The translations under genes were made by a program, and so were the position numbers. A stretch of 57,733 nt of DNA, taken from NCBI GenBank assembly GCA_001512965.1, contig LFRW01000018.1, positions 1 through 57,733 of the forward strand. Reading direction: 5' to 3'. A model generated the notes under the pieces. It made no database searches. It saw only the letters and a program-made list of their open reading frames with translations, and was not told the origin of the DNA. The stretch comes from Methanomicrobia archaeon DTU008. GTDB lineage: Archaea; Thermoplasmatota; Thermoplasmata; Methanomassiliicoccales; Methanomassiliicoccaceae. Of the stretch, positions 1-57,733 are shown one piece after another; positions within the stretch are counted from its first letter, which is position 1, and each line of letters opens with the position of its first letter.

Positions 1-942
1 GGCATCCGCGGCCATGACGCCCAGGCCACCTGCGTTCGTCACTATCGCGACGCCGTCCCCACGCGGCAGGGGCATGCTGGCGAACCCCTGCAACAGGTCG
101 AAGAACTCGTCGAGCGTCTTGACCCTCATCACTCCCGCCTCGGCCATGGCCGCGCTGTACACCATATCGCTGCCGGACAATGCACCCGTGTGGGAGGAGG
201 CGGCCTTGGCCCCAGTGGATGTCCGTCCCGCCTTCAAGGCGATGATGGGTTTGCATCTAGACGTGGCGGCGGCCTGCTCGATGAACTGCCTCCCACGCCG
301 CATCCCCTCGACGTACATGCCTATCACCCGGGTATCGGGGTCGTCGCGGAAGTATGCGAGCAGGTCGGCCTCGTCGATGTCCAGCTTGTTCCCGACAGAG
401 ACGAACTGGGAGAAACCGATCCTCGTTCCCTTGGCCCAGTCGAGCAGGATCGTACCCATCGCACCCGACTGTGATGTCACCGCCACATGGCCAGGGATCG
501 GAAAATCGTCCGTGAATGTGGCGTTCAGGCGATTGCGCGTGCTGATAACGCCGAGGCAGTTGGGCCCCAGCACCCTTATGCCGTATCTAGAGGCTATCTC
601 TCCGACTCGACGCTCAAGTTCCGCCCCCTCCGGTCCGGTCTCCCGGAATCCAGCGGATATGATGACGGCGACCTTTACACCCTTCCTTCCCGCCTGCTCC
701 ATAACCCCTGGCACGACCGTGTTGGGCACGGCCACCACGGCCATGTCCACCGGCCCGGGAATGGAGAGGACGTCGGGATACGCCTTGAGGTCCAATATCC
801 GGTCCGCCTTTGGGTTGACAGGATATATCACTCCGGAGTAGCCAGAGGCGATCATGTTTCGCAAGATCACATGGCCGACCTTCTCGGGGCGGGACGAGGC
901 CCCTATAATCGCGATGGACCTTGCTTCGAACAGTTCCCTCAT
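1..942 (-). CDS. ADP-forming acyl/acetyl-CoA synthetase, CoA-binding (alpha) part, 3' end cut by window edge
   Basis: The frame opens at ATG 942 and reads without a stop to base 1, giving 314 residues. It begins MRELFEARSIAIIGASSRPE, a CoA-binding Rossmann segment. It then shows VLGPNCLGVI and SQSGAMGTILLDW of the ligase-CoA domain and SSHTGALSGSD, which carries the histidine phosphorylated in this family. These enzymes interconvert acyl-CoA, ADP and Pi with free acid, CoA and ATP. It is a paralogue of the complete gene at 41610-43715 and aligns with it throughout. Whether an ATP-grasp beta domain follows cannot be seen. Family assignment is firm; the acyl substrate is unknown. Confidence 0.9.
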   Translation of the reverse strand, partial: MRELFEARSIAIIGASSRPEKVGHVILRNMIASGYSGVIYPVNPKADRILDLKAYPDVLSIPGPVDMAVVAVPNTVVPGVMEQAGRKGVKVAVIISAGFRETGPEGAELERRVGEIASRYGIRVLGPNCLGVISTRNRLNATFTDDFPIPGHVAVTSQSGAMGTILLDWAKGTRIGFSQFVSVGNKLDIDEADLLAYFRDDPDTRVIGMYVEGMRRGRQFIEQAAATSRCKPIIALKAGRTSTGAKAASSHTGALSGSDMVYSAAMAEAGVMRVKTLDEFFDLLQGFASMPLPRGDGVAIVTNAGGLGVMAADA

Positions 943-981
943 GCCCTAGCCCCCATCCTGCAACGATATACGGTGGTAATA

Positions 982-1863
982 TTACCTGTGCAGGATGTAC
1001 GACCCCATCATGGGCTGATCGTCCATGTGCACCTCCTTCTCCCTATGCGGTATGGAGAGGAGGCTCATCAACTGGAAGGCGTTCTTCGTCCCCCGCGCGC
1101 GCCCGGTGTTGTCGAAGTATACGCGCACGTCGTCCACCTCCCCATCCAGGCGGGAGATGGTCTCCGCCCATGGTCGCAGTTCGTCCTCCGAGTATAGGTA
1201 ATCCTGGCCGATCCTCTGGTCCTCATCGTCGGACCACTCGCGTTCTCTGCCATAGAGTTTGATGTAGGCATGGTCTGCCGTGGTATCCTGGATGGGCGGG
1301 AATGTGACCTCGTCCACCTTCACGGCGGCGACGTTGTATGATGATAACAGCCTCGAGGCCTGAGGATGGAGCGATGCGCCGTCGTCGATCCAGGAACGGT
1401 CGCGGAACTCCACCGCATAGCGATACTTGTCCGTCTCCAGGGAGGCCAGCACCGTCTCCATCGTCCTGAGGGCTTCGTCCCCGAACTGGAATGTCAAGGG
1501 CAGCTGCAGCATGACCGTGCCGAGAAGGCCATTTTCCGCCAGCATCCTTACGCAGGTCTCCTCGAACACCGTCGCCTCCATGCTGGCCTTGTTCCCATCC
1601 ATCGCCATCATCGCATCATGGGTGACCGTACGGGGCATCTTGAGGGAGTACTCGAAGCCCTTCAGCGGCTTCCCCTTTCTTATCCATCCGTTCACCATGA
1701 TCTCGTTGGGATTCCTGTGGAAGGTGTTGTTGACCTCCACCGTCGGAAAGTAGGACGCATAGTAGCGAAGCCACTCCTCCTTCTTCCTGGCCAGGGCTGC
1801 TGGATAGAACCGCCCGACCCAATCCTCGTAGGACCATCCATTGCAACCGATGAGGACCGACAC
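982..1863 (-). CDS. DUF72 (YecE-like) TIM-barrel protein
   Basis: The product has 293 residues and starts with GTG at 1863. DUF72 marks are the opening IGCNGWSYEDWVGRFYP, then YFPTVEVNNTFHRNP, FEYSLKMPRTVTHD, YAVEFRDRSW and, near the end, VRVYFDNTGRARGTKNAFQL. Length is normal for the family, which adopts a TIM-barrel fold related to xylose isomerase-type enzymes but has no established reaction. An A/T-rich TATA element lies about 30 bases upstream on the same strand (near 1893-1900), so the transcript is probably leaderless and begins at this GTG. The nearest ATG upstream is out of frame. No nearby gene suggests a function. Confidence 0.88.
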   Translation of the reverse strand: MSVLIGCNGWSYEDWVGRFYPAALARKKEEWLRYYASYFPTVEVNNTFHRNPNEIMVNGWIRKGKPLKGFEYSLKMPRTVTHDAMMAMDGNKASMEATVFEETCVRMLAENGLLGTVMLQLPLTFQFGDEALRTMETVLASLETDKYRYAVEFRDRSWIDDGASLHPQASRLLSSYNVAAVKVDEVTFPPIQDTTADHAYIKLYGREREWSDDEDQRIGQDYLYSEDELRPWAETISRLDGEVDDVRVYFDNTGRARGTKNAFQLMSLLSIPHREKEVHMDDQPMMGSYILHR

Positions 1864-1880
1864 CGCTCTATTGATTTCAT

Positions 1881-2500
1881 CTCGACATACATATAATTTC
1901 TTGATAGGAGGAAGGATACCGAGCGAGGGTTCCCACGTGATCGGCCAGATGGTTGCCCGGAAGCGAAGGGGCGGCCAAAATGATTAAGAAGGGAGATAAC
2001 ATGGTTCGTTCGCTCCTTGTAACCGGTGGTGAACAGTGATCCCCCTTGCATGCTTGGAGCGTACAGTGCGTCGTTACTATGGGTCTCTGCATGAACCTCC
2101 GACGAGACGTCGGGTAATGATTGGAGAACAACCCCGATGCACGACATAAACCCCCGGCCTGGGTCAGTGTGGGGAGAATAGGCGTCACGCCGTCCATGAA
2201 CCAATCTGTTAAGGTCCGGGGGACACTTCACTAGTTTGCGATCACCGGAGCTTGAGCGAACCTTTTTTTTCAATTATGTGCGCTCCGTCCGAGGGCCGCG
2301 GACGATCATGCATCAAATGATCGGTCCCTATGGCATTCCGAGTACGAGATCGCGGTCATGGCATTGATGCATGGGCCACGTCGCCGGGCGGCGGTCGACG
2401 AGAGCATGCCGAGAGGTGTCGGTCCATGCCGTTCACGCTATCGCCGCCTTCCTGGCAAGGACATGGCCCGTCACCCGATTGAGGGCATGCCGTCCAGAAC
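1881..2500. other. Intergenic region with no convincing gene
   Basis: About 620 bases separate the DUF72 and methyltransferase promoters. Open frames here lack homology and sensible starts. Visible items are a perfect 6-bp hairpin CCGACG-AGA-CGTCGG near 2099-2113 and a run of eight T at about 2262-2270 on the + strand, which could end a short transcript. No RNase P or SRP consensus was recognised. Much shorter gaps are normal in this window, so a small RNA is possible but unsupported. Confidence 0.4.
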
Positions 2501-2531
2501 TTTTATCTGGACCGCCCTCCAAGATATTATC

Positions 2532-3119
2532 ATGGAGAAGAGGTTGGACAAGGTGTTCCGCGAGAGGCTCATCCGGGACGAGAGCTTCGGCGAGCTCAGA
2601 CCGCATTCCTTGCTGGTGGAGGTGGTGTCAGGAGGTCTGGTTCCCCGGGGGAGGGCCCTCAATCTTCACTGCGGCATGGGAAGCGACAGCCTGTACCTCG
2701 CCCAGGAGGGGTTCGTGGTGGCTGCGGCCAGCTTCACCCCCGGCGAGGTCGAAGGGGTCAAGAGGCTGGCCGAAGAGGCGAAGGCCAAGGTGTCCACCTT
2801 CACCGTGGAACCGACGAACCTGCCGTTCCATGAAGGGGAGTTCGATTTCATCGCAGACACCGGGTGCATTCTGAAGGTGGATGAGGGGGAGAGGGGCATC
2901 TTGCTGCGAGAGCTATACCGCACGCTCAGGAGAGGAGGGCGGATGTTCACCATGCTACCCAATTACAAGGACAGTCCCGATGGGGTCACTCGTGCGTCCA
3001 TAGAGGAGATGTTCCACCCGCCGTTCGAGGTCCTGGTGGTGAACGAGAGCACCGTGGCAGATGAGGGCGGCAAGGCGGATGCCGTGTACTATTACTCCGT
3101 CCTTCTGGAAAAGGTCTGA
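2532..3119 (+). CDS. SAM-dependent methyltransferase (class I)
   Basis: The product has 195 residues. LNLHCGMGSDSLYLAQEG is the glycine-rich SAM-binding loop (motif I), followed by an acidic segment FDFIADTGCILKV and a motif-III-like LRRGGRMFTMLPNY. The open frame extends further upstream, but a TATA element at 2501-2508 (ttttatct) sits 27 bases before ATG 2532. That ATG is therefore the expected leaderless start, and the upstream reading has no family features. The substrate is unknown. The stop meets the end of the convergent OB/HD gene at 3120. Confidence 0.8.
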   Translation: MEKRLDKVFRERLIRDESFGELRPHSLLVEVVSGGLVPRGRALNLHCGMGSDSLYLAQEGFVVAAASFTPGEVEGVKRLAEEAKAKVSTFTVEPTNLPFHEGEFDFIADTGCILKVDEGERGILLRELYRTLRRGGRMFTMLPNYKDSPDGVTRASIEEMFHPPFEVLVVNESTVADEGGKADAVYYYSVLLEKV

Positions 3120-4097
3120 TCATAGCCTGAAGACCTTGGTTCGCAGATATGGGTCCATGGTGAAGAGGTCATCGGGGCCGCCGTTCCGCCTTGCCCTTAT
3201 GAACCTCTCCAGATTAGCGTCCAGCTCATCGGCGTGGTTCAATGCCACCGCCTCCGGTATCGATGGCTTGACCGGGGAGCCCTTCTCCAGCTCGCCGTGA
3301 CTTGCCAGCACCATGTGGATGAGCTTAAGTCGCAGATTGTCCGGGAAGTCCGGGAGGGAGTCGCAAGCCCGGCCGACCATGGAGGAGCCGATGGCAAGAT
3401 GTCCGATCAGTCGTGAATCGGGCGACTCGACTATCGTGCTGCCCACATCATAGCAGTCGATCTTGCCGATATCGTGCAGGATGGCCCCTGCCAGGAGAAG
3501 GTCGCGGTCAAGGTCGGGATACAGACGGGATATGGCGTCGCAGGTCCTCACGACGTTCAGGGTATGCTCCAGAAGACCTCCTATCCACCCGCAATGATAG
3601 GAAACCGATGCAGGGGATCGCCTGAGCTGGCTTGAGACATCCTCATCGTTCAGGATGGTGAGCAGGACCGATCGTATGTTGGCGTCCTCGATGCTTTCCA
3701 CATACTCCATCATGGCAGAGTACATCTCACCTACATCCCTGGCGGTGCAGGGCAGGAAATCCTCCGGGTCGCAGTGCTCGTCCCCGGCCGGCTCGGCGGT
3801 GCCGCCGTTCCTGGGATTGATGTTGATCATCAACTGTCCGTTCCAACGGCCGGTCATGCCCACCAATCGTACGATGGAGCCGACCTGGAGAGCCTCATAC
3901 GCTCTCCGGACCGATGCCTCATCATCGTCGCCCCAATACGTGGCCATGATCTCCCCGGTGACATCGGCCACCTTCATGCGGAACTTGTACCCACGCCTGT
4001 ATTGGGAAGGGGCCTCCTTCCATCGCAGGGCGTACAATTCGTCGATCTCCTTGTTCTCGTCCTCAAGGTCCTCGATGAACAGACGTCCCGCCTTCAT
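3120..4097 (-). CDS. OB-fold plus HD-domain phosphohydrolase, YhaM-like 3'-5' exoribonuclease family
   Basis: The product has 325 residues. Residues about 10-95 form an OB fold of the nucleic-acid-binding type (YKFRMKVADVTGEIMATYWG, then VGSIVRLVGMTGRWNGQLMI). Residues about 165-290 form an HD domain: HCGWIGGLLEHTLNVV, then HDIGK, and VLASHGELEKGSPVKPSIPEA. This architecture and length match YhaM/CBF1-type 3'-5' exonucleases that degrade RNA or ssDNA with a metal in the HD site. It starts at ATG 4097 and stands alone as a single gene. The activity is inferred from the family. Confidence 0.82.
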   Translation of the reverse strand: MKAGRLFIEDLEDENKEIDELYALRWKEAPSQYRRGYKFRMKVADVTGEIMATYWGDDDEASVRRAYEALQVGSIVRLVGMTGRWNGQLMININPRNGGTAEPAGDEHCDPEDFLPCTARDVGEMYSAMMEYVESIEDANIRSVLLTILNDEDVSSQLRRSPASVSYHCGWIGGLLEHTLNVVRTCDAISRLYPDLDRDLLLAGAILHDIGKIDCYDVGSTIVESPDSRLIGHLAIGSSMVGRACDSLPDFPDNLRLKLIHMVLASHGELEKGSPVKPSIPEAVALNHADELDANLERFIRARRNGGPDDLFTMDPYLRTKVFRL

Positions 4098-4157
4098 GCT
4101 TCAGCCTCGCCGGGGAATCGGAGCGGACGATTTTATAGGCTCCGGCCGATGTTGAAG

Positions 4158-4946
4158 TCAATCTCGCCGTCTGGCAAGCCGGCGGAGCCATTCCTCGGAC
4201 TCCTTCCAACGTGGATGGAGCCGCTCCCGTTCATGGAAGTCGCGGTCGTGGCAGCGGCTACCTGGCCTCAGTCCGTCCTGGAGGTGCAGCAGCTCATGAT
4301 ACAGGACGTACTCCGATACGAAAGGCGGCACCTTCTCCGAATCCATTATGGATGAGATCGCGACGACCTTCATGAGGACGGAGCAGTAGCCCACCTTCCT
4401 TCGATTGTCCCTCACGGTCCAGTTGAAGACCGCGTCGGGGCAGGCGCGCACCAAGCCCTGGTCCCTGAGGGACAAGTATGCCTCTTGCAGGTCGTAGACC
4501 CTTCCGCGGTGATCCAGGGAGAGGTTCCGAGAGCGTTCCAGATATAGAGCCTGATTGCGCGATAGGAAATCCCGTGATGTCAGCCATGAGGTCAGTCGTG
4601 GGGTGTAGATGCTCTTGCGAGATCTGCGGGACAGACGTTCATACAGGGAAGCGGCGTAGTCCTCGAGCGCCCCATGGTCGGCGCCGACCATGTAGTCGGA
4701 TATCTGGAATCGGACGCTGCTCCCCGAACGCCTCCACGTGCTCTTGAACTCCTTGAAGGGGGCGAACTCCGCCACGACATCGTCATAGCCATGCTCCCTC
4801 CCCAGGGAAATGAACACGTCGGTCAGCTCGGCGCTCATCCTCGACCTCTCCCCGGCATGCATGGCGTCGCCGACCGCGAGAACCTTGTCGCCCAGCTCCG
4901 GGACGGCAGAACGTCCTCGATATGATGTGGATGCGTTCCCCTCCAT
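4158..4946 (-). CDS. Predicted zinc metallopeptidase-like protein (HELLH motif, SprT/M48-like)
   Basis: The product has 262 residues from ATG 4946. The C-terminal half carries YHELLHLQDG, an HExxH-type zinc site, followed about 15 residues later by CHDRDFHERE, which could supply further ligands. This resembles the metal-binding core of SprT/YgjP-like peptidases. The N-terminal half is not recognised. The open frame extends to 5300, but that would overlap the divergent DHH gene, so the inner ATG is preferred. Peptidase activity is an inference from the motif. Confidence 0.65.
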   Translation of the reverse strand: MEGNASTSYRGRSAVPELGDKVLAVGDAMHAGERSRMSAELTDVFISLGREHGYDDVVAEFAPFKEFKSTWRRSGSSVRFQISDYMVGADHGALEDYAASLYERLSRRSRKSIYTPRLTSWLTSRDFLSRNQALYLERSRNLSLDHRGRVYDLQEAYLSLRDQGLVRACPDAVFNWTVRDNRRKVGYCSVLMKVVAISSIMDSEKVPPFVSEYVLYHELLHLQDGLRPGSRCHDRDFHERERLHPRWKESEEWLRRLARRRD

Positions 4947-5058
4947 GGCTGCATCGGCACCATCAACGGGTCGTCGCTTGTAATGTTTTGCCGCTTCTAT
5001 TATCTCAATTGATAACCAGCTGGTCACGTTCTTAACGGCCCTCGGGATACCGAGCTCG

Positions 5059-5997
5059 ATGTCATCGGAACGTTCCAGGGAGCTCATCACCCGGGGCAAC
5101 CTGGACGGCATTGTTTCGGCCGCGGTGTTCCTGCGCCGCTTTCCCTCCTCACAGGTGAGGTTCGTCACATCTCCGGCAGCCGCCGCTGCCCTTCTCACCT
5201 CCAGCGATGCGGACCATACATACCTGGCAGACCTCTCCCCGGCCCCCAGCCTGGCGGAGGCAATCGAGCACGCGGTGCGATGTCGCAGGATAACGCTCAT
5301 CGATCATCACTCCTATCCTAAGGAGCATGATTGGGCCATCATCGATACCTCGACCAGTGCCGCCGGCCTGATGTATCGCTACCTAGGGCTAGATGGCATG
5401 GACGCCGTGGTGGCGATGGCGGACCTCTACGAGCATGGGGGGAGCCCCCTCGTCAGTTCCGTCGCGGATGTGATGGGGCATGAGGCGCTGAGACGCGAGA
5501 GCGAGATGCTGGACTTCGCCTGGCGGCTCAACGTGAAGGACGATGCGTTCCGCCTCGCCGCGGCCAGGCGGCTCTCCCTCGGACTGCTTCCATCCAGCAT
5601 CCCCTGCATCGCCGAGCGCCACGCCAAGATGGTTGGCCGGGACGGATGGAGAAAGGCCTTGGACAGTGCGCGCCGGAGCCTTCGCCGGTTCGGCTCCGCG
5701 GCGGTGATGGAGTACAGTGGAAGGAGGCCGTCGTTCCATGGCTTCGGCAGCCGGGCCCTCACCGAGGCGGCTCGCCAGGAGGGGTGCCGCTATGCCGTCC
5801 TGATCAATCACGGAGGGTCGGAGAGCGTGGTGTCGCTCCGCTCCACCGCTCCCGGCGGCGTCGACCTGGGGCGGTTCGTTGAATCGTTCACGGCCGAGCA
5901 TGGCATGGAAGGCGGGGGCCACCCGGCAAGTGCCGGGGCAAGGATACCGTCCAGTTCGGCGGATCTGCTCATAGAAAGGTTGGCCGTGCTGGCCTGA
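5059..5997 (+). CDS. DHH/DHHA1-family phosphoesterase (RecJ/oligoribonuclease-like)
   Basis: The product has 312 residues. The N-terminal DHH domain begins TRGNLDGIVSAAVFLRR, where the usual HxDxDG metal motif appears as GNLDG. It continues with the signature IDHHSY near residue 95. The C-terminal DHHA1 domain ends with GMEGGGHPASAGARI, the typical substrate-binding glycine-rich loop. Such enzymes hydrolyse short oligonucleotides, cyclic dinucleotides or DNA ends with Mn2+. The loss of the first histidine/aspartate of motif I is notable and may alter metal binding. It is divergent from the HELLH gene. Confidence 0.8.
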   Translation: MSSERSRELITRGNLDGIVSAAVFLRRFPSSQVRFVTSPAAAAALLTSSDADHTYLADLSPAPSLAEAIEHAVRCRRITLIDHHSYPKEHDWAIIDTSTSAAGLMYRYLGLDGMDAVVAMADLYEHGGSPLVSSVADVMGHEALRRESEMLDFAWRLNVKDDAFRLAAARRLSLGLLPSSIPCIAERHAKMVGRDGWRKALDSARRSLRRFGSAAVMEYSGRRPSFHGFGSRALTEAARQEGCRYAVLINHGGSESVVSLRSTAPGGVDLGRFVESFTAEHGMEGGGHPASAGARIPSSSADLLIERLAVLA

Positions 5998-6000
5998 GCC

Positions 6001-6438
6001 TCATTCCCTTGAAACGCCCGCCCTCTTGTACATGGGGACAGGACGCGTGGACCTCCGGGCGATGACGTCCAAGGCCCTGCCGAAGCCGATGGCATATTGT
6101 GAACAGGCGATGCAATGACCTTGCCAGGACATCCACCCTCCCAGGAACCCAAGGGGTGCGATGAGCCCCTCCTTGATCCATGGATACCTTCCGCCCGTCT
6201 CCGGATGGCCAGAGGCCAGTTCGGCATAGGACAGTGCGGTGAACGGCGTGATGATGAAGTTCAGGACGAACGCTATGAGCGGCCCGGGACCGACGATGCT
6301 CGTCGCCATGCCGATCAGGAGGGATATCGAGGAGCCGATGTTGGGCCCCGGCCCGATCATGAGGACCTCGGCAAGGCCCAGGTCCCTGCTCGGTGAGACC
6401 TCTACGTCATGAGAGCACGCCGCCTGATGACCGGGCAT
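6001..6438 (-). pseudogene. Truncated APC-family amino-acid permease remnant
   Basis: The open frame encodes 145 residues. Residues about 17-125 look like the start of an APC amino-acid permease: SRDLGLAEVLMIGPGPNIGS (TM1), a second hydrophobic helix, then FTALSYAELASGHPETGGRY and KEGLIAPLGFLGGWMSW. Full-length relatives have about 12 transmembrane helices and more than 450 residues, so this keeps only about three. After GFGRAL the sequence becomes unrelated and stops. The 3' part is absent and the DHH gene ends three bases away. It is most likely a decayed gene. Confidence 0.75.
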
Positions 6439-6504
6439 ATGGACATCCTCAACAGGATGTTCTCATCACCGTGGCCATCTACCCTCCCACGTCTGCCAAC
6501 CTGG

Positions 6505-6951
6505 CTAGGTCAGCTTCTTGCGCATGAGGTAATTGTTCCCCTGACGGGATATGGTCCGGTACCCGCGATGGCGATAGAACTCCATTGCCGGGCGGTTGGT
6601 CAGCTGCACCCATAGCTCGATGACGGATGCCCCTTGGGCGCGGGCGAGGGTTTCGATCCTTGCCATCATGGCCGTGCCGTATCCCTGGCCCTGATAGCCC
6701 TTCTTGACCTGCAACGCGTTGATGAACAGGTTGCCATCCTGCGCTTCCACCGAGAAGAAACCGATGATCTGTCCTTCCGCCTCGACCACCTCGGTGTATA
6801 CGGTCGGGTCGAAGATCGCATGGAGGACCTCCTCGTCCCTCATCTCGACCCCCCATAAGGCGAGGATTATCGAAGCCATATTCTCCCGGCTCATTGCCAG
6901 CAGGGTGGGGAGATCGCGTCGGACCATCTCCCGATATATAGCATCGAACAT
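6505..6951 (-). CDS. GNAT-family N-acetyltransferase (RimI-like)
   Basis: The product has 148 residues from ATG 6951. The acetyl-CoA-binding motif appears as LQVKKGYQGQGYGTAMMARI (the Q/RxxGxG/A region), followed by VQLTNRPAMEFYRHRGYRTI, typical of the RimI/N-alpha acetyltransferase subgroup. The open frame extends 36 residues further up, but a TATA element at 6976-6983 lies about 27 bases from ATG 6951, which supports a leaderless start there. It transfers acetyl from acetyl-CoA to an amine, probably a protein N-terminus; the target is unknown. Confidence 0.83.
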   Translation of the reverse strand: MFDAIYREMVRRDLPTLLAMSRENMASIILALWGVEMRDEEVLHAIFDPTVYTEVVEAEGQIIGFFSVEAQDGNLFINALQVKKGYQGQGYGTAMMARIETLARAQGASVIELWVQLTNRPAMEFYRHRGYRTISRQGNNYLMRKKLT

Positions 6952-7072
6952 CTGCGGATATGTAAGTGGGACTGGGATAAAACATTGGTGGAGACTGGCT
7001 CCATAGGCCCGCATCATATTGGCGTTGGACTTATATACAAAGTCGGTCGTCAAGACCACTGAGGTTACTCAT

Positions 7073-7396
7073 ATGGTCGAGGTAAGCGCTGAGGCTGTGA
7101 ATTTCATAAACGACCTACTCAAGAAGAACGACAAGGCCGGGTACGGCATCCGCATCTACCTTGCCGGTATGGGTTGCTCTGGACCGCAGTTCGGCATGGC
7201 GTTCCAGGAGAAGATCAAAGAGGGAGACAACGAGCAGAAGATGGACGGGTTCTCCTTCTATTTCGATGACGAGACCGCTGAGATGCTCGAAGGTTCGACG
7301 GTGGACTACATCGAGACACCCGCCGGCTCTGGACTCATCGTGAACAACCCCAACATGAAGTCCGCCTGCGGCGGCTCCTGCGCGGGCTGCCACTAA
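7073..7396 (+). CDS. HesB/IscA-like iron-sulfur protein
   Basis: The product has 107 residues from ATG 7073. The HesB/IscA fold is suggested by VEVSAEAVNFINDLLKK, GIRIYLAGMGCSGPQFGMAF and FYFDDETAEMLEGSTVDYIE. The conserved first cysteine is in GMGCSG, and the C-terminal pair lies in SACGGSCAGCH, a variant of the usual CGCG ending with one more cysteine. Such proteins carry or deliver Fe-S clusters or iron. A TATA element lies at 7029-7038, leaving a short leader. An upstream in-frame start would add 18 unconserved residues. Confidence 0.83.
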   Translation: MVEVSAEAVNFINDLLKKNDKAGYGIRIYLAGMGCSGPQFGMAFQEKIKEGDNEQKMDGFSFYFDDETAEMLEGSTVDYIETPAGSGLIVNNPNMKSACGGSCAGCH

Positions 7397-7495
7397 GACG
7401 ACGTCACCGGCCAAGCCGGAATTCCTTTTTCCATTCTTTTATCACCGATATCATTTTATTCGATATGCCACCACGTCGTTCTCAGAGGTGGTCGA

Positions 7496-7666
7496 ATGGA
7501 ACTACAATGCCCACGATGCGATTTCGTCGCCCGCGGAGCCGATGAGGCCGAGGTGCGCGAACAGCTCAAAGCACACATGAAGAACGCCCACCAGGTGGAT
7601 GAGGGCGGCTTCGAGAGCATGTTCGGCGAGATGAAGCAGAAGATCACCGGCATGTTCAAGAGGTAA
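7496..7666 (+). CDS. Small DUF1059-like Cys/His protein (56 residues)
   Basis: ATG 7496 follows a good ribosome-binding sequence (GAGGTGG at about 7484-7490). The product begins MELQCPRCDFVARGADEAEV and carries KAHMKNAH, giving a CxxC...HxxxxH pattern like the DUF1059 family of small putative zinc-binding proteins. The C-terminal third (GEMKQKITGMFKR) is amphipathic and basic. It lies between the IscA-like and HMCES genes on the same strand. Function is unknown. Confidence 0.65.
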   Translation: MELQCPRCDFVARGADEAEVREQLKAHMKNAHQVDEGGFESMFGEMKQKITGMFKR

Positions 7667-7729
7667 GAATAAGACCGTTCACCGGCATCTTACATATTCG
7701 GCGGCCAAGGCCGCGTCCGAGGCATGAGC

Positions 7730-8422
7730 ATGTGCGGGAGGTTCACGTTAGGTGAGATAAAGGAGCTGGTGACGCGGTTCTCGATAGATCATCCGCTTGC
7801 AGACATGCCTAAGCCGCGCTACAACATCTCACCTGGCCAGAACGTCCCAATAGTGGTGGAGGAAGGCTCCCGCTCCCTCATCATCATGCGCTGGGGACTG
7901 GTGCCGTCATGGGCCAAGGACCCACGGATAGGCAACCGGATGATCAATGCCCGCTCGGAGTCCGCCGCCGATAAGCCGGCGTTCCGGAGCGCGATGAAGG
8001 CGAGAAGGTGCATCGTTCCCACCACAGGCTTCTACGAGTGGAAGAAGGGGAGCGATGGCAAACGCCCATATATCGCCCGTCTAAAGGATGAGCGACTGTT
8101 CGGCATGGCAGGATTGTATGAGAAGTGGAAGTCGCCTCAGGGATCCGAGATGCTGTCGTTCACCATCCTGACCACGACGGCCAACCACCTGATGTCGAGC
8201 ATACATGAACGCATGCCGGTCATCCTCGACCGACAGGATGAGGGCGTATGGCTGGAGCAGGGACCTCTCGATGCGGACGAGCTGGAGAGGATCTTCACGC
8301 CGTTCCCTTCGGAGAGGATGGAGGCCTATGAGGTCTCCACCAGGGTGAACGATGCGAGCGTGGAGGGGGAGGACCTCATCGACCCTGTCAGGACGGCCGG
8401 GGTGCAGACCGTCTTGTTCTGA
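7730..8422 (+). CDS. SRAP-domain protein, HMCES/YedK family (abasic-site sensor)
   Basis: The product has 230 residues. I chose ATG 7730 because it gives MCGRF, placing the catalytic cysteine at position 2; the family's mature form needs Cys2 at the N terminus. Other SRAP marks are RYNISPGQNVPIV, MRWGLVPSWAKD, NARSESAADKPAFR, TTGFYEWKK (catalytic Glu) and HERMPVIL (catalytic His). These proteins form a thiazolidine DNA-protein crosslink with abasic sites in single-stranded DNA. It sits just before the helicase and ligase genes, consistent with DNA repair. Confidence 0.93.
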   Translation: MCGRFTLGEIKELVTRFSIDHPLADMPKPRYNISPGQNVPIVVEEGSRSLIIMRWGLVPSWAKDPRIGNRMINARSESAADKPAFRSAMKARRCIVPTTGFYEWKKGSDGKRPYIARLKDERLFGMAGLYEKWKSPQGSEMLSFTILTTTANHLMSSIHERMPVILDRQDEGVWLEQGPLDADELERIFTPFPSERMEAYEVSTRVNDASVEGEDLIDPVRTAGVQTVLF

Positions 8423-8514
8423 TGTGTCGACCGAACTAGAGTGGACGGTCTGAGGATGGATATTTCAGAACGGTCACCATAACTTCTTTACTTGCCCTCC
8501 CGCATGCAGCGGCT

Positions 8515-10110
8515 GTGTTCGTCAAGCACCCCCTGATACGGCCCGACAGTATAGAGGAGAGGGATTACCAGAGAGCGTTGGCGGACACATGCCTGAGGTC
8601 GTCGACCCTTGTCGTCGTACCGACCGGGATGGGCAAGACCGTCGTGGCGCTCCTGGTCATAGCCGACGTCCTGTCAAGGGGAGGCAAGGTGCTCTTCCTC
8701 GCGCCCACCAAACCCCTTGTCGAGCAGCACGCTCGCTTCCTCCGCGAACATGTGGTGGACCGCTCCGTAACCGTGCTCACGGGCGCCGTCGCCCCTGAGG
8801 AAAGGGAGGTGGAATGGATACAGAACGACATCATCGTCTCCACTCCCCAGGTGGTCGCCAACGACCTCCGCAACGAGAGGATCTCACTGCGAGATGTCCG
8901 CTTGATCATCTTCGATGAAGCCCACCGCGGCGTCGGCTCCTACGCCTACGTGCCTATCGCTGACGAATATCGCGGGATGAAGGGGCTCACCATGGGCATG
9001 ACCGCGTCTCCCGGCTCAAGCATGGCCAAGATAAAGGAGGTGTGCGGCAACCTGGGACTGGAGAACATCGAGGTTCGGTCCGAGTCGGACCCGGATGTCG
9101 CGAAGTACATTCACGACATCCACATGGACTGGGTGGAGGTGGAGATCCCCCCGGAGATGAGGAGGCTGTCGGACATCTTGCGCAAGCTGTTCGACCGCTA
9201 CGTCCGTACGCTCATCGAGATGAAGCTCATGACCTCCGCGCGGCCAGCGTCCAGGAGATACCTGTTGGAGGTGCAGGCGGCCATACAGGCCAAGTTGCGC
9301 TCCGGCGAGAAGAACGGTTCGTACTACCGGGCGCTGAGCCTCATCGCCATGGCCATCAAGGTCGACCATGCGATGGAGATGGTCGAGACCCAAGGGCTCA
9401 CGGCCCTGCGCAACTACATCGAGAAGCTCAAGGAGGACGCGGCCTCCGAGGAGGGCTCCAAGGCATCCCGCGCCATCGTCAGCTCGGAGGAGTTCGAGCG
9501 TCTGGAGCAGATGATGGACAGCTTGCAGATGGAGCATCCGAAGATATCAAGGGTCATGGGGATCGTCAGCCATCAGATAAACGAGAAACCCGACTCCCGG
9601 GTGCTGGTGTTCACGCAATATCGGGACACCTGCGACATGGTGGCGAACTATCTGTCGCGGGTCGATGGGGTCAGCGTGACCAAGCTGATCGGCCAGTCGG
9701 GACGATGCGGCGAGAAGGGGCTCAGGCAGAAGGAGCAGATCGGGGTGTTGCAACGCTTCCGAGAAGGTGAGTTCAACACGCTGGTGGCGACATCGGTGGG
9801 GGAGGAGGGGCTGGACGTCGCCAACACGGACCTCGTCATCTTCTACGAACCTGTCCCGTCGGAGATAAGGAGCATCCAGCGGCGCGGCCGCACGGGAAGG
9901 AGCCGCGCCGGCCGAGTGGTCGTCCTGGTGACGGCCGGCACTCGAGATGAGGCGTCTCTCAACGCCAGTGAGAAGAAGGAGAGGGAGATGCGCAAGCGGC
10001 TGCGCTCGCTGAAACAGCAATGGGACAAGGAGAGCGCCAAGGTCAAGAGGTCAGAGGAGAAGCGGCAACCCCCGAGGAAAGGCCAGAACGCCCTGACCGA
10101 TTTCGCTTGA
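8515..10110 (+). CDS. Hef-type (FANCM-like) DNA helicase lacking a nuclease domain, with C-terminal PIP-like motif
   Basis: The product has 531 residues from GTG 8515, which lies about 27 bases after a TATA-like element (8484-8492). Superfamily 2 motifs are VVVPTGMGKT (Walker A), IIFDEAHR (DEAH box), MTASPG and QRRGRTGRSRAG (motif VI). Between the RecA lobes is an insert of the Hef/FANCM type. Full archaeal Hef continues into an XPF-like nuclease with HhH motifs; here the protein ends about 50 residues after motif VI. Its last eight residues, QNALTDFA, resemble a PCNA-interacting peptide (QxxLxxF). It probably remodels stalled forks or D-loops. Confidence 0.85.
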   Translation: MFVKHPLIRPDSIEERDYQRALADTCLRSSTLVVVPTGMGKTVVALLVIADVLSRGGKVLFLAPTKPLVEQHARFLREHVVDRSVTVLTGAVAPEEREVEWIQNDIIVSTPQVVANDLRNERISLRDVRLIIFDEAHRGVGSYAYVPIADEYRGMKGLTMGMTASPGSSMAKIKEVCGNLGLENIEVRSESDPDVAKYIHDIHMDWVEVEIPPEMRRLSDILRKLFDRYVRTLIEMKLMTSARPASRRYLLEVQAAIQAKLRSGEKNGSYYRALSLIAMAIKVDHAMEMVETQGLTALRNYIEKLKEDAASEEGSKASRAIVSSEEFERLEQMMDSLQMEHPKISRVMGIVSHQINEKPDSRVLVFTQYRDTCDMVANYLSRVDGVSVTKLIGQSGRCGEKGLRQKEQIGVLQRFREGEFNTLVATSVGEEGLDVANTDLVIFYEPVPSEIRSIQRRGRTGRSRAGRVVVLVTAGTRDEASLNASEKKEREMRKRLRSLKQQWDKESAKVKRSEEKRQPPRKGQNALTDFA

Positions 10111-10155
10111 GGCGCCTGAATCCGATTAAATAGGCCGATGGCATAACCTTTTTCC

Positions 10156-11907
10156 ATGCTCTTCAAGGACCTCGTGAGGGTCTATGAAGCCCTGGAATCC
10201 ACATCCTCCCGACTGGAGATGACCGAGATCCTGGCCGAACTGTTCCGTTCATCGGATTGCGCCCAGATCCGGCGCATCGTGTATCTGACCCAGGGGGCCC
10301 TGGTCCCAGACTTCTATCCGGAGAAGCTGGGACTGGCGGACAAGCTGTACCTTCGCACTCTTGCCATGGCGGCCGGCGCAAAGGAGTCTGACATCAGGCA
10401 GCTGTGGGCAAGGGAGGGCGATCCGGGGATAGTGACCGAGAAGGCGTTCGGGAGCAAGCGTCAGACCACGTTGTTCCCTACCCCTCTCACCCTTGACAGG
10501 GTGTACGATTCGCTGTTGAGGATCGCTCGCTCGGAGGGGAGCGGCTCCCAGGAGCTGAAGATGCGCCTGCTGGCCGACCTGCTGATCGACGCGACGCCTG
10601 TGGAGGCTCGATATCTCGCCCGCATAGCCACCGGCCGCATGCGGCTTGGAGTGGCTACGCAGACGGTCCTCGACTCGCTCGCACAGGCCTTCGCATCCAA
10701 GACGGACAAGGCGGCCGTGGAGCGTGCGTTCAATGTCACATCCGACCTTGGGTTGGTGGGAGAGGTACTATGCAAGGACGGGATGGAGGGATTGGCAAGG
10801 CTCCACGTCACCGTGGGGAATCCGCTCAGGGCGATGTTGGCCGAGCGCCTGCCCTCGCCGGAGGAGATCCTTGAACGCATGGGCGGCCGGGCCATGTTCG
10901 AATACAAGTACGACGGGCTGCGGATCCAGGCGCACATAGATGGAGAGCGCGTGAAGCTCTACTCCCGCCGTCTTGAGGACCTCACCGGTGGCTTCCCCGA
11001 CGTGGTTGAATCGCTCAGGAAGGCGTTCCAGGGGAAGAGCGCCATACTGGAGGGGGAATGCGTTCCCGTGGACATCAATACCGGGGAGCTTCTCCCGTTC
11101 CAGGAGGTGTCCCATCGACGCGGCCGGAAGCATGGCATCGCCGAGGCCATGGAGGACTATCCGGTAAGGGTGCACCTGTTCGACTGCCTGTATCTTGACG
11201 GAGAGGACCTCACCCCGCTTCCGCTTCCTGACCGCAGGACGGCCTTGACGCGCTGCATCAAGGTGACCGAGGACGTGCGACTGTCGGAAGCCAGGGTGCT
11301 GGACGATGTCGCGGACGTGGAGAGGTTCTTCACCGAAGCGTTGACGGCGGGATGCGAGGGCCTCATGGCCAAGTCGATCAACGACGATTCCGTCTATAGG
11401 GCAGGAGCAAGGGGATTCCTATGGATCAAGTACAAGCGGGAGTACCGCTCGGAAATGACTGATACTGTCGACCTCGTCGTCGTGGGCGCATTCCATGGCC
11501 GCGGGAGGCGCGGAGGGCTATATGGCGCACTTCTCATGGCCACATACAACAAGGACACGGACCGCTTCGAGACCGTGTCCAAGCTTGGTAGCGGGTTCGA
11601 CGATGCGACGCTGGCGGCCCTGCCAGAGAGGTTGGGCCGCTACCGGCTCCCTGAAAAGCATCCCCGCGTGGAATCCCGGATGAACGCAGACATATGGTTC
11701 GAGCCGGCGGTCGTCCTAGAGGTACTGGGGGCCGAGCTATCCCTGTCCCCCATCCATACTTGCGCATTCGGAAAGGTGCGGGAGGATGCGGGACTGGCAA
11801 TAAGGTTCCCGCGCTTCACCGGCGTGTTCCGTGACGATAAGGAGCCTCGTGACGCCACCTCGACGGAGGAGTTGTTGTCCATGTACGAGAAACAGCGGAA
11901 GAAGTAG
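10156..11907 (+). CDS. lig: ATP-dependent DNA ligase
   Basis: The product has 583 residues, slightly longer than the archaeal norm. The adenylation motif EYKYDGLRIQ puts the catalytic lysine at residue 251. Further ligase motifs are SRRLEDLTGGFPD, LEGECV, LFDCLYLDGEDL, EGLMAKS and WIKYKREY. The N-terminal DNA-binding domain holds QTTLF at 103-107, where archaeal ligases keep their PCNA-binding peptide. TATA element attaaatag (10125-10133) is about 27 bases before ATG 10156, so the transcript is probably leaderless. It follows the helicase gene closely. Confidence 0.95.
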   Translation: MLFKDLVRVYEALESTSSRLEMTEILAELFRSSDCAQIRRIVYLTQGALVPDFYPEKLGLADKLYLRTLAMAAGAKESDIRQLWAREGDPGIVTEKAFGSKRQTTLFPTPLTLDRVYDSLLRIARSEGSGSQELKMRLLADLLIDATPVEARYLARIATGRMRLGVATQTVLDSLAQAFASKTDKAAVERAFNVTSDLGLVGEVLCKDGMEGLARLHVTVGNPLRAMLAERLPSPEEILERMGGRAMFEYKYDGLRIQAHIDGERVKLYSRRLEDLTGGFPDVVESLRKAFQGKSAILEGECVPVDINTGELLPFQEVSHRRGRKHGIAEAMEDYPVRVHLFDCLYLDGEDLTPLPLPDRRTALTRCIKVTEDVRLSEARVLDDVADVERFFTEALTAGCEGLMAKSINDDSVYRAGARGFLWIKYKREYRSEMTDTVDLVVVGAFHGRGRRGGLYGALLMATYNKDTDRFETVSKLGSGFDDATLAALPERLGRYRLPEKHPRVESRMNADIWFEPAVVLEVLGAELSLSPIHTCAFGKVREDAGLAIRFPRFTGVFRDDKEPRDATSTEELLSMYEKQRKK

Positions 11908-12112
11908 GGTCGAACAACGCCGGAGCACCCTCCGTCAGGATCGACAGATGTTGGATGGCAATGCGCAGTAGCGACCCGATACGACGGCCGACGATATCTT
12001 TGGCATGATGACTGTTCGGAATCAGCAAAGGATGACCGGGATGACCGCAGGCCATTGCAACATGGGCCCGATATAACAATCTTTATAGACGGGCGGAATA
12101 TTGGACGACAAT

Positions 12113-12385
12113 ATGGAACTTCTCCTCATCGACAAGGATAAGGATTCAATAACCGTCCAGATCCGCGACGCAGATATGACGGTGATCCAGCCCATCATCA
12201 ATGAGCTGCTGGAGGACGAGGGAGTGGCCGAAGTGGATTACAACAGCGGCCATCCTGAACTGGACCTTCCAGTCCTGTATGTCAAGGTAAAGAACGGAAA
12301 GCCCCAGACAGCGCTCAAGCGTGCCGCCAAGTCCCTATCCAACTTGTTCAAGGAAGGAAGAGAGAAGCTCGAAAAGAGCATGTGA
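12113..12385 (+). CDS. rpoL: DNA-directed RNA polymerase subunit L
   Basis: The product has 90 residues from ATG 12113. GHPELDLPVLYVKVKNGKPQ and the C-terminal helix ALKRAAKSLSNLFKEGREKL match archaeal RpoL, the Rpb11 counterpart that pairs with subunit D in polymerase assembly. The TATA element ctttatag near 12080-12088 is about 28 bases before ATG 12113, so this start is preferred over an upstream TTG at 12101. The stop overlaps the start region of truD, so the two are co-transcribed. Confidence 0.92.
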   Translation: MELLLIDKDKDSITVQIRDADMTVIQPIINELLEDEGVAEVDYNSGHPELDLPVLYVKVKNGKPQTALKRAAKSLSNLFKEGREKLEKSM

Positions 12386-13689
12386 ACATGATGGACAGCG
12401 GCCACGAAGAGGCCACCATAGGCCTGGAGCTGTACTACACGGACACCCCAGGGACCGGCGGCCGGCTTAAACGCTCCCCAGAGGACTTTCAGGTGGTGGA
12501 GATCTCTTCCTACCCTCCCCGCTGCGAGGGGGGAGCCGTCACCATCGCGAGGGTGACCGCCAGGAACTGGGAGATGAACCGCCTGGTACGTCAACTAGCC
12601 AAGTCGCTGGGCATCGGCCGGGACCGCATCGGCTTCGCGGGGACCAAGGACAAGAGGGCGGTGACCTCGCAATTGATGTCGTTCCCCGTGCCGCCGGAAC
12701 GGCTGATGGAGCTTCAGCTGCATCAGATAGAGATCTCCGATCCCTATCCCGCGAAGAGAGGGATCAGCATAGGCGATCTCATCGGCAACGAGTTCACCAT
12801 ACGGGTCACGGACACCCGGCTTGCCGGCGGCGATCTGTCGGATTCCGTCGCTAGCACCAGCGAGCAGCTGGAGACGCTCGGAGGTTTTCCCAACTTCTTC
12901 GGTGTCCAGCGATTCGGCGCGGTGCGTCCCATAACGCATGATGTGGGGAAATGGATAGTCAAGGGCGACATGGAGAAGGCGGTCATGACCTATGTCGCCA
13001 ACCCCCTCCCCAACGAAAGGGGGGAGAGCATGGAGGCCAGGGCCAGACTTCAGAAGGAGATGGACTTCGAGGCGGCGCTGGACTACTATCCGAAGATCAT
13101 GACGTTCGAGAGAACCATGATAGGTCATCTCTCACGCAATCCGGATGATCATGCAGGGGCGATCGCCTCCCTGCCGTCCAACCTGCAGATGATGTTCGTA
13201 CATGCATACCAGTCCTTCTTGTTCAACCGCATGCTGTGCGAGCGCATCAGAAGGGGGCTGCCGCTCGACCGCCCCCTCGTTGGCGACGTTGTGTTGCCGG
13301 CCGACCGGAACGGGCTTCCTCAACATGACTGCGGAGTGCCTGTGACCAAGGAGAACATCGACCTTGTGGAGAAACAGGTCAGCCAGGGGAGGGCGTTCAT
13401 AAGCGGGGTCCTCTTCGGAACCGAGTCGTTGCTGGCCGAGGGGGAGATGGGCGAGATAGAGCGTTCCATCATCGAACAGGAAGGCCTCAGCAGGGAGGAC
13501 TTCATGGTGCCGGCGCTACACCAATGTTCGTCCAAGGGCACTAGAAGGGAGTTGCTTGGAACGGTCAAGGACTTCCGATATGAGATCCATGAGAACGATA
13601 TCACGTTCTCCTTCGCCCTGAACAAGGGATGCTATGCCACCTCTCTCCTAAGAGAGTACCTCAAGAACGATGGGCTGATGGACTACTAG
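12382..13689 (+). CDS. truD: tRNA pseudouridine(13) synthase TruD
   Basis: The product has 435 residues. RDRIGFAGTKDKRAVTSQ carries the TruD catalytic motif GTKD (aspartate nucleophile), followed by GGFPNFFGVQRFG and the C-terminal KGCYATSLLREYLK. The length fits archaeal TruD with its extra TRUD insertion domain. It converts U13 of tRNAs (and U35 in some archaea) to pseudouridine. GTG 12382 overlaps the rpoL stop; ATG 12388 or 12391 could equally be the start. It is translationally coupled with rpoL. Confidence 0.93.
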   Translation: MNMMDSGHEEATIGLELYYTDTPGTGGRLKRSPEDFQVVEISSYPPRCEGGAVTIARVTARNWEMNRLVRQLAKSLGIGRDRIGFAGTKDKRAVTSQLMSFPVPPERLMELQLHQIEISDPYPAKRGISIGDLIGNEFTIRVTDTRLAGGDLSDSVASTSEQLETLGGFPNFFGVQRFGAVRPITHDVGKWIVKGDMEKAVMTYVANPLPNERGESMEARARLQKEMDFEAALDYYPKIMTFERTMIGHLSRNPDDHAGAIASLPSNLQMMFVHAYQSFLFNRMLCERIRRGLPLDRPLVGDVVLPADRNGLPQHDCGVPVTKENIDLVEKQVSQGRAFISGVLFGTESLLAEGEMGEIERSIIEQEGLSREDFMVPALHQCSSKGTRRELLGTVKDFRYEIHENDITFSFALNKGCYATSLLREYLKNDGLMDY

Positions 13690-13967
13690 GGGCCAACCCC
13701 AACATCGCCGACATGGAGGCATGGTGTGAGATCGCGCCGTCCTCGCCCTGGTCCAGATATCGCCCGTTGATATCTCGTCACCCTTGGAGCCTCGGCTGGA
13801 CATCCCCCTTGTTTTCGGCGGGATCGCCGTGTTGGGAGACGAGGAGGTGCCTGGCCGCCGATCCATCCTCGGAACGACGGCTTCTAACCTGGTGGCAGCG
13901 GCCATGTCGATGATAGGCCCCCGTGATGGTTACACGGGTTCCGCTCGATACCGTTGGGCTGGCCGGT

Positions 13968-16900
13968 TCACAGGCGGCTTAGGTCCCTTGTAGCTCCACC
14001 TTCTTCCTTGTCAGGCTGTTCGAGAAGTTCGCGGATCTTGTCCAGTTTGTCCTTCTCCTCCTTTTCTTGAGGGACGATCTCTTCAGGGACGGGTTCTTCC
14101 ATCGCGGTTCCCTCAGCCGGTGCGGGTGGCTGATATGCCAGGGCCGCCGCGACCAGGGAACTGGCGCCCCTTCTCTTGGGCGTCGAGGCAGACCGTTCGG
14201 CCTGGCGCTGCCGAGGAGCGGCCGGCTCCGCGGCCGAAGAGGATTGGAAGGTCTGGATGGTGGGTTCGACGGGACGGTCCGACTTCATGACCTTCTCGGC
14301 GATCTTTATCGCCCGCTCGGCCATGGCGTCGCGAGATGTAGGCCCATGCCCCGCCTTCGACTTGGATGTCAAGCCCTGCGCCTCCGCCATGCGCCTCTGT
14401 GCCCATCTCTTCTGGATTGCCAGGCGCTGGGCCTCGGTCTCGATCACGTCCGAATCGTCGACCGGCTCGATCGACCCATCGACGAAGTTCAAAGGCGTGT
14501 GGCATCGAGGGCATTCCAGCACCTTGGTGCACTCCATGCAGAACAAGGTTCCGCAGTTGGGGCACACCGTCACGGCCGGCTCACCGTGGAAGATGCAATT
14601 ACGTCTGTTGTATCTGTCCGTGTTCGGGTAATACTTCACGGTAATGGCTTTGGAGCGGTCCGCCTTTGGCGGATCCGCCTCGGCCTTCCTTCTGTTTCGG
14701 AAAAGTCTCATCTCCTCAGTCTCCCTCAGGTTTGGCGGGGCCCATGCCGTTCCCTCCATGGACGCATCCGCGACCGGAGCGTTCGCCTCTACGGACGGTT
14801 GCGCCCTCGCGCGGGCCATGGGGGGAGATCTGTCGACGGAAACGACAGGTGCCTCGATGGCATCCATCATGCTGACCAGACGGCGGGCGGTGTATATCCC
14901 GATGTTCAGATTCTCCATCAGCCCCAGGGTGGAACGGCTCCCTGCCGGCAATGACATGGCCTCCCGGAGGAGCTTTTCCGTACGCTTGTCCGGCGTCTCC
15001 TCCGGAAAGTCCATGGCGTTGACCGCCTGTATGTATGCAAGGACCTTCTTGGCCTTCTGCACATCACGGTCTGGCATGCACATGTACGTCTCGGCGAGAC
15101 GCAGCCCTTGCCTGGTATAATTGGGGTTCCCAAGAGTGGCCAAGAGCACATCCCTGGACAGTTCCTCATAGGCCTGGAACTGATCATCGTCCAGGGAGTC
15201 GATGTCCACTGTCTCTCTGGATTGCAGGTACTCGGTCACGGCGTCGATGTAGGCGAACGGTAACCCGCATTCCTTGAAGGCTTCCTCCCTCGTCACCCTG
15301 CGATTCTGCCTGTACTCGAACTCGAGAACCTTGGCCGCATAGATGCTGACGTCCCTTTCCTTGAGCTTCTGCATGAGCACTGCCATGCTTTCCTGTGCCG
15401 AAGGGAGGGAGGGGTCGATCTCCAGGGCCCGGTCCAGCGCCCTCTTTGCCTGGTCGAGCTTGTCCATCCGCATGAGGATGCGTCCCTTGCCGCTCCATGC
15501 GAACTTGTCCTGCGGCTCATTGGCCAATACGGTGTCGAAGCAGCGAAGCGCCTCCTCGTCCTCGCCAAGCTTCTCCAGCAGGGCGGCCTGGTTCAGCCAG
15601 GCGCGGTTATTGGTGCTGTCGAGACCTATGGACCGCTCCAGCGAGCGGACCGCCTCCTCCACCTTGCCCAGCTTGGCCTGCACGATGCCGATGCGCATCC
15701 ACAGGATAGGGTCGTCGCCTTCGATCTCGGCGGCGCGGACATATGAGTCGTATGCATCATCCAGGCGCCCGAGGTCCTCTTCCGCCCGGCCTTTCGAGCG
15801 CAGAAGGGTGGCGGTGACGGCACCCAGCTCGATGGCCTTGGCGTAGCAGTTGACCGCCTTGGCCTTATCGCCTTCCTTGAAATGGACGTTGCCCTTGTAC
15901 TTCCACACCTCTCCATTCTGGGGGTCCAGCTCTATCGCCTTGTCAAGGGCCTTCATGGCTTCACCATATCGTCCCTGAGTGGCCAGTGCCCGTCCCCTGT
16001 CCATATGGAAGGAGGCGTTGGAAGGGTCCGCCTTGACGGCCTGGTCGAAAGCGGCCAATGCGCCGGCGGGATCTTTTCCCATGAGCAGGGCTCGGCCCTT
16101 GTTGTCCAACATGATGAGGTCACTGGGGTCGAGATTCCATCCCTGATCGAAGACCTGCGCCGCACGAGAGTACTGCTCCAGTTGCATTAGGGTCAGTCCT
16201 AGGCGGTTCATCACCGAGCGGTCCGAGGGATCCACCCTCAGGGCATATTGGTACTCGGCGGCGGCATCGTCCAATCTGCCTATGGATGAGAGGGCGTCAC
16301 CTCGGTCGACATGTGCGCTCTTGCTGAGCGGATCTATCTGCAGCAGCACGTCGCATATGGCGATGATGCCTTCGTGATCGCCTTTGGCGATCAGGGCGTC
16401 CTTCTTGCGCTCCAGCACCTCGACGTCACGCGGTTCGTCATCCAGCATGCTATCGTACGCCCGGATGGCGTCATCATTGCGCCCGACCTCGCGCAATGCC
16501 GCGGCCTTCTCCATCACGGCTCCCTTGTTCCGCGGGTCCTGCCGTAGGATCTGATCGGCCACGGCGATGACTTCCTCGTGCTTCGCCAGGCCTTTCAGGG
16601 CATACATCTTCGATTCCAGGACGTCCATGTCCTTCGGGTTCAAGGCCAACGCATGATCGAAGGCGGAGACCGCCTCCGAGTATAGACCGATCCGAAGGAG
16701 GGCCTTTCCCCTCTGAACATGCGCATAGTGGTTCTGGGGGTCAAGACGGACGACCTGTTCGAACGCCTCGATCGCCAGGCTGTAGCGTTCGAGCATCATC
16801 AAGGCCGCACCCTTGCTGGTCCAGATGTTGAAGTCGTTGGGGTCGAGCTTCAAGGCCTGATCGTACGATACCACGGCCTCCTCCGGGCGGCCGTCGGAGA

Positions 16901-18686
16901 ACAGCGCGAGCCCGCGGGACCACCATAGCAGCCGGTTCGCAGGATCGAGGGATATCGCCCTTGCAAGCGCCTCAGCGGCCTCGGCGAACCTGCCCATGGC
17001 GTAGAGCGAATCGCCCTTTATCCTCCAGAACTCAGGCTCCTGAGGGAACAACTGGGTGCCGGATATGGCTCGGTTGAGGGAATCCTCGTACCTCTCCTGC
17101 GAATACAGGGCCAGGGTAAGGTTGCGGAACGCATCCTGGTTCGCTGGCTCCATCCGGAGCACGTCCTGAAAGACCTTCACGGCCTCCTCCTTTCGACCCA
17201 GGCGATTTAGCGCCACGCCCATGTCCACCATGGCCACCGCGTTGCTGGGGTCTAGATCGAGGATCTTCTCCGTGATGGCCAGGACATCGCGGTCCTTCTC
17301 TAGCCCCTTGTACGACTCGTTGATGGCGATGAGAACGGCGAGCCTGTCACCGTGGATCTTGAGCGCTCGTTCCAGCACCTTCAGGCCCTCTTGGAATCGC
17401 ATCGCCTTGTTGTAGGCCACGCCCAGTGCGTACATGGTCTCGCCATCGTTGGGGCGCTGTTCCAGCAATGCCTCGCACTCTTTGACCGTGTCGTCCATGA
17501 GGCCCAGTGCGATGGTGGCATCTCGGCGCATGGACATCAGGTCGGATTCCCTGGGAAATCTGCTGAGCGCAACGGCGACAGCGTCCATCGCATCCCTTGG
17601 CTTACCCGCCTTCAGCAAGCATGAGACATGCGCCTTATATGCGGGGAGCTCCGGTTCGATGCTGATCACGACCTTGGCGGCATCGGCCGCTTCGGACCAC
17701 TTCGACATCGCGCTGAGGACGCGCAGATGACCCTCCGCCGCGGTCAGGTCCTTGGGGTCCAGCGATACTGCTTGCTCATAGACCTTTGCCGCCTCTTCTA
17801 GACGGTCCAATGATTCCAGGACCGCACCTACCTCTAGCCAGGTCTCCTTCCGTTCGACGTCCGCTCGAAGCGCTTCCTTGTAATATTTCACCGATCGCTC
17901 GGTCTGACCGCTTCCCCGCAACACCCTTGCCTTCCCAAGATTGGCATCGTAGGACGCGGGATCCATCTCCAAGGCAGAATCGTAGACGGCCGATGCATCC
18001 TCCCAGCGCTCCGCCTCGAGCATGATGCGGCCCTTGACAAGAAGAGCATCGAGGTTGCGATATCCCTTGGCGATGATCTCATCGAGCGCCGTGACCGCCT
18101 CATCGAATCGCTTGGTCTGCAAGAACAGCTCGGCCTTGCGCAGGGTCCAGTGATATGGGTCGTCCTTCTCGATGAGCTTCTCGATCACGTCTATGTCCGA
18201 CGGGTCGATGCTCTCCGCCCTCTTCAGCGACTGAACGGCGTCGGACGTCCGTCCGCTCTTCTCCAGAACCGCCGCCCTTCTAAGATGGAGGGATTTCTCT
18301 AGGGGACGTAGCTCGATGGCGCCATCCAGCAATGCAAGGGCGTCGGACAGGTCGCCCTTCTCTGACAGGGCGTCCGCCCGAGCGGCCATGGCCGGCGGAT
18401 AACGGTCCTGCAGCTCCAGCGCCCGGTCCGCTGCCCGTATGGCCTCGTCGATGTTGCCGACCTTGAGCTGCACCATGCTGAGAAGGGTCAGGGCATCGGC
18501 GAAATCGCGTGAGTGGGGGCTTAGCCTCTGTAGATCGGCGAACAGGATGTCCTTGACCCTGTCCAGATCCTCATCGACATCTTGTCCAGACCCTTTGGCC
18601 AGCCGCAGGTCGACGCTCTCCAAGATACGTCTGGCCTTGTAAAGGCCTCTGAGCTCCCTATCGCGAAGCGATTCTAGAAATCCCAT
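13968..18686 (-). CDS. Giant TPR-repeat protein with C-terminal zinc-binding domain
   Basis: The product has about 1572 residues from ATG 18686. Residues about 60-1130 are some 30 tandem 34-residue TPR units (for example DEAIRAADRALELQDRYPPA and EEAVVSYDQALKLDPNDFN), a superhelical protein-binding scaffold. A helical linker follows, then a cysteine-rich domain, CIFHGEPAVTVCPNCGTLFC and CTKVLECPRCHTPL, resembling a B-box or zinc ribbon. The tail is low-complexity, rich in Pro/Ala and acidic residues. No enzyme domain or signal peptide is seen. The open frame reaches 18764, but ATG 18686 begins the conserved-looking helix. Its leader carries the start-codon hairpin described separately. Partners are unknown. 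Confidence 0.85.
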   Translation of the reverse strand: MGFLESLRDRELRGLYKARRILESVDLRLAKGSGQDVDEDLDRVKDILFADLQRLSPHSRDFADALTLLSMVQLKVGNIDEAIRAADRALELQDRYPPAMAARADALSEKGDLSDALALLDGAIELRPLEKSLHLRRAAVLEKSGRTSDAVQSLKRAESIDPSDIDVIEKLIEKDDPYHWTLRKAELFLQTKRFDEAVTALDEIIAKGYRNLDALLVKGRIMLEAERWEDASAVYDSALEMDPASYDANLGKARVLRGSGQTERSVKYYKEALRADVERKETWLEVGAVLESLDRLEEAAKVYEQAVSLDPKDLTAAEGHLRVLSAMSKWSEAADAAKVVISIEPELPAYKAHVSCLLKAGKPRDAMDAVAVALSRFPRESDLMSMRRDATIALGLMDDTVKECEALLEQRPNDGETMYALGVAYNKAMRFQEGLKVLERALKIHGDRLAVLIAINESYKGLEKDRDVLAITEKILDLDPSNAVAMVDMGVALNRLGRKEEAVKVFQDVLRMEPANQDAFRNLTLALYSQERYEDSLNRAISGTQLFPQEPEFWRIKGDSLYAMGRFAEAAEALARAISLDPANRLLWWSRGLALFSDGRPEEAVVSYDQALKLDPNDFNIWTSKGAALMMLERYSLAIEAFEQVVRLDPQNHYAHVQRGKALLRIGLYSEAVSAFDHALALNPKDMDVLESKMYALKGLAKHEEVIAVADQILRQDPRNKGAVMEKAAALREVGRNDDAIRAYDSMLDDEPRDVEVLERKKDALIAKGDHEGIIAICDVLLQIDPLSKSAHVDRGDALSSIGRLDDAAAEYQYALRVDPSDRSVMNRLGLTLMQLEQYSRAAQVFDQGWNLDPSDLIMLDNKGRALLMGKDPAGALAAFDQAVKADPSNASFHMDRGRALATQGRYGEAMKALDKAIELDPQNGEVWKYKGNVHFKEGDKAKAVNCYAKAIELGAVTATLLRSKGRAEEDLGRLDDAYDSYVRAAEIEGDDPILWMRIGIVQAKLGKVEEAVRSLERSIGLDSTNNRAWLNQAALLEKLGEDEEALRCFDTVLANEPQDKFAWSGKGRILMRMDKLDQAKRALDRALEIDPSLPSAQESMAVLMQKLKERDVSIYAAKVLEFEYRQNRRVTREEAFKECGLPFAYIDAVTEYLQSRETVDIDSLDDDQFQAYEELSRDVLLATLGNPNYTRQGLRLAETYMCMPDRDVQKAKKVLAYIQAVNAMDFPEETPDKRTEKLLREAMSLPAGSRSTLGLMENLNIGIYTARRLVSMMDAIEAPVVSVDRSPPMARARAQPSVEANAPVADASMEGTAWAPPNLRETEEMRLFRNRRKAEADPPKADRSKAITVKYYPNTDRYNRRNCIFHGEPAVTVCPNCGTLFCMECTKVLECPRCHTPLNFVDGSIEPVDDSDVIETEAQRLAIQKRWAQRRMAEAQGLTSKSKAGHGPTSRDAMAERAIKIAEKVMKSDRPVEPTIQTFQSSSAAEPAAPRQRQAERSASTPKRRGASSLVAAALAYQPPAPAEGTAMEEPVPEEIVPQEKEEKDKLDKIRELLEQPDKEEGGATRDLSRL

Positions 18687-18705
18687 CCCATCACCAGGAT
18701 GGGAG
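18681..18705 (-). promoter_or_regulatory. Start-codon hairpin in the TPR mRNA leader
   Basis: Read on the minus strand, UCCCAUCC (18704-18697) is perfectly complementary to GGAUGGGA (18688-18681), which contains the AUG at 18686. The 8-bp stem closes an 8-base loop. A competing partner exists: the + strand word AGGATGGGAG, present in two hairpin loops at 18969-18978 and 19026-19035, pairs with CUCCCAUCCU (18705-18696) over 10 bases. The pairings are seen in the sequence; a regulatory role is inferred. Confidence 0.5.
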
Positions 18706-18768
18706 CATTGCCATAGTCGCACAAATACCTTTTCTCCTATGCAAATAAAAATACGAACGTCCATGTTG

Positions 18769-18779
18769 TGTCGGACAAT
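18769..18779 (+). promoter_or_regulatory. RHH-type operator candidate next to a TATA element
   Basis: TGTCGGACAAT here is identical over 11 bases to 51400-51410, upstream of the ribbon-helix-helix regulator gene. It abuts the + strand TATA element aatataaagg (18777-18786). The position at a core promoter fits transcription factor binding. Confidence 0.4.
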
Positions 18780-18850
18780 ATAAAGGAAGAGCGGGGAAAA
18801 GTATCACTGGCACCCCTCCATTTCGGTGCCTTGCACCCTTGACAGAAGTT

Positions 18851-18858
18851 ATTAAATA
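18851..18858 (+). promoter_or_regulatory. TATA element for the divergent hairpin RNA
   Basis: The element attaaata is preceded by purine-rich agaag, which fits a BRE. Transcription would begin near 18880, at the palindrome 18883-18900. No credible ORF follows. Confidence 0.5.
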
Positions 18859-18879
18859 GTAAGCAACGTAATCCCGAAC

Positions 18880-19060
18880 TCCGTCCGACATAGGTCGGAC
18901 AAAACGTCTTGGATGGGATGCAATCTTTTCCGGCTGCGAACGCTGGAATGTGAACGTGGACGGGCGCTAGGATGGGAGCGCCAGGAACGAACACATTCCG
19001 ACGGGCGAAGCCGTGGAGGGGGCATAGGATGGGAGTGCCCCCTCGCCCCCCTTATATTCT
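18880..19060 (+). ncRNA. Candidate structured small RNA with repeated AGGAUGGGAG loops
   Basis: There is no convincing ORF, but a TATA element lies at 18851 and several compact hairpins follow. They are 18883-18900 (7 bp), 18928-18948 (TTCCGGC/GCTGGAA), 18963-18982 (GGCGCT/AGCGCC) and 19016-19044 (GAGGGGGCA/TGCCCCCTC, 9 bp). The last two have different stems but the same loop word TAGGATGGGAG. A further GGATGGGA is at 18911. Loops displaying one conserved word on unrelated stems are typical of RNAs that pair with a target or bind a protein. The loop word is complementary to the leader of the divergent TPR mRNA. T-rich sequence near 19070-19080 could end the transcript. Expression is not shown. 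Confidence 0.45.
18883..18900. promoter_or_regulatory. Palindrome GTCCGAC-ATAG-GTCGGAC at the expected transcription start
   Basis: This is a perfect 7+4+7 inverted repeat sitting about 27 bases after the TATA element at 18851. It can be a double-stranded operator or the first hairpin of the RNA. Its half-sites match those in the RHH promoter at 51371-51410. Confidence 0.5.
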
Positions 19061-19115
19061 CGCTATACTGTTTCATCTTTCTCGATTCCTCGATGGGACT
19101 GGCAGGTCAATAACG

Positions 19116-19123
19116 CTTTTAAA
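19116..19123 (+). promoter_or_regulatory. TATA element of tRNA-Gly
   Basis: The element cttttaaa lies about 29 bases before the mature tRNA 5' end. Confidence 0.6.
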
Positions 19124-19148
19124 GGGGAAGTGTGATAGGGTGCGGCGC

Positions 19149-19221
19149 GCAGGTGTGATCTAGTTGGTTAGGATTTCAGCCTTCCAAGCTGACTGCCCGG
19201 GTTCGAATCCCGGCACCTGCA
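19149..19221 (+). tRNA. tRNA-Gly (anticodon TCC)
   Basis: The acceptor arms GCAGGTG/CACCTGC pair fully. The anticodon stem is TCAGC/GCTGA with loop CTTCCAA, so the anticodon is TCC. The T arm is CCCGG-GTTCGAAT-CCCGG-like with the expected TTCGAAT. The discriminator is A and CCA is not encoded. A TTTT tract follows. Confidence 0.95.
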
Positions 19222-19284
19222 CTCACTTTTCTCATATGCTCATTGGCGTCATCGAACGGCATGTCACCATGCTGACATGAAATG

Positions 19285-19540
19285 AAGAAAAAAGGAGGAT
19301 GGAAGCGAAGTGTGGCGCCGTCCGACCGGGGATGGCGGTCATGCAAGAGCGCCATGGGGATGCCGTTCGCTTCCATCCACCTCTCCAATCCCTTGTTGGA
19401 GAAGTATCAGGGTGGCGCGAGAGATCGGGCAAATCTCTTCGACGCCGGGGATGATGCTCATTCTAGACGATGCAGCGAGCGTCGAAGGGCATGGCGAAGC
19501 GTTTCCCGCTTTCGCCCTCATCGTCCGCACGTGACATCGA
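19285..19540 (-). ncRNA. Possible structured transcript ending in a long hairpin and T-run
   Basis: A perfect 13-bp inverted repeat, GGATGGAAGCGAA (19297-19309) and TTCGCTTCCATCC (19366-19378), encloses further complementarity (ATGGCG/CGCCAT). On the minus strand the stem is followed by a TTTTTT tract (about 19288-19293), like a terminator. A palindromic TATA word atttaaat lies at 19563-19570, so a minus-strand RNA of about 250 bases is possible. Alternatively this is the 3' UTR and terminator of arcS, which ends at 19649. A 63-codon GTG frame inside has no recognisable features. Confidence 0.3.
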
Positions 19541-19648
19541 CAATGATGTGATGTCGGCCCCTATTTAAATCCTAAACGGGGGGAGGTGACCGATTATCGG
19601 ACGTCCGAAGGAATGTGCCAGATGGCAAGATCTTGGAGTGAAACTACC

Positions 19649-21367
19649 TCACTTGCGTCGGCGCTTATGCCGCACCTTGACCGCTTCTCCCCTCCGGCTG
19701 TCCGCCATCTCCGCCCCGGACATTACTGCGACGCCCACGCCTTCCACCTCACCATTGCGGAGCAGTACCGCTTCATCGCCCGGTCGGAGGCCAGGGTCGG
19801 CGTCCTGCACGCCCACCGCGAACAAGCTACCCGAGAGGTCGAAATCGCCCATCTCGACCCATCCAAGGCCGTGACCAACGATCCTCTCGGCGCCTTCCAT
19901 GGTGAGGGAGAGCATACCGCGTTCCGGAGTAAGCATCGCCAACTGGACCTTGCCGTCCATGACCTTCAGATATGGATACTTGCCCACCACCGTGGCATCA
20001 TCCAGCAGGACGCCGGATCCCGGACCGAACTGGTAGCGAGCTATGGAGCGCAGCATCTCGACACGGTCCTGGGCGCGAGACGCCTTCTCCACGTCTCCGC
20101 AGGCCTGCATCAGAGCCTCCCTGAGACGATCAAGGGAATCCCTTGCCGTTGTGCTCTCTCCAGCAGTTTCGATCGCATCCACCACGTCCGCGACGAGGTG
20201 GCTCTCCGACACGAGATGATTTATCACCGTGGTGAAGCCGAACCGGGCGGCATGCGCGACCAGGTCCCTTACCATAGCCTTCTCCTCACCATCCCAATGA
20301 CCGGTGACCGGGATGTCGTACTGGGCGGCGGGGTAGAACAGTTCCAGCTCTCGAGGCACCACCCCCAGGGGGGAGGTGATTATAAGCTCCTGCACCGCGC
20401 AGGAATTGGGCACGGAGAGCAGGACCTCCTCGAACATACGATGGCTCTTCGAGGTGAAATATGGCTTCTTCGCCGAGCAGGGGATCAGCAGCAGCACCTT
20501 CTTGTGCGGCGCTGGGGACCATCTTTCCTTGATCCTTCGCCTGAAGCGCCATACGTCAGGCCGGTACAATGCCATCTTGGTGTTCGCGTAGAAGGTCGGA
20601 CCGACGACCGGCGCGTATCTTTCCTGATGGTCATGATGCTCACGATCGAACAGACGCAGCGCGGCCACGCCCCAGGGCGTGGAGTGGGCGCGATTCTCCG
20701 CCAGTTCCCTCAGGCGACCGGTGCGGATCATATGCCGGACGAGCTGCAGTTCCTTCCAGGCGGCGTCAAGGTTGTGCTGAACGGCACCATCCTCCGAGGA
20801 CATCCATTCAGCGTCGGAGGCGTTCATCACGCCTTCTGGCAGCAACAGGCGCCCGCGAGAACCCTGATACACCAACAGGGAGGAGTCTACCAGGTCGACT
20901 CCCATGTACACGAGCAGAGCGAGGTTGGACGGCTCCATGATGCCAGGTGCATAGATCAGACGGTTGTATCCGATGGCGTTACGGAGGGCCGCCACCGTTG
21001 CGGCGAAAGCCCTTGCATCGCGCCTCAGCTCGAAGGCGTTGCCTAGGACGAAGACCTCTTCCTGTCGGAAGCGCAGGTCGCCATCGGGCTCGCCCCTGAC
21101 GATCGCCGCGCCTGAAGCATCTTCCAGCGACATCTCCTTCTTATAGGACAGCGGAGGATTGATGCCGTCCGGGAGGATGAAGGCCGTCTCCTCTCCCACG
21201 GAGGCGCGCAGTCCTTCCGCCGTCCGGGTGATGGACATCTCAGCATATGGGGGGGCGGTGAACAGCGTGGATGAATGGAACAGGATGTTCGGCAGTAGAG
21301 CCTTGGAGCCACCGACCGTCCATTTGACGGTCCTTGCAAGGCCCGCGCGGTCAGCGACCTCGAGCAT
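19649..21367 (-). CDS. arcS: Archaeosine synthase ArcS (TgtA2) with PUA domain
   Basis: The product has 572 residues. The N-terminal part is TGT-like but has lost the usual tRNA-guanine transglycosylase active-site context. The central motif LLIPCSAKKPYFTSKSH is the ArcS signature with its reactive cysteine. The C-terminal stretch ending GLGWVEMGDFDLSGSLFAVG, DADPGLRPGDEAVLL and GVGVAVMSG is a PUA domain. ArcS introduces nitrogen (lysine or glutamine derived) on preQ0 at tRNA position 15 on the way to archaeosine. A TATA element near 21390-21398 is about 27 bases before ATG 21367, so the mRNA is probably leaderless. Confidence 0.9.
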   Translation of the reverse strand: MLEVADRAGLARTVKWTVGGSKALLPNILFHSSTLFTAPPYAEMSITRTAEGLRASVGEETAFILPDGINPPLSYKKEMSLEDASGAAIVRGEPDGDLRFRQEEVFVLGNAFELRRDARAFAATVAALRNAIGYNRLIYAPGIMEPSNLALLVYMGVDLVDSSLLVYQGSRGRLLLPEGVMNASDAEWMSSEDGAVQHNLDAAWKELQLVRHMIRTGRLRELAENRAHSTPWGVAALRLFDREHHDHQERYAPVVGPTFYANTKMALYRPDVWRFRRRIKERWSPAPHKKVLLLIPCSAKKPYFTSKSHRMFEEVLLSVPNSCAVQELIITSPLGVVPRELELFYPAAQYDIPVTGHWDGEEKAMVRDLVAHAARFGFTTVINHLVSESHLVADVVDAIETAGESTTARDSLDRLREALMQACGDVEKASRAQDRVEMLRSIARYQFGPGSGVLLDDATVVGKYPYLKVMDGKVQLAMLTPERGMLSLTMEGAERIVGHGLGWVEMGDFDLSGSLFAVGVQDADPGLRPGDEAVLLRNGEVEGVGVAVMSGAEMADSRRGEAVKVRHKRRRK

Positions 21368-21415
21368 GTCATGGCCATGCGGATGAGGTTAATAAAAAGA
21401 TATGGGAGGTCGCTT

Positions 21416-21775
21416 TCAGAAGGTTGTTACCATGTGGAAGCGGGAGACCAGATTCCCAACCTCTTCGATCCCCAGCATGGTCACGCCGTCAAGCGTTTCG
21501 ACGATGCCTGCCCTTGCTCGAAGGTCCTCCTCCACGCAATAGACCGGTACGTCCATGTCCATCAGGTCCTGCAGCGCCTCCAGGTTGGAAGGCATCCCCA
21601 GAACCTCAGACCTCTGGGATGCCACTGCGTTCAGGGTGCCGTCCCCCATGAGCAGGACTGCGGACCCTGCTATCAGGCCGCTGACCGCGATCCCCAGGGA
21701 CAGTCTCATGCCGGCATAGGCGTCCTCCGAACCATAGGGTTGCTTCGTTATGATCGTCAGCAGGTCGCCGGACAT
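21416..21775 (-). CDS. DsrF/TusC-like DsrE-family sulfur-relay protein
   Basis: The product has 119 residues and is the last gene of a four-gene operon. The DsrE fold is suggested by the N-terminal strand LLTIITKQPYGSEDAYAG and by LGIAVSGLIAGSAVLLMGDG. MDVPVYCVEEDLRARAG holds a cysteine where TusC/DsrF relatives have a conserved region. It begins four bases after the preceding gene's stop. The family forms hexamers that pass persulfide sulfur for tRNA thiolation or sulfur oxidation. The subunit equivalence is inferred from gene order and length. Confidence 0.72.
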   Translation of the reverse strand: MSGDLLTIITKQPYGSEDAYAGMRLSLGIAVSGLIAGSAVLLMGDGTLNAVASQRSEVLGMPSNLEALQDLMDMDVPVYCVEEDLRARAGIVETLDGVTMLGIEEVGNLVSRFHMVTTF

Positions 21776-21779
21776 GTCA

Positions 21780-22136
21780 TCACCTTGCCAGAGTGACCAA
21801 TCGATCGCTCTCCGAGATGAACCTCGATAGATCGTTGGTGAGGCTCCCTACCGTCGCACCCTCCATCTCCTCCCCCATCTTCATGCCGCGGGCGGTCGAG
21901 CATGTGCTGCAGATCACCACCTCCGCACCGCGGGAGATGAGCTTCGCCATCTCCTCCTCGATGTTGGGGAAGCTTCTTGGGTCCTGTCCCTCCTTGGCCA
22001 GTGTGACGCCTTCGCCGTAACAGAAGATCTTGACACCATGGCCTTTGTCCAGCGCGGCGTTGGCAAGCTCGACGGCCACGTTGGCGTCCATGTTCATCAT
22101 GCTCCCCGAGCGTATCAATATCGTCAATGTACCCAT
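21780..22136 (-). CDS. DsrE/TusD-like sulfur-relay protein
   Basis: The product has 118 residues. It starts TLTILIRSGSMMNMDANVAV, and VKIFCYGEGVTLAKEGQ continues the DsrE pattern. VVICSTCSTARGM matches the CxxxxRG neighbourhood of the active cysteine in DsrE/TusD, here with an extra cysteine three residues before. It lies 9 bases after the DsrH-like gene and 4 before the TusC-like gene. It probably accepts sulfur from the TusA encoded first in the operon. Confidence 0.75.
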   Translation of the reverse strand: MGTLTILIRSGSMMNMDANVAVELANAALDKGHGVKIFCYGEGVTLAKEGQDPRSFPNIEEEMAKLISRGAEVVICSTCSTARGMKMGEEMEGATVGSLTNDLSRFISESDRLVTLAR

Positions 22137-22145
22137 CCCGCCACC

Positions 22146-22445
22146 TCACACCGTTATCGTGAGATCGTATCCCTCCATTATCAGGTCCACCGCCTCCGGA
22201 TATCCTATCACGCGGAACCTCGGGTCGCCTTTTCCCTTGAAGCCGCGAGCTTCGAGATCATTGCCCATGACGAAAACCTCATCGGCCATGTCCAGCAGTT
22301 CATCTCTTCTGTCAGGGTGGACTGAGAACATCACGGCATCCTGGAACAATATGATGCCGATGCGGCCCTCGCCTCCCAAGGACGCGATGATGCTCAGGTC
22401 CCGGTACTCGGACGGTGATCTCAACATTATGAACAGTCTATCCAT
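22146..22445 (-). CDS. DsrH/TusB-like sulfur-relay protein
   Basis: The product has 99 residues from ATG 22445. MDRLFIMLRSPSEY, then GRIGIILFQDAVMFSVHP and DEVFVMGNDLEARG, fit the small DsrH/TusB branch of the DsrE superfamily. The usual DsrH active cysteine is not evident, so it may be structural. The frame extends to 22526, but the upstream part is not family-like. About 100 bases separate it from tusA. Confidence 0.62.
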   Translation of the reverse strand: MDRLFIMLRSPSEYRDLSIIASLGGEGRIGIILFQDAVMFSVHPDRRDELLDMADEVFVMGNDLEARGFKGKGDPRFRVIGYPEAVDLIMEGYDLTITV

Positions 22446-22546
22446 GCCAACCTCGCTCGATGATCGCCCTCCGATGTCATCGCAGGTTCGATGTGACATC
22501 CTCTGGAGCCAGGCCATCGCCTGCATGCTCGTTCAAGACGCCTGGC

Positions 22547-22771
22547 TCACTTCGACTTCCGTATCCGATAAGTGAAGATTCCGTCCTCCTCCGTCGCCTC
22601 CACAAGTTCATTGCCCGTCCTCTGGCACCATGTTGGGACATCCGCCTTGGAGATGATATCGTCGGAGATCATAGTCACCTCCTCACCGACCTTCATGGCC
22701 TTGATTCTCTTAGCCAATTGAAAGATCGGCATCGGACACATCATCCCCCTGCAGTCCAGTGTCTCGGTCAT
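22547..22771 (-). CDS. tusA: TusA sulfur-carrier protein
   Basis: The product has 74 residues from ATG 22771. ETLDCRGMMCPMPIFQLAK contains the TusA CPxP motif with its sulfur-carrying cysteine, followed by VTMISDDIISKADVPTWCQR. The TusA fold passes persulfide to DsrE/TusBCD-type partners, which are encoded directly downstream. Promoter elements are at 22811-22820 (TATA) and an inverted repeat at 22793-22808. An upstream in-frame extension covers the promoter and is unlikely to be translated. Confidence 0.9.
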   Translation of the reverse strand: MTETLDCRGMMCPMPIFQLAKRIKAMKVGEEVTMISDDIISKADVPTWCQRTGNELVEATEEDGIFTYRIRKSK

Positions 22772-22792
22772 GACCCCCCTCGTCCGTCGGTT

Positions 22793-22808
22793 TTGCACGG
22801 TTGTGCAA
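22793..22808. promoter_or_regulatory. Operator-like inverted repeat TTGCAC-GGTT-GTGCAA
   Basis: This is a perfect 6+4+6 palindrome. It sits just downstream of the tusA-operon TATA element at the expected transcription start, in the gap shared with the divergent HTH gene. A repressor bound here would block polymerase. The neighbouring HTH protein is the obvious candidate, by inference. Confidence 0.5.
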
Positions 22809-22810
22809 CA

Positions 22811-22820
22811 ACTATATATA
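22811..22820 (-). promoter_or_regulatory. TATA element of the tusA operon
   Basis: The word tatatatagt, read on the minus strand, lies about 45 bases before ATG 22771. A second A/T-rich word (catattaaag, about 22829-22837) would serve the divergent HTH gene. Confidence 0.55.
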
Positions 22821-22869
22821 ACCGTATCCATATTAAAGTTTTGTCAGAAGTGGAGAAGAGAGGGCGGCG

Positions 22870-23229
22870 ATGCAGCCACATAAATCATTTGCAAACATTT
22901 CAGACTGCAGAGACCTCATCCAGTGCGCTTTTTCGCTGAACGATTTCGAGATCGAGGTGTACAAGAGCGCGGCAGTCCATGGTCCGATCAGGGCGGACGA
23001 CCTTGCAGACCGCATGGGACGCGACCGTTCCACCGTGTACAGAGCGTTACAGCGTCTGCTCACCTGCGGGATGGTCTACAGGGAGACCCGTTCCCTGGAC
23101 AAGGGAGGGTACTATCACGTTTACATGGGTATCGACCGGGCCGAGCTGCGAATGAAATTGGAGAGCTGCGTGAAGGATTGGACACAAAGAATGCGAGATG
23201 CCCTCGACCGCTTCGATGAACAGATGTGA
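22870..23229 (+). CDS. TrmB-like winged-helix transcriptional regulator
   Basis: The product has 119 residues. FEIEVYKSAAVHGPIRADDL, then ADRMGRDRSTVYRALQRLL, is a winged-helix DNA-binding domain of the TrmB/MarR-like type, followed by a wing (GMVYRETRSLDKGGYYHVY) and a C-terminal helix for dimerisation. There is no sensor domain, as expected for this short class. It is divergent from the sulfur-relay operon and shares its promoter region with the palindrome 22793-22808, so local or self-regulation is likely. Confidence 0.8.
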   Translation: MQPHKSFANISDCRDLIQCAFSLNDFEIEVYKSAAVHGPIRADDLADRMGRDRSTVYRALQRLLTCGMVYRETRSLDKGGYYHVYMGIDRAELRMKLESCVKDWTQRMRDALDRFDEQM

Positions 23230-23298
23230 ACCTGCGTTGGGCTGGTCCCGCTCAAGTCAGATATAAATAGCAACCCAAGATATTGTTGTTGGAGCGCC

Positions 23299-24228
23299 AT
23301 GAGCTTCAAAGGAGCGGACGTGGTCTCGATCCGGGACCTCTCCCGAGAACAGATCGAGCAAGTGATGGACCTAGCAGAAGAGCTGGTTCCTTATGCTACA
23401 GGTGAAAAGAGCACAAGGGCCATGGAAGGTAAGATCCTGGGCAACCTGTTCTTCGAACCTTCAACCCGCACGCGCCTCTCCTTCGAGACCGCGATGCTGA
23501 GGCTAGGAGGTCGATTCATAGAGATAGCGCAACCCCAGAGTTCATCGGTCGTCAAGGGGGAGACCCTTGCCGACACCATTAGGATGGTGGAGGGTTACGC
23601 TGACGCCATCGTCCTGAGGCATCCCCATGAGGGCGCCGCCAGGTTGGCCGCGAAATATTGTTCCAAGCCTGTGATAAATGCAGGGGACGGTGCGGGGCAG
23701 CACCCGACCCAGACCATTCTCGATCTGTTCACCATCAGGCAGCAGGCGAATGGGATCGCCGACAAGAACGTGGTGCTAGTGGGCGATCTCAAGTACGGGC
23801 GCACCGCTCATTCCCTTGCAGAGGCGCTGGGAATGTTCGGGGCGAACCTGATGTTCGTGGCTCCACCCCTATTGCAGATGCCAAAGGAGACTATCAAACA
23901 TCTCGAGAAGAATGGCATCACACCTCGACTCTCTTCGAGTCTCGAGGAGGTCATCTCCGATGCCGATATCCTCTATGTGACGAGGATCCAGAGGGAGCGG
24001 TTCCCCGATCCGGCGGAATACATCAAGGTGGCCGGTTCATACCGTGTGGACAATGCCCTGCTTCGCGAGGCGAAAAAGGATCTGGTCATCATGCATCCAC
24101 TTCCCAGGGTCGATGAGATCGCCCCCGAGGTCGACCATACAGATAATGCCAAGTACTTCCACCAGGCATTCAACGGAGTGCCCGTGAGAATGGCCTTGAT
24201 AATGCTGGTACTGGGGGGTGAGCTATGA
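23299..24228 (+). CDS. pyrB: Aspartate carbamoyltransferase, catalytic subunit
   Basis: The product has 309 residues. FFEPSTRTRLSFETAMLRLG is the carbamoyl-phosphate site (STRTR), and MHPLPRVDEI is the aspartate-binding loop. It condenses carbamoyl phosphate with aspartate in pyrimidine synthesis. A TATA element lies near 23260-23269 and the leader is about 10 bases. Its last four bases overlap pyrI, matching the standard archaeal pyrBI pair. Confidence 0.96.
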   Translation: MSFKGADVVSIRDLSREQIEQVMDLAEELVPYATGEKSTRAMEGKILGNLFFEPSTRTRLSFETAMLRLGGRFIEIAQPQSSSVVKGETLADTIRMVEGYADAIVLRHPHEGAARLAAKYCSKPVINAGDGAGQHPTQTILDLFTIRQQANGIADKNVVLVGDLKYGRTAHSLAEALGMFGANLMFVAPPLLQMPKETIKHLEKNGITPRLSSSLEEVISDADILYVTRIQRERFPDPAEYIKVAGSYRVDNALLREAKKDLVIMHPLPRVDEIAPEVDHTDNAKYFHQAFNGVPVRMALIMLVLGGEL

Positions 24229-24683
24229 TGAAGGATTTCCGTGTCACGCCGATCCGCAATGGGACCGTCATAGATCACATCGACTGCGGCCAGGCACTGA
24301 AGGTGCTCCGGATCATCGGGATAACCGACAGCGTGAGGTCCACGGTGTCGGTGCTCCTCCACGTGCCGTCGAAGAAGGACGGCTGGAAGGACGTGATAAA
24401 GGTCGAGGATCGCGAGCTGGACACCAAGGAAGTGGATAAGATATCGCTCATCGCCCCCAAGGCGACCATCAACATCATCCGCGATTTCAACGTGGCGGAG
24501 AAGTTCAATGTCAAACTTCCCGATGTGGCGAAGGGCATCGTGAGGTGCGGGAACCCCAACTGCATAACGAACATGGACGAGCCTGTTGAGACCGAGTTCA
24601 TCGTGGAATCGAAAGACCCGATAGTGCTCCGGTGCCTGTACTGCGACCGCATCCAGGAGGATGTGGCCGATAGGGTGGTGTGA
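24225..24683 (+). CDS. pyrI: Aspartate carbamoyltransferase, regulatory subunit
   Basis: The product has 152 residues. The N-terminal allosteric domain includes VTPIRNGTVIDHIDCGQALK. The C-terminal zinc domain shows RCGNPNCITN and RCLYCDRI, the four cysteines that hold zinc and contact PyrB. It binds CTP or ATP to tune the holoenzyme. ATG 24225 overlaps the pyrB stop, so the two are translationally coupled. Confidence 0.95.
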   Translation: MMKDFRVTPIRNGTVIDHIDCGQALKVLRIIGITDSVRSTVSVLLHVPSKKDGWKDVIKVEDRELDTKEVDKISLIAPKATINIIRDFNVAEKFNVKLPDVAKGIVRCGNPNCITNMDEPVETEFIVESKDPIVLRCLYCDRIQEDVADRVV

Positions 24684-24746
24684 GGCGGAGTCTCGCCGGC
24701 TGAACCGCTGCCCTACATCCTGTGATCGAAGCAATAAGGAACGGCG

Positions 24747-25397
24747 GTGAACGGAGTGGCTCCCTCAAGATATGGCCTGTACGTCATAACGGACAGAAGG
24801 TTGTCAAGAGGCCTGAGCCATGGGGAGGTCGCAAGAAGGGTCGTGCAAGGAGGCGCCGATGTCGTCCAGCTGCGCGATAAGGACCTCTCCGATAGGGAAC
24901 TCTACTGCGCCGCAGTGGAGATGAGGTCAGTCACGCGAGACACCGGTACCTTGTTCATCGTGAACGACAGGATGGATGTGGCGTTGGCAAGCCATGCCGA
25001 CGGAGTGCATCTGGGGCAGGACGACCTCCCCCTGGAGGCCGCCCGTCGCCTGGCTCCCAAGGGTTTCATCATGGGGGTTTCCGTGTCGAGCGCGGAGGAG
25101 GCGATGGTGGCCCAGGCGGACGGAGCGGACTATGTGGCGCTGGGACCCATCTTCTCCACTGCCACCAAGAGCGATGCGGGCCCAGCGGTGGGGCTGCAGA
25201 GGCTACGTGAGGTCAGGGCAGCGGTGGAGATCCCGCTCATCGGCATCGGAGGCATCACGCTGGACAATGTCCAGGATGTGGTGGCTGCAGGTGCTGACGG
25301 CGCCGCGGTCGTATCGGCGGCGGTCGGACAAGAGGATATCGCTTCCTCCGTAAGACGTCTGAAGGAACGCATGGCCCTTGCCAAGAGACAGTGTTAA
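24747..25397 (+). CDS. thiE: Thiamine-phosphate synthase
   Basis: The product has 216 residues from GTG 24747. LYVITDRRLSRGLSHGE, VQLRDKDLSDREL, FIVNDRMDVALASHADGVHL, GQDDLPLEAARR, YVALGPIFSTATKSDAGPA and PLIGIGGITLDN are all ThiE signatures. It joins hydroxymethylpyrimidine diphosphate with the thiazole phosphate. The adjacent thi4 would supply the thiazole, so the two form a thiamine pair. Confidence 0.94.
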   Translation: MNGVAPSRYGLYVITDRRLSRGLSHGEVARRVVQGGADVVQLRDKDLSDRELYCAAVEMRSVTRDTGTLFIVNDRMDVALASHADGVHLGQDDLPLEAARRLAPKGFIMGVSVSSAEEAMVAQADGADYVALGPIFSTATKSDAGPAVGLQRLREVRAAVEIPLIGIGGITLDNVQDVVAAGADGAAVVSAAVGQEDIASSVRRLKERMALAKRQC

Positions 25398-25482
25398 ATG
25401 TTATCACGGTATGCACCGAAACGTCCAACGTCATGCGGCATGAGGGCCGTACGATCGTGATTCGGGCAAGGAGAGGTCGATC

Positions 25483-26271
25483 ATGGGGATAGATGAGATC
25501 AAGATCACGCGGAAGATCGTCGAGCGGTTCACGGACGAGTTCCTCGACAATCTGGACGTCGACATCGTCATAGCCGGGGCGGGGCCGGCCTCGCTCACTG
25601 CGGCAAGGTACCTGGCCAAGTCGGGGATGAAGGTGACCATTTTCGAGAGGAAGCTGACGCCTGGCGGCGGGATGTGGGGAGGCGGGATGACCTTCCCGGT
25701 CATAGTGGTGCAGGATGGGTCCAAGCACCTCCTTGAGGAGATAGGGGTGAAACTGACCGATGCCGGGGAAGGATATTACACCGCCGATTCGGTCGAGGCC
25801 GCGTCTAAGCTGATCGCAGCGGCCATCGACGCCGGGGCAAGGCTGTTCAACACAATCTCCGTGGAGGATGTCGTCATAAGGGAGGACCGGGTCAACGGCG
25901 TGGTCATCAACTCCAGCGCGGTCGAGGTGGCCGGCCTGCACGTGGACCCCCTCGCCATCCGCTCGAAGTACGTCATCGATGGTACGGGACATCCGGCCGA
26001 GGTCGTGCACATAGTGCAGCGCAAGGCAGGACGCCTGTCCACGCCATCAGGGGTCATAGAGGGTGAGAAGAGCATGTGGGCGGAGATGGGGGAGAACATG
26101 ACCGTCGAGAACACCATGGAGGTCTACCCCAACCTGTTCGTGACCGGTATGTGCTGCAACGCCGTCATGGGATCTCCCCGCATGGGACCCATCTTCGGCG
26201 GCATGCTGCTGTCGGGAAAGCGGGTCTCCGAGCTCATCATCGAGAAGGAGATGTCCCGGAAGGGCACGTGA
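25483..26271 (+). CDS. thi4: Thi4-family thiazole synthase (sulfide-dependent archaeal type)
   Basis: The product has 262 residues. DIVIAGAGPASLTAARYLAK is the FAD/NAD-binding loop, and FERKLTPGGGMWGGGM, DGTGHPAEVV and GMCCNAVMGSPRMGPIFGGM are Thi4 signatures. In yeast Thi4 a cysteine near the DGTGH segment donates its sulfur. Here the matching region reads GHPAEVVHIVQ with histidine and no cysteine, as in methanogen enzymes that use free sulfide catalytically. The product would feed ThiE upstream. Confidence 0.92.
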   Translation: MGIDEIKITRKIVERFTDEFLDNLDVDIVIAGAGPASLTAARYLAKSGMKVTIFERKLTPGGGMWGGGMTFPVIVVQDGSKHLLEEIGVKLTDAGEGYYTADSVEAASKLIAAAIDAGARLFNTISVEDVVIREDRVNGVVINSSAVEVAGLHVDPLAIRSKYVIDGTGHPAEVVHIVQRKAGRLSTPSGVIEGEKSMWAEMGENMTVENTMEVYPNLFVTGMCCNAVMGSPRMGPIFGGMLLSGKRVSELIIEKEMSRKGT

Positions 26272-26461
26272 CCTGCGCATCGGCATGAGGTGGACCCTCT
26301 TGGGCCCGTGGGGCCTATCCAGGCTCCGACCTTGGGCATGACGTCCCCGCGAGTCCAAAGGAGCGGTGGCGCATGATACGTTCCCCCGACCCTGCGGACA
26401 CGGCCGACGCCCATTTTATACAGGAACTGTATGCGCTTACATCGGCATCAGGACGTGTGAG

Positions 26462-26998
26462 ATGGCTCGGATATATGTTGTCACAGGCATGCCCGGAGCA
26501 GGCAAGGAGGAGTTCGTCAAGGTGGCCTTGAAGCGAGGTTTCAACATCGTTCGCATGGGAGATGTGGTCCGCCAAGAGGCTGCCGCTCGCGGCCTTGTAA
26601 TGACCGACAAGGAGGTCGGAGGTTTCGCCTCGGCAGAGCGCGAGAAGCATGGTCCGGGCATTTGGGCCATCCGCTGCATCCCCTTCATCGGAGGTCAGGA
26701 CACCGTCATCGATGGGTCTCGCAGCGTGCATGAACTGGAGGTTTTTAGGAACGAACTTGGCGGAAAGATGCGCCTTGTCGCCATACATGCATCGCCCTCG
26801 CTTCGCTTTGAACGTCTCAGACGGCGCAACAGGTCCGATGCCCCTAGAACCGAGGAGGAGTTCCGGCATAGGGACGAGAGGGAACTGGGGTGGGGATTGG
26901 GCGACCTGATCGCACAGGCCGACATCGTCATCGAGAACGAAGGCACGCTCAGCGAGTTCTATGATAAGGTCGAGGAGGTGCTGGACAGGCCATGGTGA
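26462..26998 (+). CDS. UPF0200 P-loop kinase-like protein
   Basis: The product has 178 residues from ATG 26462. YVVTGMPGAGKEEFVKVA is a Walker A loop; VIDGSRSVHELEVFR, FERLRRRNRSDAPRTEEEF and RDERELGWGLGDLI are typical of the archaeal UPF0200 group, related to adenylate and dephospho-CoA kinases. TATA element ttttatac (about 26413-26420) supports this start over the upstream frame. The substrate is not established. The stop overlaps the next gene's start. Confidence 0.82.
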   Translation: MARIYVVTGMPGAGKEEFVKVALKRGFNIVRMGDVVRQEAAARGLVMTDKEVGGFASAEREKHGPGIWAIRCIPFIGGQDTVIDGSRSVHELEVFRNELGGKMRLVAIHASPSLRFERLRRRNRSDAPRTEEEFRHRDERELGWGLGDLIAQADIVIENEGTLSEFYDKVEEVLDRPW

Positions 26999-27273
26999 AG
27001 TTCAAGGTCGTCCGACTGTGCAAGGAAGAGGCGATGACGATAGTGCCAACGGAGATCGCCAGATTTGATCTTGAGAAGGCGGCCGACCTTCTTCGAGGAG
27101 CGGGCTACCATGTCGACGACAAGGGAGTGATGGTTACCGCAACCATTGAAGACAAGGAGGTCACGATATACCCTAGCGGCCGCATGGTGGTCGCCGGCAT
27201 CAACGGCAAGGAAGAGGCGGGACAGGTGGCCGAAGCGACCTATTCCATGATCGAGCCGTCAAGGGAGTCTTGA
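26992..27273 (+). CDS. Small unknown protein with TBP-half-like repeat
   Basis: The product has 93 residues and its ATG lies inside the end of the UPF0200 gene, so the two are coupled. The segment EVTIYPSGRMVVAGINGKEE followed by AGQVAEATYSMIE resembles one half of the TATA-binding-protein/helix-grip fold. No catalytic residues stand out and there is no membrane segment. It may be a nucleic-acid-binding or accessory subunit; the resemblance is by eye and weak. Confidence 0.6.
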   Translation: MVKFKVVRLCKEEAMTIVPTEIARFDLEKAADLLRGAGYHVDDKGVMVTATIEDKEVTIYPSGRMVVAGINGKEEAGQVAEATYSMIEPSRES

Positions 27274-27406
27274 GGGAGCAGCGGCTTGCTCCATGCGCGC
27301 CACGGTCCATGTCGTTTCAACGATGAGGGGCGTCCAGACCATTGTCCGCAAGCATCGTTCTTCACCACCTCTGAATATAAATATTTGAATAAACTCTGAC
27401 CGCTTA

Positions 27407-28141
27407 ATGCTAGATCCAGGAAATATCGCCCTGGTCATCACACTATGCGCCCTGCTGTCCATCCTGTCCTACTGGTTCGGACTGCTGAGCGCGAGTGGAG
27501 CGCTGGCATCCTTCGCGGTCGGCGCGATCATCGGCAGTTTTGGTACGGTCGGCTGGCTGTTGACGCTCATAGCGTTCGTGTTCCTGGGATTCCTGGTGAC
27601 CAAGTACCGGTTCCAGGCGAAGAAGAGGATGAACGTCCAGGAAGGGGCCAAGGGTGAGAGGACATATCACAATGTGATCGCCAACGGCCTGGTGCCGGCA
27701 GCGGTGGCGGTCGTCTCCTTCGCCCTGGGACAGCAGGGCAGCGAGGTAGCCAGCCTGGCATTCATATCCTCGGTGGCAGTGGCGGCGGCCGACACGACCG
27801 CCAGTGAGCTGGGCGTGCTATCCAAGAACACATATCTCATCACAACCGGCGAGAAGGTTCCGGCGGGGGTGGACGGAGGGATCTCGTTGGCCGGGACGGC
27901 CGGCTGCATCGTGGCCTCGGTGGTGGCCTCTGCGGTAGGCTGGCTAGCGATCTTCCAGTCGCTGCCCTTCGATCCACTGATCGCCATCCCCATCACCATG
28001 GGCGTGGCAGGCTGCATGCTGGACAGCGTCGTTGGGGCCACGCTGGAGAGTCGAGGGATGATCAGCAAGCTGGGCAACAACATGATGACGATGGGGGTTG
28101 GCTCATTGCTGTCGACCGTGCTCTACATGCTTCTCGTCTGA
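27407..28141 (+). CDS. DUF92-family integral membrane protein
   Basis: The product has 244 residues with about six hydrophobic helices. FLVTKYRFQAKKRMNVQEGA, KGERTYHNVIANGLVPAAVA and AAADTTASELGVLSKNTYLI are DUF92/TIGR00297 signatures, as is the GVDGGISLAGTAGCI segment. Plant relatives phosphorylate phytyl phosphate, so a polyprenyl or isoprenoid phosphate role is plausible but unproven in archaea. A TATA element lies near 27376 and the leader is very short. Confidence 0.85.
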   Translation: MLDPGNIALVITLCALLSILSYWFGLLSASGALASFAVGAIIGSFGTVGWLLTLIAFVFLGFLVTKYRFQAKKRMNVQEGAKGERTYHNVIANGLVPAAVAVVSFALGQQGSEVASLAFISSVAVAAADTTASELGVLSKNTYLITTGEKVPAGVDGGISLAGTAGCIVASVVASAVGWLAIFQSLPFDPLIAIPITMGVAGCMLDSVVGATLESRGMISKLGNNMMTMGVGSLLSTVLYMLLV

Positions 28142-28160
28142 GAGGCATGGTTGAGAAATC

Positions 28161-28169
28161 GTTATATAT
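28161..28169 (+). promoter_or_regulatory. TATA element of the 5S rRNA gene
   Basis: The word gttatatat lies about 27-30 bases before the 5' end of the 5S rRNA. Confidence 0.6.
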
Positions 28170-28189
28170 GAGGCCATCATTGAGCGATT

Positions 28190-28314
28190 TGGTGTGACGG
28201 CCATAGCGGCGGGGATACACCCGGTCCCATCCGAACCCGGAAGTTAAGCCCGCCCGCGTTTCGTGCTGTACTGCGGTGCGCGAGCCCGCGGGAACCACGA
28301 GACGCTGTCAGCCA
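28190..28314 (+). rRNA. 5S ribosomal RNA, unlinked from 16S/23S
   Basis: Conserved 5S blocks are visible: GGCCATAGCGGCGGGG, the loop CCATCCGAACCCGGAAGTTAAG and GTACTGCGGTGCGCGAG. The ends are set from the usual spacing around these blocks and may be off by a few bases. Protein genes lie on both sides and no other rRNA is in the window, an arrangement known in Thermoplasmata. Confidence 0.92.
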
Positions 28315-28430
28315 CTTTTCTATCATCATCGTTCTGTGACATATCCGATAGGTTCTGTTCTCTAGCTGCCATCTTGGCAAGAAGGGTTTTATCACCAGCA
28401 AGATGTTCACCAAGGACATCTGGTGCCAGC

Positions 28431-29231
28431 ATGGATGTTCCTTCTGACATACTGACCGTTTCAGCCGCCCTCATCGCTCTCTCGGCCATCGCATGGTTCG
28501 AGCTGAGATATATCAAACGACGGCAGGGGGAACGCGCCGATGCGGAGTTGGAGAAGGATCACGCCTACAATTCCTTGGCCACCTTCAAGGCGGTGGCGGC
28601 CTCGCTTCGTTCTCAGGGTCGAGACACCTCTGAGGCCGACGTCCTTCTGATCCAGGCCGAGGGCGCCTTTGAACGACGCCAGTATATTGAATGCAAGGAA
28701 CTGGCGGAGCGTGCCAAGATCGCCCTCCGGAACGCTCCGTCGGCAGGGACGTTGGACGGGCGGACGGGATCGGAGGGAGAAGGGAAAGTGGGCGGACCGT
28801 TCCCCATGACGCGGTCGATGGGAGCAAGGAAGGTCCCCCCTAACTACCTGGAATCCAGGTTCGTCATGGAATGCGCCCACTCCCTTATGGATAAGGCGGA
28901 CGAGCACCGGCGGGAGGCTGCACGTCACATGCTGGACGATGCGAAGGCCTGCTTCGAGGCGGCCGATTACGACGAAGCGCTGCGACATGCGGCGAGGGCC
29001 AAGAGGACGCTGGAAGGCATGGAGGACTTGGACCCCGCCTTGGATCGTGAGGGTGGTCCGTCCCCTCGGAAGGAGCCTTTCGGAACATGCGCCGGATGTG
29101 GCGCCATCCTCGCCACTGGAGATGTTTTCTGCCATTCATGCGGCAGGCGTGCCCCGAGGTCATGTCCCAGCTGCTCGGCGGAAGCGATCGATGGCGATAA
29201 CTATTGCCGCAGATGCGGAACCAGTCTTTGA
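28431..29231 (+). CDS. Membrane-anchored helical protein with C-terminal double zinc ribbon
   Basis: The product has 266 residues from ATG 28431. Residues about 8-26 (ILTVSAALIALSAIAWFEL) form a single transmembrane helix followed by RYIKRRQ, which orients the rest to the cytoplasm. The middle has two helical hairpins (AEGAFERRQYIECKELAERA; AKACFEAADYDEALRHAARA) like TPR-type pairs. The end carries CAGCGAILATGDVFCHSCG and CPSCSAEAIDGDNYCRRCG, two zinc ribbons. TATA element gttttatc near 28385-28392 supports this start. Function is unknown. Confidence 0.75.
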   Translation: MDVPSDILTVSAALIALSAIAWFELRYIKRRQGERADAELEKDHAYNSLATFKAVAASLRSQGRDTSEADVLLIQAEGAFERRQYIECKELAERAKIALRNAPSAGTLDGRTGSEGEGKVGGPFPMTRSMGARKVPPNYLESRFVMECAHSLMDKADEHRREAARHMLDDAKACFEAADYDEALRHAARAKRTLEGMEDLDPALDREGGPSPRKEPFGTCAGCGAILATGDVFCHSCGRRAPRSCPSCSAEAIDGDNYCRRCGTSL

Positions 29232-29322
29232 TCGAAGATGACGATCTGCGTATCGCGGACCACGTGCTACGATGAACGACTAATTGTTTTAATAATGTCC
29301 AGCACATGCTCCGCTGATATCG

Positions 29323-30102
29323 ATGATGCTGGTCAAGCTCGGAGGCAGTGTTATCACTGATAAAACCCAGTATCGCACGTTCCGCGAGGATGTCCTGTCG
29401 CGACTGGTAGGTGAGATCGTATCCGCCGGGAAGGAGGTCGTCCTGATACATGGGGCAGGCTCGTTCGGCCATGTCCTGGCTTCCGAGCATCATATACAGA
29501 ACGGTTACACCGATGAGTCCCAGATACCTGCAGCTGCCAAGGTCATGGAAGATGTGAGGGACCTCAACCTGCGCGTTATGAGGGTTTTGAACGATGGGGG
29601 GCTTCCGAGCGCATCGCTGCCCCCCAGTGCTGTTGCCACATTGCGGAGCGGCGAGCTGGACGAACTGAACGTCGACCTGTTCCGCCGCTACCTGGAGGTG
29701 GGCATCTGCCCCGTGACCTTCGGCGACGTTGCCTTGGACAGTGAACGCCGGTTCGGCATCTGTTCGGGAGATCATCTGATGGAGCGCCTGGCAAGGGAAC
29801 TTCGTCCGGAGCGGGTGATATTCGTATCGGACATCGACGGCGTGTTCACCGCCGATCCATCCAGCGATCCAGACGCGATGCTGATCGAGGTCGTGGACCG
29901 GACGATCCTGGACTCCCTGCCCCGAACCCAGCGGTGCGCCGACGTCACGGGCAGCATCTTCGGCAAGATCGAGAAAATGTTGAGGATCGCTTCATGGGGA
30001 GGGGACGCCATAGTCCTGAACGGGAACGTCCCGGGACGATTGGGAGCAGCGCTCCGGGGTGAAGCGGTCAGGGGCTCCAGGGTCAGAGGCGATGCCATAT
30101 GA
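29323..30102 (+). CDS. ipk: Isopentenyl phosphate kinase
   Basis: The product has 259 residues of the amino-acid kinase fold. LVKLGGSVITDKTQYRTFR, VLIHGAGSFGHVLA (catalytic His region), FGDVALD, SGDHLMERLA and FVSDIDGVFTADP are archaeal IPK marks. It phosphorylates isopentenyl phosphate to IPP in the archaeal mevalonate route. It overlaps the next gene by four bases and leads a three-gene isoprenoid operon. Confidence 0.93.
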   Translation: MMLVKLGGSVITDKTQYRTFREDVLSRLVGEIVSAGKEVVLIHGAGSFGHVLASEHHIQNGYTDESQIPAAAKVMEDVRDLNLRVMRVLNDGGLPSASLPPSAVATLRSGELDELNVDLFRRYLEVGICPVTFGDVALDSERRFGICSGDHLMERLARELRPERVIFVSDIDGVFTADPSSDPDAMLIEVVDRTILDSLPRTQRCADVTGSIFGKIEKMLRIASWGGDAIVLNGNVPGRLGAALRGEAVRGSRVRGDAI

Positions 30103-31160
30103 GCGACATCGAGAAAAGGAAGGCCGATCACATTCAAGTAAGCCTGGAGGAGGATGTGGCCAACAGCCACAACTACTGGGACGACCTGCACCTGATCCAC
30201 GATTCTCTACCCGAGGTGGACCTCGACGAGATCGACACGACCACCGTGCTGTTCGGGAGGAAGTTGTCCGCCCCCCTCATGGTCACGGCCATAACAGGCG
30301 GATATAACGATGCGACGAAGGTGAACCTGAACCTGGCGGAGGCCTGCGCATCCTTGGGGATCGCCCTGGGCATCGGGAGCCAGCGGGCCGCCATCGAGCG
30401 AGGGGACCGCGCCAGCTATGAGGTCATACGGGATGTCGGCGTGCCGCTGGTAGTGGCCAACCTGGGCGCTCCCCAGCTCATACCCCAGGCGCACAAGGAG
30501 GCGTTCGGGACGGAGCAGGCGAGGGAGGCCATGGAGATGGTCGGGGCCGATGTCCTCGCCGTTCACCTGAACTACCTTCAGGAAGTGGCGCAACCGGAGG
30601 GCGACACTCGAGCCCGAGGATGTCTGGACGCCATACGCTCACTTGCCAGGGAGGTCCCCTGCATCGCCAAGGAGACCGGTGCCGGGATCTCCAGGGAAAC
30701 GGCGCTTAGGCTCAAGGGCGCCGGTGTGATCGGATTCGACATATCGGGGACCAGCGGGACAAGTTTCTCCAAGGTGGAGCTGCATCGCTCACGCCGGATG
30801 GGCAACGCGCGATGCGTCGCCATAGGCGAGACGTTCGCCGAATGGGGCATACCGGCTCCAATATCGGTCAGGCTGGCCCAGGTCGGTCTTCCGATCATTG
30901 CCAGCGGAGGCATCGTCGATGGCCTCAAGGCCGCGAAGAGCATAGCCACGGGAGCGCAGTGCGCCGGCCTGGCCAGGGCGGTGCTGAAGGATGCCATGAT
31001 ATCGGCCGAAGCGGCGGAGGAGCGGCTGCGCACCATCATCGAGGAGTTGAAGGTGGGGATGTTCCTGACAGGTTCTTCCACCGTACAGCAGCTGGCCAGC
31101 AAGAAGGTCGTATTCACTGGCCCCGCCCGCGAGTGGGGACTTGAGATGGAGGTGATCTAG
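30099..31160 (+). CDS. fni: Type 2 isopentenyl-diphosphate delta-isomerase
   Basis: The product has 353 residues. RKADHIQVSLEEDV, LSAPLMVTAITGGYND, GIGSQRAAIE, LNYLQEVAQPEGDT, GFDISGTSGTSFSKVE and IIASGGIVDGLKAAKSIATG are hallmarks of the FMN- and NADPH-dependent TIM-barrel enzyme. It converts IPP to DMAPP, taking the product of the upstream kinase and supplying the prenyl synthase encoded two bases downstream. Confidence 0.95.
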   Translation: MSDIEKRKADHIQVSLEEDVANSHNYWDDLHLIHDSLPEVDLDEIDTTTVLFGRKLSAPLMVTAITGGYNDATKVNLNLAEACASLGIALGIGSQRAAIERGDRASYEVIRDVGVPLVVANLGAPQLIPQAHKEAFGTEQAREAMEMVGADVLAVHLNYLQEVAQPEGDTRARGCLDAIRSLAREVPCIAKETGAGISRETALRLKGAGVIGFDISGTSGTSFSKVELHRSRRMGNARCVAIGETFAEWGIPAPISVRLAQVGLPIIASGGIVDGLKAAKSIATGAQCAGLARAVLKDAMISAEAAEERLRTIIEELKVGMFLTGSSTVQQLASKKVVFTGPAREWGLEMEVI

Positions 31161-31162
31161 AC

Positions 31163-32158
31163 ATGGACGTGATTGCAGATCTGGAGGAGAGAGCGAAGCG
31201 GGTGAACGAAGCGATAGCATCCTACCTGGAGAGCGGGGAGAATCAGAAACTCCTCCTTGCGGTCCAGCATTACCCTTCCGCCGGCGGCAAGCGCCTCCGC
31301 CCGGTGCTGGCAGAGGTGGTCGCCCAGGCGGTCGGCGGAGCTGGAGAGAAGGCCGTGCCCTTCGGTGCGGCCATCGAGATCATTCACAACTTCACGCTTG
31401 TGCACGACGATGTGATGGACAACGACAGCATGAGGAGGGGTCGGCCAAGCGTTCACGTCCTGTTCGACGTGCCGACCGCGATCATTGCCGGTGACGCGCT
31501 GTTCGCCCGCGCCTTCGAAACGCTGTCCGATGTCGACGTTCCGCCCCAGTCCACCCGACGGCTGCTGAAGCTGACCGCTCATGCGGTCTGGCTGATCGCT
31601 GAAGGGCAGCAGGAGGACATGGACTTCGAGAGGATACCACCCACTGAACTGGCCATCGGCGACTACGAGCGCATGATCTGGAAGAAGACCGCCGTATTGT
31701 TCGAGTGCGCCGCGGAGGGTGGCGCCATCATCGCCGGAGGAACCGAGGAGCAGATCGACGCCATGCGCGACTACGCCCGCAGTCTTGGCATCGGATTCCA
31801 GATCTACGACGATGTCCTCGCCCTGCTAGGAGACAAGAATACGACCGGGAAGCCTGTCGGGAATGACATTCGCAATGGCAAGAGGACGCTCATCGTACTC
31901 CATGCGCTCCAGAACCTGGCCGCCGATGATCCCCGACGCACCGCCTTGCTGACGGCCCTCGGGAATGCTAACGCCACGCCCGAGCAGATAGATGCGGCCA
32001 TTCAGGCCCTGCAAGATTGCGGGAGCATAGACTACGCGCTAGAGGTGGCGCGCCAGCATGCAGCCCAGGGGAAGAAGCATCTTGAGGTTCTCAAGCCCAG
32101 TCCTGAAAGGGACTTCCTGGCCGCCATCATCGACTACGCGGTCAACAGGAAGAGCTAA
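31163..32158 (+). CDS. idsA: Polyprenyl (geranylgeranyl) diphosphate synthase
   Basis: The product has 331 residues. GGKRLRPVLAEVVAQAVGG, LVHDDVMDNDSMRRGRPSVH (first Asp-rich motif) and GIGFQIYDDVLALLGD (second motif, with its third Asp replaced by Ala) identify a trans-prenyltransferase. It extends DMAPP with IPP to the chains used for archaeal ether lipids; the chain length cannot be read reliably. It is the last gene of the isoprenoid operon and overlaps convergent radB by four bases. Confidence 0.93.
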   Translation: MDVIADLEERAKRVNEAIASYLESGENQKLLLAVQHYPSAGGKRLRPVLAEVVAQAVGGAGEKAVPFGAAIEIIHNFTLVHDDVMDNDSMRRGRPSVHVLFDVPTAIIAGDALFARAFETLSDVDVPPQSTRRLLKLTAHAVWLIAEGQQEDMDFERIPPTELAIGDYERMIWKKTAVLFECAAEGGAIIAGGTEEQIDAMRDYARSLGIGFQIYDDVLALLGDKNTTGKPVGNDIRNGKRTLIVLHALQNLAADDPRRTALLTALGNANATPEQIDAAIQALQDCGSIDYALEVARQHAAQGKKHLEVLKPSPERDFLAAIIDYAVNRKS

Positions 32159-32823
32159 CAGGAGATCCCGTCGGCGGTGAGCTGGAAGTCGGCCACCAGG
32201 CCCTCGGGGAGGCTCCGGTGCTTCATCAGCACCGCCCTCCGTCGTCCAGGTCCCGCCCTGTCGATGCGAACGATGGTCTTGGCGTTGTGATGAAGGGCAT
32301 GCCCGCCCAGCGCCTCATAGTTGCCGGTCTCGACGTCCGTATATACCTGCGACGTCACCAACACCGGCAGCGCCTTTTCTCTGGCGACGTTGGTGAGCTT
32401 GGTCGACTGTCCGGCCAGCGATCGTCGTTCGCCCCTCTCCTCCTCCCTCGAGGTCAGGCGGTAATGCATGCTGATGGAATCGACGATCAACATCCCGATG
32501 TCCACGTTGCTCTGCGCCAGCTTGATCGCCTTGTCCACCATCCTCTCCTGCTCGTCGAAGCTGCGGATGTTGGAGAACAGTATGTTCTTGGTCACCGTCT
32601 CGAAGTCGTCGCCCGCGATCTGCCGCAAGCGCTCCATCGATACGCCCTCGGTATCGATGTAGATCACCTTCTTGCCCTGGCGGGCGACCTCCGCGGCAAG
32701 GAGCAGGCACAGTGTTGTCTTTCCCGTTCCCGACTCGCCGTAGAGAAGCGTCAGGCATCCGGCCTCGACGCCCCCCTCTAGCATGGCGTCGATCGTGCCG
32801 CATCCGAACGCTAGCCTGTCCAT
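32155..32823 (-). CDS. radB: DNA repair and recombination protein RadB
   Basis: The product has 222 residues, the usual RadB length (a RecA/RadA core without an N-terminal HhH domain). LLYGESGTGKTTLCLLLA is Walker A, MLIVDSISMHYRLT is Walker B, and VLVTSQVYTDVE and LGGHALHHNAKTIVRID follow the RecA pattern. It is a RadA paralogue that assists recombination. It lies 42 bases after the MFS gene on the same strand. Confidence 0.92.
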   Translation of the reverse strand: MDRLAFGCGTIDAMLEGGVEAGCLTLLYGESGTGKTTLCLLLAAEVARQGKKVIYIDTEGVSMERLRQIAGDDFETVTKNILFSNIRSFDEQERMVDKAIKLAQSNVDIGMLIVDSISMHYRLTSREEERGERRSLAGQSTKLTNVAREKALPVLVTSQVYTDVETGNYEALGGHALHHNAKTIVRIDRAGPGRRRAVLMKHRSLPEGLVADFQLTADGISC

Positions 32824-32865
32824 AGGATGGTGGTAGGTGATTATCGGTCATAATCCTTGCCCTGG

Positions 32866-34107
32866 CTAGCCAGGACCACGAAGGGGGACCTCATAGACCC
32901 GGAAATGAAAGACCACGAGAGCGCTGGCGACCAGGAGCCCGATCATGAGCGGCAGGGCCGAATCGTACGAGCCGGTGGCCGACGCGATCGTTCCGAACGT
33001 GATGGGGCCGAGAGCGCCTACTCCATTGGCGATGCCGTTGACCAGGCCAGTGGCGGTGCAGGTCAGTTTGGACCGGCATGTACCCTGCAGCATTGTGAAC
33101 ACGTTGGGCCCCATCACCGAGAGGAAGAAGAACACCATGGCCAGGACCATCACGACCTCGATCTTTCCATAGGTCTGCGTCACGATGAAGATGGAGACCC
33201 CGGCCAGTAGGAGGAAGGATGCGGTTATGGCCGCCCTTCGGCCGGTGCGATCGCTCAGGTACGACCCGACCGCCAGACCGGCGAACGTACCCAGGTATGG
33301 AAGGCTGGCCGCCCACACCAGCTCATCGTCGGTGAAGCCCCTCGCCAATAGAAGGAACGTGGGCAGCCACAGTGAGAGGCCCCACCACACCTGGGTCTCC
33401 AGTGTCTGGGCCAAGATGAGGGTCGTAAGTCCCTTGACCTTCAGCGCTTCACGGAGGTTGCGGCATGTGAGCAGGAAATTGTCCTTGAGCCCTTTCACAT
33501 CGCAATCTATGGGGCCCTCCGGAGTGTCCTGAAGGTATCTCCAGATCGGGACGAGAATGAGGAAACCGGCCACCGCCAGGACGATGAACATCACGTTCCA
33601 GCTCGTGGCCATGATAAGCGGGAGAAGCAGCAAGGGGGACAGTAGGTTGGACATCCCGGTCGATGAATGATACAGCGAGTTCATTCGGGACCTGAGCCGG
33701 GCAGGGTACCATGCCTGGGTGGCCCTGCTGGCCGCTGGAAAGAGCACCCCCTGGGTTAGGCCCAGGGTCACCCTCAGCAGGACGAACGCCGAGTAGAAGA
33801 TGCCGAGCAGGCCGGTGAGCAGCGTCACCACCGACCAGCTGGCCACGGCGATGAGGATGCCTTTTCTTGGCCCATAGCAGTCCACCAGCGGACTGATGAG
33901 GATGTTGGATAGGCCATAGCCGACAAGGAACACTCCCAGCAGGACACCGCCGAGCGAGCCGATCTGGGCAGGGGTCCAGTCGAAATCCTCTGCCACGAAC
34001 GGTATCGCCACTGACAGGCTCACCCTTACGAGGTAGCCGATGAGCACCGAGAGGAACAATAGTACCGCGACTATCGTCGCCTTCCGTTGTCGCTCACGGG
34101 GGTCCAT
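32866..34107 (-). CDS. Major facilitator superfamily transporter
   Basis: The product has 413 residues with about 12 hydrophobic helices. The MFS loop motifs appear as LISPLVDCYGPRKGILIAV (loop 2-3) and YLSDRTGRRAAITASFLLL (loop 8-9). RVTLGLTQGVLFPAASRATQ and the pattern as a whole resemble anion:cation symporters or sugar-phosphate-type carriers. A short A/T-rich element about 27 bases upstream suits a leaderless ATG at 34107. The substrate is unknown. Confidence 0.88.
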   Translation of the reverse strand: MDPRERQRKATIVAVLLFLSVLIGYLVRVSLSVAIPFVAEDFDWTPAQIGSLGGVLLGVFLVGYGLSNILISPLVDCYGPRKGILIAVASWSVVTLLTGLLGIFYSAFVLLRVTLGLTQGVLFPAASRATQAWYPARLRSRMNSLYHSSTGMSNLLSPLLLLPLIMATSWNVMFIVLAVAGFLILVPIWRYLQDTPEGPIDCDVKGLKDNFLLTCRNLREALKVKGLTTLILAQTLETQVWWGLSLWLPTFLLLARGFTDDELVWAASLPYLGTFAGLAVGSYLSDRTGRRAAITASFLLLAGVSIFIVTQTYGKIEVVMVLAMVFFFLSVMGPNVFTMLQGTCRSKLTCTATGLVNGIANGVGALGPITFGTIASATGSYDSALPLMIGLLVASALVVFHFRVYEVPLRGPG

Positions 34108-34307
34108 CGATGCTTTGTTCCATCGTCCTCTTTATCGTACTTTCGGACGATGACGATCCTTCCGCGGCGGATGCACGTTCACAAGGCACCGAGCTCAGCA
34201 TGGGACGGTCCATGTCCTGTCATCATGTCATATGCCTAGAGTTGAAGGTCAAGGACCTCGTGCCGTTCTCTGAAAAGGTTATCTATCGATTGTTCATTGC
34301 TCGAGGC

Positions 34308-34922
34308 ATGGATATCATTCAGCGTGGGGCCGAGGCGGAGATCCGGCGAGGAAAGTGGCTGGGCCGCGACGTCATAATCAAGAGCAGGGTCCCCAAGAGC
34401 TATCGGCTCCCTGAGATGGACCGCTCCCTCCGCAACATGCGGACGAGGAACGAAGCCCGCCTCATCCATGAGGCCAGGGAAGCCGGCGTTCCCACGCCGA
34501 TCATTTACGACATCGATACCGTGAACGCCGAGATGACCATGGAGTTCATAGACGGCCTCAGGGTCAAGGATGAACTGGGGAGGTCCGCCCCGGATGAGGT
34601 GCGCGACCTCCTGAGGGAGATGGGGCGCTCCATCGCCTACCTCCACCGCTGTGGCATAGTGCACGGGGACCTGACGACCTCGAACATGATAATGAGCAAG
34701 GGGCGCATGTGGTTCATCGACTTCTCCCTGGGTTCCAGATGTGCATCGGTGGAGGAGATGGGAGTGGACATACATCTCCTGAAGGAGTCGTTCCAATCCG
34801 CCCATCCCGAGCTGCTCGATCGTTTCCATATCATATTGGAATCATACAAGGAGAACTTCGAAAGAGCCGATGAGATCGTTCGCAAGGCGAAGGAGATCAG
34901 CAGCCGGGGGAGGTATACATGA
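34308..34922 (+). CDS. bud32: KEOPS kinase/ATPase Bud32
   Basis: The product has 204 residues from ATG 34308. RGAEAEIRRGKWLGRDVIIK, RNEARLIHEAREAGVPTP, GIVHGDLTTSNMIM and MWFIDFSLG are the reduced kinase motifs of Bud32. It works in KEOPS with Kae1 for the t6A37 tRNA modification. Many archaea fuse Bud32 to Kae1; here it is separate. A TATA element (about 34277-34285) supports this leaderless start and excludes an upstream extension. It overlaps the ITPase gene by four bases. Confidence 0.93.
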   Translation: MDIIQRGAEAEIRRGKWLGRDVIIKSRVPKSYRLPEMDRSLRNMRTRNEARLIHEAREAGVPTPIIYDIDTVNAEMTMEFIDGLRVKDELGRSAPDEVRDLLREMGRSIAYLHRCGIVHGDLTTSNMIMSKGRMWFIDFSLGSRCASVEEMGVDIHLLKESFQSAHPELLDRFHIILESYKENFERADEIVRKAKEISSRGRYT

Positions 34923-35473
34923 AGCTGAAGATAATAACCTCCAACGCAGGAAAGGCTGTGGAGTTCCGTACCGCCCTGGGCAGCCTGGGCATCGAGGTGG
35001 AGCCTCAAGATGAGGACTGCGACGAGATCCAGGCAGATACGCTGGAGGAGGTCGTAAGGTCCTGCCTGTCGCAGCTCCGCTCGAAAGGACTGGGAGATTA
35101 CGTCCTGGACGATTCAGGGTTGTTCATCAACGCCCTGGGCGGTTTCCCCGGCGTGTATTCCGCCTATGCCCTCAGGACCATAGGCATCGATGGCATCCTG
35201 CGACTGATGGATGGAAGGGCGGACCGTTCGGCACGGTTCGAATGCTGTATCGGATGTTCCTTCAAGGGAGAGGAGTTCGTCGTCAAAGGACGTTGCGATG
35301 GCATCATCTCCGAACGGCCGTCGGGCAAGGGGGGCTTCGGCTTCGACCCGATATTCGTTCCATCTGGATATGAGGAGACGTTTGCCGAAATGTCCATAGA
35401 TGTGAAGAATGGTATCTCTCATCGCGGCAGGGCCATCCAGGCACTGTCTGAAACGCTTAGGGGGAAGGTCTGA
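34919..35473 (+). CDS. XTP/dITP diphosphatase (RdgB/HAM1 family)
   Basis: The product has 184 residues. KIITSNAGKAVEFRTALG, DYVLDDSGLFINALGGFPGV and GKGGFGFDPIFVPSG, then DVKNGISHRGRAIQAL, are the HAM1 motifs. It removes non-canonical purine nucleoside triphosphates by releasing pyrophosphate. It is coupled to bud32 upstream, and its last base is the first base of the epimerase gene. Confidence 0.94.
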   Translation: MKLKIITSNAGKAVEFRTALGSLGIEVEPQDEDCDEIQADTLEEVVRSCLSQLRSKGLGDYVLDDSGLFINALGGFPGVYSAYALRTIGIDGILRLMDGRADRSARFECCIGCSFKGEEFVVKGRCDGIISERPSGKGGFGFDPIFVPSGYEETFAEMSIDVKNGISHRGRAIQALSETLRGKV

Positions 35474-36426
35474 TGGAGCTCAGGGACAGGACGATATTGG
35501 TCACGGGTTGTGCAGGGTTCATCGCCAGCCATCTGGCGGAGGAGCTGTTGAGGCGTGGCAATCGCGTTGTTGGGATCGACAATCTATCCGCAGGAAGAAG
35601 GGAGTTCATGAGCGGCATGCTCTCGGATCCCGGCTTCCGCTTCATCGAAGGCGACCTTCTCACCATGGACCTCTCTGGCCCCCTGAAAGGCGTCGATGTA
35701 CTGTGTCATTTCGCCGCCAATCCTGATGTGAGGTTGGGGGCGACCGATACCAGGGTGCATTTCGATCAGAACATCACCGTGACCTATCGCCTGCTGGAGG
35801 CGGGGAGGAAGAGCGGGTTGAAGGACATCTTGTTCCCCTCGACCTCGACCGTATATGGTGAGACCGACGTCATACCGACGCCGGAGGACTATGGGCCACT
35901 GCTGCCCATTTCAGTATATGGAGCGTCGAAGCTTGCTTGTGAGGCCCTCATCGCCTCCTACTGCCACTCCTTCGAACAGAACGCCGTGCTATACCGCTTC
36001 GCAAATGTCGTGGGGACGAGGTCGACGCACAACGTGCTGCATGATTTCATAAGGAAGCTGCGTGAAGACCCGACATCGCTCGAGATCCTGGGAGCGGAGC
36101 CAGGCACATCGAAATCATATGTTCACGTCAGCGATTGCGTCCAGGGAATGATCGTCGGCGCCGAGGCGGCACGCGAGCAGGTGGAGGTGTTCAACATCGG
36201 CTCCAGGGACTGGATGACCGTCAAGGATATAGCGGACATCGTCACCGAGGAGATGGGGCTCACCCCTGAATACAGGTGGACCGGAGGGGTCATGGGCGGC
36301 AGGGGATGGATAGGGGACGTCAGGAAGATGCTGCTGTCGGTGGACAAGCTCACGTCTGCGGGGTGGACGCCCAGAATGGGCTCCAGGGAAGCGATCCGCC
36401 GCGCGGTGCAGGAGATCCTGGCCTAG
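35473..36426 (+). CDS. NAD-dependent nucleoside-sugar epimerase/dehydratase
   Basis: The product has 317 residues of the extended SDR type. ILVTGCAGFIASHLAEELL is the NAD loop, VDVLCHFAANPDVR the downstream marker, and PISVYGASKLACEALI holds the catalytic YxxxK. Closest in appearance are UDP-glucose 4-epimerase-like proteins. It may act in surface glycan synthesis; the exact sugar is unknown. It is translationally coupled to the ITPase gene. Confidence 0.88.
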   Translation: MELRDRTILVTGCAGFIASHLAEELLRRGNRVVGIDNLSAGRREFMSGMLSDPGFRFIEGDLLTMDLSGPLKGVDVLCHFAANPDVRLGATDTRVHFDQNITVTYRLLEAGRKSGLKDILFPSTSTVYGETDVIPTPEDYGPLLPISVYGASKLACEALIASYCHSFEQNAVLYRFANVVGTRSTHNVLHDFIRKLREDPTSLEILGAEPGTSKSYVHVSDCVQGMIVGAEAAREQVEVFNIGSRDWMTVKDIADIVTEEMGLTPEYRWTGGVMGGRGWIGDVRKMLLSVDKLTSAGWTPRMGSREAIRRAVQEILA

Positions 36427-37592
36427 AACGGGATCAGGTTCCAGATCGAGTCTCCCGTCGCATCGATCATGTACAGGAAATCGGACCGTATGCTCCAGTC
36501 CCTCTCCGGCGAAGTGTAGCCAGACTGCGTGGGAAGACCGCCAGCATAGGGGAAGCCTGTCGTGTCGACGATCAGCCAATAGCCCGTATCATCGACGAGA
36601 TAGGATATCGGCATCTGCTCAACAGGCATACCATAGTACGAAGCCACGGCGGCCCTGACCTCCGCCACCCTCTGCTCGTCCGTGCCGATGAACACTGTTG
36701 AGAACGCATGACCCTCGACGATATTGACCCTGGCGTTCCCTCCCAAGGCCCCGATCATGCTGGCCAACAATATGGCATGGTCCTCGCAGTCGCCAGACAT
36801 CTTGCTGAGCGTTTCACTGGCACTCTGCCAGTGGTCCGATCCGACGTCTTGCCGATATGTTATGTTCTTACGCACCCATTCGTACGCCTCTATTACCTGC
36901 ATGATGTTGTACTTCCCCGTCCCCGGCCATCTTGCCTTTATCTGATCGGCGATCCCATTGGCCGCTTCGTAACTCACCAGGGAATTGATCTTGGCGTAAT
37001 ATGGTGCATTGTTCCTCTCCACATTCTGCTCATGTTCCTCGATCAGCGGGAGGACATTGGCCCTGTGCTCTGAAGGCATGACGACCGTGCGATGGCGCCA
37101 CACCTCGAACGCCTGTCCAAGCGGGCCTCGCACGATCTTTGAAGATGCCGCATTGGCCACGATGCTATAGCGTTGAGGGCCAGGCTCGCTGGGGGCGTTG
37201 AACACCAGCAGCCCCAATGAGATCTCCTGCTGACTATCTACATATGTGCTGCAATTCCGGTAGGTTGAGGTGCCGTCCTCCCATTCTATGCCAAACCCAT
37301 AGATGTACAGCCGCCCAGAGGGGTTCTCGTTCTCCACATTCAGCCATAATGCCCCGCCAGCCCTCGCGTAGATCTCCTCGGTGATGCTCCACTTCAGCGT
37401 GATGTGGGGATTGTCGGGGTGGCCTGGGTCAGAGAGCGAAGGCTCCTCGTCCCTGACGGTCTCGGCATATACGATCTCGGGCGCTTGAAGTTCGGATGGA
37501 TCGAAGCCGCTCGATAGACAGCCGGCGAAGAGAGTTCCCGCAACCGCCACGATGACTATTAAAATGACCGTGACCGTCGCGACATTCTTCAT
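36423..37592 (-). CDS. Secreted lipoprotein with transglutaminase-like cysteine protease domain
   Basis: The product has 389 residues from ATG 37592. Residues 1-23 form a signal peptide with lipobox-like LFAGCLSSG, suggesting a membrane-anchored extracellular protein. A beta-rich domain follows. The C-terminal transglutaminase-like core has MSGDCEDHAILLASM (catalytic Cys), VEGHAFSTVF (His) and WLIVDTTGFPY (Asp). A TATA element near 37617-37625 gives a leaderless start. It could crosslink or cleave envelope proteins; the substrate is unknown. It ends convergently with the epimerase gene. Confidence 0.82.
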   Translation of the reverse strand: MKNVATVTVILIVIVAVAGTLFAGCLSSGFDPSELQAPEIVYAETVRDEEPSLSDPGHPDNPHITLKWSITEEIYARAGGALWLNVENENPSGRLYIYGFGIEWEDGTSTYRNCSTYVDSQQEISLGLLVFNAPSEPGPQRYSIVANAASSKIVRGPLGQAFEVWRHRTVVMPSEHRANVLPLIEEHEQNVERNNAPYYAKINSLVSYEAANGIADQIKARWPGTGKYNIMQVIEAYEWVRKNITYRQDVGSDHWQSASETLSKMSGDCEDHAILLASMIGALGGNARVNIVEGHAFSTVFIGTDEQRVAEVRAAVASYYGMPVEQMPISYLVDDTGYWLIVDTTGFPYAGGLPTQSGYTSPERDWSIRSDFLYMIDATGDSIWNLIPF

Positions 37593-37674
37593 AGACTTGA
37601 ATATGGTTGACGATGAATAAAAAGAGTAAGTGATGATTATCAGAGCAGGACAGTAATAAGGAAGGAAGAGCAAG

Positions 37675-37683
37675 CTTTATTTT
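37675..37683 (+). promoter_or_regulatory. TATA element of tRNA-Pro
   Basis: The word ctttatttt lies about 30 bases before the mature tRNA 5' end. Confidence 0.6.
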
Positions 37684-37710
37684 GAGACGCGCTTTACCCG
37701 GATATCACAC

Positions 37711-37788
37711 GGGTCTGTGGGGTAGCTTGGTCCATCCTTGGGGCTTTGGGAGCCTTAGACCCCGATTCAAATTCGGGCAGACCCACCA
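37711..37788 (+). tRNA. tRNA-Pro (anticodon TGG), CCA encoded
   Basis: The acceptor stem is GGGTCTG/CAGACCC. The anticodon stem GGGGC/GCCTT (two G-U pairs) holds loop TTTGGGA, giving anticodon TGG. The T arm is CCCGA-TTCAAAT-TCGGG. The discriminator A is followed by an encoded CCA, unlike tRNA-Gly in this window. Confidence 0.94.
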
Positions 37789-37902
37789 TCACTCATATCT
37801 AGTCATCTCAAGACGTTTTTCAATAGATGGGGTTTTTGACACCATTACTGGCGATGTTTTGTCCTATCTGATCGCATAACTTCAACGTCGTATTGGGCCC
37901 GT

Positions 37903-38529
37903 ATGCCTCAATTGAGCCGGCATGTCCATGACCATGCTCATATCGCCGTCACATCCTACTCGATCCTTTTCAAGGCCAGCGCTAGCGTGAAAGTGAAGTT
38001 CGTCAATGACATACCTCAGATGCGAGAAGACATTGACGAAGCGAACGACAGGATCGACGACTTCTACATTCAGCTGAGCGAGTTAACCTCGAGGCTCGAC
38101 AACACCATTTCCCGTCTCGAAGATATCGAGGATCTGCTTGATCTTACAGTACTAGAGCTTGCGGATGCATACGCCTGGCTGCAAAACGTGAACGACCAGT
38201 TGGAAGAATGCTACCAAGCGCATAACCTCACGGCCGACAAGGCCGACAAGGTCGAAGCGCTGATGGATGAGGTCTCGTCGGTAAGGAACTCGCTAGCGAC
38301 CTTCCAGACCTCGTTGGAGAACATGAGCTCGTCGCTCAACCTCACCAGGGGGGAAGTGGCCGAGATCCAGGCCATCCTGGATGAGATCGACGACGACCTA
38401 TGTTCGGTCGAGGGCGGGCTGAACAAGACCATGACCGACCTGAGGGCAACGGAGAAAAAGGTCGCCGAGATGGACAGCGATCCGATGGCCATGATACTGG
38501 GGGGGGGTCGGGAATCTTCATCGGCATAG
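37903..38529 (+). CDS. Coiled-coil protein; G9 tract near the 3' end moves a C-terminal membrane anchor out of frame
   Basis: The product has 208 residues as read. From about residue 30 onward it is almost continuous coiled coil (EDIDEANDRIDDFYIQLSEL and further heptads). Near the end nine G in a row (38499-38507) precede a stop at 38527. With one more G, or two fewer, the frame would continue SGIFIGIVAIGLVLMRTRRT and stop at 38571-38573, a hydrophobic helix with a basic tail. So the full protein is probably tail-anchored. This could be phase variation, slippage, a sequencing error or decay. The N terminus is uncertain; a GTG near 37987 is an alternative start. Function is unknown. Confidence 0.6.
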   Translation: MPQLSRHVHDHAHIAVTSYSILFKASASVKVKFVNDIPQMREDIDEANDRIDDFYIQLSELTSRLDNTISRLEDIEDLLDLTVLELADAYAWLQNVNDQLEECYQAHNLTADKADKVEALMDEVSSVRNSLATFQTSLENMSSSLNLTRGEVAEIQAILDEIDDDLCSVEGGLNKTMTDLRATEKKVAEMDSDPMAMILGGGRESSSA

Positions 38530-38573
38530 TCGCGATCGGCCTCGTCCTGATGAGGACGCGAAGGACGTTGTGA

Positions 38574-38880
38574 GTCCAAACCCCTTTCCTCTTTATTCTT
38601 TCCAGATCGTCTTTCTCGAGCGTCTTGGACCATCGGGTTTTGAAGGAAGTGATGGGCGGTTTCGGGCTGACCCGTCATATTCTTCTTCCAGCCGCCCCGT
38701 CATCAATGTCAACACCGCCCATCTTGCACACAATTCTCAGTCCGGCCCCATGCGTGATGGCCGTCCGCAAGCCTAGATGAGAGTCCTTGACCGCCCATCA
38801 AGACGAGAGGGGACGGTTTACGAGGCAGAGCAACGAGAGGTCATTTCGTGAATAAACGATTAGTGAGCGTAATATCGAGC
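38574..38880. other. Intergenic region with no gene seen
   Basis: About 300 bases follow the coiled-coil gene. No ORF with family features and no hairpin beyond weak ones were found. The promoter of the CBS gene (an A/T-rich element near 38881-38890) lies at its right end. Confidence 0.4.
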
Positions 38881-38918
38881 GCAATATAGAATATCTAGAG
38901 TCTTGTTCCAACCTTTCA

Positions 38919-39341
38919 ATGACCAAGAAGATCATCAAGAACATACGAGCGAAAGAGGTCATGAGCCATGACGTGGTCACTATCTGCCCCGAGGCCACCC
39001 TGAAGGACGCTCATGAGATGTTCAAGAAATACGATTACAATTCCCTTCCCGTATTGAGCGAGGGCCGTATCGTCGGCATCATGACCAAGCTTGACCTCCT
39101 ACGGGCGTTCAGCTATGGGACGAGGTTTCGACGGAGCAGCTTCTTCGATACCCTTTCCGAGAACGTCTCCGACGTCATGCGCACGGCAATCGTGTCCGTC
39201 TCCCCTGACGACGACCTGCAGACCGTGGTCGACTACATGGTGGAGTTCGCCCTGAAGAGCATACCAGTGGTGGATAACGGTCAAGTCGTGGGCATGATCT
39301 CAAGAGATGATGTGATGCGGCACCTGCTCCTTGAGGACTGA
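38919..39341 (+). CDS. Two-CBS-domain protein
   Basis: The product has 140 residues. Two CBS repeats are seen: VMSHDVVTICPEATLKDAHE with LPVLSEGRIVGIMTKLDLL, and VMRTAIVSVSPDDDLQTVVD with IPVVDNGQVVGMISRDDVM. Paired CBS domains bind adenine nucleotides or SAM and usually sense energy state. No effector domain is attached. A similar protein is encoded at 43987-44379. Confidence 0.88.
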   Translation: MTKKIIKNIRAKEVMSHDVVTICPEATLKDAHEMFKKYDYNSLPVLSEGRIVGIMTKLDLLRAFSYGTRFRRSSFFDTLSENVSDVMRTAIVSVSPDDDLQTVVDYMVEFALKSIPVVDNGQVVGMISRDDVMRHLLLED

Positions 39342-39483
39342 TGACCGATGCGCCCCGGCAGTCTGCTGGGTCGCCTGCTCTTTAATATTTAAGCGGACGC
39401 TTCCCAGGCCTTGATCCATAAGATCGATTCCTCATGACCCAACCCATTTATCTAAGAAACTTATGCACCTCATAGGAATCGAT

Positions 39484-39717
39484 ATGCTGACATCGATGCG
39501 TTTTGAACCCTATGAGGGCAAGGAGGACAGTGGCCGCATGGTCGTCTACCTCCGAAAATCCTTCACATGCCGTGTGCCTATCGGACATATAGAATATGAA
39601 AATGCTGAGGAGAAAGAAGCCTTGAGGAAGATCTGGATCAAAAGCCGTCCTGATGTTGAAGAGATTGGTCCAGAGGTAACGGTTGGCCTATTCCACGAGG
39701 TCTATTTCAAGAGGTGA
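39484..39717 (+). CDS. Small protein of unknown function, first of a pair
   Basis: The product has 77 residues from ATG 39484. It contains MRFEPYEGKEDSGRMVVYLR and GLFHEVYFKR and has mixed charge, without cysteine pairs or membrane segments. A TATA word (catttatct, 39445-39453) would start transcription near 39476, which favours ATG 39484 over the in-frame ATG at 39463. It resembles no family I recognise. The next gene begins about five bases after its stop. Confidence 0.55.
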   Translation: MLTSMRFEPYEGKEDSGRMVVYLRKSFTCRVPIGHIEYENAEEKEALRKIWIKSRPDVEEIGPEVTVGLFHEVYFKR

Positions 39718-39721
39718 TGTC

Positions 39722-39901
39722 GTGGAGATGAAGTTGAGATTTGTCAATGAGGAGGGTAGGGAAGGCGGCGTCTGTCATGTCCACAAGGTGGTTGAAGGCG
39801 ACCTGAAAAAGATTGGCGAGATCAAATACAGCGACCAGAGCGATAGGCGATGGATCATTGATGTCGTAAAGTTTCACTCGAACGTCGAGATCATGGAGTG
39901 A
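39722..39901 (+). CDS. Small protein of unknown function, second of the pair
   Basis: The product has about 59 residues. GTG 39722 and ATG 39728 are both possible starts, following GAGGTGATG at the end of the preceding gene. It includes MKLRFVNEEGREGGVCHVHK and WIIDVVKFHSNVEIME, which reads as a small beta-rich domain. No family is recognised. Tight spacing suggests co-expression and perhaps a complex with the preceding protein. Confidence 0.5.
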   Translation: MEMKLRFVNEEGREGGVCHVHKVVEGDLKKIGEIKYSDQSDRRWIIDVVKFHSNVEIME

Positions 39902-39937
39902 AACTTATTCATTTTTTCTTACAAGACCCTGATTGCT

Positions 39938-40414
39938 CTACCAGTTCACCAGCGCCCCGACGAACTCTTCCGCCTTCTTCTGCCAATCCGCCTCCAACGG
40001 CCCCTTCAGATCGGTCACGTGGAACTTCATGGCAGCCACCTTCTCCAAGCCCTTCGCCTGCAGGGCGTCGTCCATCATGGGCTGTATGCGCTGCCATCGA
40101 GCTATCTCTTCCTCGGTTGGCATCCTGCCTTTCCTGTCAGGCCGGGGCGTCCCTTCGGTGGAGAATATCGCATATCTTGTTCCGGACGGAGGGCTTACGT
40201 TCTTCAGAAAGCGCCGCATCCCTCCGATGGGCTTCCCTATACGTCCAGGAGAGCCGAAGATGTACAGGTCTGCTTGAGGAAGGGCTCGGGGCGAGACGTC
40301 CTTGATATGCTTCACATCCACTTCATGACCTCGCATCTCCAGTAGCCGCCCGATTTCCCCGGCGACCTCAGCGCCGTTTCCGTACTTGGAGGCGTGATAG
40401 ATCTCGACCCTCAT
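39938..40414 (-). CDS. Flavodoxin-like protein
   Basis: The product has 158 residues. The start MRVEIYHASKYGNGAEVAGE is the FMN-phosphate loop region with a serine/lysine/tyrosine pattern. LYIFGSPGRIGKPIGGMRRF and YAIFSTEGTP form the flavin-ring loops. It is a single-domain electron carrier or quinone-reductase-like protein; its partners are unknown. It is single and flanked by convergent small genes. Confidence 0.85.
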   Translation of the reverse strand: MRVEIYHASKYGNGAEVAGEIGRLLEMRGHEVDVKHIKDVSPRALPQADLYIFGSPGRIGKPIGGMRRFLKNVSPPSGTRYAIFSTEGTPRPDRKGRMPTEEEIARWQRIQPMMDDALQAKGLEKVAAMKFHVTDLKGPLEADWQKKAEEFVGALVNW

Positions 40415-40563
40415 GATGGTCCGACCGCCTTACATGAATATCAACTTTTAGAAATATTGGAAGGACGGGGTGAACGTCTCCTAACCGCGATTGCTCTAGC
40501 ATGGAGGTGGCCATCCGTGAAGCGGGGCAGGGTCAAGCGTTGAACAAAAGGGGAGTGAGGCTT

Positions 40564-40603
40564 GCCGTACCGTACGCCGGTACGGCGAAACCATAAGTGG
40601 TTT
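40564..40603 (-). terminator. Tandem hairpins after the DRTGG gene
   Basis: Two perfect inverted repeats follow the stop of the DRTGG gene: AAACCA-TAAG-TGGTTT (40588-40603) and GCCGTACC-gtacgcc-GGTACGGC (40564-40586). On the minus strand they are followed about 15 bases later by TTTT. They may end or stabilise the transcript. Confidence 0.4.
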
Positions 40604-40608
40604 GACCT

Positions 40609-41610
40609 TCAGTCGTTCCAGATCGCGTTCAGGTCGACATGTCGCCTGACCAGTTCCGCCACCATCTCGACCTTGGCGGTATCGGATGGATCGATGCGGG
40701 TGATCAGGTTGTCCACCATGTCCGCGGTGACCTGGGTGCCATGACCGACCAGCAGGACGGGGATCTTCTGCTCCTCGGCCTTGACCAGGATGGTCTGGTC
40801 AGGATAGAGTCCTCCGGTCAGGATGAGACATGAGGTGTCGGTGGTCAAGGCCGACATGAGCATGTCTGACCGGTCCCCTCCGGCGATGAGCGCCTTGCGG
40901 GTCAGACGGCGCATCTCCTTCTGCGCGGATTCGGCGGTCATGCCGCCGACCATGATCTTCTCCACGCTGCGGTTGAGGCCCTCCTCGCCGGCCAGTACCT
41001 CCGCGTTCAGGCCCTCCACGATCTCCTTCACTCGGGGGTAGTTGAGCTCCTGGACGGTGGGTATGCAGCCAAGGACGTTCACTCCCGCGCTTTCCACCAT
41101 CTTGACCACCCTGGGGTCGTCACACATGTTGAGGATCACGCCCTTGATGCTCTGACCGTTCACCTGGGCAAGGCGTTCGTGGATCATGATCTTGTCCAGG
41201 GCGTCAGGGGTGCTGGTGGAGACCAGAATGATCTCGGCCCCCAGCTCCTTGGCGATGGACATGCCGTCGAGATTATGCCGAGCTCCCGTGCTGAACAGTT
41301 GGGCTCCTTCCACCAGCATGAGGTCGAATTCGTCCTTGACCTTCTCGAACCCTGCCACCACGCTCTCCATGGTGACCGGATTGAAGATGTCATACTTCAT
41401 GGGGGACAGCAGCTCTTCGCTCGCTTCCAGGTTCAACGCCTTCTTCATCATGTAGGCGTCGCGGTCGACAACTCGCCGCTCCACGCACATGACGTCTTCG
41501 CGGAAGGGCTTATAGTAGCCCAACCGGCCCTCGAAGTTCTTGGCCAGCCCTAGAGCGATCGTGCTCTTGCCAGAGTACTCGAGCATCGAGCTCAAGAATA
41601 TAGTCTTCAT
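40609..41610 (-). CDS. BioD-like P-loop plus DRTGG-domain protein
   Basis: The product has 333 residues. The N-terminal P-loop, FLSSMLEYSGKSTIALGLAK, followed by LMLVEGAQ and ILVSTSTPDALD, is of the dethiobiotin-synthetase-like type. From about residue 205 a DRTGG domain follows (EKIMVGGMTAESAQKEMRR, then ALIAGGDRSDMLMSAL). This arrangement equals the N-terminal regulatory part of long bacterial phosphotransacetylases, without the catalytic domain. It overlaps the acyl-CoA synthetase gene by one base, so it may regulate or sense acetyl-CoA metabolism. Confidence 0.83.
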   Translation of the reverse strand: MKTIFLSSMLEYSGKSTIALGLAKNFEGRLGYYKPFREDVMCVERRVVDRDAYMMKKALNLEASEELLSPMKYDIFNPVTMESVVAGFEKVKDEFDLMLVEGAQLFSTGARHNLDGMSIAKELGAEIILVSTSTPDALDKIMIHERLAQVNGQSIKGVILNMCDDPRVVKMVESAGVNVLGCIPTVQELNYPRVKEIVEGLNAEVLAGEEGLNRSVEKIMVGGMTAESAQKEMRRLTRKALIAGGDRSDMLMSALTTDTSCLILTGGLYPDQTILVKAEEQKIPVLLVGHGTQVTADMVDNLITRIDPSDTAKVEMVAELVRRHVDLNAIWND

Positions 41611-43715
41611 CAGTTCTCCCTCCTCAATACAACAAGGGCATCGACCGCATATGTGCCCTTGCCCTCATCTCCCACCATCAGCGGATTGATCTCCAGTTCT
41701 GATATCTCGGGGAAGTCGAGCGCGATCTGAGCGATCCTAACGATCACATCCTTCAGTGATTTTATGTCCGCTGCCCTTCCGCCGCGTGCACCGGTCAGAA
41801 TGGCATACGAACGAATAGATTTTACCATGTTGTCCACATTGGACCTGGTCAAGGGGGCGATGCTCTGGGTCACGTCCTTCATGATCTCCACGAACACGCC
41901 TCCCAGGCCAAAGGTGATGACAGGTCCGAACTGCTCATCCCTGGTCATGCCGATGAGGACCTCCTTCCCCTTGACCATCTGACAGATCGTGACGCCGTTG
42001 ATGTGGGCGCCGGGTACACGAGCCTTGACCTTGGACATCATCAGCTCGAACTCTGCCTTGACGGCCGATTCGGACGACACCCCGACCTTGACGCCGCCGA
42101 CATCCGATTTGTGGGCTATGTCCGGGGAATCGATCTTCATGACGACTGGGAACCCGATGCTGGCCGCGGCCTTGGCGGCCTCATCGGCGGTTGCACAGGT
42201 GACCTCCTGCGGGACGGGCACGCCATACGCCATCAGGATCTCCTTTCCCTCGCTCTCGCTCAAGGATGTTCGACCCGATGCCCTCACGGCCTTGATTATC
42301 TCCTTCACCTTCTCCTTATCGCCGTCCACCAAGACCGGTTCATCATCTCCAGGGTTATCCTTCATCCTCTTGTAGCGGACCATGGCGCCCAAGGCCCTGA
42401 TGGCCCTGTCAGGGGAGTCGTAGCAGGGGATCTTCGCATCCTGCAGCATCTTGATGCCTTCGTTCGTCTTGGTGCCTCCGACGAACGCACCCACAACAGG
42501 CTTGTCCACTTTCCCGGCGAAGGTAGCCAGGTGGCTGGCCACCTCAGAGATGTCCACGGTGTCCAAGGGGGCGAGCAGTACTGCTACGCAGGAGACGTTC
42601 GGGTCCTCCATGACCGTCTTGATGGCGAACTCGTAACGGTCTGCGGATGCATCTCCCAGGACGTCCACGGGGTTATAGCAGTTGGCCGCGGCGGGAAGGT
42701 AGCCTTTCAACTTGTCGATGGTCTCCTTCTCGAAGGATGCCAGTGTCAGACCGTGATCGGAACAGGCATCGGCGGCCATGACGCCATGGCCTCCAGCGTT
42801 CGTCACGATCGCCAACCCATCCCCTTTTGGCAGTGGCATGTTGGAGAAGACCTGCAGAAGATCGAGCATCTCGTCGATCGTGTTGACCCTGATCGCATTG
42901 GCCTGGCGGAAGGCGGCGTCATAGACCTTGTCGCTTCCTGACAATGCTCCAGTGTGGGACGATGCGGCCTTGGAACCAGAGCTGGTACGGCCAGACTTGA
43001 GCACGATGATGGGCTTGTTCTTGCTTGCCTCGCGGAGCTGACGCATCAGCTCCCGGCCGCGATTGGCGCCCTCGACGTACATGCCGATGACGTTGGTATT
43101 GGGGTCATTCTTGAGATATTCGAGGAGGTCGGCCTCGTCTATGTCCACCTTGTTGCCTACGGATATGAACGTTGAGAAGCCTACACCGGTGGCGGTGGAC
43201 CAGTCCAACAGGGAGCTGCATACCGCTCCCGACTGGGAAGCGATGGCCACAGATCCTGATACGGGCTGGATGTTGGTGAACGTCCCGTTCATGAAGTGAT
43301 GGGTGTTCATCAGGCCCATGCAGTTGGGTCCCAGCACCCTCATGCCATACTTCTTAGCGATGTCCCCGACCCGCCTTTCAAGCATGGCGCCTTCCTTGCC
43401 AAGCTCCTTGAAGCCCGCGGTGATGACAACTACGGATTTCACGCCCTTGATCCCGGCCTCTTCCATCACGGACGGTACCAACGTGTTGGGTACACAGACT
43501 ACCGCCTGATCGACCTTACCAGGTACGGCCGTAAGAGACGTGTATGCCGGCAATCCAAGGATCTCGCTGGCCTTGGGATTGATAGGGTACAGCTTTCCAC
43601 GATACTTCGAATGTATCAAGTTGTACAGAACGATGTGTCCGATCTTTCGCGCATCACTCGAGGCTCCAACCACTGCTATCGATTCTGGTTCGAACAAAGA
43701 CTTCATTAGGATCAA
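41610..43715 (-). CDS. ADP-forming acetyl/acyl-CoA synthetase, fused alpha-beta
   Basis: The product has 701 residues. Residues about 1-460 are the alpha part: SIAVVGASSDARKIGHIVLY, VLGPNCMGLMN, and SSHTGALSGSDKV with phospho-acceptor His254. Residues about 480-700 are the ATP-grasp beta part (GVPVPQEVTCATADEAAKAA, then VVMKIDSPDIAHKSDVGGVK). It yields ATP and acetate from acetyl-CoA, or the reverse. A TATA word near 43757-43765 drives it. It is co-transcribed with the DRTGG gene and is a paralogue of the gene at the left window edge. The substrate is not certain. Confidence 0.92.
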   Translation of the reverse strand: MILMKSLFEPESIAVVGASSDARKIGHIVLYNLIHSKYRGKLYPINPKASEILGLPAYTSLTAVPGKVDQAVVCVPNTLVPSVMEEAGIKGVKSVVVITAGFKELGKEGAMLERRVGDIAKKYGMRVLGPNCMGLMNTHHFMNGTFTNIQPVSGSVAIASQSGAVCSSLLDWSTATGVGFSTFISVGNKVDIDEADLLEYLKNDPNTNVIGMYVEGANRGRELMRQLREASKNKPIIVLKSGRTSSGSKAASSHTGALSGSDKVYDAAFRQANAIRVNTIDEMLDLLQVFSNMPLPKGDGLAIVTNAGGHGVMAADACSDHGLTLASFEKETIDKLKGYLPAAANCYNPVDVLGDASADRYEFAIKTVMEDPNVSCVAVLLAPLDTVDISEVASHLATFAGKVDKPVVGAFVGGTKTNEGIKMLQDAKIPCYDSPDRAIRALGAMVRYKRMKDNPGDDEPVLVDGDKEKVKEIIKAVRASGRTSLSESEGKEILMAYGVPVPQEVTCATADEAAKAAASIGFPVVMKIDSPDIAHKSDVGGVKVGVSSESAVKAEFELMMSKVKARVPGAHINGVTICQMVKGKEVLIGMTRDEQFGPVITFGLGGVFVEIMKDVTQSIAPLTRSNVDNMVKSIRSYAILTGARGGRAADIKSLKDVIVRIAQIALDFPEISELEINPLMVGDEGKGTYAVDALVVLRREN

Positions 43716-43986
43716 CCAGTACTATGATGGATTTGGGACGAAAAAGAGGGTTCCTAATTTAATGTTATGTACGAAGATACGACAATCGACGACCGAGGAA
43801 AAGGCAAGAAATCCTACGAAATGCGGAGATTTCTGCGAACGTTCGTCCCACCCATTGTAGCATTGTAGTAATGAAAAAAGGAGCGACCGCCGGACTTCGC
43901 AGACCTTTCCGACCAAGGAAACGAAGCCCATCCTCCCGGAACGCAGCAGGTCGCATGAATTTGTTTTGGAGCGTCTTGGAGATCTA

Positions 43987-44379
43987 TTAGATCTTGTCCA
44001 CGCAGAAATTGTTGAAGATGTCCTTCCAGAACAGGATGCCTACGCAACTTCCGACCTCGTTCACCACAGGCAAGCGCGCTACATCATGTTTCTTCATCAA
44101 TCTAACCGCATCTGCCAAAGGAGTCGTCTCGGTCACGGTCACCACAGGGCTGGTCATCACTTCACTGATGGACAAGTTGATGAAACGGTCGCGGTTGGTC
44201 ATGAAGCGGCGAAGGATGTCGCGCTCGGTGAAGATCCCTACGACCTTCTTCTTGGATTCATCTTCCACTACAACGCTTCCGATGTCGTTCTCTATCATCA
44301 GCTCGATGGCGCTGGAGACGGAGTCCCCGGGGGTTACTATTTCCTTCTTCTCGATCATGTAGTCTTTGACCAGGGGCAT
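43987..44379 (-). CDS. Two-CBS-domain protein
   Basis: The product has 130 residues. The repeats are YMIEKKEIVTPGDSVSSAIE with KKVVGIFTERDILRRF, and VMTSPVVTVTETTPLADAVR with LPVVNEVGSCVGILFWKDIF. It is a stand-alone nucleotide-binding CBS pair like that at 38919-39341. It lies upstream of the acyl-CoA synthetase on the same strand, with a 270-base gap that holds that gene's promoter, so the two may not be co-transcribed. Confidence 0.87.
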   Translation of the reverse strand: MPLVKDYMIEKKEIVTPGDSVSSAIELMIENDIGSVVVEDESKKKVVGIFTERDILRRFMTNRDRFINLSISEVMTSPVVTVTETTPLADAVRLMKKHDVARLPVVNEVGSCVGILFWKDIFNNFCVDKI

Positions 44380-44540
44380 CGTATCATTTCACCGTATGCC
44401 CGATTTTATATTAAACTTAGTCGGGCCGAACAATTCACCGCCGCTTCGGTGGGGGTCATTCCCTGGCCCCCTCCCGGCCTGGACATGTGGAAGCCTAGAT
44501 GTGAATAAAGGATTTCTATCCTTAGTGACATGCTATCTAT

Positions 44541-45065
44541 GTGTCTCCACGCGCGTCGGTCGGTAGACCTGCCCCTCCGTTCGAACTGCCGGAAGCATAC
44601 GGAGGGCGTTTGGCGCTAGAAAGGCTATTGCAGGAAGGGAACGTGGTATTGGCGTTCTACCCGTCCCCGTTCGGCATGATGTGCGCGGTGGAGATGAGAC
44701 AGCTCAAGTCCATGTATGAAGAGTTCCGAGCCGCGGGGGCGGAGGTCGTCGGGATAACGACCAACAGCGTCCCGGTGATGTCCGCCTGGAGAGAGCGTCT
44801 TGATCTGCCCTTCCCTCAGCTCTCTGACGTCGATGGCGAGGTCAGCTCATCATATGATGTATTGATCGGCAGCCAAGGATATCTGGCAGGGCGCTGCAAC
44901 CGAGCCGTCATAATCGTGGACCAGGAAGGCATGGTGAGATATCGCTGGATAGCTAGCGATACGGTGCAGGCCGAAGAGCCTGATTACGATGAGGTGCTGG
45001 AGACGTGCCGGAGCCTGTCAGCGGACATCAATGCCTCTCCATCTCCACCTGATAGTACTCGCTGA
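44541..45065 (+). CDS. Peroxiredoxin-like (AhpC/TSA) protein
   Basis: The product has 174 residues from GTG 44541. GRPAPPFELPEAYGG and VVLAFYPSPFGMMCAVEMRQ show the thioredoxin-fold peroxiredoxin pattern with cysteine in the peroxidatic position. VVGITTNSVPVMSAWRE and FPQLSDVDGEVSSSYDV follow the family. The usual threonine three residues before that cysteine is glycine here, and no obvious resolving cysteine is near it, so peroxide activity is uncertain. Its 3' end overlaps a convergent methyltransferase gene by 38 bases. Confidence 0.8.
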   Translation: MSPRASVGRPAPPFELPEAYGGRLALERLLQEGNVVLAFYPSPFGMMCAVEMRQLKSMYEEFRAAGAEVVGITTNSVPVMSAWRERLDLPFPQLSDVDGEVSSSYDVLIGSQGYLAGRCNRAVIIVDQEGMVRYRWIASDTVQAEEPDYDEVLETCRSLSADINASPSPPDSTR

Positions 45066-45579
45066 GCTCCCACCTCCCCAACGGATGGAAATGGCGGAAC
45101 ATGGCGATCGCATCGTCGATGTCTATCCTCTCCCCCACCGGAGGCCCGATGCTGGTAGGTCGCCTCGGGAAGTCGACCAGCGATACACGGCCGCCGGCCT
45201 TCAGCACTCTTGCGATCGACCCTATGGCACCTTCCGGGTCCTCTAGCTCGTGAAGCACGTTGATCAGGATCACGCGGTCGACCGATGCGTCGGCCAAGGG
45301 TAGATGGGATGCGTCGGCCATCAACGGCTCGATGTTGTCCCGTCGCCCGACCGCCTCGACCATCGCCTCGAGCATCTCCCTCTGGATGTCCACGGCGATG
45401 ACCTTCGAGACCTTTCTGGAGAGGGGAATGGCGATATAACCGATGCCGCTCCCGATATCGACGCAGACCTCATCGGGTCCTGGGGACATGTGGTCGATCA
45501 GTTCCTCGGCAGGCTGTACCGCCCTCCGCCTTTCGTCCTTAAGCCTAGCCTTCTCGCTTCCAGGGAATCTACTGGGCAT
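45028..45579 (-). CDS. SAM-dependent methyltransferase (UbiE/ArsM-like)
   Basis: The product has 183 residues. VCVDIGSGIGYIAIPLSRKV is motif I, followed by VIAVDIQREML, ADASHLPLADASVDRVILIN, and VLKAGGRVSLVDFPRR as a motif-III-like strand. It resembles small-molecule C- or O-methyltransferases; the substrate is unknown. It overlaps the start-side neighbour dph6 by a few bases and is probably in its operon. Confidence 0.85.
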   Translation of the reverse strand: MPSRFPGSEKARLKDERRRAVQPAEELIDHMSPGPDEVCVDIGSGIGYIAIPLSRKVSKVIAVDIQREMLEAMVEAVGRRDNIEPLMADASHLPLADASVDRVILINVLHELEDPEGAIGSIARVLKAGGRVSLVDFPRRPTSIGPPVGERIDIDDAIAMFRHFHPLGRWELSEYYQVEMERH

Positions 45580-46249
45580 CCTTGACCTCCAGCTTCACCC
45601 TCCCGATGATTAGGTTCCCCTCGTCCCGGGACATCTCCTTCCTCACATCCCGCAGGTCCAGGCGAGCACGATGCAGAGGCGAGTCCAGAACCAAGGTCTC
45701 GTACTCCCCGCCCTCCCCGGAGATGTTGATGCCGTACCTCTCCGACAGCTCGCGGAGATCGTTCAGCGCCGGTATGTCGATCTCACGGCCCAGCCACGAT
45801 CCGTCCAAGCCCTCGCACGACACCCGGACGGGGACGAAGCGGACGCCAGAGAGGATCATGTCTTCCAGGAGCATGTCCTGCTCCTTCCTCCAGAGGGGGC
45901 TGAACGTCCTGATGCCGAGGTCCTCGCAGACCTGATTCATCCGGTCCCATTGATAATCGGAAGCTATCGCCCCCGTTACCACTCCATCCACCTCCAGGCC
46001 GGACAGGACCTTGCGAAGGGCTTCCAGGTCGCTTTCCTCCTCCCCTGTGCTGCATTCCGTATGCAACGGCAACCCCATGGCCTCTGCCATCTGGGGGAGG
46101 AACCTTAGATTGGGGACGTGGAACACCCAGGAATGCGCATCAGAGGGTACGACACTTACCAGGGCCACGATCCGGTGCCCCATCTGGGTCATGATATAGG
46201 CGGCATAGGTGCTGTCCTTGCCCCCGGAGAACAACAGGGCCAAACGCAT
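45569..46249 (-). CDS. dph6: Diphthine-ammonia ligase Dph6
   Basis: The product has 226 residues of the adenine-nucleotide alpha-hydrolase (PP-loop) type. It opens LALLFSGGKDSTYAAYIM (PP-loop SGGKDS). WVFHVPNLRFLPQMAEAMGL, DGVVTGAIASDYQWDRMNQV and GEGGEYETLVLDSPL are Dph6/MJ0570 marks. It performs the last amidation of diphthamide on elongation factor 2. It overlaps the methyltransferase gene downstream. Confidence 0.92.
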   Translation of the reverse strand: MRLALLFSGGKDSTYAAYIMTQMGHRIVALVSVVPSDAHSWVFHVPNLRFLPQMAEAMGLPLHTECSTGEEESDLEALRKVLSGLEVDGVVTGAIASDYQWDRMNQVCEDLGIRTFSPLWRKEQDMLLEDMILSGVRFVPVRVSCEGLDGSWLGREIDIPALNDLRELSERYGINISGEGGEYETLVLDSPLHRARLDLRDVRKEMSRDEGNLIIGRVKLEVKDAQ

Positions 46250-46450
46250 GATGCTTCATTCGCGCAGCCTGTCTTAATGGTTGAGGGCGTCCGCCATCCG
46301 CCGGCCTCGCCGACGGACCGCTCCTTCTGCCATCTGGCATCGACACGGGACGTCGGGAAGTGCCGATGCGTGCGTACGGGACCTGCCCCATGCCGGGGAG
46401 GGGGTGCCGCACACGCCAATTATAATTATCGGGGCGTCGGTAGCGGGGCC

Positions 46451-46606
46451 ATGTACTGCCCTCGCTGTGAACGGACCATCAAGAAGGAGAGGTTGGAGGA
46501 CCTCAACCTTGAGCTCAAGAGGAAGTTCGACAAGGATTCCATCGAGCACGGCAAATGCCCGGTTTGCGATACGCCTTTGATCCAGCTGAAAAAGGAGGGG
46601 CAGTGA
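46451..46606 (+). CDS. Small zinc-ribbon protein (51 residues)
   Basis: ATG 46451 is about 28 bases after the TATA word aattataatt (46418-46427), so the transcript is probably leaderless. The product starts MYCPRCERTIKKERLEDLNL and ends with CPVCDTPLIQLKKEGQ, giving a CxxC...CxxC zinc ribbon joined by a charged helix. Its stop overlaps the next start (TGATG). It may be an accessory or regulatory partner of the creatininase-family enzyme; no family name is known to me. Confidence 0.75.
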   Translation: MYCPRCERTIKKERLEDLNLELKRKFDKDSIEHGKCPVCDTPLIQLKKEGQ

Positions 46607-47316
46607 TGAGGCTGGACGAACTGAGCTCGACCGAGTTCAAGGAGCGCATGGAGGCGAAACCCGTCGTGATCCTGCCGGTCGGAGGGACCGAAGCCCACGG
46701 AAGCCACCTGCCGCTTTGCACCGATTCCGCCCAGCCCGAGAAGGTGGCGGACGAGGTTGCGAAGCGCATCGATGGGCTGGTGGCCCCGCCATTGCGGTAT
46801 GCTTTCCACAGCTCCACCCGTAACATGCCTGGCACTCTGACGCTGGGCCTGGAGACCACCAGGATGGTGGTCCAGGACATCCTTGAAGCGTTGGTTCAGA
46901 ACGGAGCGGACAAGCTGGTTGTGCTGAGCGGACATGCCGGTTCCTCCCATCTTGTCGCGTTGAAGCAGGCTTGCGCGGCCATCGTCAGAGACCATCCCGG
47001 CGTCCAGGTCATGATGCTCAGCGATTATGATCTGGCCAGAGACTATCCTGTCGACCAGACGGGCGATGGCCACGGCGGCAAGGTGGAGACCTCCAGGATG
47101 ATGGACATAGCGCCTCATCTGGTCAAGAAGGCCGAAGGGCGAGGGGAATACGTCAGCCACGGCTTCATGATCGTCGCTGACCCTGAGACCTCCATGCCTA
47201 GCGGCTATGTTGGACCGGCACATGAGGCCAGCGCCGAGCTGGGAAGGAACATCAATGATTTCATCGTGGAGCGGCTGACCGATGAGATCGGCCGATCGTT
47301 CGGAGGGATGCAGTGA
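46606..47316 (+). CDS. Creatininase-family amidohydrolase, candidate ArfB (FAPy deformylase)
   Basis: The product has 236 residues from ATG 46606. LPVGGTEAHGSHLPLCTDS, VVLSGHAGSSH and DGHGGKVETSRMM supply the Glu, His and Asp metal ligands of the creatininase fold. In archaea a family member (ArfB) removes formate from the GTP-derived FAPy intermediate in riboflavin and F420 synthesis, a likely role in a methanogen. Length and motif spacing fit. It is coupled to the zinc ribbon upstream and rpiA downstream. Confidence 0.8.
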   Translation: MRLDELSSTEFKERMEAKPVVILPVGGTEAHGSHLPLCTDSAQPEKVADEVAKRIDGLVAPPLRYAFHSSTRNMPGTLTLGLETTRMVVQDILEALVQNGADKLVVLSGHAGSSHLVALKQACAAIVRDHPGVQVMMLSDYDLARDYPVDQTGDGHGGKVETSRMMDIAPHLVKKAEGRGEYVSHGFMIVADPETSMPSGYVGPAHEASAELGRNINDFIVERLTDEIGRSFGGMQ

Positions 47317-47981
47317 GCGAGTTGAAGAGGATGGCCGCTCGTAGAGCGGTGGAGTATGTGGAGGACGGCATGGTGCTTGGGCTGGGTACCGGCTCCACAA
47401 CCAGATATGCAGTGGACGAGATCGGCCGCCTCGTCAAGGAAGGTTATGATCTGATAGGTGTGCCGACCTCCCTGGAGACGGAACGACAGGCCAGGTCCCT
47501 CGGGATACCGATCTCCACGCTGGAAGAGGTCGAACAGGTGGACCTGACCATTGACGGGGCGGACGAGGTGGACCCCCGGTTCCAGCTGATAAAGGGCCTC
47601 GGAGGCGCACTGCTAAGGGAAAAGATAGTCGCCTACCATTCCAAGGAAGAGATCATCATAGTGGACGGTTCCAAGATCGTCGACAGACTTGGTGTCAAAA
47701 CGCCGCTCCCGGTCGAGGTCGCCATGTTCTCTCACGGCAAGACCAAGGAGGCGATCGAGAAGCTGGGTTGCACGGCGGTGCTCCGCGGAGGTACCGACCC
47801 GTTCGTTACGGACAATGGAAATTACATATACGATTGCAAATTCGACGGGATCGACGACGCCAATAGGCTGGAGGCCGAGTTGGATTCAATACCTGGGGTG
47901 GTTGAGAGCGGCCTCTTCATCGGATTGGCCACCCGTGTCATCGTCGGAACCGAAAGAGGGGTGGAAGTCAGGGAGAGATGA
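47313..47981 (+). CDS. rpiA: Ribose-5-phosphate isomerase A
   Basis: The product has 222 residues from GTG 47313, which overlaps the previous stop. MVLGLGTGSTTRYAVDEIGR, PTSLETERQARSLGIP, DLTIDGADEVDPRFQLIKG, GGALLREKIVAYHS and DGNGNYIYDC-like TDNGNYIYDCKF are RpiA signatures. It interconverts ribulose 5-phosphate and ribose 5-phosphate, supplying ribose for nucleotides and for riboflavin-type synthesis. It is the last gene of the operon. Confidence 0.95.
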   Translation: MSELKRMAARRAVEYVEDGMVLGLGTGSTTRYAVDEIGRLVKEGYDLIGVPTSLETERQARSLGIPISTLEEVEQVDLTIDGADEVDPRFQLIKGLGGALLREKIVAYHSKEEIIIVDGSKIVDRLGVKTPLPVEVAMFSHGKTKEAIEKLGCTAVLRGGTDPFVTDNGNYIYDCKFDGIDDANRLEAELDSIPGVVESGLFIGLATRVIVGTERGVEVRER

Positions 47982-47983
47982 GA

Positions 47984-48355
47984 TCAGGCTTGCTGAGCGG
48001 CCTGCTTCAGCGCCTTGATGTTGTTCTCGATATCCTCTATCTTCTTCCTCTCTTCCTTTTCAATCGTCTCGATTATCTTCTCGAACGGCAAGGCAAGCTT
48101 ATAGGAGTGGACCGGTCTGCCCTTGCCTTCCTTCTTTATATCTCGCTTGACCACCCACTTGCGGCGGCGCAGTTCCTGCATGGCGATCGATACTTCAGGC
48201 TGTCGAAGGGCTGTTGATATCTCTATCTCGACAGAGGTCGTCTCCTCCTTCTTGCGCAGGAACACCAAGGTCTTCGCAACGTTCTTGGGCATGTCGGTGC
48301 GCATGAGGAGTTTGACGAGCGTCTCATCCTTTTTTGTAAATCCTCTTTCGTTCAT
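47984..48355 (-). CDS. Winged-helix transcriptional regulator
   Basis: The product has 123 residues. Residues about 20-85 form a winged helix (PKNVAKTLVFLRKKEETTSV, ISTALRQPEVSIAMQELRRR, KWVVKRDIKKEGKGRPVHSY). A C-terminal charged helix (EKEERKKIEDIENNIKALKQ) is probably for dimerisation. This resembles archaeal predicted regulators related to ArsR/TrmB. A TATA element near 48372-48380 suggests a leaderless start at 48355. It is divergent from rpl44e. Confidence 0.8.
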   Translation of the reverse strand: MNERGFTKKDETLVKLLMRTDMPKNVAKTLVFLRKKEETTSVEIEISTALRQPEVSIAMQELRRRKWVVKRDIKKEGKGRPVHSYKLALPFEKIIETIEKEERKKIEDIENNIKALKQAAQQA

Positions 48356-48751
48356 AATTTATCTTATGCAATTATTTATCAGGGCATATATATGCTTATC
48401 GATTTGAACTGGGCAAGGCACCGTGGCAGTAAGGCCAGTCATCTTTTTTCATTCTGTTTGATAAACAGTCAGCGATATTTGCAAGCATAATCCTGGGATG
48501 GATATTTTTTATAATTATACAACTGAAGGGAGGTCTTCTTACCAATCGTCCTTGCCCGTTCTTGCCGCCTCTCCCGCTGTTCGATGCTTCTCTTCGATCG
48601 GCAGGGTGCGGTCGCGGGGAGTCGTCCCAACGGTGGAGAAAGATGACGTAGGAAGCATGCCATCTGGCTGACCGTTCAGCGCCAGTATGACTGCAGTAAT
48701 AGTTTAAATATTAAATGCGTATTAGGACACTCCACTCCGTTAGGTGATAGC
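48356..48751. other. Divergent intergenic region with promoters and no ORF
   Basis: About 400 bases between the regulator and rpl44e. Three A/T-rich elements are visible: one for the regulator (48372-48380, minus), one for rpl44e (48703-48711, +) and one near 48506-48516 that has no gene behind it. A small RNA from the last one is possible, but no clear fold was found. Confidence 0.4.
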
Positions 48752-49030
48752 GTGAAGATGCCTCATAATATCAAAACCTACTGTCCAAAATGCCAGGTTC
48801 ATACTCTCCATGAGGTGGAGAGAGTAAAGAAAAGAAAGGCCAGTGAGCTCAAGTGGGGACAGAGGAGATTCAGACGCGTGACCGCCGGTTATGGAGGTTT
48901 CCCCAGGCCGAAGCCTGAAGGCAGAGAGAAGCCTACCAAGAGGATAGCCCTCCGCTACAGGTGCAAGACCTGCAAGAAAGCGCACCAGAGGCCTTGCTTC
49001 AGGGCGAAGAAGTTCGAACTAGGAGAGTGA
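48752..49030 (+). CDS. rpl44e: Ribosomal protein L44e (eL42)
   Basis: The product has 92 residues from GTG 48752 (or ATG 48758). [20 protein letters not shown] and [20 protein letters not shown] give the CxxC...CxxC zinc ribbon of L44e, with the basic segment [20 protein letters not shown] between. It binds the large-subunit E site. It leads an operon with rps27e, aIF2-alpha, nop10 and a PAC2-type chaperone, a conserved archaeal order. A TATA word at 48703-48711 leaves a leader of about 20 bases. Confidence 0.96.
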
Positions 49031-49035
49031 TTTTC

Positions 49036-49215
49036 ATGGCCGAACCCACCACTGGTAAGTTTATCAAGGTAAGGTGTCCCGACTGCAACAATGAGCAGGT
49101 GGCGTTCAAGAACCCTGCCATGAACGTATCGTGCAACGTCTGCGGCTCAACCCTCATCAAATCCAAGGGCGGCGCGGGCGAGCTGCGCGGTGAACTGGTC
49201 GAGGTTGTTGATTAA
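49036..49215 (+). CDS. rps27e: Ribosomal protein S27e (eS27)
   Basis: The product has 59 residues from ATG 49036. GKFIKVRCPDCNNEQVAFKN and VSCNVCGSTLIKSKGG make the S27e zinc ribbon, and GELRGELVEVVD is the usual end. It lies five bases after rpl44e and two before aIF2-alpha, within the same operon. Confidence 0.96.
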   Translation: MAEPTTGKFIKVRCPDCNNEQVAFKNPAMNVSCNVCGSTLIKSKGGAGELRGELVEVVD

Positions 49216-49217
49216 AA

Positions 49218-49997
49218 ATGGTCCGAACCAGCGAGTTCCCCGAAGAAAGCGAACTGGTCGTATGCACAGTCCAGAACGTCAAGAACTTCGGGGCCTTCGT
49301 CACCCTGGACGAATATGGTGGGAAGGAAGGCTTCATCCACATACGGGATGTGGCCACCGGCTGGGTAAAGTACATTAGGGATTACGTCCGCGAAGGACAG
49401 AAGATTGTGTGCAAGGTCCTGGGCGTCGACATGTCCAAGGGCCACATCGATCTCTCCCTCAAGTCGGTCAACGAGCACCAGAAGAGAGAGAAGATCCAGC
49501 AGTGGAAGAATGAGAACAAGGCCGAGAAGCTCATGGAGATAGTGGCGGAGCGGATGGGCAAGGACACCTCCGCACTATACGATGAGTTCGGGTACGATCT
49601 CATGGAGACGTATGGCAACCTGTTCAACGCGTTCGAGCAGGTGGCCGCTCATCCAGAATCTCTGGAGGAAGAAGGCTTCTCGGGCGATTGGATAGAGACG
49701 TTCATCGAGGTGGCCAAGGAGAACGTCACACCCCCGCACGTGCAGATAGATGGCTATCTGGAGATGACATGCCCCGCACCTGACGGAGTCGACAGGATAC
49801 GGGATGCTCTACTGGCTGGGGCTGCTTCGAGCAAGCGGGTAAAGATTCAATACATCGGCGCTCCAAGGTACAGGGTGGTCGTCATGGCACCCGACTACAA
49901 GATCGCCGAAGAAGAACTTAAGAACGTCACTGCCGCCATAATCGACAAGATGCAGGAATGCGGAGGGAAGGCGACCTTCCACCGCGAGGGCAAGTGA
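49218..49997 (+). CDS. Translation initiation factor aIF2 subunit alpha
   Basis: The product has 259 residues. The N-terminal S1/OB domain includes LVVCTVQNVKNFGAFVTLDE, GKEGFIHIRDVATGWVKYI and VDMSKGHIDLSLKSVNEHQK. A helical middle and a C-terminal alpha-beta domain follow (VKIQYIGAPRYRVVVMAPDY). This is the three-domain plan of archaeal IF2-alpha, which with beta and gamma delivers initiator tRNA. Its neighbours confirm the identity. Confidence 0.96.
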   Translation: MVRTSEFPEESELVVCTVQNVKNFGAFVTLDEYGGKEGFIHIRDVATGWVKYIRDYVREGQKIVCKVLGVDMSKGHIDLSLKSVNEHQKREKIQQWKNENKAEKLMEIVAERMGKDTSALYDEFGYDLMETYGNLFNAFEQVAAHPESLEEEGFSGDWIETFIEVAKENVTPPHVQIDGYLEMTCPAPDGVDRIRDALLAGAASSKRVKIQYIGAPRYRVVVMAPDYKIAEEELKNVTAAIIDKMQECGGKATFHREGK

Positions 49998-50058
49998 GGA
50001 TCGTAACCGCATATCCGCCCGGGCTGGATGCCCAGGGCACCTACAGAAGGATTAAAAA

Positions 50059-50229
50059 ATGCGGACATCGTTGAGAAAATGTCCCAAGTGCATCAGGTAC
50101 ACGCTATTGGAACAGTGTGGCATCTGTGGCACCAGGACCAATGTCCCCATCCCGCCCCGATATTCACCAGAGGACCGTTATGGGGAATACCGGAGAAGAT
50201 TGAGAAAGGAGAGCGAAAGACATGGATAA
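50059..50229 (+). CDS. nop10: H/ACA RNP protein Nop10
   Basis: The product has 56 residues: MRTSLRKCPKCIRYTLLEQC, then GICGTRTNVPIPPRYSPEDR, then YGEYRRRLRKESERHG. The four cysteines of the zinc ribbon and the PPRYSPEDRYGEYRR tail are diagnostic; the usual CPxC of the second knuckle is CGIC. Nop10 holds Cbf5 in the pseudouridylation RNP. Its stop overlaps the next gene by eight bases, and gene order matches other archaea. Confidence 0.94.
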   Translation: MRTSLRKCPKCIRYTLLEQCGICGTRTNVPIPPRYSPEDRYGEYRRRLRKESERHG

Positions 50230-50980
50230 GATCAAGATCATCTATTACGAGGAGCCGGTCCTTAACGATCCCATTCTCATCGAAGGGCTCCCTGGCGTGG
50301 GAAACGTAGGCAAGCTGGCCGCGGAACATCTCCTCGACCAGATAGACGCCGTCAAGCTGGCCGACATATATTCGGTCCACTTCCCGCCCCAGGTGATCGT
50401 GGATGACGAGGGCGTTGTGAAGCTCGTGAACAATGAGCTTTACTATTCCAAGGGCGATGGCGACCGTCCAGACCTGATCATCATGGTCGGGGACTATCAG
50501 GGATTGACGCCTGAGGGACAATACGACATATCCGATGCGATCCTCGGCATCGCCAGGAAGTTCAACGTCTCCATGATCTACACCCTGGGAGGATATGGCA
50601 TCGGAAAGATGGTGGAAACCCCAAGGGTGCTGGGAGCTGCCACTTCCAAGGAGCTTGTGGAGCAGATGAAGGAGAAAGGCGTCATCTTCTCCAAGGGAGA
50701 GCCGGGATCCGGCATCGTCGGCGCCAGCGGACTCCTGCTGGGCCTTGGAAAGATCACCGGGCAGAATGCGGTATGCCTCATGGGGGAGACCTCGGGATAC
50801 TTCGTGGACCCCAAGGGTGCCGAGGCCGTGTTGCGCATCCTGGCCAAGATACTCAACGTCCAGATAGACTTCTCCGAGTTGGAGACCAAGGCGGAGCAGA
50901 TCGACCTCATCACTTCCAAGCTCAAAGAGGTGGAGGCTCCTCAAGAGCCTAAGAGGGAGGACCTGGGCTACATCGGATGA
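50222..50980 (+). CDS. PAC2-family proteasome assembly chaperone (PbaB-like)
   Basis: The product has 252 residues. LIEGLPGVGNVGKLAAEHLL, YSVHFPPQVIVDDEGVV, IIMVGDYQGLTPEGQYDI and YTLGGYGIGKMVETPRVLG are PAC2-family signatures. The C-terminal end, EDLGYIG, has a tyrosine near the terminus like the HbYX-type tails that dock in proteasome pockets. It probably assists 20S proteasome assembly or acts as an ATP-independent activator. It is the last gene of the ribosomal/translation operon. Confidence 0.85.
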   Translation: MDKIKIIYYEEPVLNDPILIEGLPGVGNVGKLAAEHLLDQIDAVKLADIYSVHFPPQVIVDDEGVVKLVNNELYYSKGDGDRPDLIIMVGDYQGLTPEGQYDISDAILGIARKFNVSMIYTLGGYGIGKMVETPRVLGAATSKELVEQMKEKGVIFSKGEPGSGIVGASGLLLGLGKITGQNAVCLMGETSGYFVDPKGAEAVLRILAKILNVQIDFSELETKAEQIDLITSKLKEVEAPQEPKREDLGYIG

Positions 50981-51118
50981 GTCCAGCAAACCCCTTCTCT
51001 ATTCTTACACCCGATCGTGATCGGACCTGTCGCGATAGGGACAAACAATCAATATAAAAAAATAAAATGGGGAGGATAAAGCGGGCTATGAAGTGCATCC
51101 CATCCCATTCCGGCGGCC

Positions 51119-51358
51119 CTACTTTTTCAAGTATTCTTCCTGAAAGATTTCCATGGCGGCGAGTGTTTTCTCGGCTTCCTCCATCTTCTTTACCTTGTCC
51201 ATGACGACGTCGACCCGCTCATAGATGAAATCCCGGATCGCTGCCCTGATGGCCTCAGAGCGGGACGGGAAGTCATCCACTTTGACAAGGAAGTCCAAAG
51301 CTCTGATGTATCGCTCTGGAAGGCGAATTGTGACCTTCTCTAGCTCCGGTCCCTCCAT
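51119..51358 (-). CDS. Ribbon-helix-helix (CopG/Arc-type) transcriptional regulator
   Basis: The product has 79 residues from ATG 51358. LEKVTIRLPERYIRALDFLV is the ribbon strand and helix A; DDFPSRSEAIRAAIRDFIYE is the turn and helix B with the conserved SRSEAIR. A charged helix follows. It is similar in shape to short archaeal RHH regulators such as CdrS. It lies downstream of a palindromic site cluster (51371-51410) that it probably binds for self-regulation. Matching sites at 18769 and 18883 suggest a second target. The TATA element is near 51420-51434. Confidence 0.85.
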   Translation of the reverse strand: MEGPELEKVTIRLPERYIRALDFLVKVDDFPSRSEAIRAAIRDFIYERVDVVMDKVKKMEEAEKTLAAMEIFQEEYLKK

Positions 51359-51370
51359 TCTCGCACCATG

Positions 51371-51410
51371 CCGACCGAGGAGGTCGGACCGACCTCTTCT
51401 GTCGGACAAT
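51371..51410. promoter_or_regulatory. Palindromic operator cluster of the RHH regulator gene
   Basis: A perfect 8+1+8 palindrome GAGGTCGG-A-CCGACCTC (51380-51396) is interleaved with CCGACC-gagga-GGTCGG (51371-51387). Next to it is TGTCGGACAAT (51400-51410). The cluster lies between the TATA element and the start codon, where a repressor dimer array would act. Confidence 0.6.
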
Positions 51411-51550
51411 GTATAGTTCCATAGATATATAATAATTGGCAAAGACCATCTAGAGCGGGTCGTCCGCCGGTGAAAACATGGCAGAAGGGCCTTCTGAGGG
51501 CGGGCCGATTGGTAAGGTCTAAATACAGTATCCGCATTACATGGATTCGC

Positions 51551-51664
51551 CCCGCCTTAGCTCAGTCTGGCTAGAGCGGCTGACTGTAGTGGGTTACCGG
51601 TCTTTTCCGGTTCTCAGCCGCTGATATCAGCAGGCCCCCGGTTCAAATCCGGGAGGTGGGACCA
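51551..51664 (+). tRNA. tRNA-Tyr (anticodon GTA) with a 36-base intron, CCA encoded
   Basis: The acceptor stem is CCCGCCT/AGGTGGG (one G-U). The D arm is GCTC...GAGC and the anticodon stem GCTGA/TCAGC. The anticodon GTA is at 51586-51588. The intron is placed after position 37 at 51590-51625 and contains hairpin ACCGG-TCTTTT-CCGGT. The T arm is CCCGG-TTCAAAT-CCGGG; discriminator A and CCA are at 51661-51664. Exact splice points could shift by a base or two. Confidence 0.92.
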
Positions 51665-51742
51665 CCTCTTTTTCTTCTTGATCGAAATGGCGTAAGAGGT
51701 CATGATGCTGAACGCTTTACGTCAGCACTCCTGGGGCAATGC

Positions 51743-53026
51743 TCATCCCAGAAGATCACGGGCAGCAGCTTCCGCTTCCGCGAGCACCGCATCTTCGTTC
51801 ACCGTCGTCATGTGATGGTCGTCCACCACTATCTCGCCGTTGCACATGACCGTCTTCACATCCGATCCGGTGGCCGAGTAGACAAGGTTGGATACGATGT
51901 TATCGAGCCGCAAGGGTCGGAGATTGGCGGATCTGCCATCCATGATGACCATGTCCGCCCGTTTACCCACTTCGATGGAGCCTATGCGGTCTTCCATACG
52001 GACCGCCTTGGCCGCCTCGATGGTGGCCAGGTCCAGCACCTGCTGGGCCGGGAGCACGGTGGGGTCCCACCTGCTGGCCTTTTGAAGCAGGGAAAGCGTC
52101 CTCATCTCCCTGAACATGTCCAAGCAGTTGTTTGTGGTCGAACCATCTGTCCCGATGGATGCGGTGACACCGTTCAGGAACATCTCCGGCAATGGAGCGA
52201 CGCCGCCGGTGGCAAGCTTCATGTTGGACACGGGGCAAGTCGAGACCTTGGTGCCGCTGCGCGCGAGCTGCCGGATCTCTCCGACGGTCAACCATGCCGA
52301 GTGGGCGGCGAGACAGCGGTCGTTGAGGAAATCGATGCTTGCCAGATAGTCGGCAGGCCTCTTTCCCTCCTTTTTCTTGCAATCCACCACTTCCTTCCTC
52401 GTCTCCGACAGATGGAATGTCAATAGCAAGTCGTTCTCCAGCGCATATTCCTTGGCTGCCAGGAACGTCTCGGTGGAGCATACGTACACTCCTTGTAGGC
52501 CCAGGGCCGGGACGATGCGTGAGCGCCCGCGATGTTCTCGATGGAATCGCTTGGCGTTTTCGATCGGTGTTCCCAATTGCGTGGTGTACTGGGGATCCAG
52601 CACCGCCCAGCCAAGGATCCCTCGTATACCTGTCTCCTCCACCGCTCTGGCGATGGTGTGTTGGGAATAGTACAGGTCAACGAACGTCGTCGTACCGCTC
52701 AGCAGCATTTCCATGCATCCCTGCCTCGCTCCTGCCAGGATGTCCTTGTCGGTACGCCTCGCATCGATGTCGAAGCTCTTGTTCAGGAACCTGTCGAACG
52801 GCAGGTCGTCGATCTGCCCCTTGAGGATGGACATGGAGACATGGGAATGTGTGTTGATGAGGCCGGGAATGACTATGTCACCAGAGGCGTCGATCTCCCG
52901 GTCAGCGGATTCACGGACCTCCCCGATTTGGATGATGCGATCGTCTTCCACGAGCACATCCCCTCTGACTATCTCGCGGGCAGGGTTCTGTGTGACGACA
53001 TAGGCATCTCTGATGACGGTTCTCAT
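51743..53026 (-). CDS. dadD: 5'-deoxyadenosine/S-adenosylhomocysteine deaminase-type amidohydrolase
   Basis: The product has 427 residues from ATG 53026. IPGLINTHSHVSMSILKG holds the first metal histidines; LLLTFHLSETRKEV, AAHSAWLTVGEI and ASIGTDGSTTNNCLDMF supply the others. The pattern matches the MTA/SAH deaminase group, which in methanogens (DadD) recycles 5'-deoxyadenosine, SAH and related nucleosides. A shared A/T-rich element near 53051-53060 lies about 27 bases upstream, so the transcript is probably leaderless. It is divergent from the MBL gene. Confidence 0.87.
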   Translation of the reverse strand: MRTVIRDAYVVTQNPAREIVRGDVLVEDDRIIQIGEVRESADREIDASGDIVIPGLINTHSHVSMSILKGQIDDLPFDRFLNKSFDIDARRTDKDILAGARQGCMEMLLSGTTTFVDLYYSQHTIARAVEETGIRGILGWAVLDPQYTTQLGTPIENAKRFHREHRGRSRIVPALGLQGVYVCSTETFLAAKEYALENDLLLTFHLSETRKEVVDCKKKEGKRPADYLASIDFLNDRCLAAHSAWLTVGEIRQLARSGTKVSTCPVSNMKLATGGVAPLPEMFLNGVTASIGTDGSTTNNCLDMFREMRTLSLLQKASRWDPTVLPAQQVLDLATIEAAKAVRMEDRIGSIEVGKRADMVIMDGRSANLRPLRLDNIVSNLVYSATGSDVKTVMCNGEIVVDDHHMTTVNEDAVLAEAEAAARDLLG

Positions 53027-53113
53027 GCATCCCGACCATGCCTCTTGTCGGTAATTAATCCTCTCATCGGGAGTGGAAAGATAGATTAGGTGTTCGACCA
53101 TTAGGTCGGAGAG

Positions 53114-53941
53114 ATGACCAGCCTAACGTTCCTGGGGACGGGTGGAGGGCGCTTCGCCACCATCTACCAGGTCCGTGCAACGGGAGGGATCATCATCCAG
53201 GACGAAGGGCGCCTGCATCTTGACCCAGGACCATCGGCGCTGGCTGGCATGAAATCCCTATCTCTTGACCCATCCCATACCGATTGCGTGATGGTGTCGC
53301 ACTGCCATCCCGATCATTATGCCGACGCGGAAATGCTCATCGAGGGCATGACGCAGGGAGGCTACAGACGCCATGGAAAGCTTATCACCGCCCGATCCGT
53401 GCTTGAGGGTGGCGGCAGATTCACCCAAGCCATCTCCAGATATCATCAATCCCTGCCTGAGAAGGTCATCAAGGTCGCCCCGGGAGACCGGTTCCATGCA
53501 TCGGGGATGGTGGTCGAGGCGACCCCGACCGTACATTCCGACCCTGACGGCGTTGGGTTCATATTCCATACCGGCGCCGGGCCAGTCTCGTACATAGGGG
53601 ACAGCGAGGCGAACGAATGCCTATATCGTTCACACCTTGGCTCCAGGGTGCTGATCGTCAACCTCACGTGCCCCACCAGTTCGAAGATCCCCAAGCATAT
53701 GCACACGGAGGACGCCGCCATGCTCATTTCGAAAATCCGGCCGGAGGTGGCGGTGCTGACCCATTTCGGCATCGGGGTGATCGTGGATGGCATAGAGGCT
53801 CAGGTTCGCTACATCGAGGAGGCATCTGGCGTCCGGACCATAGCGGCCGAGGACTTCATGACCATCGATATCGGGAAAAGGATCACTTCCAGGAACGCCA
53901 TCGACAGTGATGCCAAGGCCAGGGACAATCGGCTCCCATGA
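53114..53941 (+). CDS. MBL-fold metallo-hydrolase
   Basis: The product has 275 residues. LTFLGTGGGRFATIYQVRAT, LHLDPGPSAL and MVSHCHPDHYADAEML (HxHxDH metal motif), then SYIGDSEANE and VAVLTHFGIGV, identify a beta-lactamase-fold hydrolase, similar to RNase Z-type small hydrolases. The substrate is unknown. ATG 53114 is preceded by GGTCGGAGAG. It precedes the CobW-RamA group but has a gap and separate promoter between. Confidence 0.87.
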   Translation: MTSLTFLGTGGGRFATIYQVRATGGIIIQDEGRLHLDPGPSALAGMKSLSLDPSHTDCVMVSHCHPDHYADAEMLIEGMTQGGYRRHGKLITARSVLEGGGRFTQAISRYHQSLPEKVIKVAPGDRFHASGMVVEATPTVHSDPDGVGFIFHTGAGPVSYIGDSEANECLYRSHLGSRVLIVNLTCPTSSKIPKHMHTEDAAMLISKIRPEVAVLTHFGIGVIVDGIEAQVRYIEEASGVRTIAAEDFMTIDIGKRITSRNAIDSDAKARDNRLP

Positions 53942-54015
53942 CCGCCTGGACATCTGAGATCTGAATATACGTTCGAACCAAGGTATTATATTATTTTTTG
54001 TACCTGGTAAAATCA

Positions 54016-54612
54016 ATGATAGTATGCCAACTGGCTGGTTTTCTAGGTAGTGGTAAGACCACCTTGCTCGTTCGCCTTGGCACCACCCTGGGCCGAGCTG
54101 GAAGGAAGGTCGCCATCATAGTTAACGAGGTCGGAGAGGTTGGAGTGGACGGAGCGGTGATAGAGTCCAATGGCCTGAAGAGCATGGAACTCACCGAAGG
54201 CTGCATCTGCTGCTCTCTGTCAGGTAGCCTTCAGAACACCCTCCGCCAGGTGACCAGGGAGTTCGAACCCGATGTGATCATGATCGAACCGACCGGACTC
54301 GCCCTCCCCAGCAAGATCAAGCAGATCGTGCGGACGTCCATGATCGGAGAGGACCGGACGTTCACCATCTGCCTCATCGACGCGTTCCGGGCGTCCAAGC
54401 TGTTCGCAGAGGCTGGGGCCTTCGTGAGCCGTCAGGTGGACGGTGCTGACGTGGTCGCTGTGAACAAGGTGGACATCGTATCCCCCGATGTAAGGAATGA
54501 GGTGGAGAACACCATCAGGAGCATATCGCCGTCAACGCCCATCGTGTTCATCTCCGCCCGGGAAGGCAGCGGGATCGATGAACTGGTCAAAATGTTGGAG
54601 GAAGCCCTATGA
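54016..54612 (+). CDS. CobW/HypB-like G3E GTPase, short form
   Basis: The product has 198 residues from ATG 54016. VCQLAGFLGSGKTTLLVRLG is the P-loop, AIIVNEVGEVGVDGAVIE is switch-like, and ELTEGCICCSLSGSLQ carries the CxCC metal motif of COG0523 proteins. MIEPTGLALPSKIKQIV and VVAVNKVDIVS (NKxD) complete the GTPase. The CobW C-terminal domain is missing. TATA word gtattatatt near 53983-53992 gives a leaderless or near-leaderless start. Overlap with the next gene and nearness to ramA suggest metal or cofactor delivery to corrinoid methyltransferases. Confidence 0.87.
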   Translation: MIVCQLAGFLGSGKTTLLVRLGTTLGRAGRKVAIIVNEVGEVGVDGAVIESNGLKSMELTEGCICCSLSGSLQNTLRQVTREFEPDVIMIEPTGLALPSKIKQIVRTSMIGEDRTFTICLIDAFRASKLFAEAGAFVSRQVDGADVVAVNKVDIVSPDVRNEVENTIRSISPSTPIVFISAREGSGIDELVKMLEEAL

Positions 54613-55013
54613 GCGAGGACACCAAAGAGGAGGCGCATGCTGGCTCCTTCGGACTGAAGCTTCGATTCACTTCTTCCGGCATAGAGCGCGCCGAACTCGC
54701 CGATCTGATCGTCGAGGCCGTTCGCTCCACCGGCGTCAGCATCGGCAACAAGAGGAAGTTTTTGATAGGGCATGTCAAGGCCTTCACATCCGTGCCGGGA
54801 GGATCGCTACAGGTGAACCTGGTCGACCTGGACCTTGGACCAGAGAAGGATGACCGGTTGCCGGAAGGTGCGATCACCAATGGAGAGGTGAGGTTCATGG
54901 CCGCCGTGGTGGGTCTTTCCGATCACGAACTAGAAGAGATCCTGGAGGGAGCCTTGGAACCTCTCGAGGAGAGGCTGGAGCTGGATATAGAGGAGCATAA
55001 GCACGAGCACTGA
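54609..55013 (+). CDS. Unknown protein with His-rich C terminus, coupled to the CobW-like GTPase
   Basis: The product has 134 residues. No family is recognised. It has an alpha/beta segment (LRFTSSGIERAELADLIVEA; KRKFLIGHVKAFTSVPGGSL) and ends with two acidic helices and EEHKHEH, a likely metal-binding tail. It overlaps the GTPase stop by four bases and lies nine bases before ramA, so all three are one transcript. It could replace the missing CobW C-terminal domain or act as a metallochaperone partner; this is inference from context. Confidence 0.7.
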   Translation: MSEDTKEEAHAGSFGLKLRFTSSGIERAELADLIVEAVRSTGVSIGNKRKFLIGHVKAFTSVPGGSLQVNLVDLDLGPEKDDRLPEGAITNGEVRFMAAVVGLSDHELEEILEGALEPLEERLELDIEEHKHEH

Positions 55014-55021
55014 GGTGAGAC

Positions 55022-56656
55022 ATGTACGGAATCGCGATAGACGTGGGGACAAGTGGCATCAGGATGCACGCCGTGGACCTGGAGAGCAAGCAGATCATCT
55101 CGACGGCCATCACTGTCCGCCACCCGGTGCCGGGAGCCAATGTGATGGACCATCTGACCTTCTGCATCGAGGTGCAGCAGGATCTGGCCCACCGCCTGCT
55201 CATCGACACCTCGAACAAGCTGATGAAACTGCTGGACATCGACCTGACCAAGGTGGAGAGGGTGGCGATATGCGGGAACCCCATACAACTGTCGATGTTC
55301 CAGAACATCGAGACCCGCGACCTGGCCTTCGTGGGAGAGACCGCCCTGAAGGTCCGCGGAGTGGAGCTGCAGAAGAGAGATGCCGCCGTGATCAATGCCA
55401 TCGATCTTGGGTTGGAGCTCCCGGACAAATGTCAATTGTACATCCCACCCGCGATCAAGCATGAGATCGGGGCCGATGCCCTGGCCATGATGTACAAGAC
55501 CGGGCTGCTCGACAGGAAGGAGAACGTGCTCGTCACGGACTATGGCACCAATGCCGAGATGGCCTTGAAGGTCGGAGACGAGATCATAACGGGCTCTGCC
55601 GCCGCAGGACCCGCCATGGAAGGGCAGCATATCAAAGCTGGCATGCTCGCGTCCCCAGGCGCAATAAGCGATGTGAACGGCAGGAACGATTGGAAGTGCA
55701 CCGTGCTGGACGATGACATCATCGCCAAGCCTGGAGATGTCGTCGACCCGAACACCGGATCCGTGATGGAGGAGGGGGAGATGCACGGCCGGGCAGTGGG
55801 CATTACCGGCACCGGGGTCATCGCCGCCATCGCGGAAGGTCTTGAGGCCGGCCTCATCAAGATGCCGCATATCAACACCTTCGATAAAAGGCTCCATTTC
55901 CAGGACGGCATCGTGCTGGAAGAGCATGACGTCTTGGAAGCGGCCAAGGCGTTCGGGGCGATGAGGGCTGGCCACTTCACCCTTCTGGAGCATGCTGGAT
56001 TGTTGTTCGAGGATCTCGATATCATGTACATGAGCGGGGCCTCTGGAACCTATGTCGACGCCCTGAAGGCACAGCGGGTCGGCCTTCTGCCTCCCACCTG
56101 CGGCCAGATCTACCAGTTCGGAAACACCTCCCTTGCGATGGCGCTTGACCTGGTGAGGGACCCGGAGCTGCTGGATGAGCTGCAGTCCCTGGCCCAGTCG
56201 ATCAGGGCGAATCATATCATGTTCGCCTCGGACAAGGTGTTCGAGAAGGTGTTCATCCAAGAGCTAGCGCTCTGGACCGAAGGGATGCCCATAGAGGCGT
56301 ACAACATGATGCTGGACATGGCCGACCTACAGCCCTTGCCTCCCATCACCAAGCAGGCAAAGGTGACCCGTACGGTCATGAGGGACATACCCGATCTCGG
56401 CTACAAGGGATTGAAGGTCCTCCGCGACACGGGCGTGTACATCAAGGGAAGCTTCGAAGGTTGCACGGGTTGCGAGAGATGTGTCCAGGAATGCCCTGAG
56501 AGCGCGATCAGGATAAGGCAGGGAGGAACACACGGTTTCGAGCTCGAAGTGGCCTCCGATCTATGCAATGGTACCGCCTGCATGCGTTGCGAGAGGGCCT
56601 GTCCGCAAAAGTGCTTCAAGTTCCGTGAGATGCAGAGGACACTTCTGAAAGCATGA
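55022..56656 (+). CDS. ramA: RamA-type corrinoid protein reductive activase
   Basis: The product has 544 residues, the RamA length. The N-terminal ASKHA-like part shows YGIAIDVGTSGIRMHAVDLE and ENVLVTDYGTNAEMALKVG, with EIITGSAAAGPAMEG and YMSGASGTYVDALKAQRVGL further on. The C terminus has two [4Fe-4S] motifs, CTGCERCVQECP and CNGTACMRCERACP. RamA uses ATP to reduce Co(II) corrinoid to the active Co(I) state for methylamine or methanol methyltransferases. The nearby mtaB supports that role. It is the last gene of the CobW operon. Confidence 0.93.
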   Translation: MYGIAIDVGTSGIRMHAVDLESKQIISTAITVRHPVPGANVMDHLTFCIEVQQDLAHRLLIDTSNKLMKLLDIDLTKVERVAICGNPIQLSMFQNIETRDLAFVGETALKVRGVELQKRDAAVINAIDLGLELPDKCQLYIPPAIKHEIGADALAMMYKTGLLDRKENVLVTDYGTNAEMALKVGDEIITGSAAAGPAMEGQHIKAGMLASPGAISDVNGRNDWKCTVLDDDIIAKPGDVVDPNTGSVMEEGEMHGRAVGITGTGVIAAIAEGLEAGLIKMPHINTFDKRLHFQDGIVLEEHDVLEAAKAFGAMRAGHFTLLEHAGLLFEDLDIMYMSGASGTYVDALKAQRVGLLPPTCGQIYQFGNTSLAMALDLVRDPELLDELQSLAQSIRANHIMFASDKVFEKVFIQELALWTEGMPIEAYNMMLDMADLQPLPPITKQAKVTRTVMRDIPDLGYKGLKVLRDTGVYIKGSFEGCTGCERCVQECPESAIRIRQGGTHGFELEVASDLCNGTACMRCERACPQKCFKFREMQRTLLKA

Positions 56657-56989
56657 TCTTCCACACCTCCAAACGCCTTCCCCCATCTTTCTTTTGATAT
56701 CATCGTGCAGCGTCCCATGTGCGATCACGTCCGCCATGATATTTCGAACCGAGCCATCATCGAAATTGTTGCCAGGGATCGAGGGATGCATCCGGCATCA
56801 TGCCGCATCTGCGCTTCGCATCATCTCCTTTCTTGGAAAACGTGCATGGCGGACATCTAAGGGACCAGGGCGTTGCATCTCCATCATTGCTTGCCGCGGA
56901 TCATGAGATGCCCTAGATCGAAGAAGAGACATCCTAGCTAGATTTAGATAAAAAGGAAGGGAAGGGGTTTAGGTGGGATTCAGGCATGT
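56657..56989. other. Convergent intergenic region with no gene
   Basis: About 330 bases lie between ramA (+) and mtaB (-). No convincing ORF was found. A T-rich tract on the minus strand (about 56942-56958) just after mtaB probably ends its transcript. Confidence 0.45.
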
Positions 56990-57733
56990 TCAGAGGTCGT
57001 AGTTCTTCGGGTTGAACATGGGGATATCCTTGTACGCCTTGAGGCACTGGTCCACGAACTTGCCCTGTTCGTCGGGGAGAGCGCTCAGGTCGGTGATTAT
57101 CCTGCGAAGCATGTCCTGCTCGTGCTTGGACAGCTTCAGCTTTCCGGCCTTCGACTCTTCCTCGATGAGCCTGGCAGCGGTCATACCAGCGGCCTTGGCC
57201 CTCAGGTAGATATCGTTCCCGTTCTCCACGATGGCCTGGCCGATCTTGTACGCGTTGTCGTATGCCAGGATGAACGACTCGGGGGACCTGTACCTGTCCG
57301 TGGCCATGTAGAGGTCGCGGAGCAGCTTGTCCTGCTTCAGCTGCTTGGCGGTGTTCATCAGAGCGGCCTCGTAGCCGATGTTGCCAAGCCAGCACTGCAC
57401 GGAGGACCCGCCGAACTCGGGGTGGTACTCCACCGACTCGTTGGACCACAGGTCGCACACCTGGGCGATCAGGTTGCCCATGAGGTCGGCGTGAGCGCAC
57501 TGGGCACCCTTTCCTTCCTGAGCGCAGGGCTTTCCGGCGATGGACTTGAGGATCGGACCCTCATAGCCGCAGTCCTTGTCAGGACCGGATGCTCCGGCCT
57601 CCCACGCGACAAGCGACCTTGCGGAGGCGATCGCGCGGGTCACGGCGGAGAAGGTACGCGGGATGTCCTTGTCCAGGTAACCGCCGGCCATGAACATGGA
57701 GGTGTTGGCACCTGCGCAGTTGGTGTCACCGCC
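56990..57733 (-). CDS. mtaB: Methanol:corrinoid methyltransferase MtaB, C-terminal part, 5' end cut by window edge
   Basis: The frame is open to the right edge, giving 247 residues. It begins GGDTNCAGANTSMFMAGGYL and contains GPDKDCGYEGPILKS. The two cysteines are 49 residues apart, the spacing of the zinc ligands Cys220 and Cys269 of Methanosarcina MtaB. EGKGAQCAHADLMGNLIAQV and DLWSNESVEYHPEFGGSSVQ also match. MtaB activates methanol on zinc and methylates the corrinoid on MtaC. About 210 N-terminal residues, including the zinc-binding glutamate, lie outside. A partner mtaC is expected beyond the edge. Confidence 0.92.
   Translation of the reverse strand, partial: GGDTNCAGANTSMFMAGGYLDKDIPRTFSAVTRAIASARSLVAWEAGASGPDKDCGYEGPILKSIAGKPCAQEGKGAQCAHADLMGNLIAQVCDLWSNESVEYHPEFGGSSVQCWLGNIGYEAALMNTAKQLKQDKLLRDLYMATDRYRSPESFILAYDNAYKIGQAIVENGNDIYLRAKAAGMTAARLIEEESKAGKLKLSKHEQDMLRRIITDLSALPDEQGKFVDQCLKAYKDIPMFNPKNYDL

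Follow-up and report, generated by a model that had tools for sequence, protein, structure and literature searches.

To our knowledge, archaeal small RNAs with a known role are few, and post-transcriptional control of the archaeal cell cycle is almost unexplored. sRNA154 and the other nitrogen sRNAs of Methanosarcina are archaeal regulatory RNAs with functional loops. The RNA described here resembles sRNA154 by description only, as the two belong to different regulons and have no known shared sequence. Closer in design are the decoy RNAs of the CsrB type, which carry several exposed copies of one short word that is also found, often at the ribosome site, in the leaders of the mRNAs under control (PMC7652899). 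Closer in setting is Haloferax, in which CdrS binds ahead of ftsZ1 and also ahead of HVO_1885s, an RNA with no assigned function, and in which repression of cdrS-ftsZ2 lowers ftsZ1, ftsZ2, sepF and smc (PMC8406309).

As in CsrB, CsrC and RsmZ, the locus presents a GGA-containing word in multiple loops or single strands, here two conserved loops and one leader copy, and the word is also found in the leaders of regulon mRNAs (here smc). Moreover, the selected CsrA site RUACARGGAUGU resembles loops of the locus such as CACAGGAUGGGGUG. The design differs in that GGAUGGG is held in a loop of 8-9 nt on long stems, the preference of CsrA being for short stems with hexaloops, and in that the RNA is archaeal, mRNA-derived, limited to 2-3 sites and without a match in Rfam, where no family reached the gathering score and the best hit was a spurious microRNA (E 0.24). 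CsrA (PF02599) was absent from 15/15 family genomes, in which the controls matched, and this rules it out as the partner; the RNA is therefore no CsrB, though it may work like one. With HVO_1885s of Haloferax volcanii it shares the character of a noncoding RNA within a cell-division regulon that includes ftsZ1 (PMC8406309), a likeness of regulon setting, in which the link to a CdrS-like protein is putative on our side. The two also differ in that the CdrS motif lies upstream of the promoter of HVO_1885s, as for activation, whereas the operator here coincides with the expected start site or immediately follows it. A search of the open literature returned no description of this RNA.

A fixed loop word on covarying stems

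The window, by which we mean the whole analysed stretch of 57,733 nt, contains AGGATGGGAG at 18969-18978 and 19026-19035, each time as the loop of a stem, and a third, shorter copy, GATGGGA, at 18912. An earlier note on this DNA had placed the word in these two loops and, as GGATGGGA, at 18911, and had described two different stems carrying it; both the positions and the stems proved exact (Table 1). In total, three exact copies of AGGATGGGAG occur in the window, compared with 0.31 expected, and none of the shuffles reached three. The additional exact copy (18696-18705, + strand), which the earlier note had not mentioned, falls where the divergent TPR gene begins and shows no conservation among relatives.

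Table 1. Features of the locus and its neighbours (window coordinates).
Feature	Coordinates	Strand	Basis or remark
Divergent TPR-repeat gene, start region reads GGTGATGGGATGGGATTT	13968..18686	-	conserved neighbour
TATA box TATTAAATA	18850..18858	+	in 11/11 aligned relatives; near-constant distance to operator
Operator GTCCGACATAGGTCGGAC (GTCNGAC-N4-GTCNGAC)	18883..18900	.	at or just past expected start site
First word copy, leader element GATGGGATGCAA, unpaired or weakly paired	18912..18923	+	conservation in relatives
Outer stem GGAATGTG/CACATTCC around hairpin 2	18945..18999	+	fold, this genome only
Hairpin 2: GGCGCT, loop AGGATGGG, AGCGCC	18963..18982	+	pair counts, 11 genomes
Hairpin 3: GAGGGGGCAT, loop AGGATGGGA, GTGCCCCCTC	19016..19044	+	pair counts, 12 distinct rows
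C-rich, then T-containing tail, probable RNA 3' end	19045..19060	+	C-run, then T-rich stretch conserved in relatives
tRNA-Gly(TCC)	19149..19222	+	downstream neighbour in most relatives

The 191-nt stretch folds with -83.9 kcal/mol (z = -3.9), and 0/200 shuffles were equally stable. Because the register of hairpin 2 moves by one base between genomes, pairs were counted on stems registered by hand. Of the innermost pairs of hairpin 2, 65/66 were kept across 11 genomes, each position showing two to five types of pair, and hairpin 3 kept 116/120 pairs across 12 distinct rows; registration from the closing pair outward favours pairing inside each genome but does not favour covariation across genomes. 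When the 3' arms were dealt anew among the genomes in 20,000 trials, no permutation matched the observed pairing of either hairpin (0/20,000 each), and the best permuted counts were 58 for hairpin 2 and 110 for hairpin 3. The stem of hairpin 2 reads GGCGCT/AGCGCC here, GGTGCC/GGCGCC in G003, ATCAAATCCT/AGGGTTTGAT in G004, CAGCTGTT/AACAGCTG in G014 and CTTCTT/AAGAAG in G007, while its loop word is invariant in the 11 genomes and GGATGGG is always enclosed. The test proposed in the earlier note, that stems should covary around a fixed loop word, was accordingly passed across four genera of the family. As an independent check, 933 distinct GATGGG contexts from all DNA examined were scored, and 14 had a stem score of at least 10: twelve were hairpins of this locus in two families, one was the locus L199 and one was unrelated.

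An accidental fold of GC-rich DNA in which a word happens to recur could draw on the frequency of that word in coding DNA: GGATGGGAG has 40 copies in this genome, compared with 11 of the reversed word, mostly within reading frames. Covariation and orthology refute this explanation, which is almost certainly wrong. Since GGATGGGAG is common inside coding sequence, the word alone lacks specificity, and no target list was taken from its matches because they lie mostly within reading frames. Matches of the pattern AGGATGGG-GTGC across the order were mostly unplaced and were set aside, and pattern matches in bacteria (L190, L196, L215) were chance matches in coding sequence.

Operator, regulon and shared leader word

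The TATA element that the earlier note had claimed ahead of the region is present and conserved in relatives, and its position implies a putative transcription start near 18880. Fixed in all relatives are the TATA box, a spacing of about 24 nt and then GTCNGAC-N4-GTCNGAC, the halves of which are each palindromic and lie 11 bp apart. We considered an RNA hairpin at the position of this element and rejected it in favour of a DNA operator, because the halves are palindromic, their centre letters do not covary (G010 and G012, for example, have GTCGGAC..GTCGGAC) and the site recurs at other promoters. Family genomes hold 1-5 copies of the pattern, and the reversed-pattern control gave 0 in the family. 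No description of this operator was found in the open literature. The word itself is unlikely to be a second DNA site, as its distance to the operator varies from 3 to 22 nt and two of its copies sit on covarying hairpins.

By DNA search, the locus was found in 12/12 family genomes that are at least 90% complete, and no clear copy was found in three incomplete ones (67-80%); the comparison genomes are mostly metagenome assemblies. In the relatives it always lies opposite the start of the same TPR gene, the promoter region of which has a single GTCNGAC half-site (18771-18777 in the window), and usually before tRNA-Gly. Elsewhere in the window, the two tRNA predictions disagree: a tRNA at 51551-51661 is called by Rfam alone, and a tRNA-Pro at 37711-37788 by ARAGORN alone; an intron or a false call is possible.

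Further operator sites in this genome precede smc (C37) and the gene of a 303-residue membrane protein (C7) that belongs to no Pfam family. Most genomes of the genus g4 have the operator about 156 bp before ftsZ; the ftsZ of this genome has none. The pattern GTCNGAC-N4-GTCNGAC thus marks a small regulon across the order, consisting of smc, the membrane protein, this RNA and, in g4, ftsZ, and it is found at smc in other Thermoplasmata as well. Because the RNA has the same operator as chromosome-segregation genes, this structured noncoding RNA probably helps to tune cell division. A candidate for the protein that reads the operator is encoded in this genome on G000:C30, directly upstream of another ftsZ gene (2686-3624). 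It contains an RHH_1 match (2358-2471, L258) and joins two RHH units in a single chain, and GTCCGAC and GTCGGAC, 22 bp apart, lie ahead of its gene. This double-RHH protein is likely a CdrS homologue, and, judged only by gene content and sites, a CdrS-like protein would bind GTCNGAC-N4-GTCNGAC. A second RHH_1 protein is encoded in the window at 51224-51334 (-), with GTCCGAC sites either immediately ahead of its frame or inside the beginning of it.

The regulon also shares a leader word. The first word copy is invariant as GATGGGATGCA in 11/11 relatives and is part of a leader element, GGGATGGGATGC, that is common to smc mRNAs across Thermoplasmata, where it follows the operator by 4-10 nt in Methanomassiliicoccales and in other Thermoplasmata. 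Many smc leaders further contain a CCUCC..GGAGG hairpin that adjoins the smc start and is able to hide the ribosome site (for example at 1521-1597 of L002), which suggests translational control. In several genomes GGGATGGGAGTGC is found at the start codon of the membrane-protein gene, and GGTGATGGGATGGGA stands at the start of the TPR gene; these two matches are partly explained by the start codon and the ribosome site. The leaders of ftsZ share only the shorter GGGATGC.

Descent from a small-protein gene

The locus is protein-coding in the families f2, f3, f4 and f6: the product has about 58-80 residues and the core WMKxHT..DL, and the word lies just before or at its start codon. A profile search found this protein in 32/147 genomes of the order at E <=0.01, about 27 of them strong. 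The family (L039, L040, L108, L112, L115, L126-L143) is uncharacterised, has no Pfam match and stands under the same operator. Tandem leader words are carried by several f6 genera, and the f6 mRNAs of L126, L127, L130, L131, L135 and L143 have two, CTTAGGGATGGGATGC, before the start codon.

In two g4 genomes the frame survives at 67 codons, its end lying within hairpin 2, whereas that of G011 and G006 looks decayed. It is gone in g1 (this genome), g3, G010 and G012, where words and hairpins persist. On this comparison of frames, the locus is the descendant of a protein-coding gene, and the RNA a remnant of the small-protein mRNA. The earlier statement that no ORF fits holds in substance, but not to the letter: a mechanical ORF of 66 codons (18913-19113) spans both hairpins and is cut short in relatives. 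It is very unlikely that this frame, starting at ATGGGATGC, is an unannotated small gene that still makes a short peptide in this genus. Here the frame is open for 66 codons, and in G003 and G004 it is open along part of the RNA, but it stops after about 10 codons in G001 and about 23 in G005, its products are dissimilar beyond the shared leader, it crosses both hairpins, and a search of this genus with the ancestral-protein profile gave no match.

The ancestry also raises the question of whether the elements act in cis only, with the hairpins serving a short mRNA as 3'-end or stability elements and the leader word as a ribosome-binding or start-region element, in the absence of any action in trans. 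A plausible frame in g4, g24 and g29 has its stop codon at the hairpins or before them, the f6 leader word stands a few nucleotides before the start codon, and a T-containing stretch follows hairpin 3. In the second family, f6, hairpin 3 with the loop AGGATGGG is found in the genera g24 and g29 after an intact frame (the carriers of this 3' hairpin are L129, L141 and L142). Against a purely cis-acting remnant, at least g1, g3 and two g4 genomes have lost the frame, as has L199 of f6, which has kept a leader word and a 3' hairpin with the loop AGATGGG; words and hairpins are strongly constrained; and a terminator needs no fixed loop, while hairpin 2 is not at the end. We consider this explanation unlikely.

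A candidate decoy for a reader of GGAUGGG

In this genome the locus is predicted to produce a noncoding RNA of about 175-185 nt (from about 18880 to 19060, + strand) that would display (A)GGAUGGG(A) three times, once in the 5' leader and twice on the covarying hairpins. In other species the expected length differs, within roughly 180-380 nt. It descends from the mRNA of the 58-80-residue protein, the frame having decayed and the words having stayed, and would be transcribed under the operator common to smc and other cell-division genes. Its loops may bind a factor that recognises this word in the 5' leaders of the regulon, in all likelihood an RNA-binding protein, and capture of this factor would change the translation of smc and other regulon genes when the regulon is on. 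We tentatively propose, at slightly less than an even chance, that the RNA is a decoy that competes for the reader of GGAUGGG in smc and related leaders. The word itself, and not its complement, is common to the RNA and the smc leaders, which favours competition over antisense pairing, and its recurrence in loops whose stems are unrelated suits a protein reader of single-stranded RNA, which makes the decoy the leading reading. Having only three sites, far fewer than CsrB, speaks against it, as do the frequency of GGATGGGAG in coding sequence and the ftsZ leader, which has only the shorter GGGATGC and, in this genome, no operator. Hairpin 3, moreover, could be a mere terminator whose loop has a separate role. 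The smc leader element, the regulon operator and the descent from a small-protein mRNA go beyond the earlier note, which had suggested a titrating or pairing RNA; with fixed loops on covarying stems this is still the best class of explanation, within which we infer the function itself, including protein binding to the word, titration and the direction of the effect.

A fixed loop on a variable stem would equally suit a seed, and the RNA might instead be a base-pairing regulator whose loops, GGAUGGGA, pair with UCCCAUC-type sites in mRNAs or a stable RNA while the stems present the seed. Loop C of the 5S rRNA here contains an 8-nt complement of the word (UCCCAUCC), and in some smc leaders outside the order GCAUCCC immediately precedes the ribosome site. 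The regulon leaders, however, share the word and not its complement, inspection of the smc leaders of this order revealed no conserved complement, and a match of 8 nt in 5S or of 7-8 nt at the 16S locus can be chance. Base pairing is an improbable explanation, and neither of these rRNA complements was judged significant. Since the word is invariant, covariation cannot reveal its partner. In the 5S rRNA gene of the window, UCCCAUCC in loop C (28225-28232) is the exact complement of GGAUGGGA, and in some g2 and g4 relatives the first word copy matches the 5S complement over about 11 nt, which may be chance. A 23S gene was not found in this assembly.

Returning to the decoy, a broader version of it is conceivable, though rather doubtful: Thermoplasmata may possess a Csr-like post-transcriptional system in which a different RNA-binding protein reads GGAUGGG in the leaders of segregation and division genes. 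The RNA, having retained nothing but the binding words of a decayed small-protein mRNA, would be the decoy of this protein and couple it to the cell cycle.

One short word links a structured RNA to smc leaders across a class of archaea, beside a shared operator. With the shared word, the operator and a likely CdrS homologue at hand, both layers of control are testable. Beyond regulation, the locus shows an mRNA that lost its protein, apparently more than once, and kept its RNA words, which is a clear case of the birth of a noncoding RNA from a coding one.
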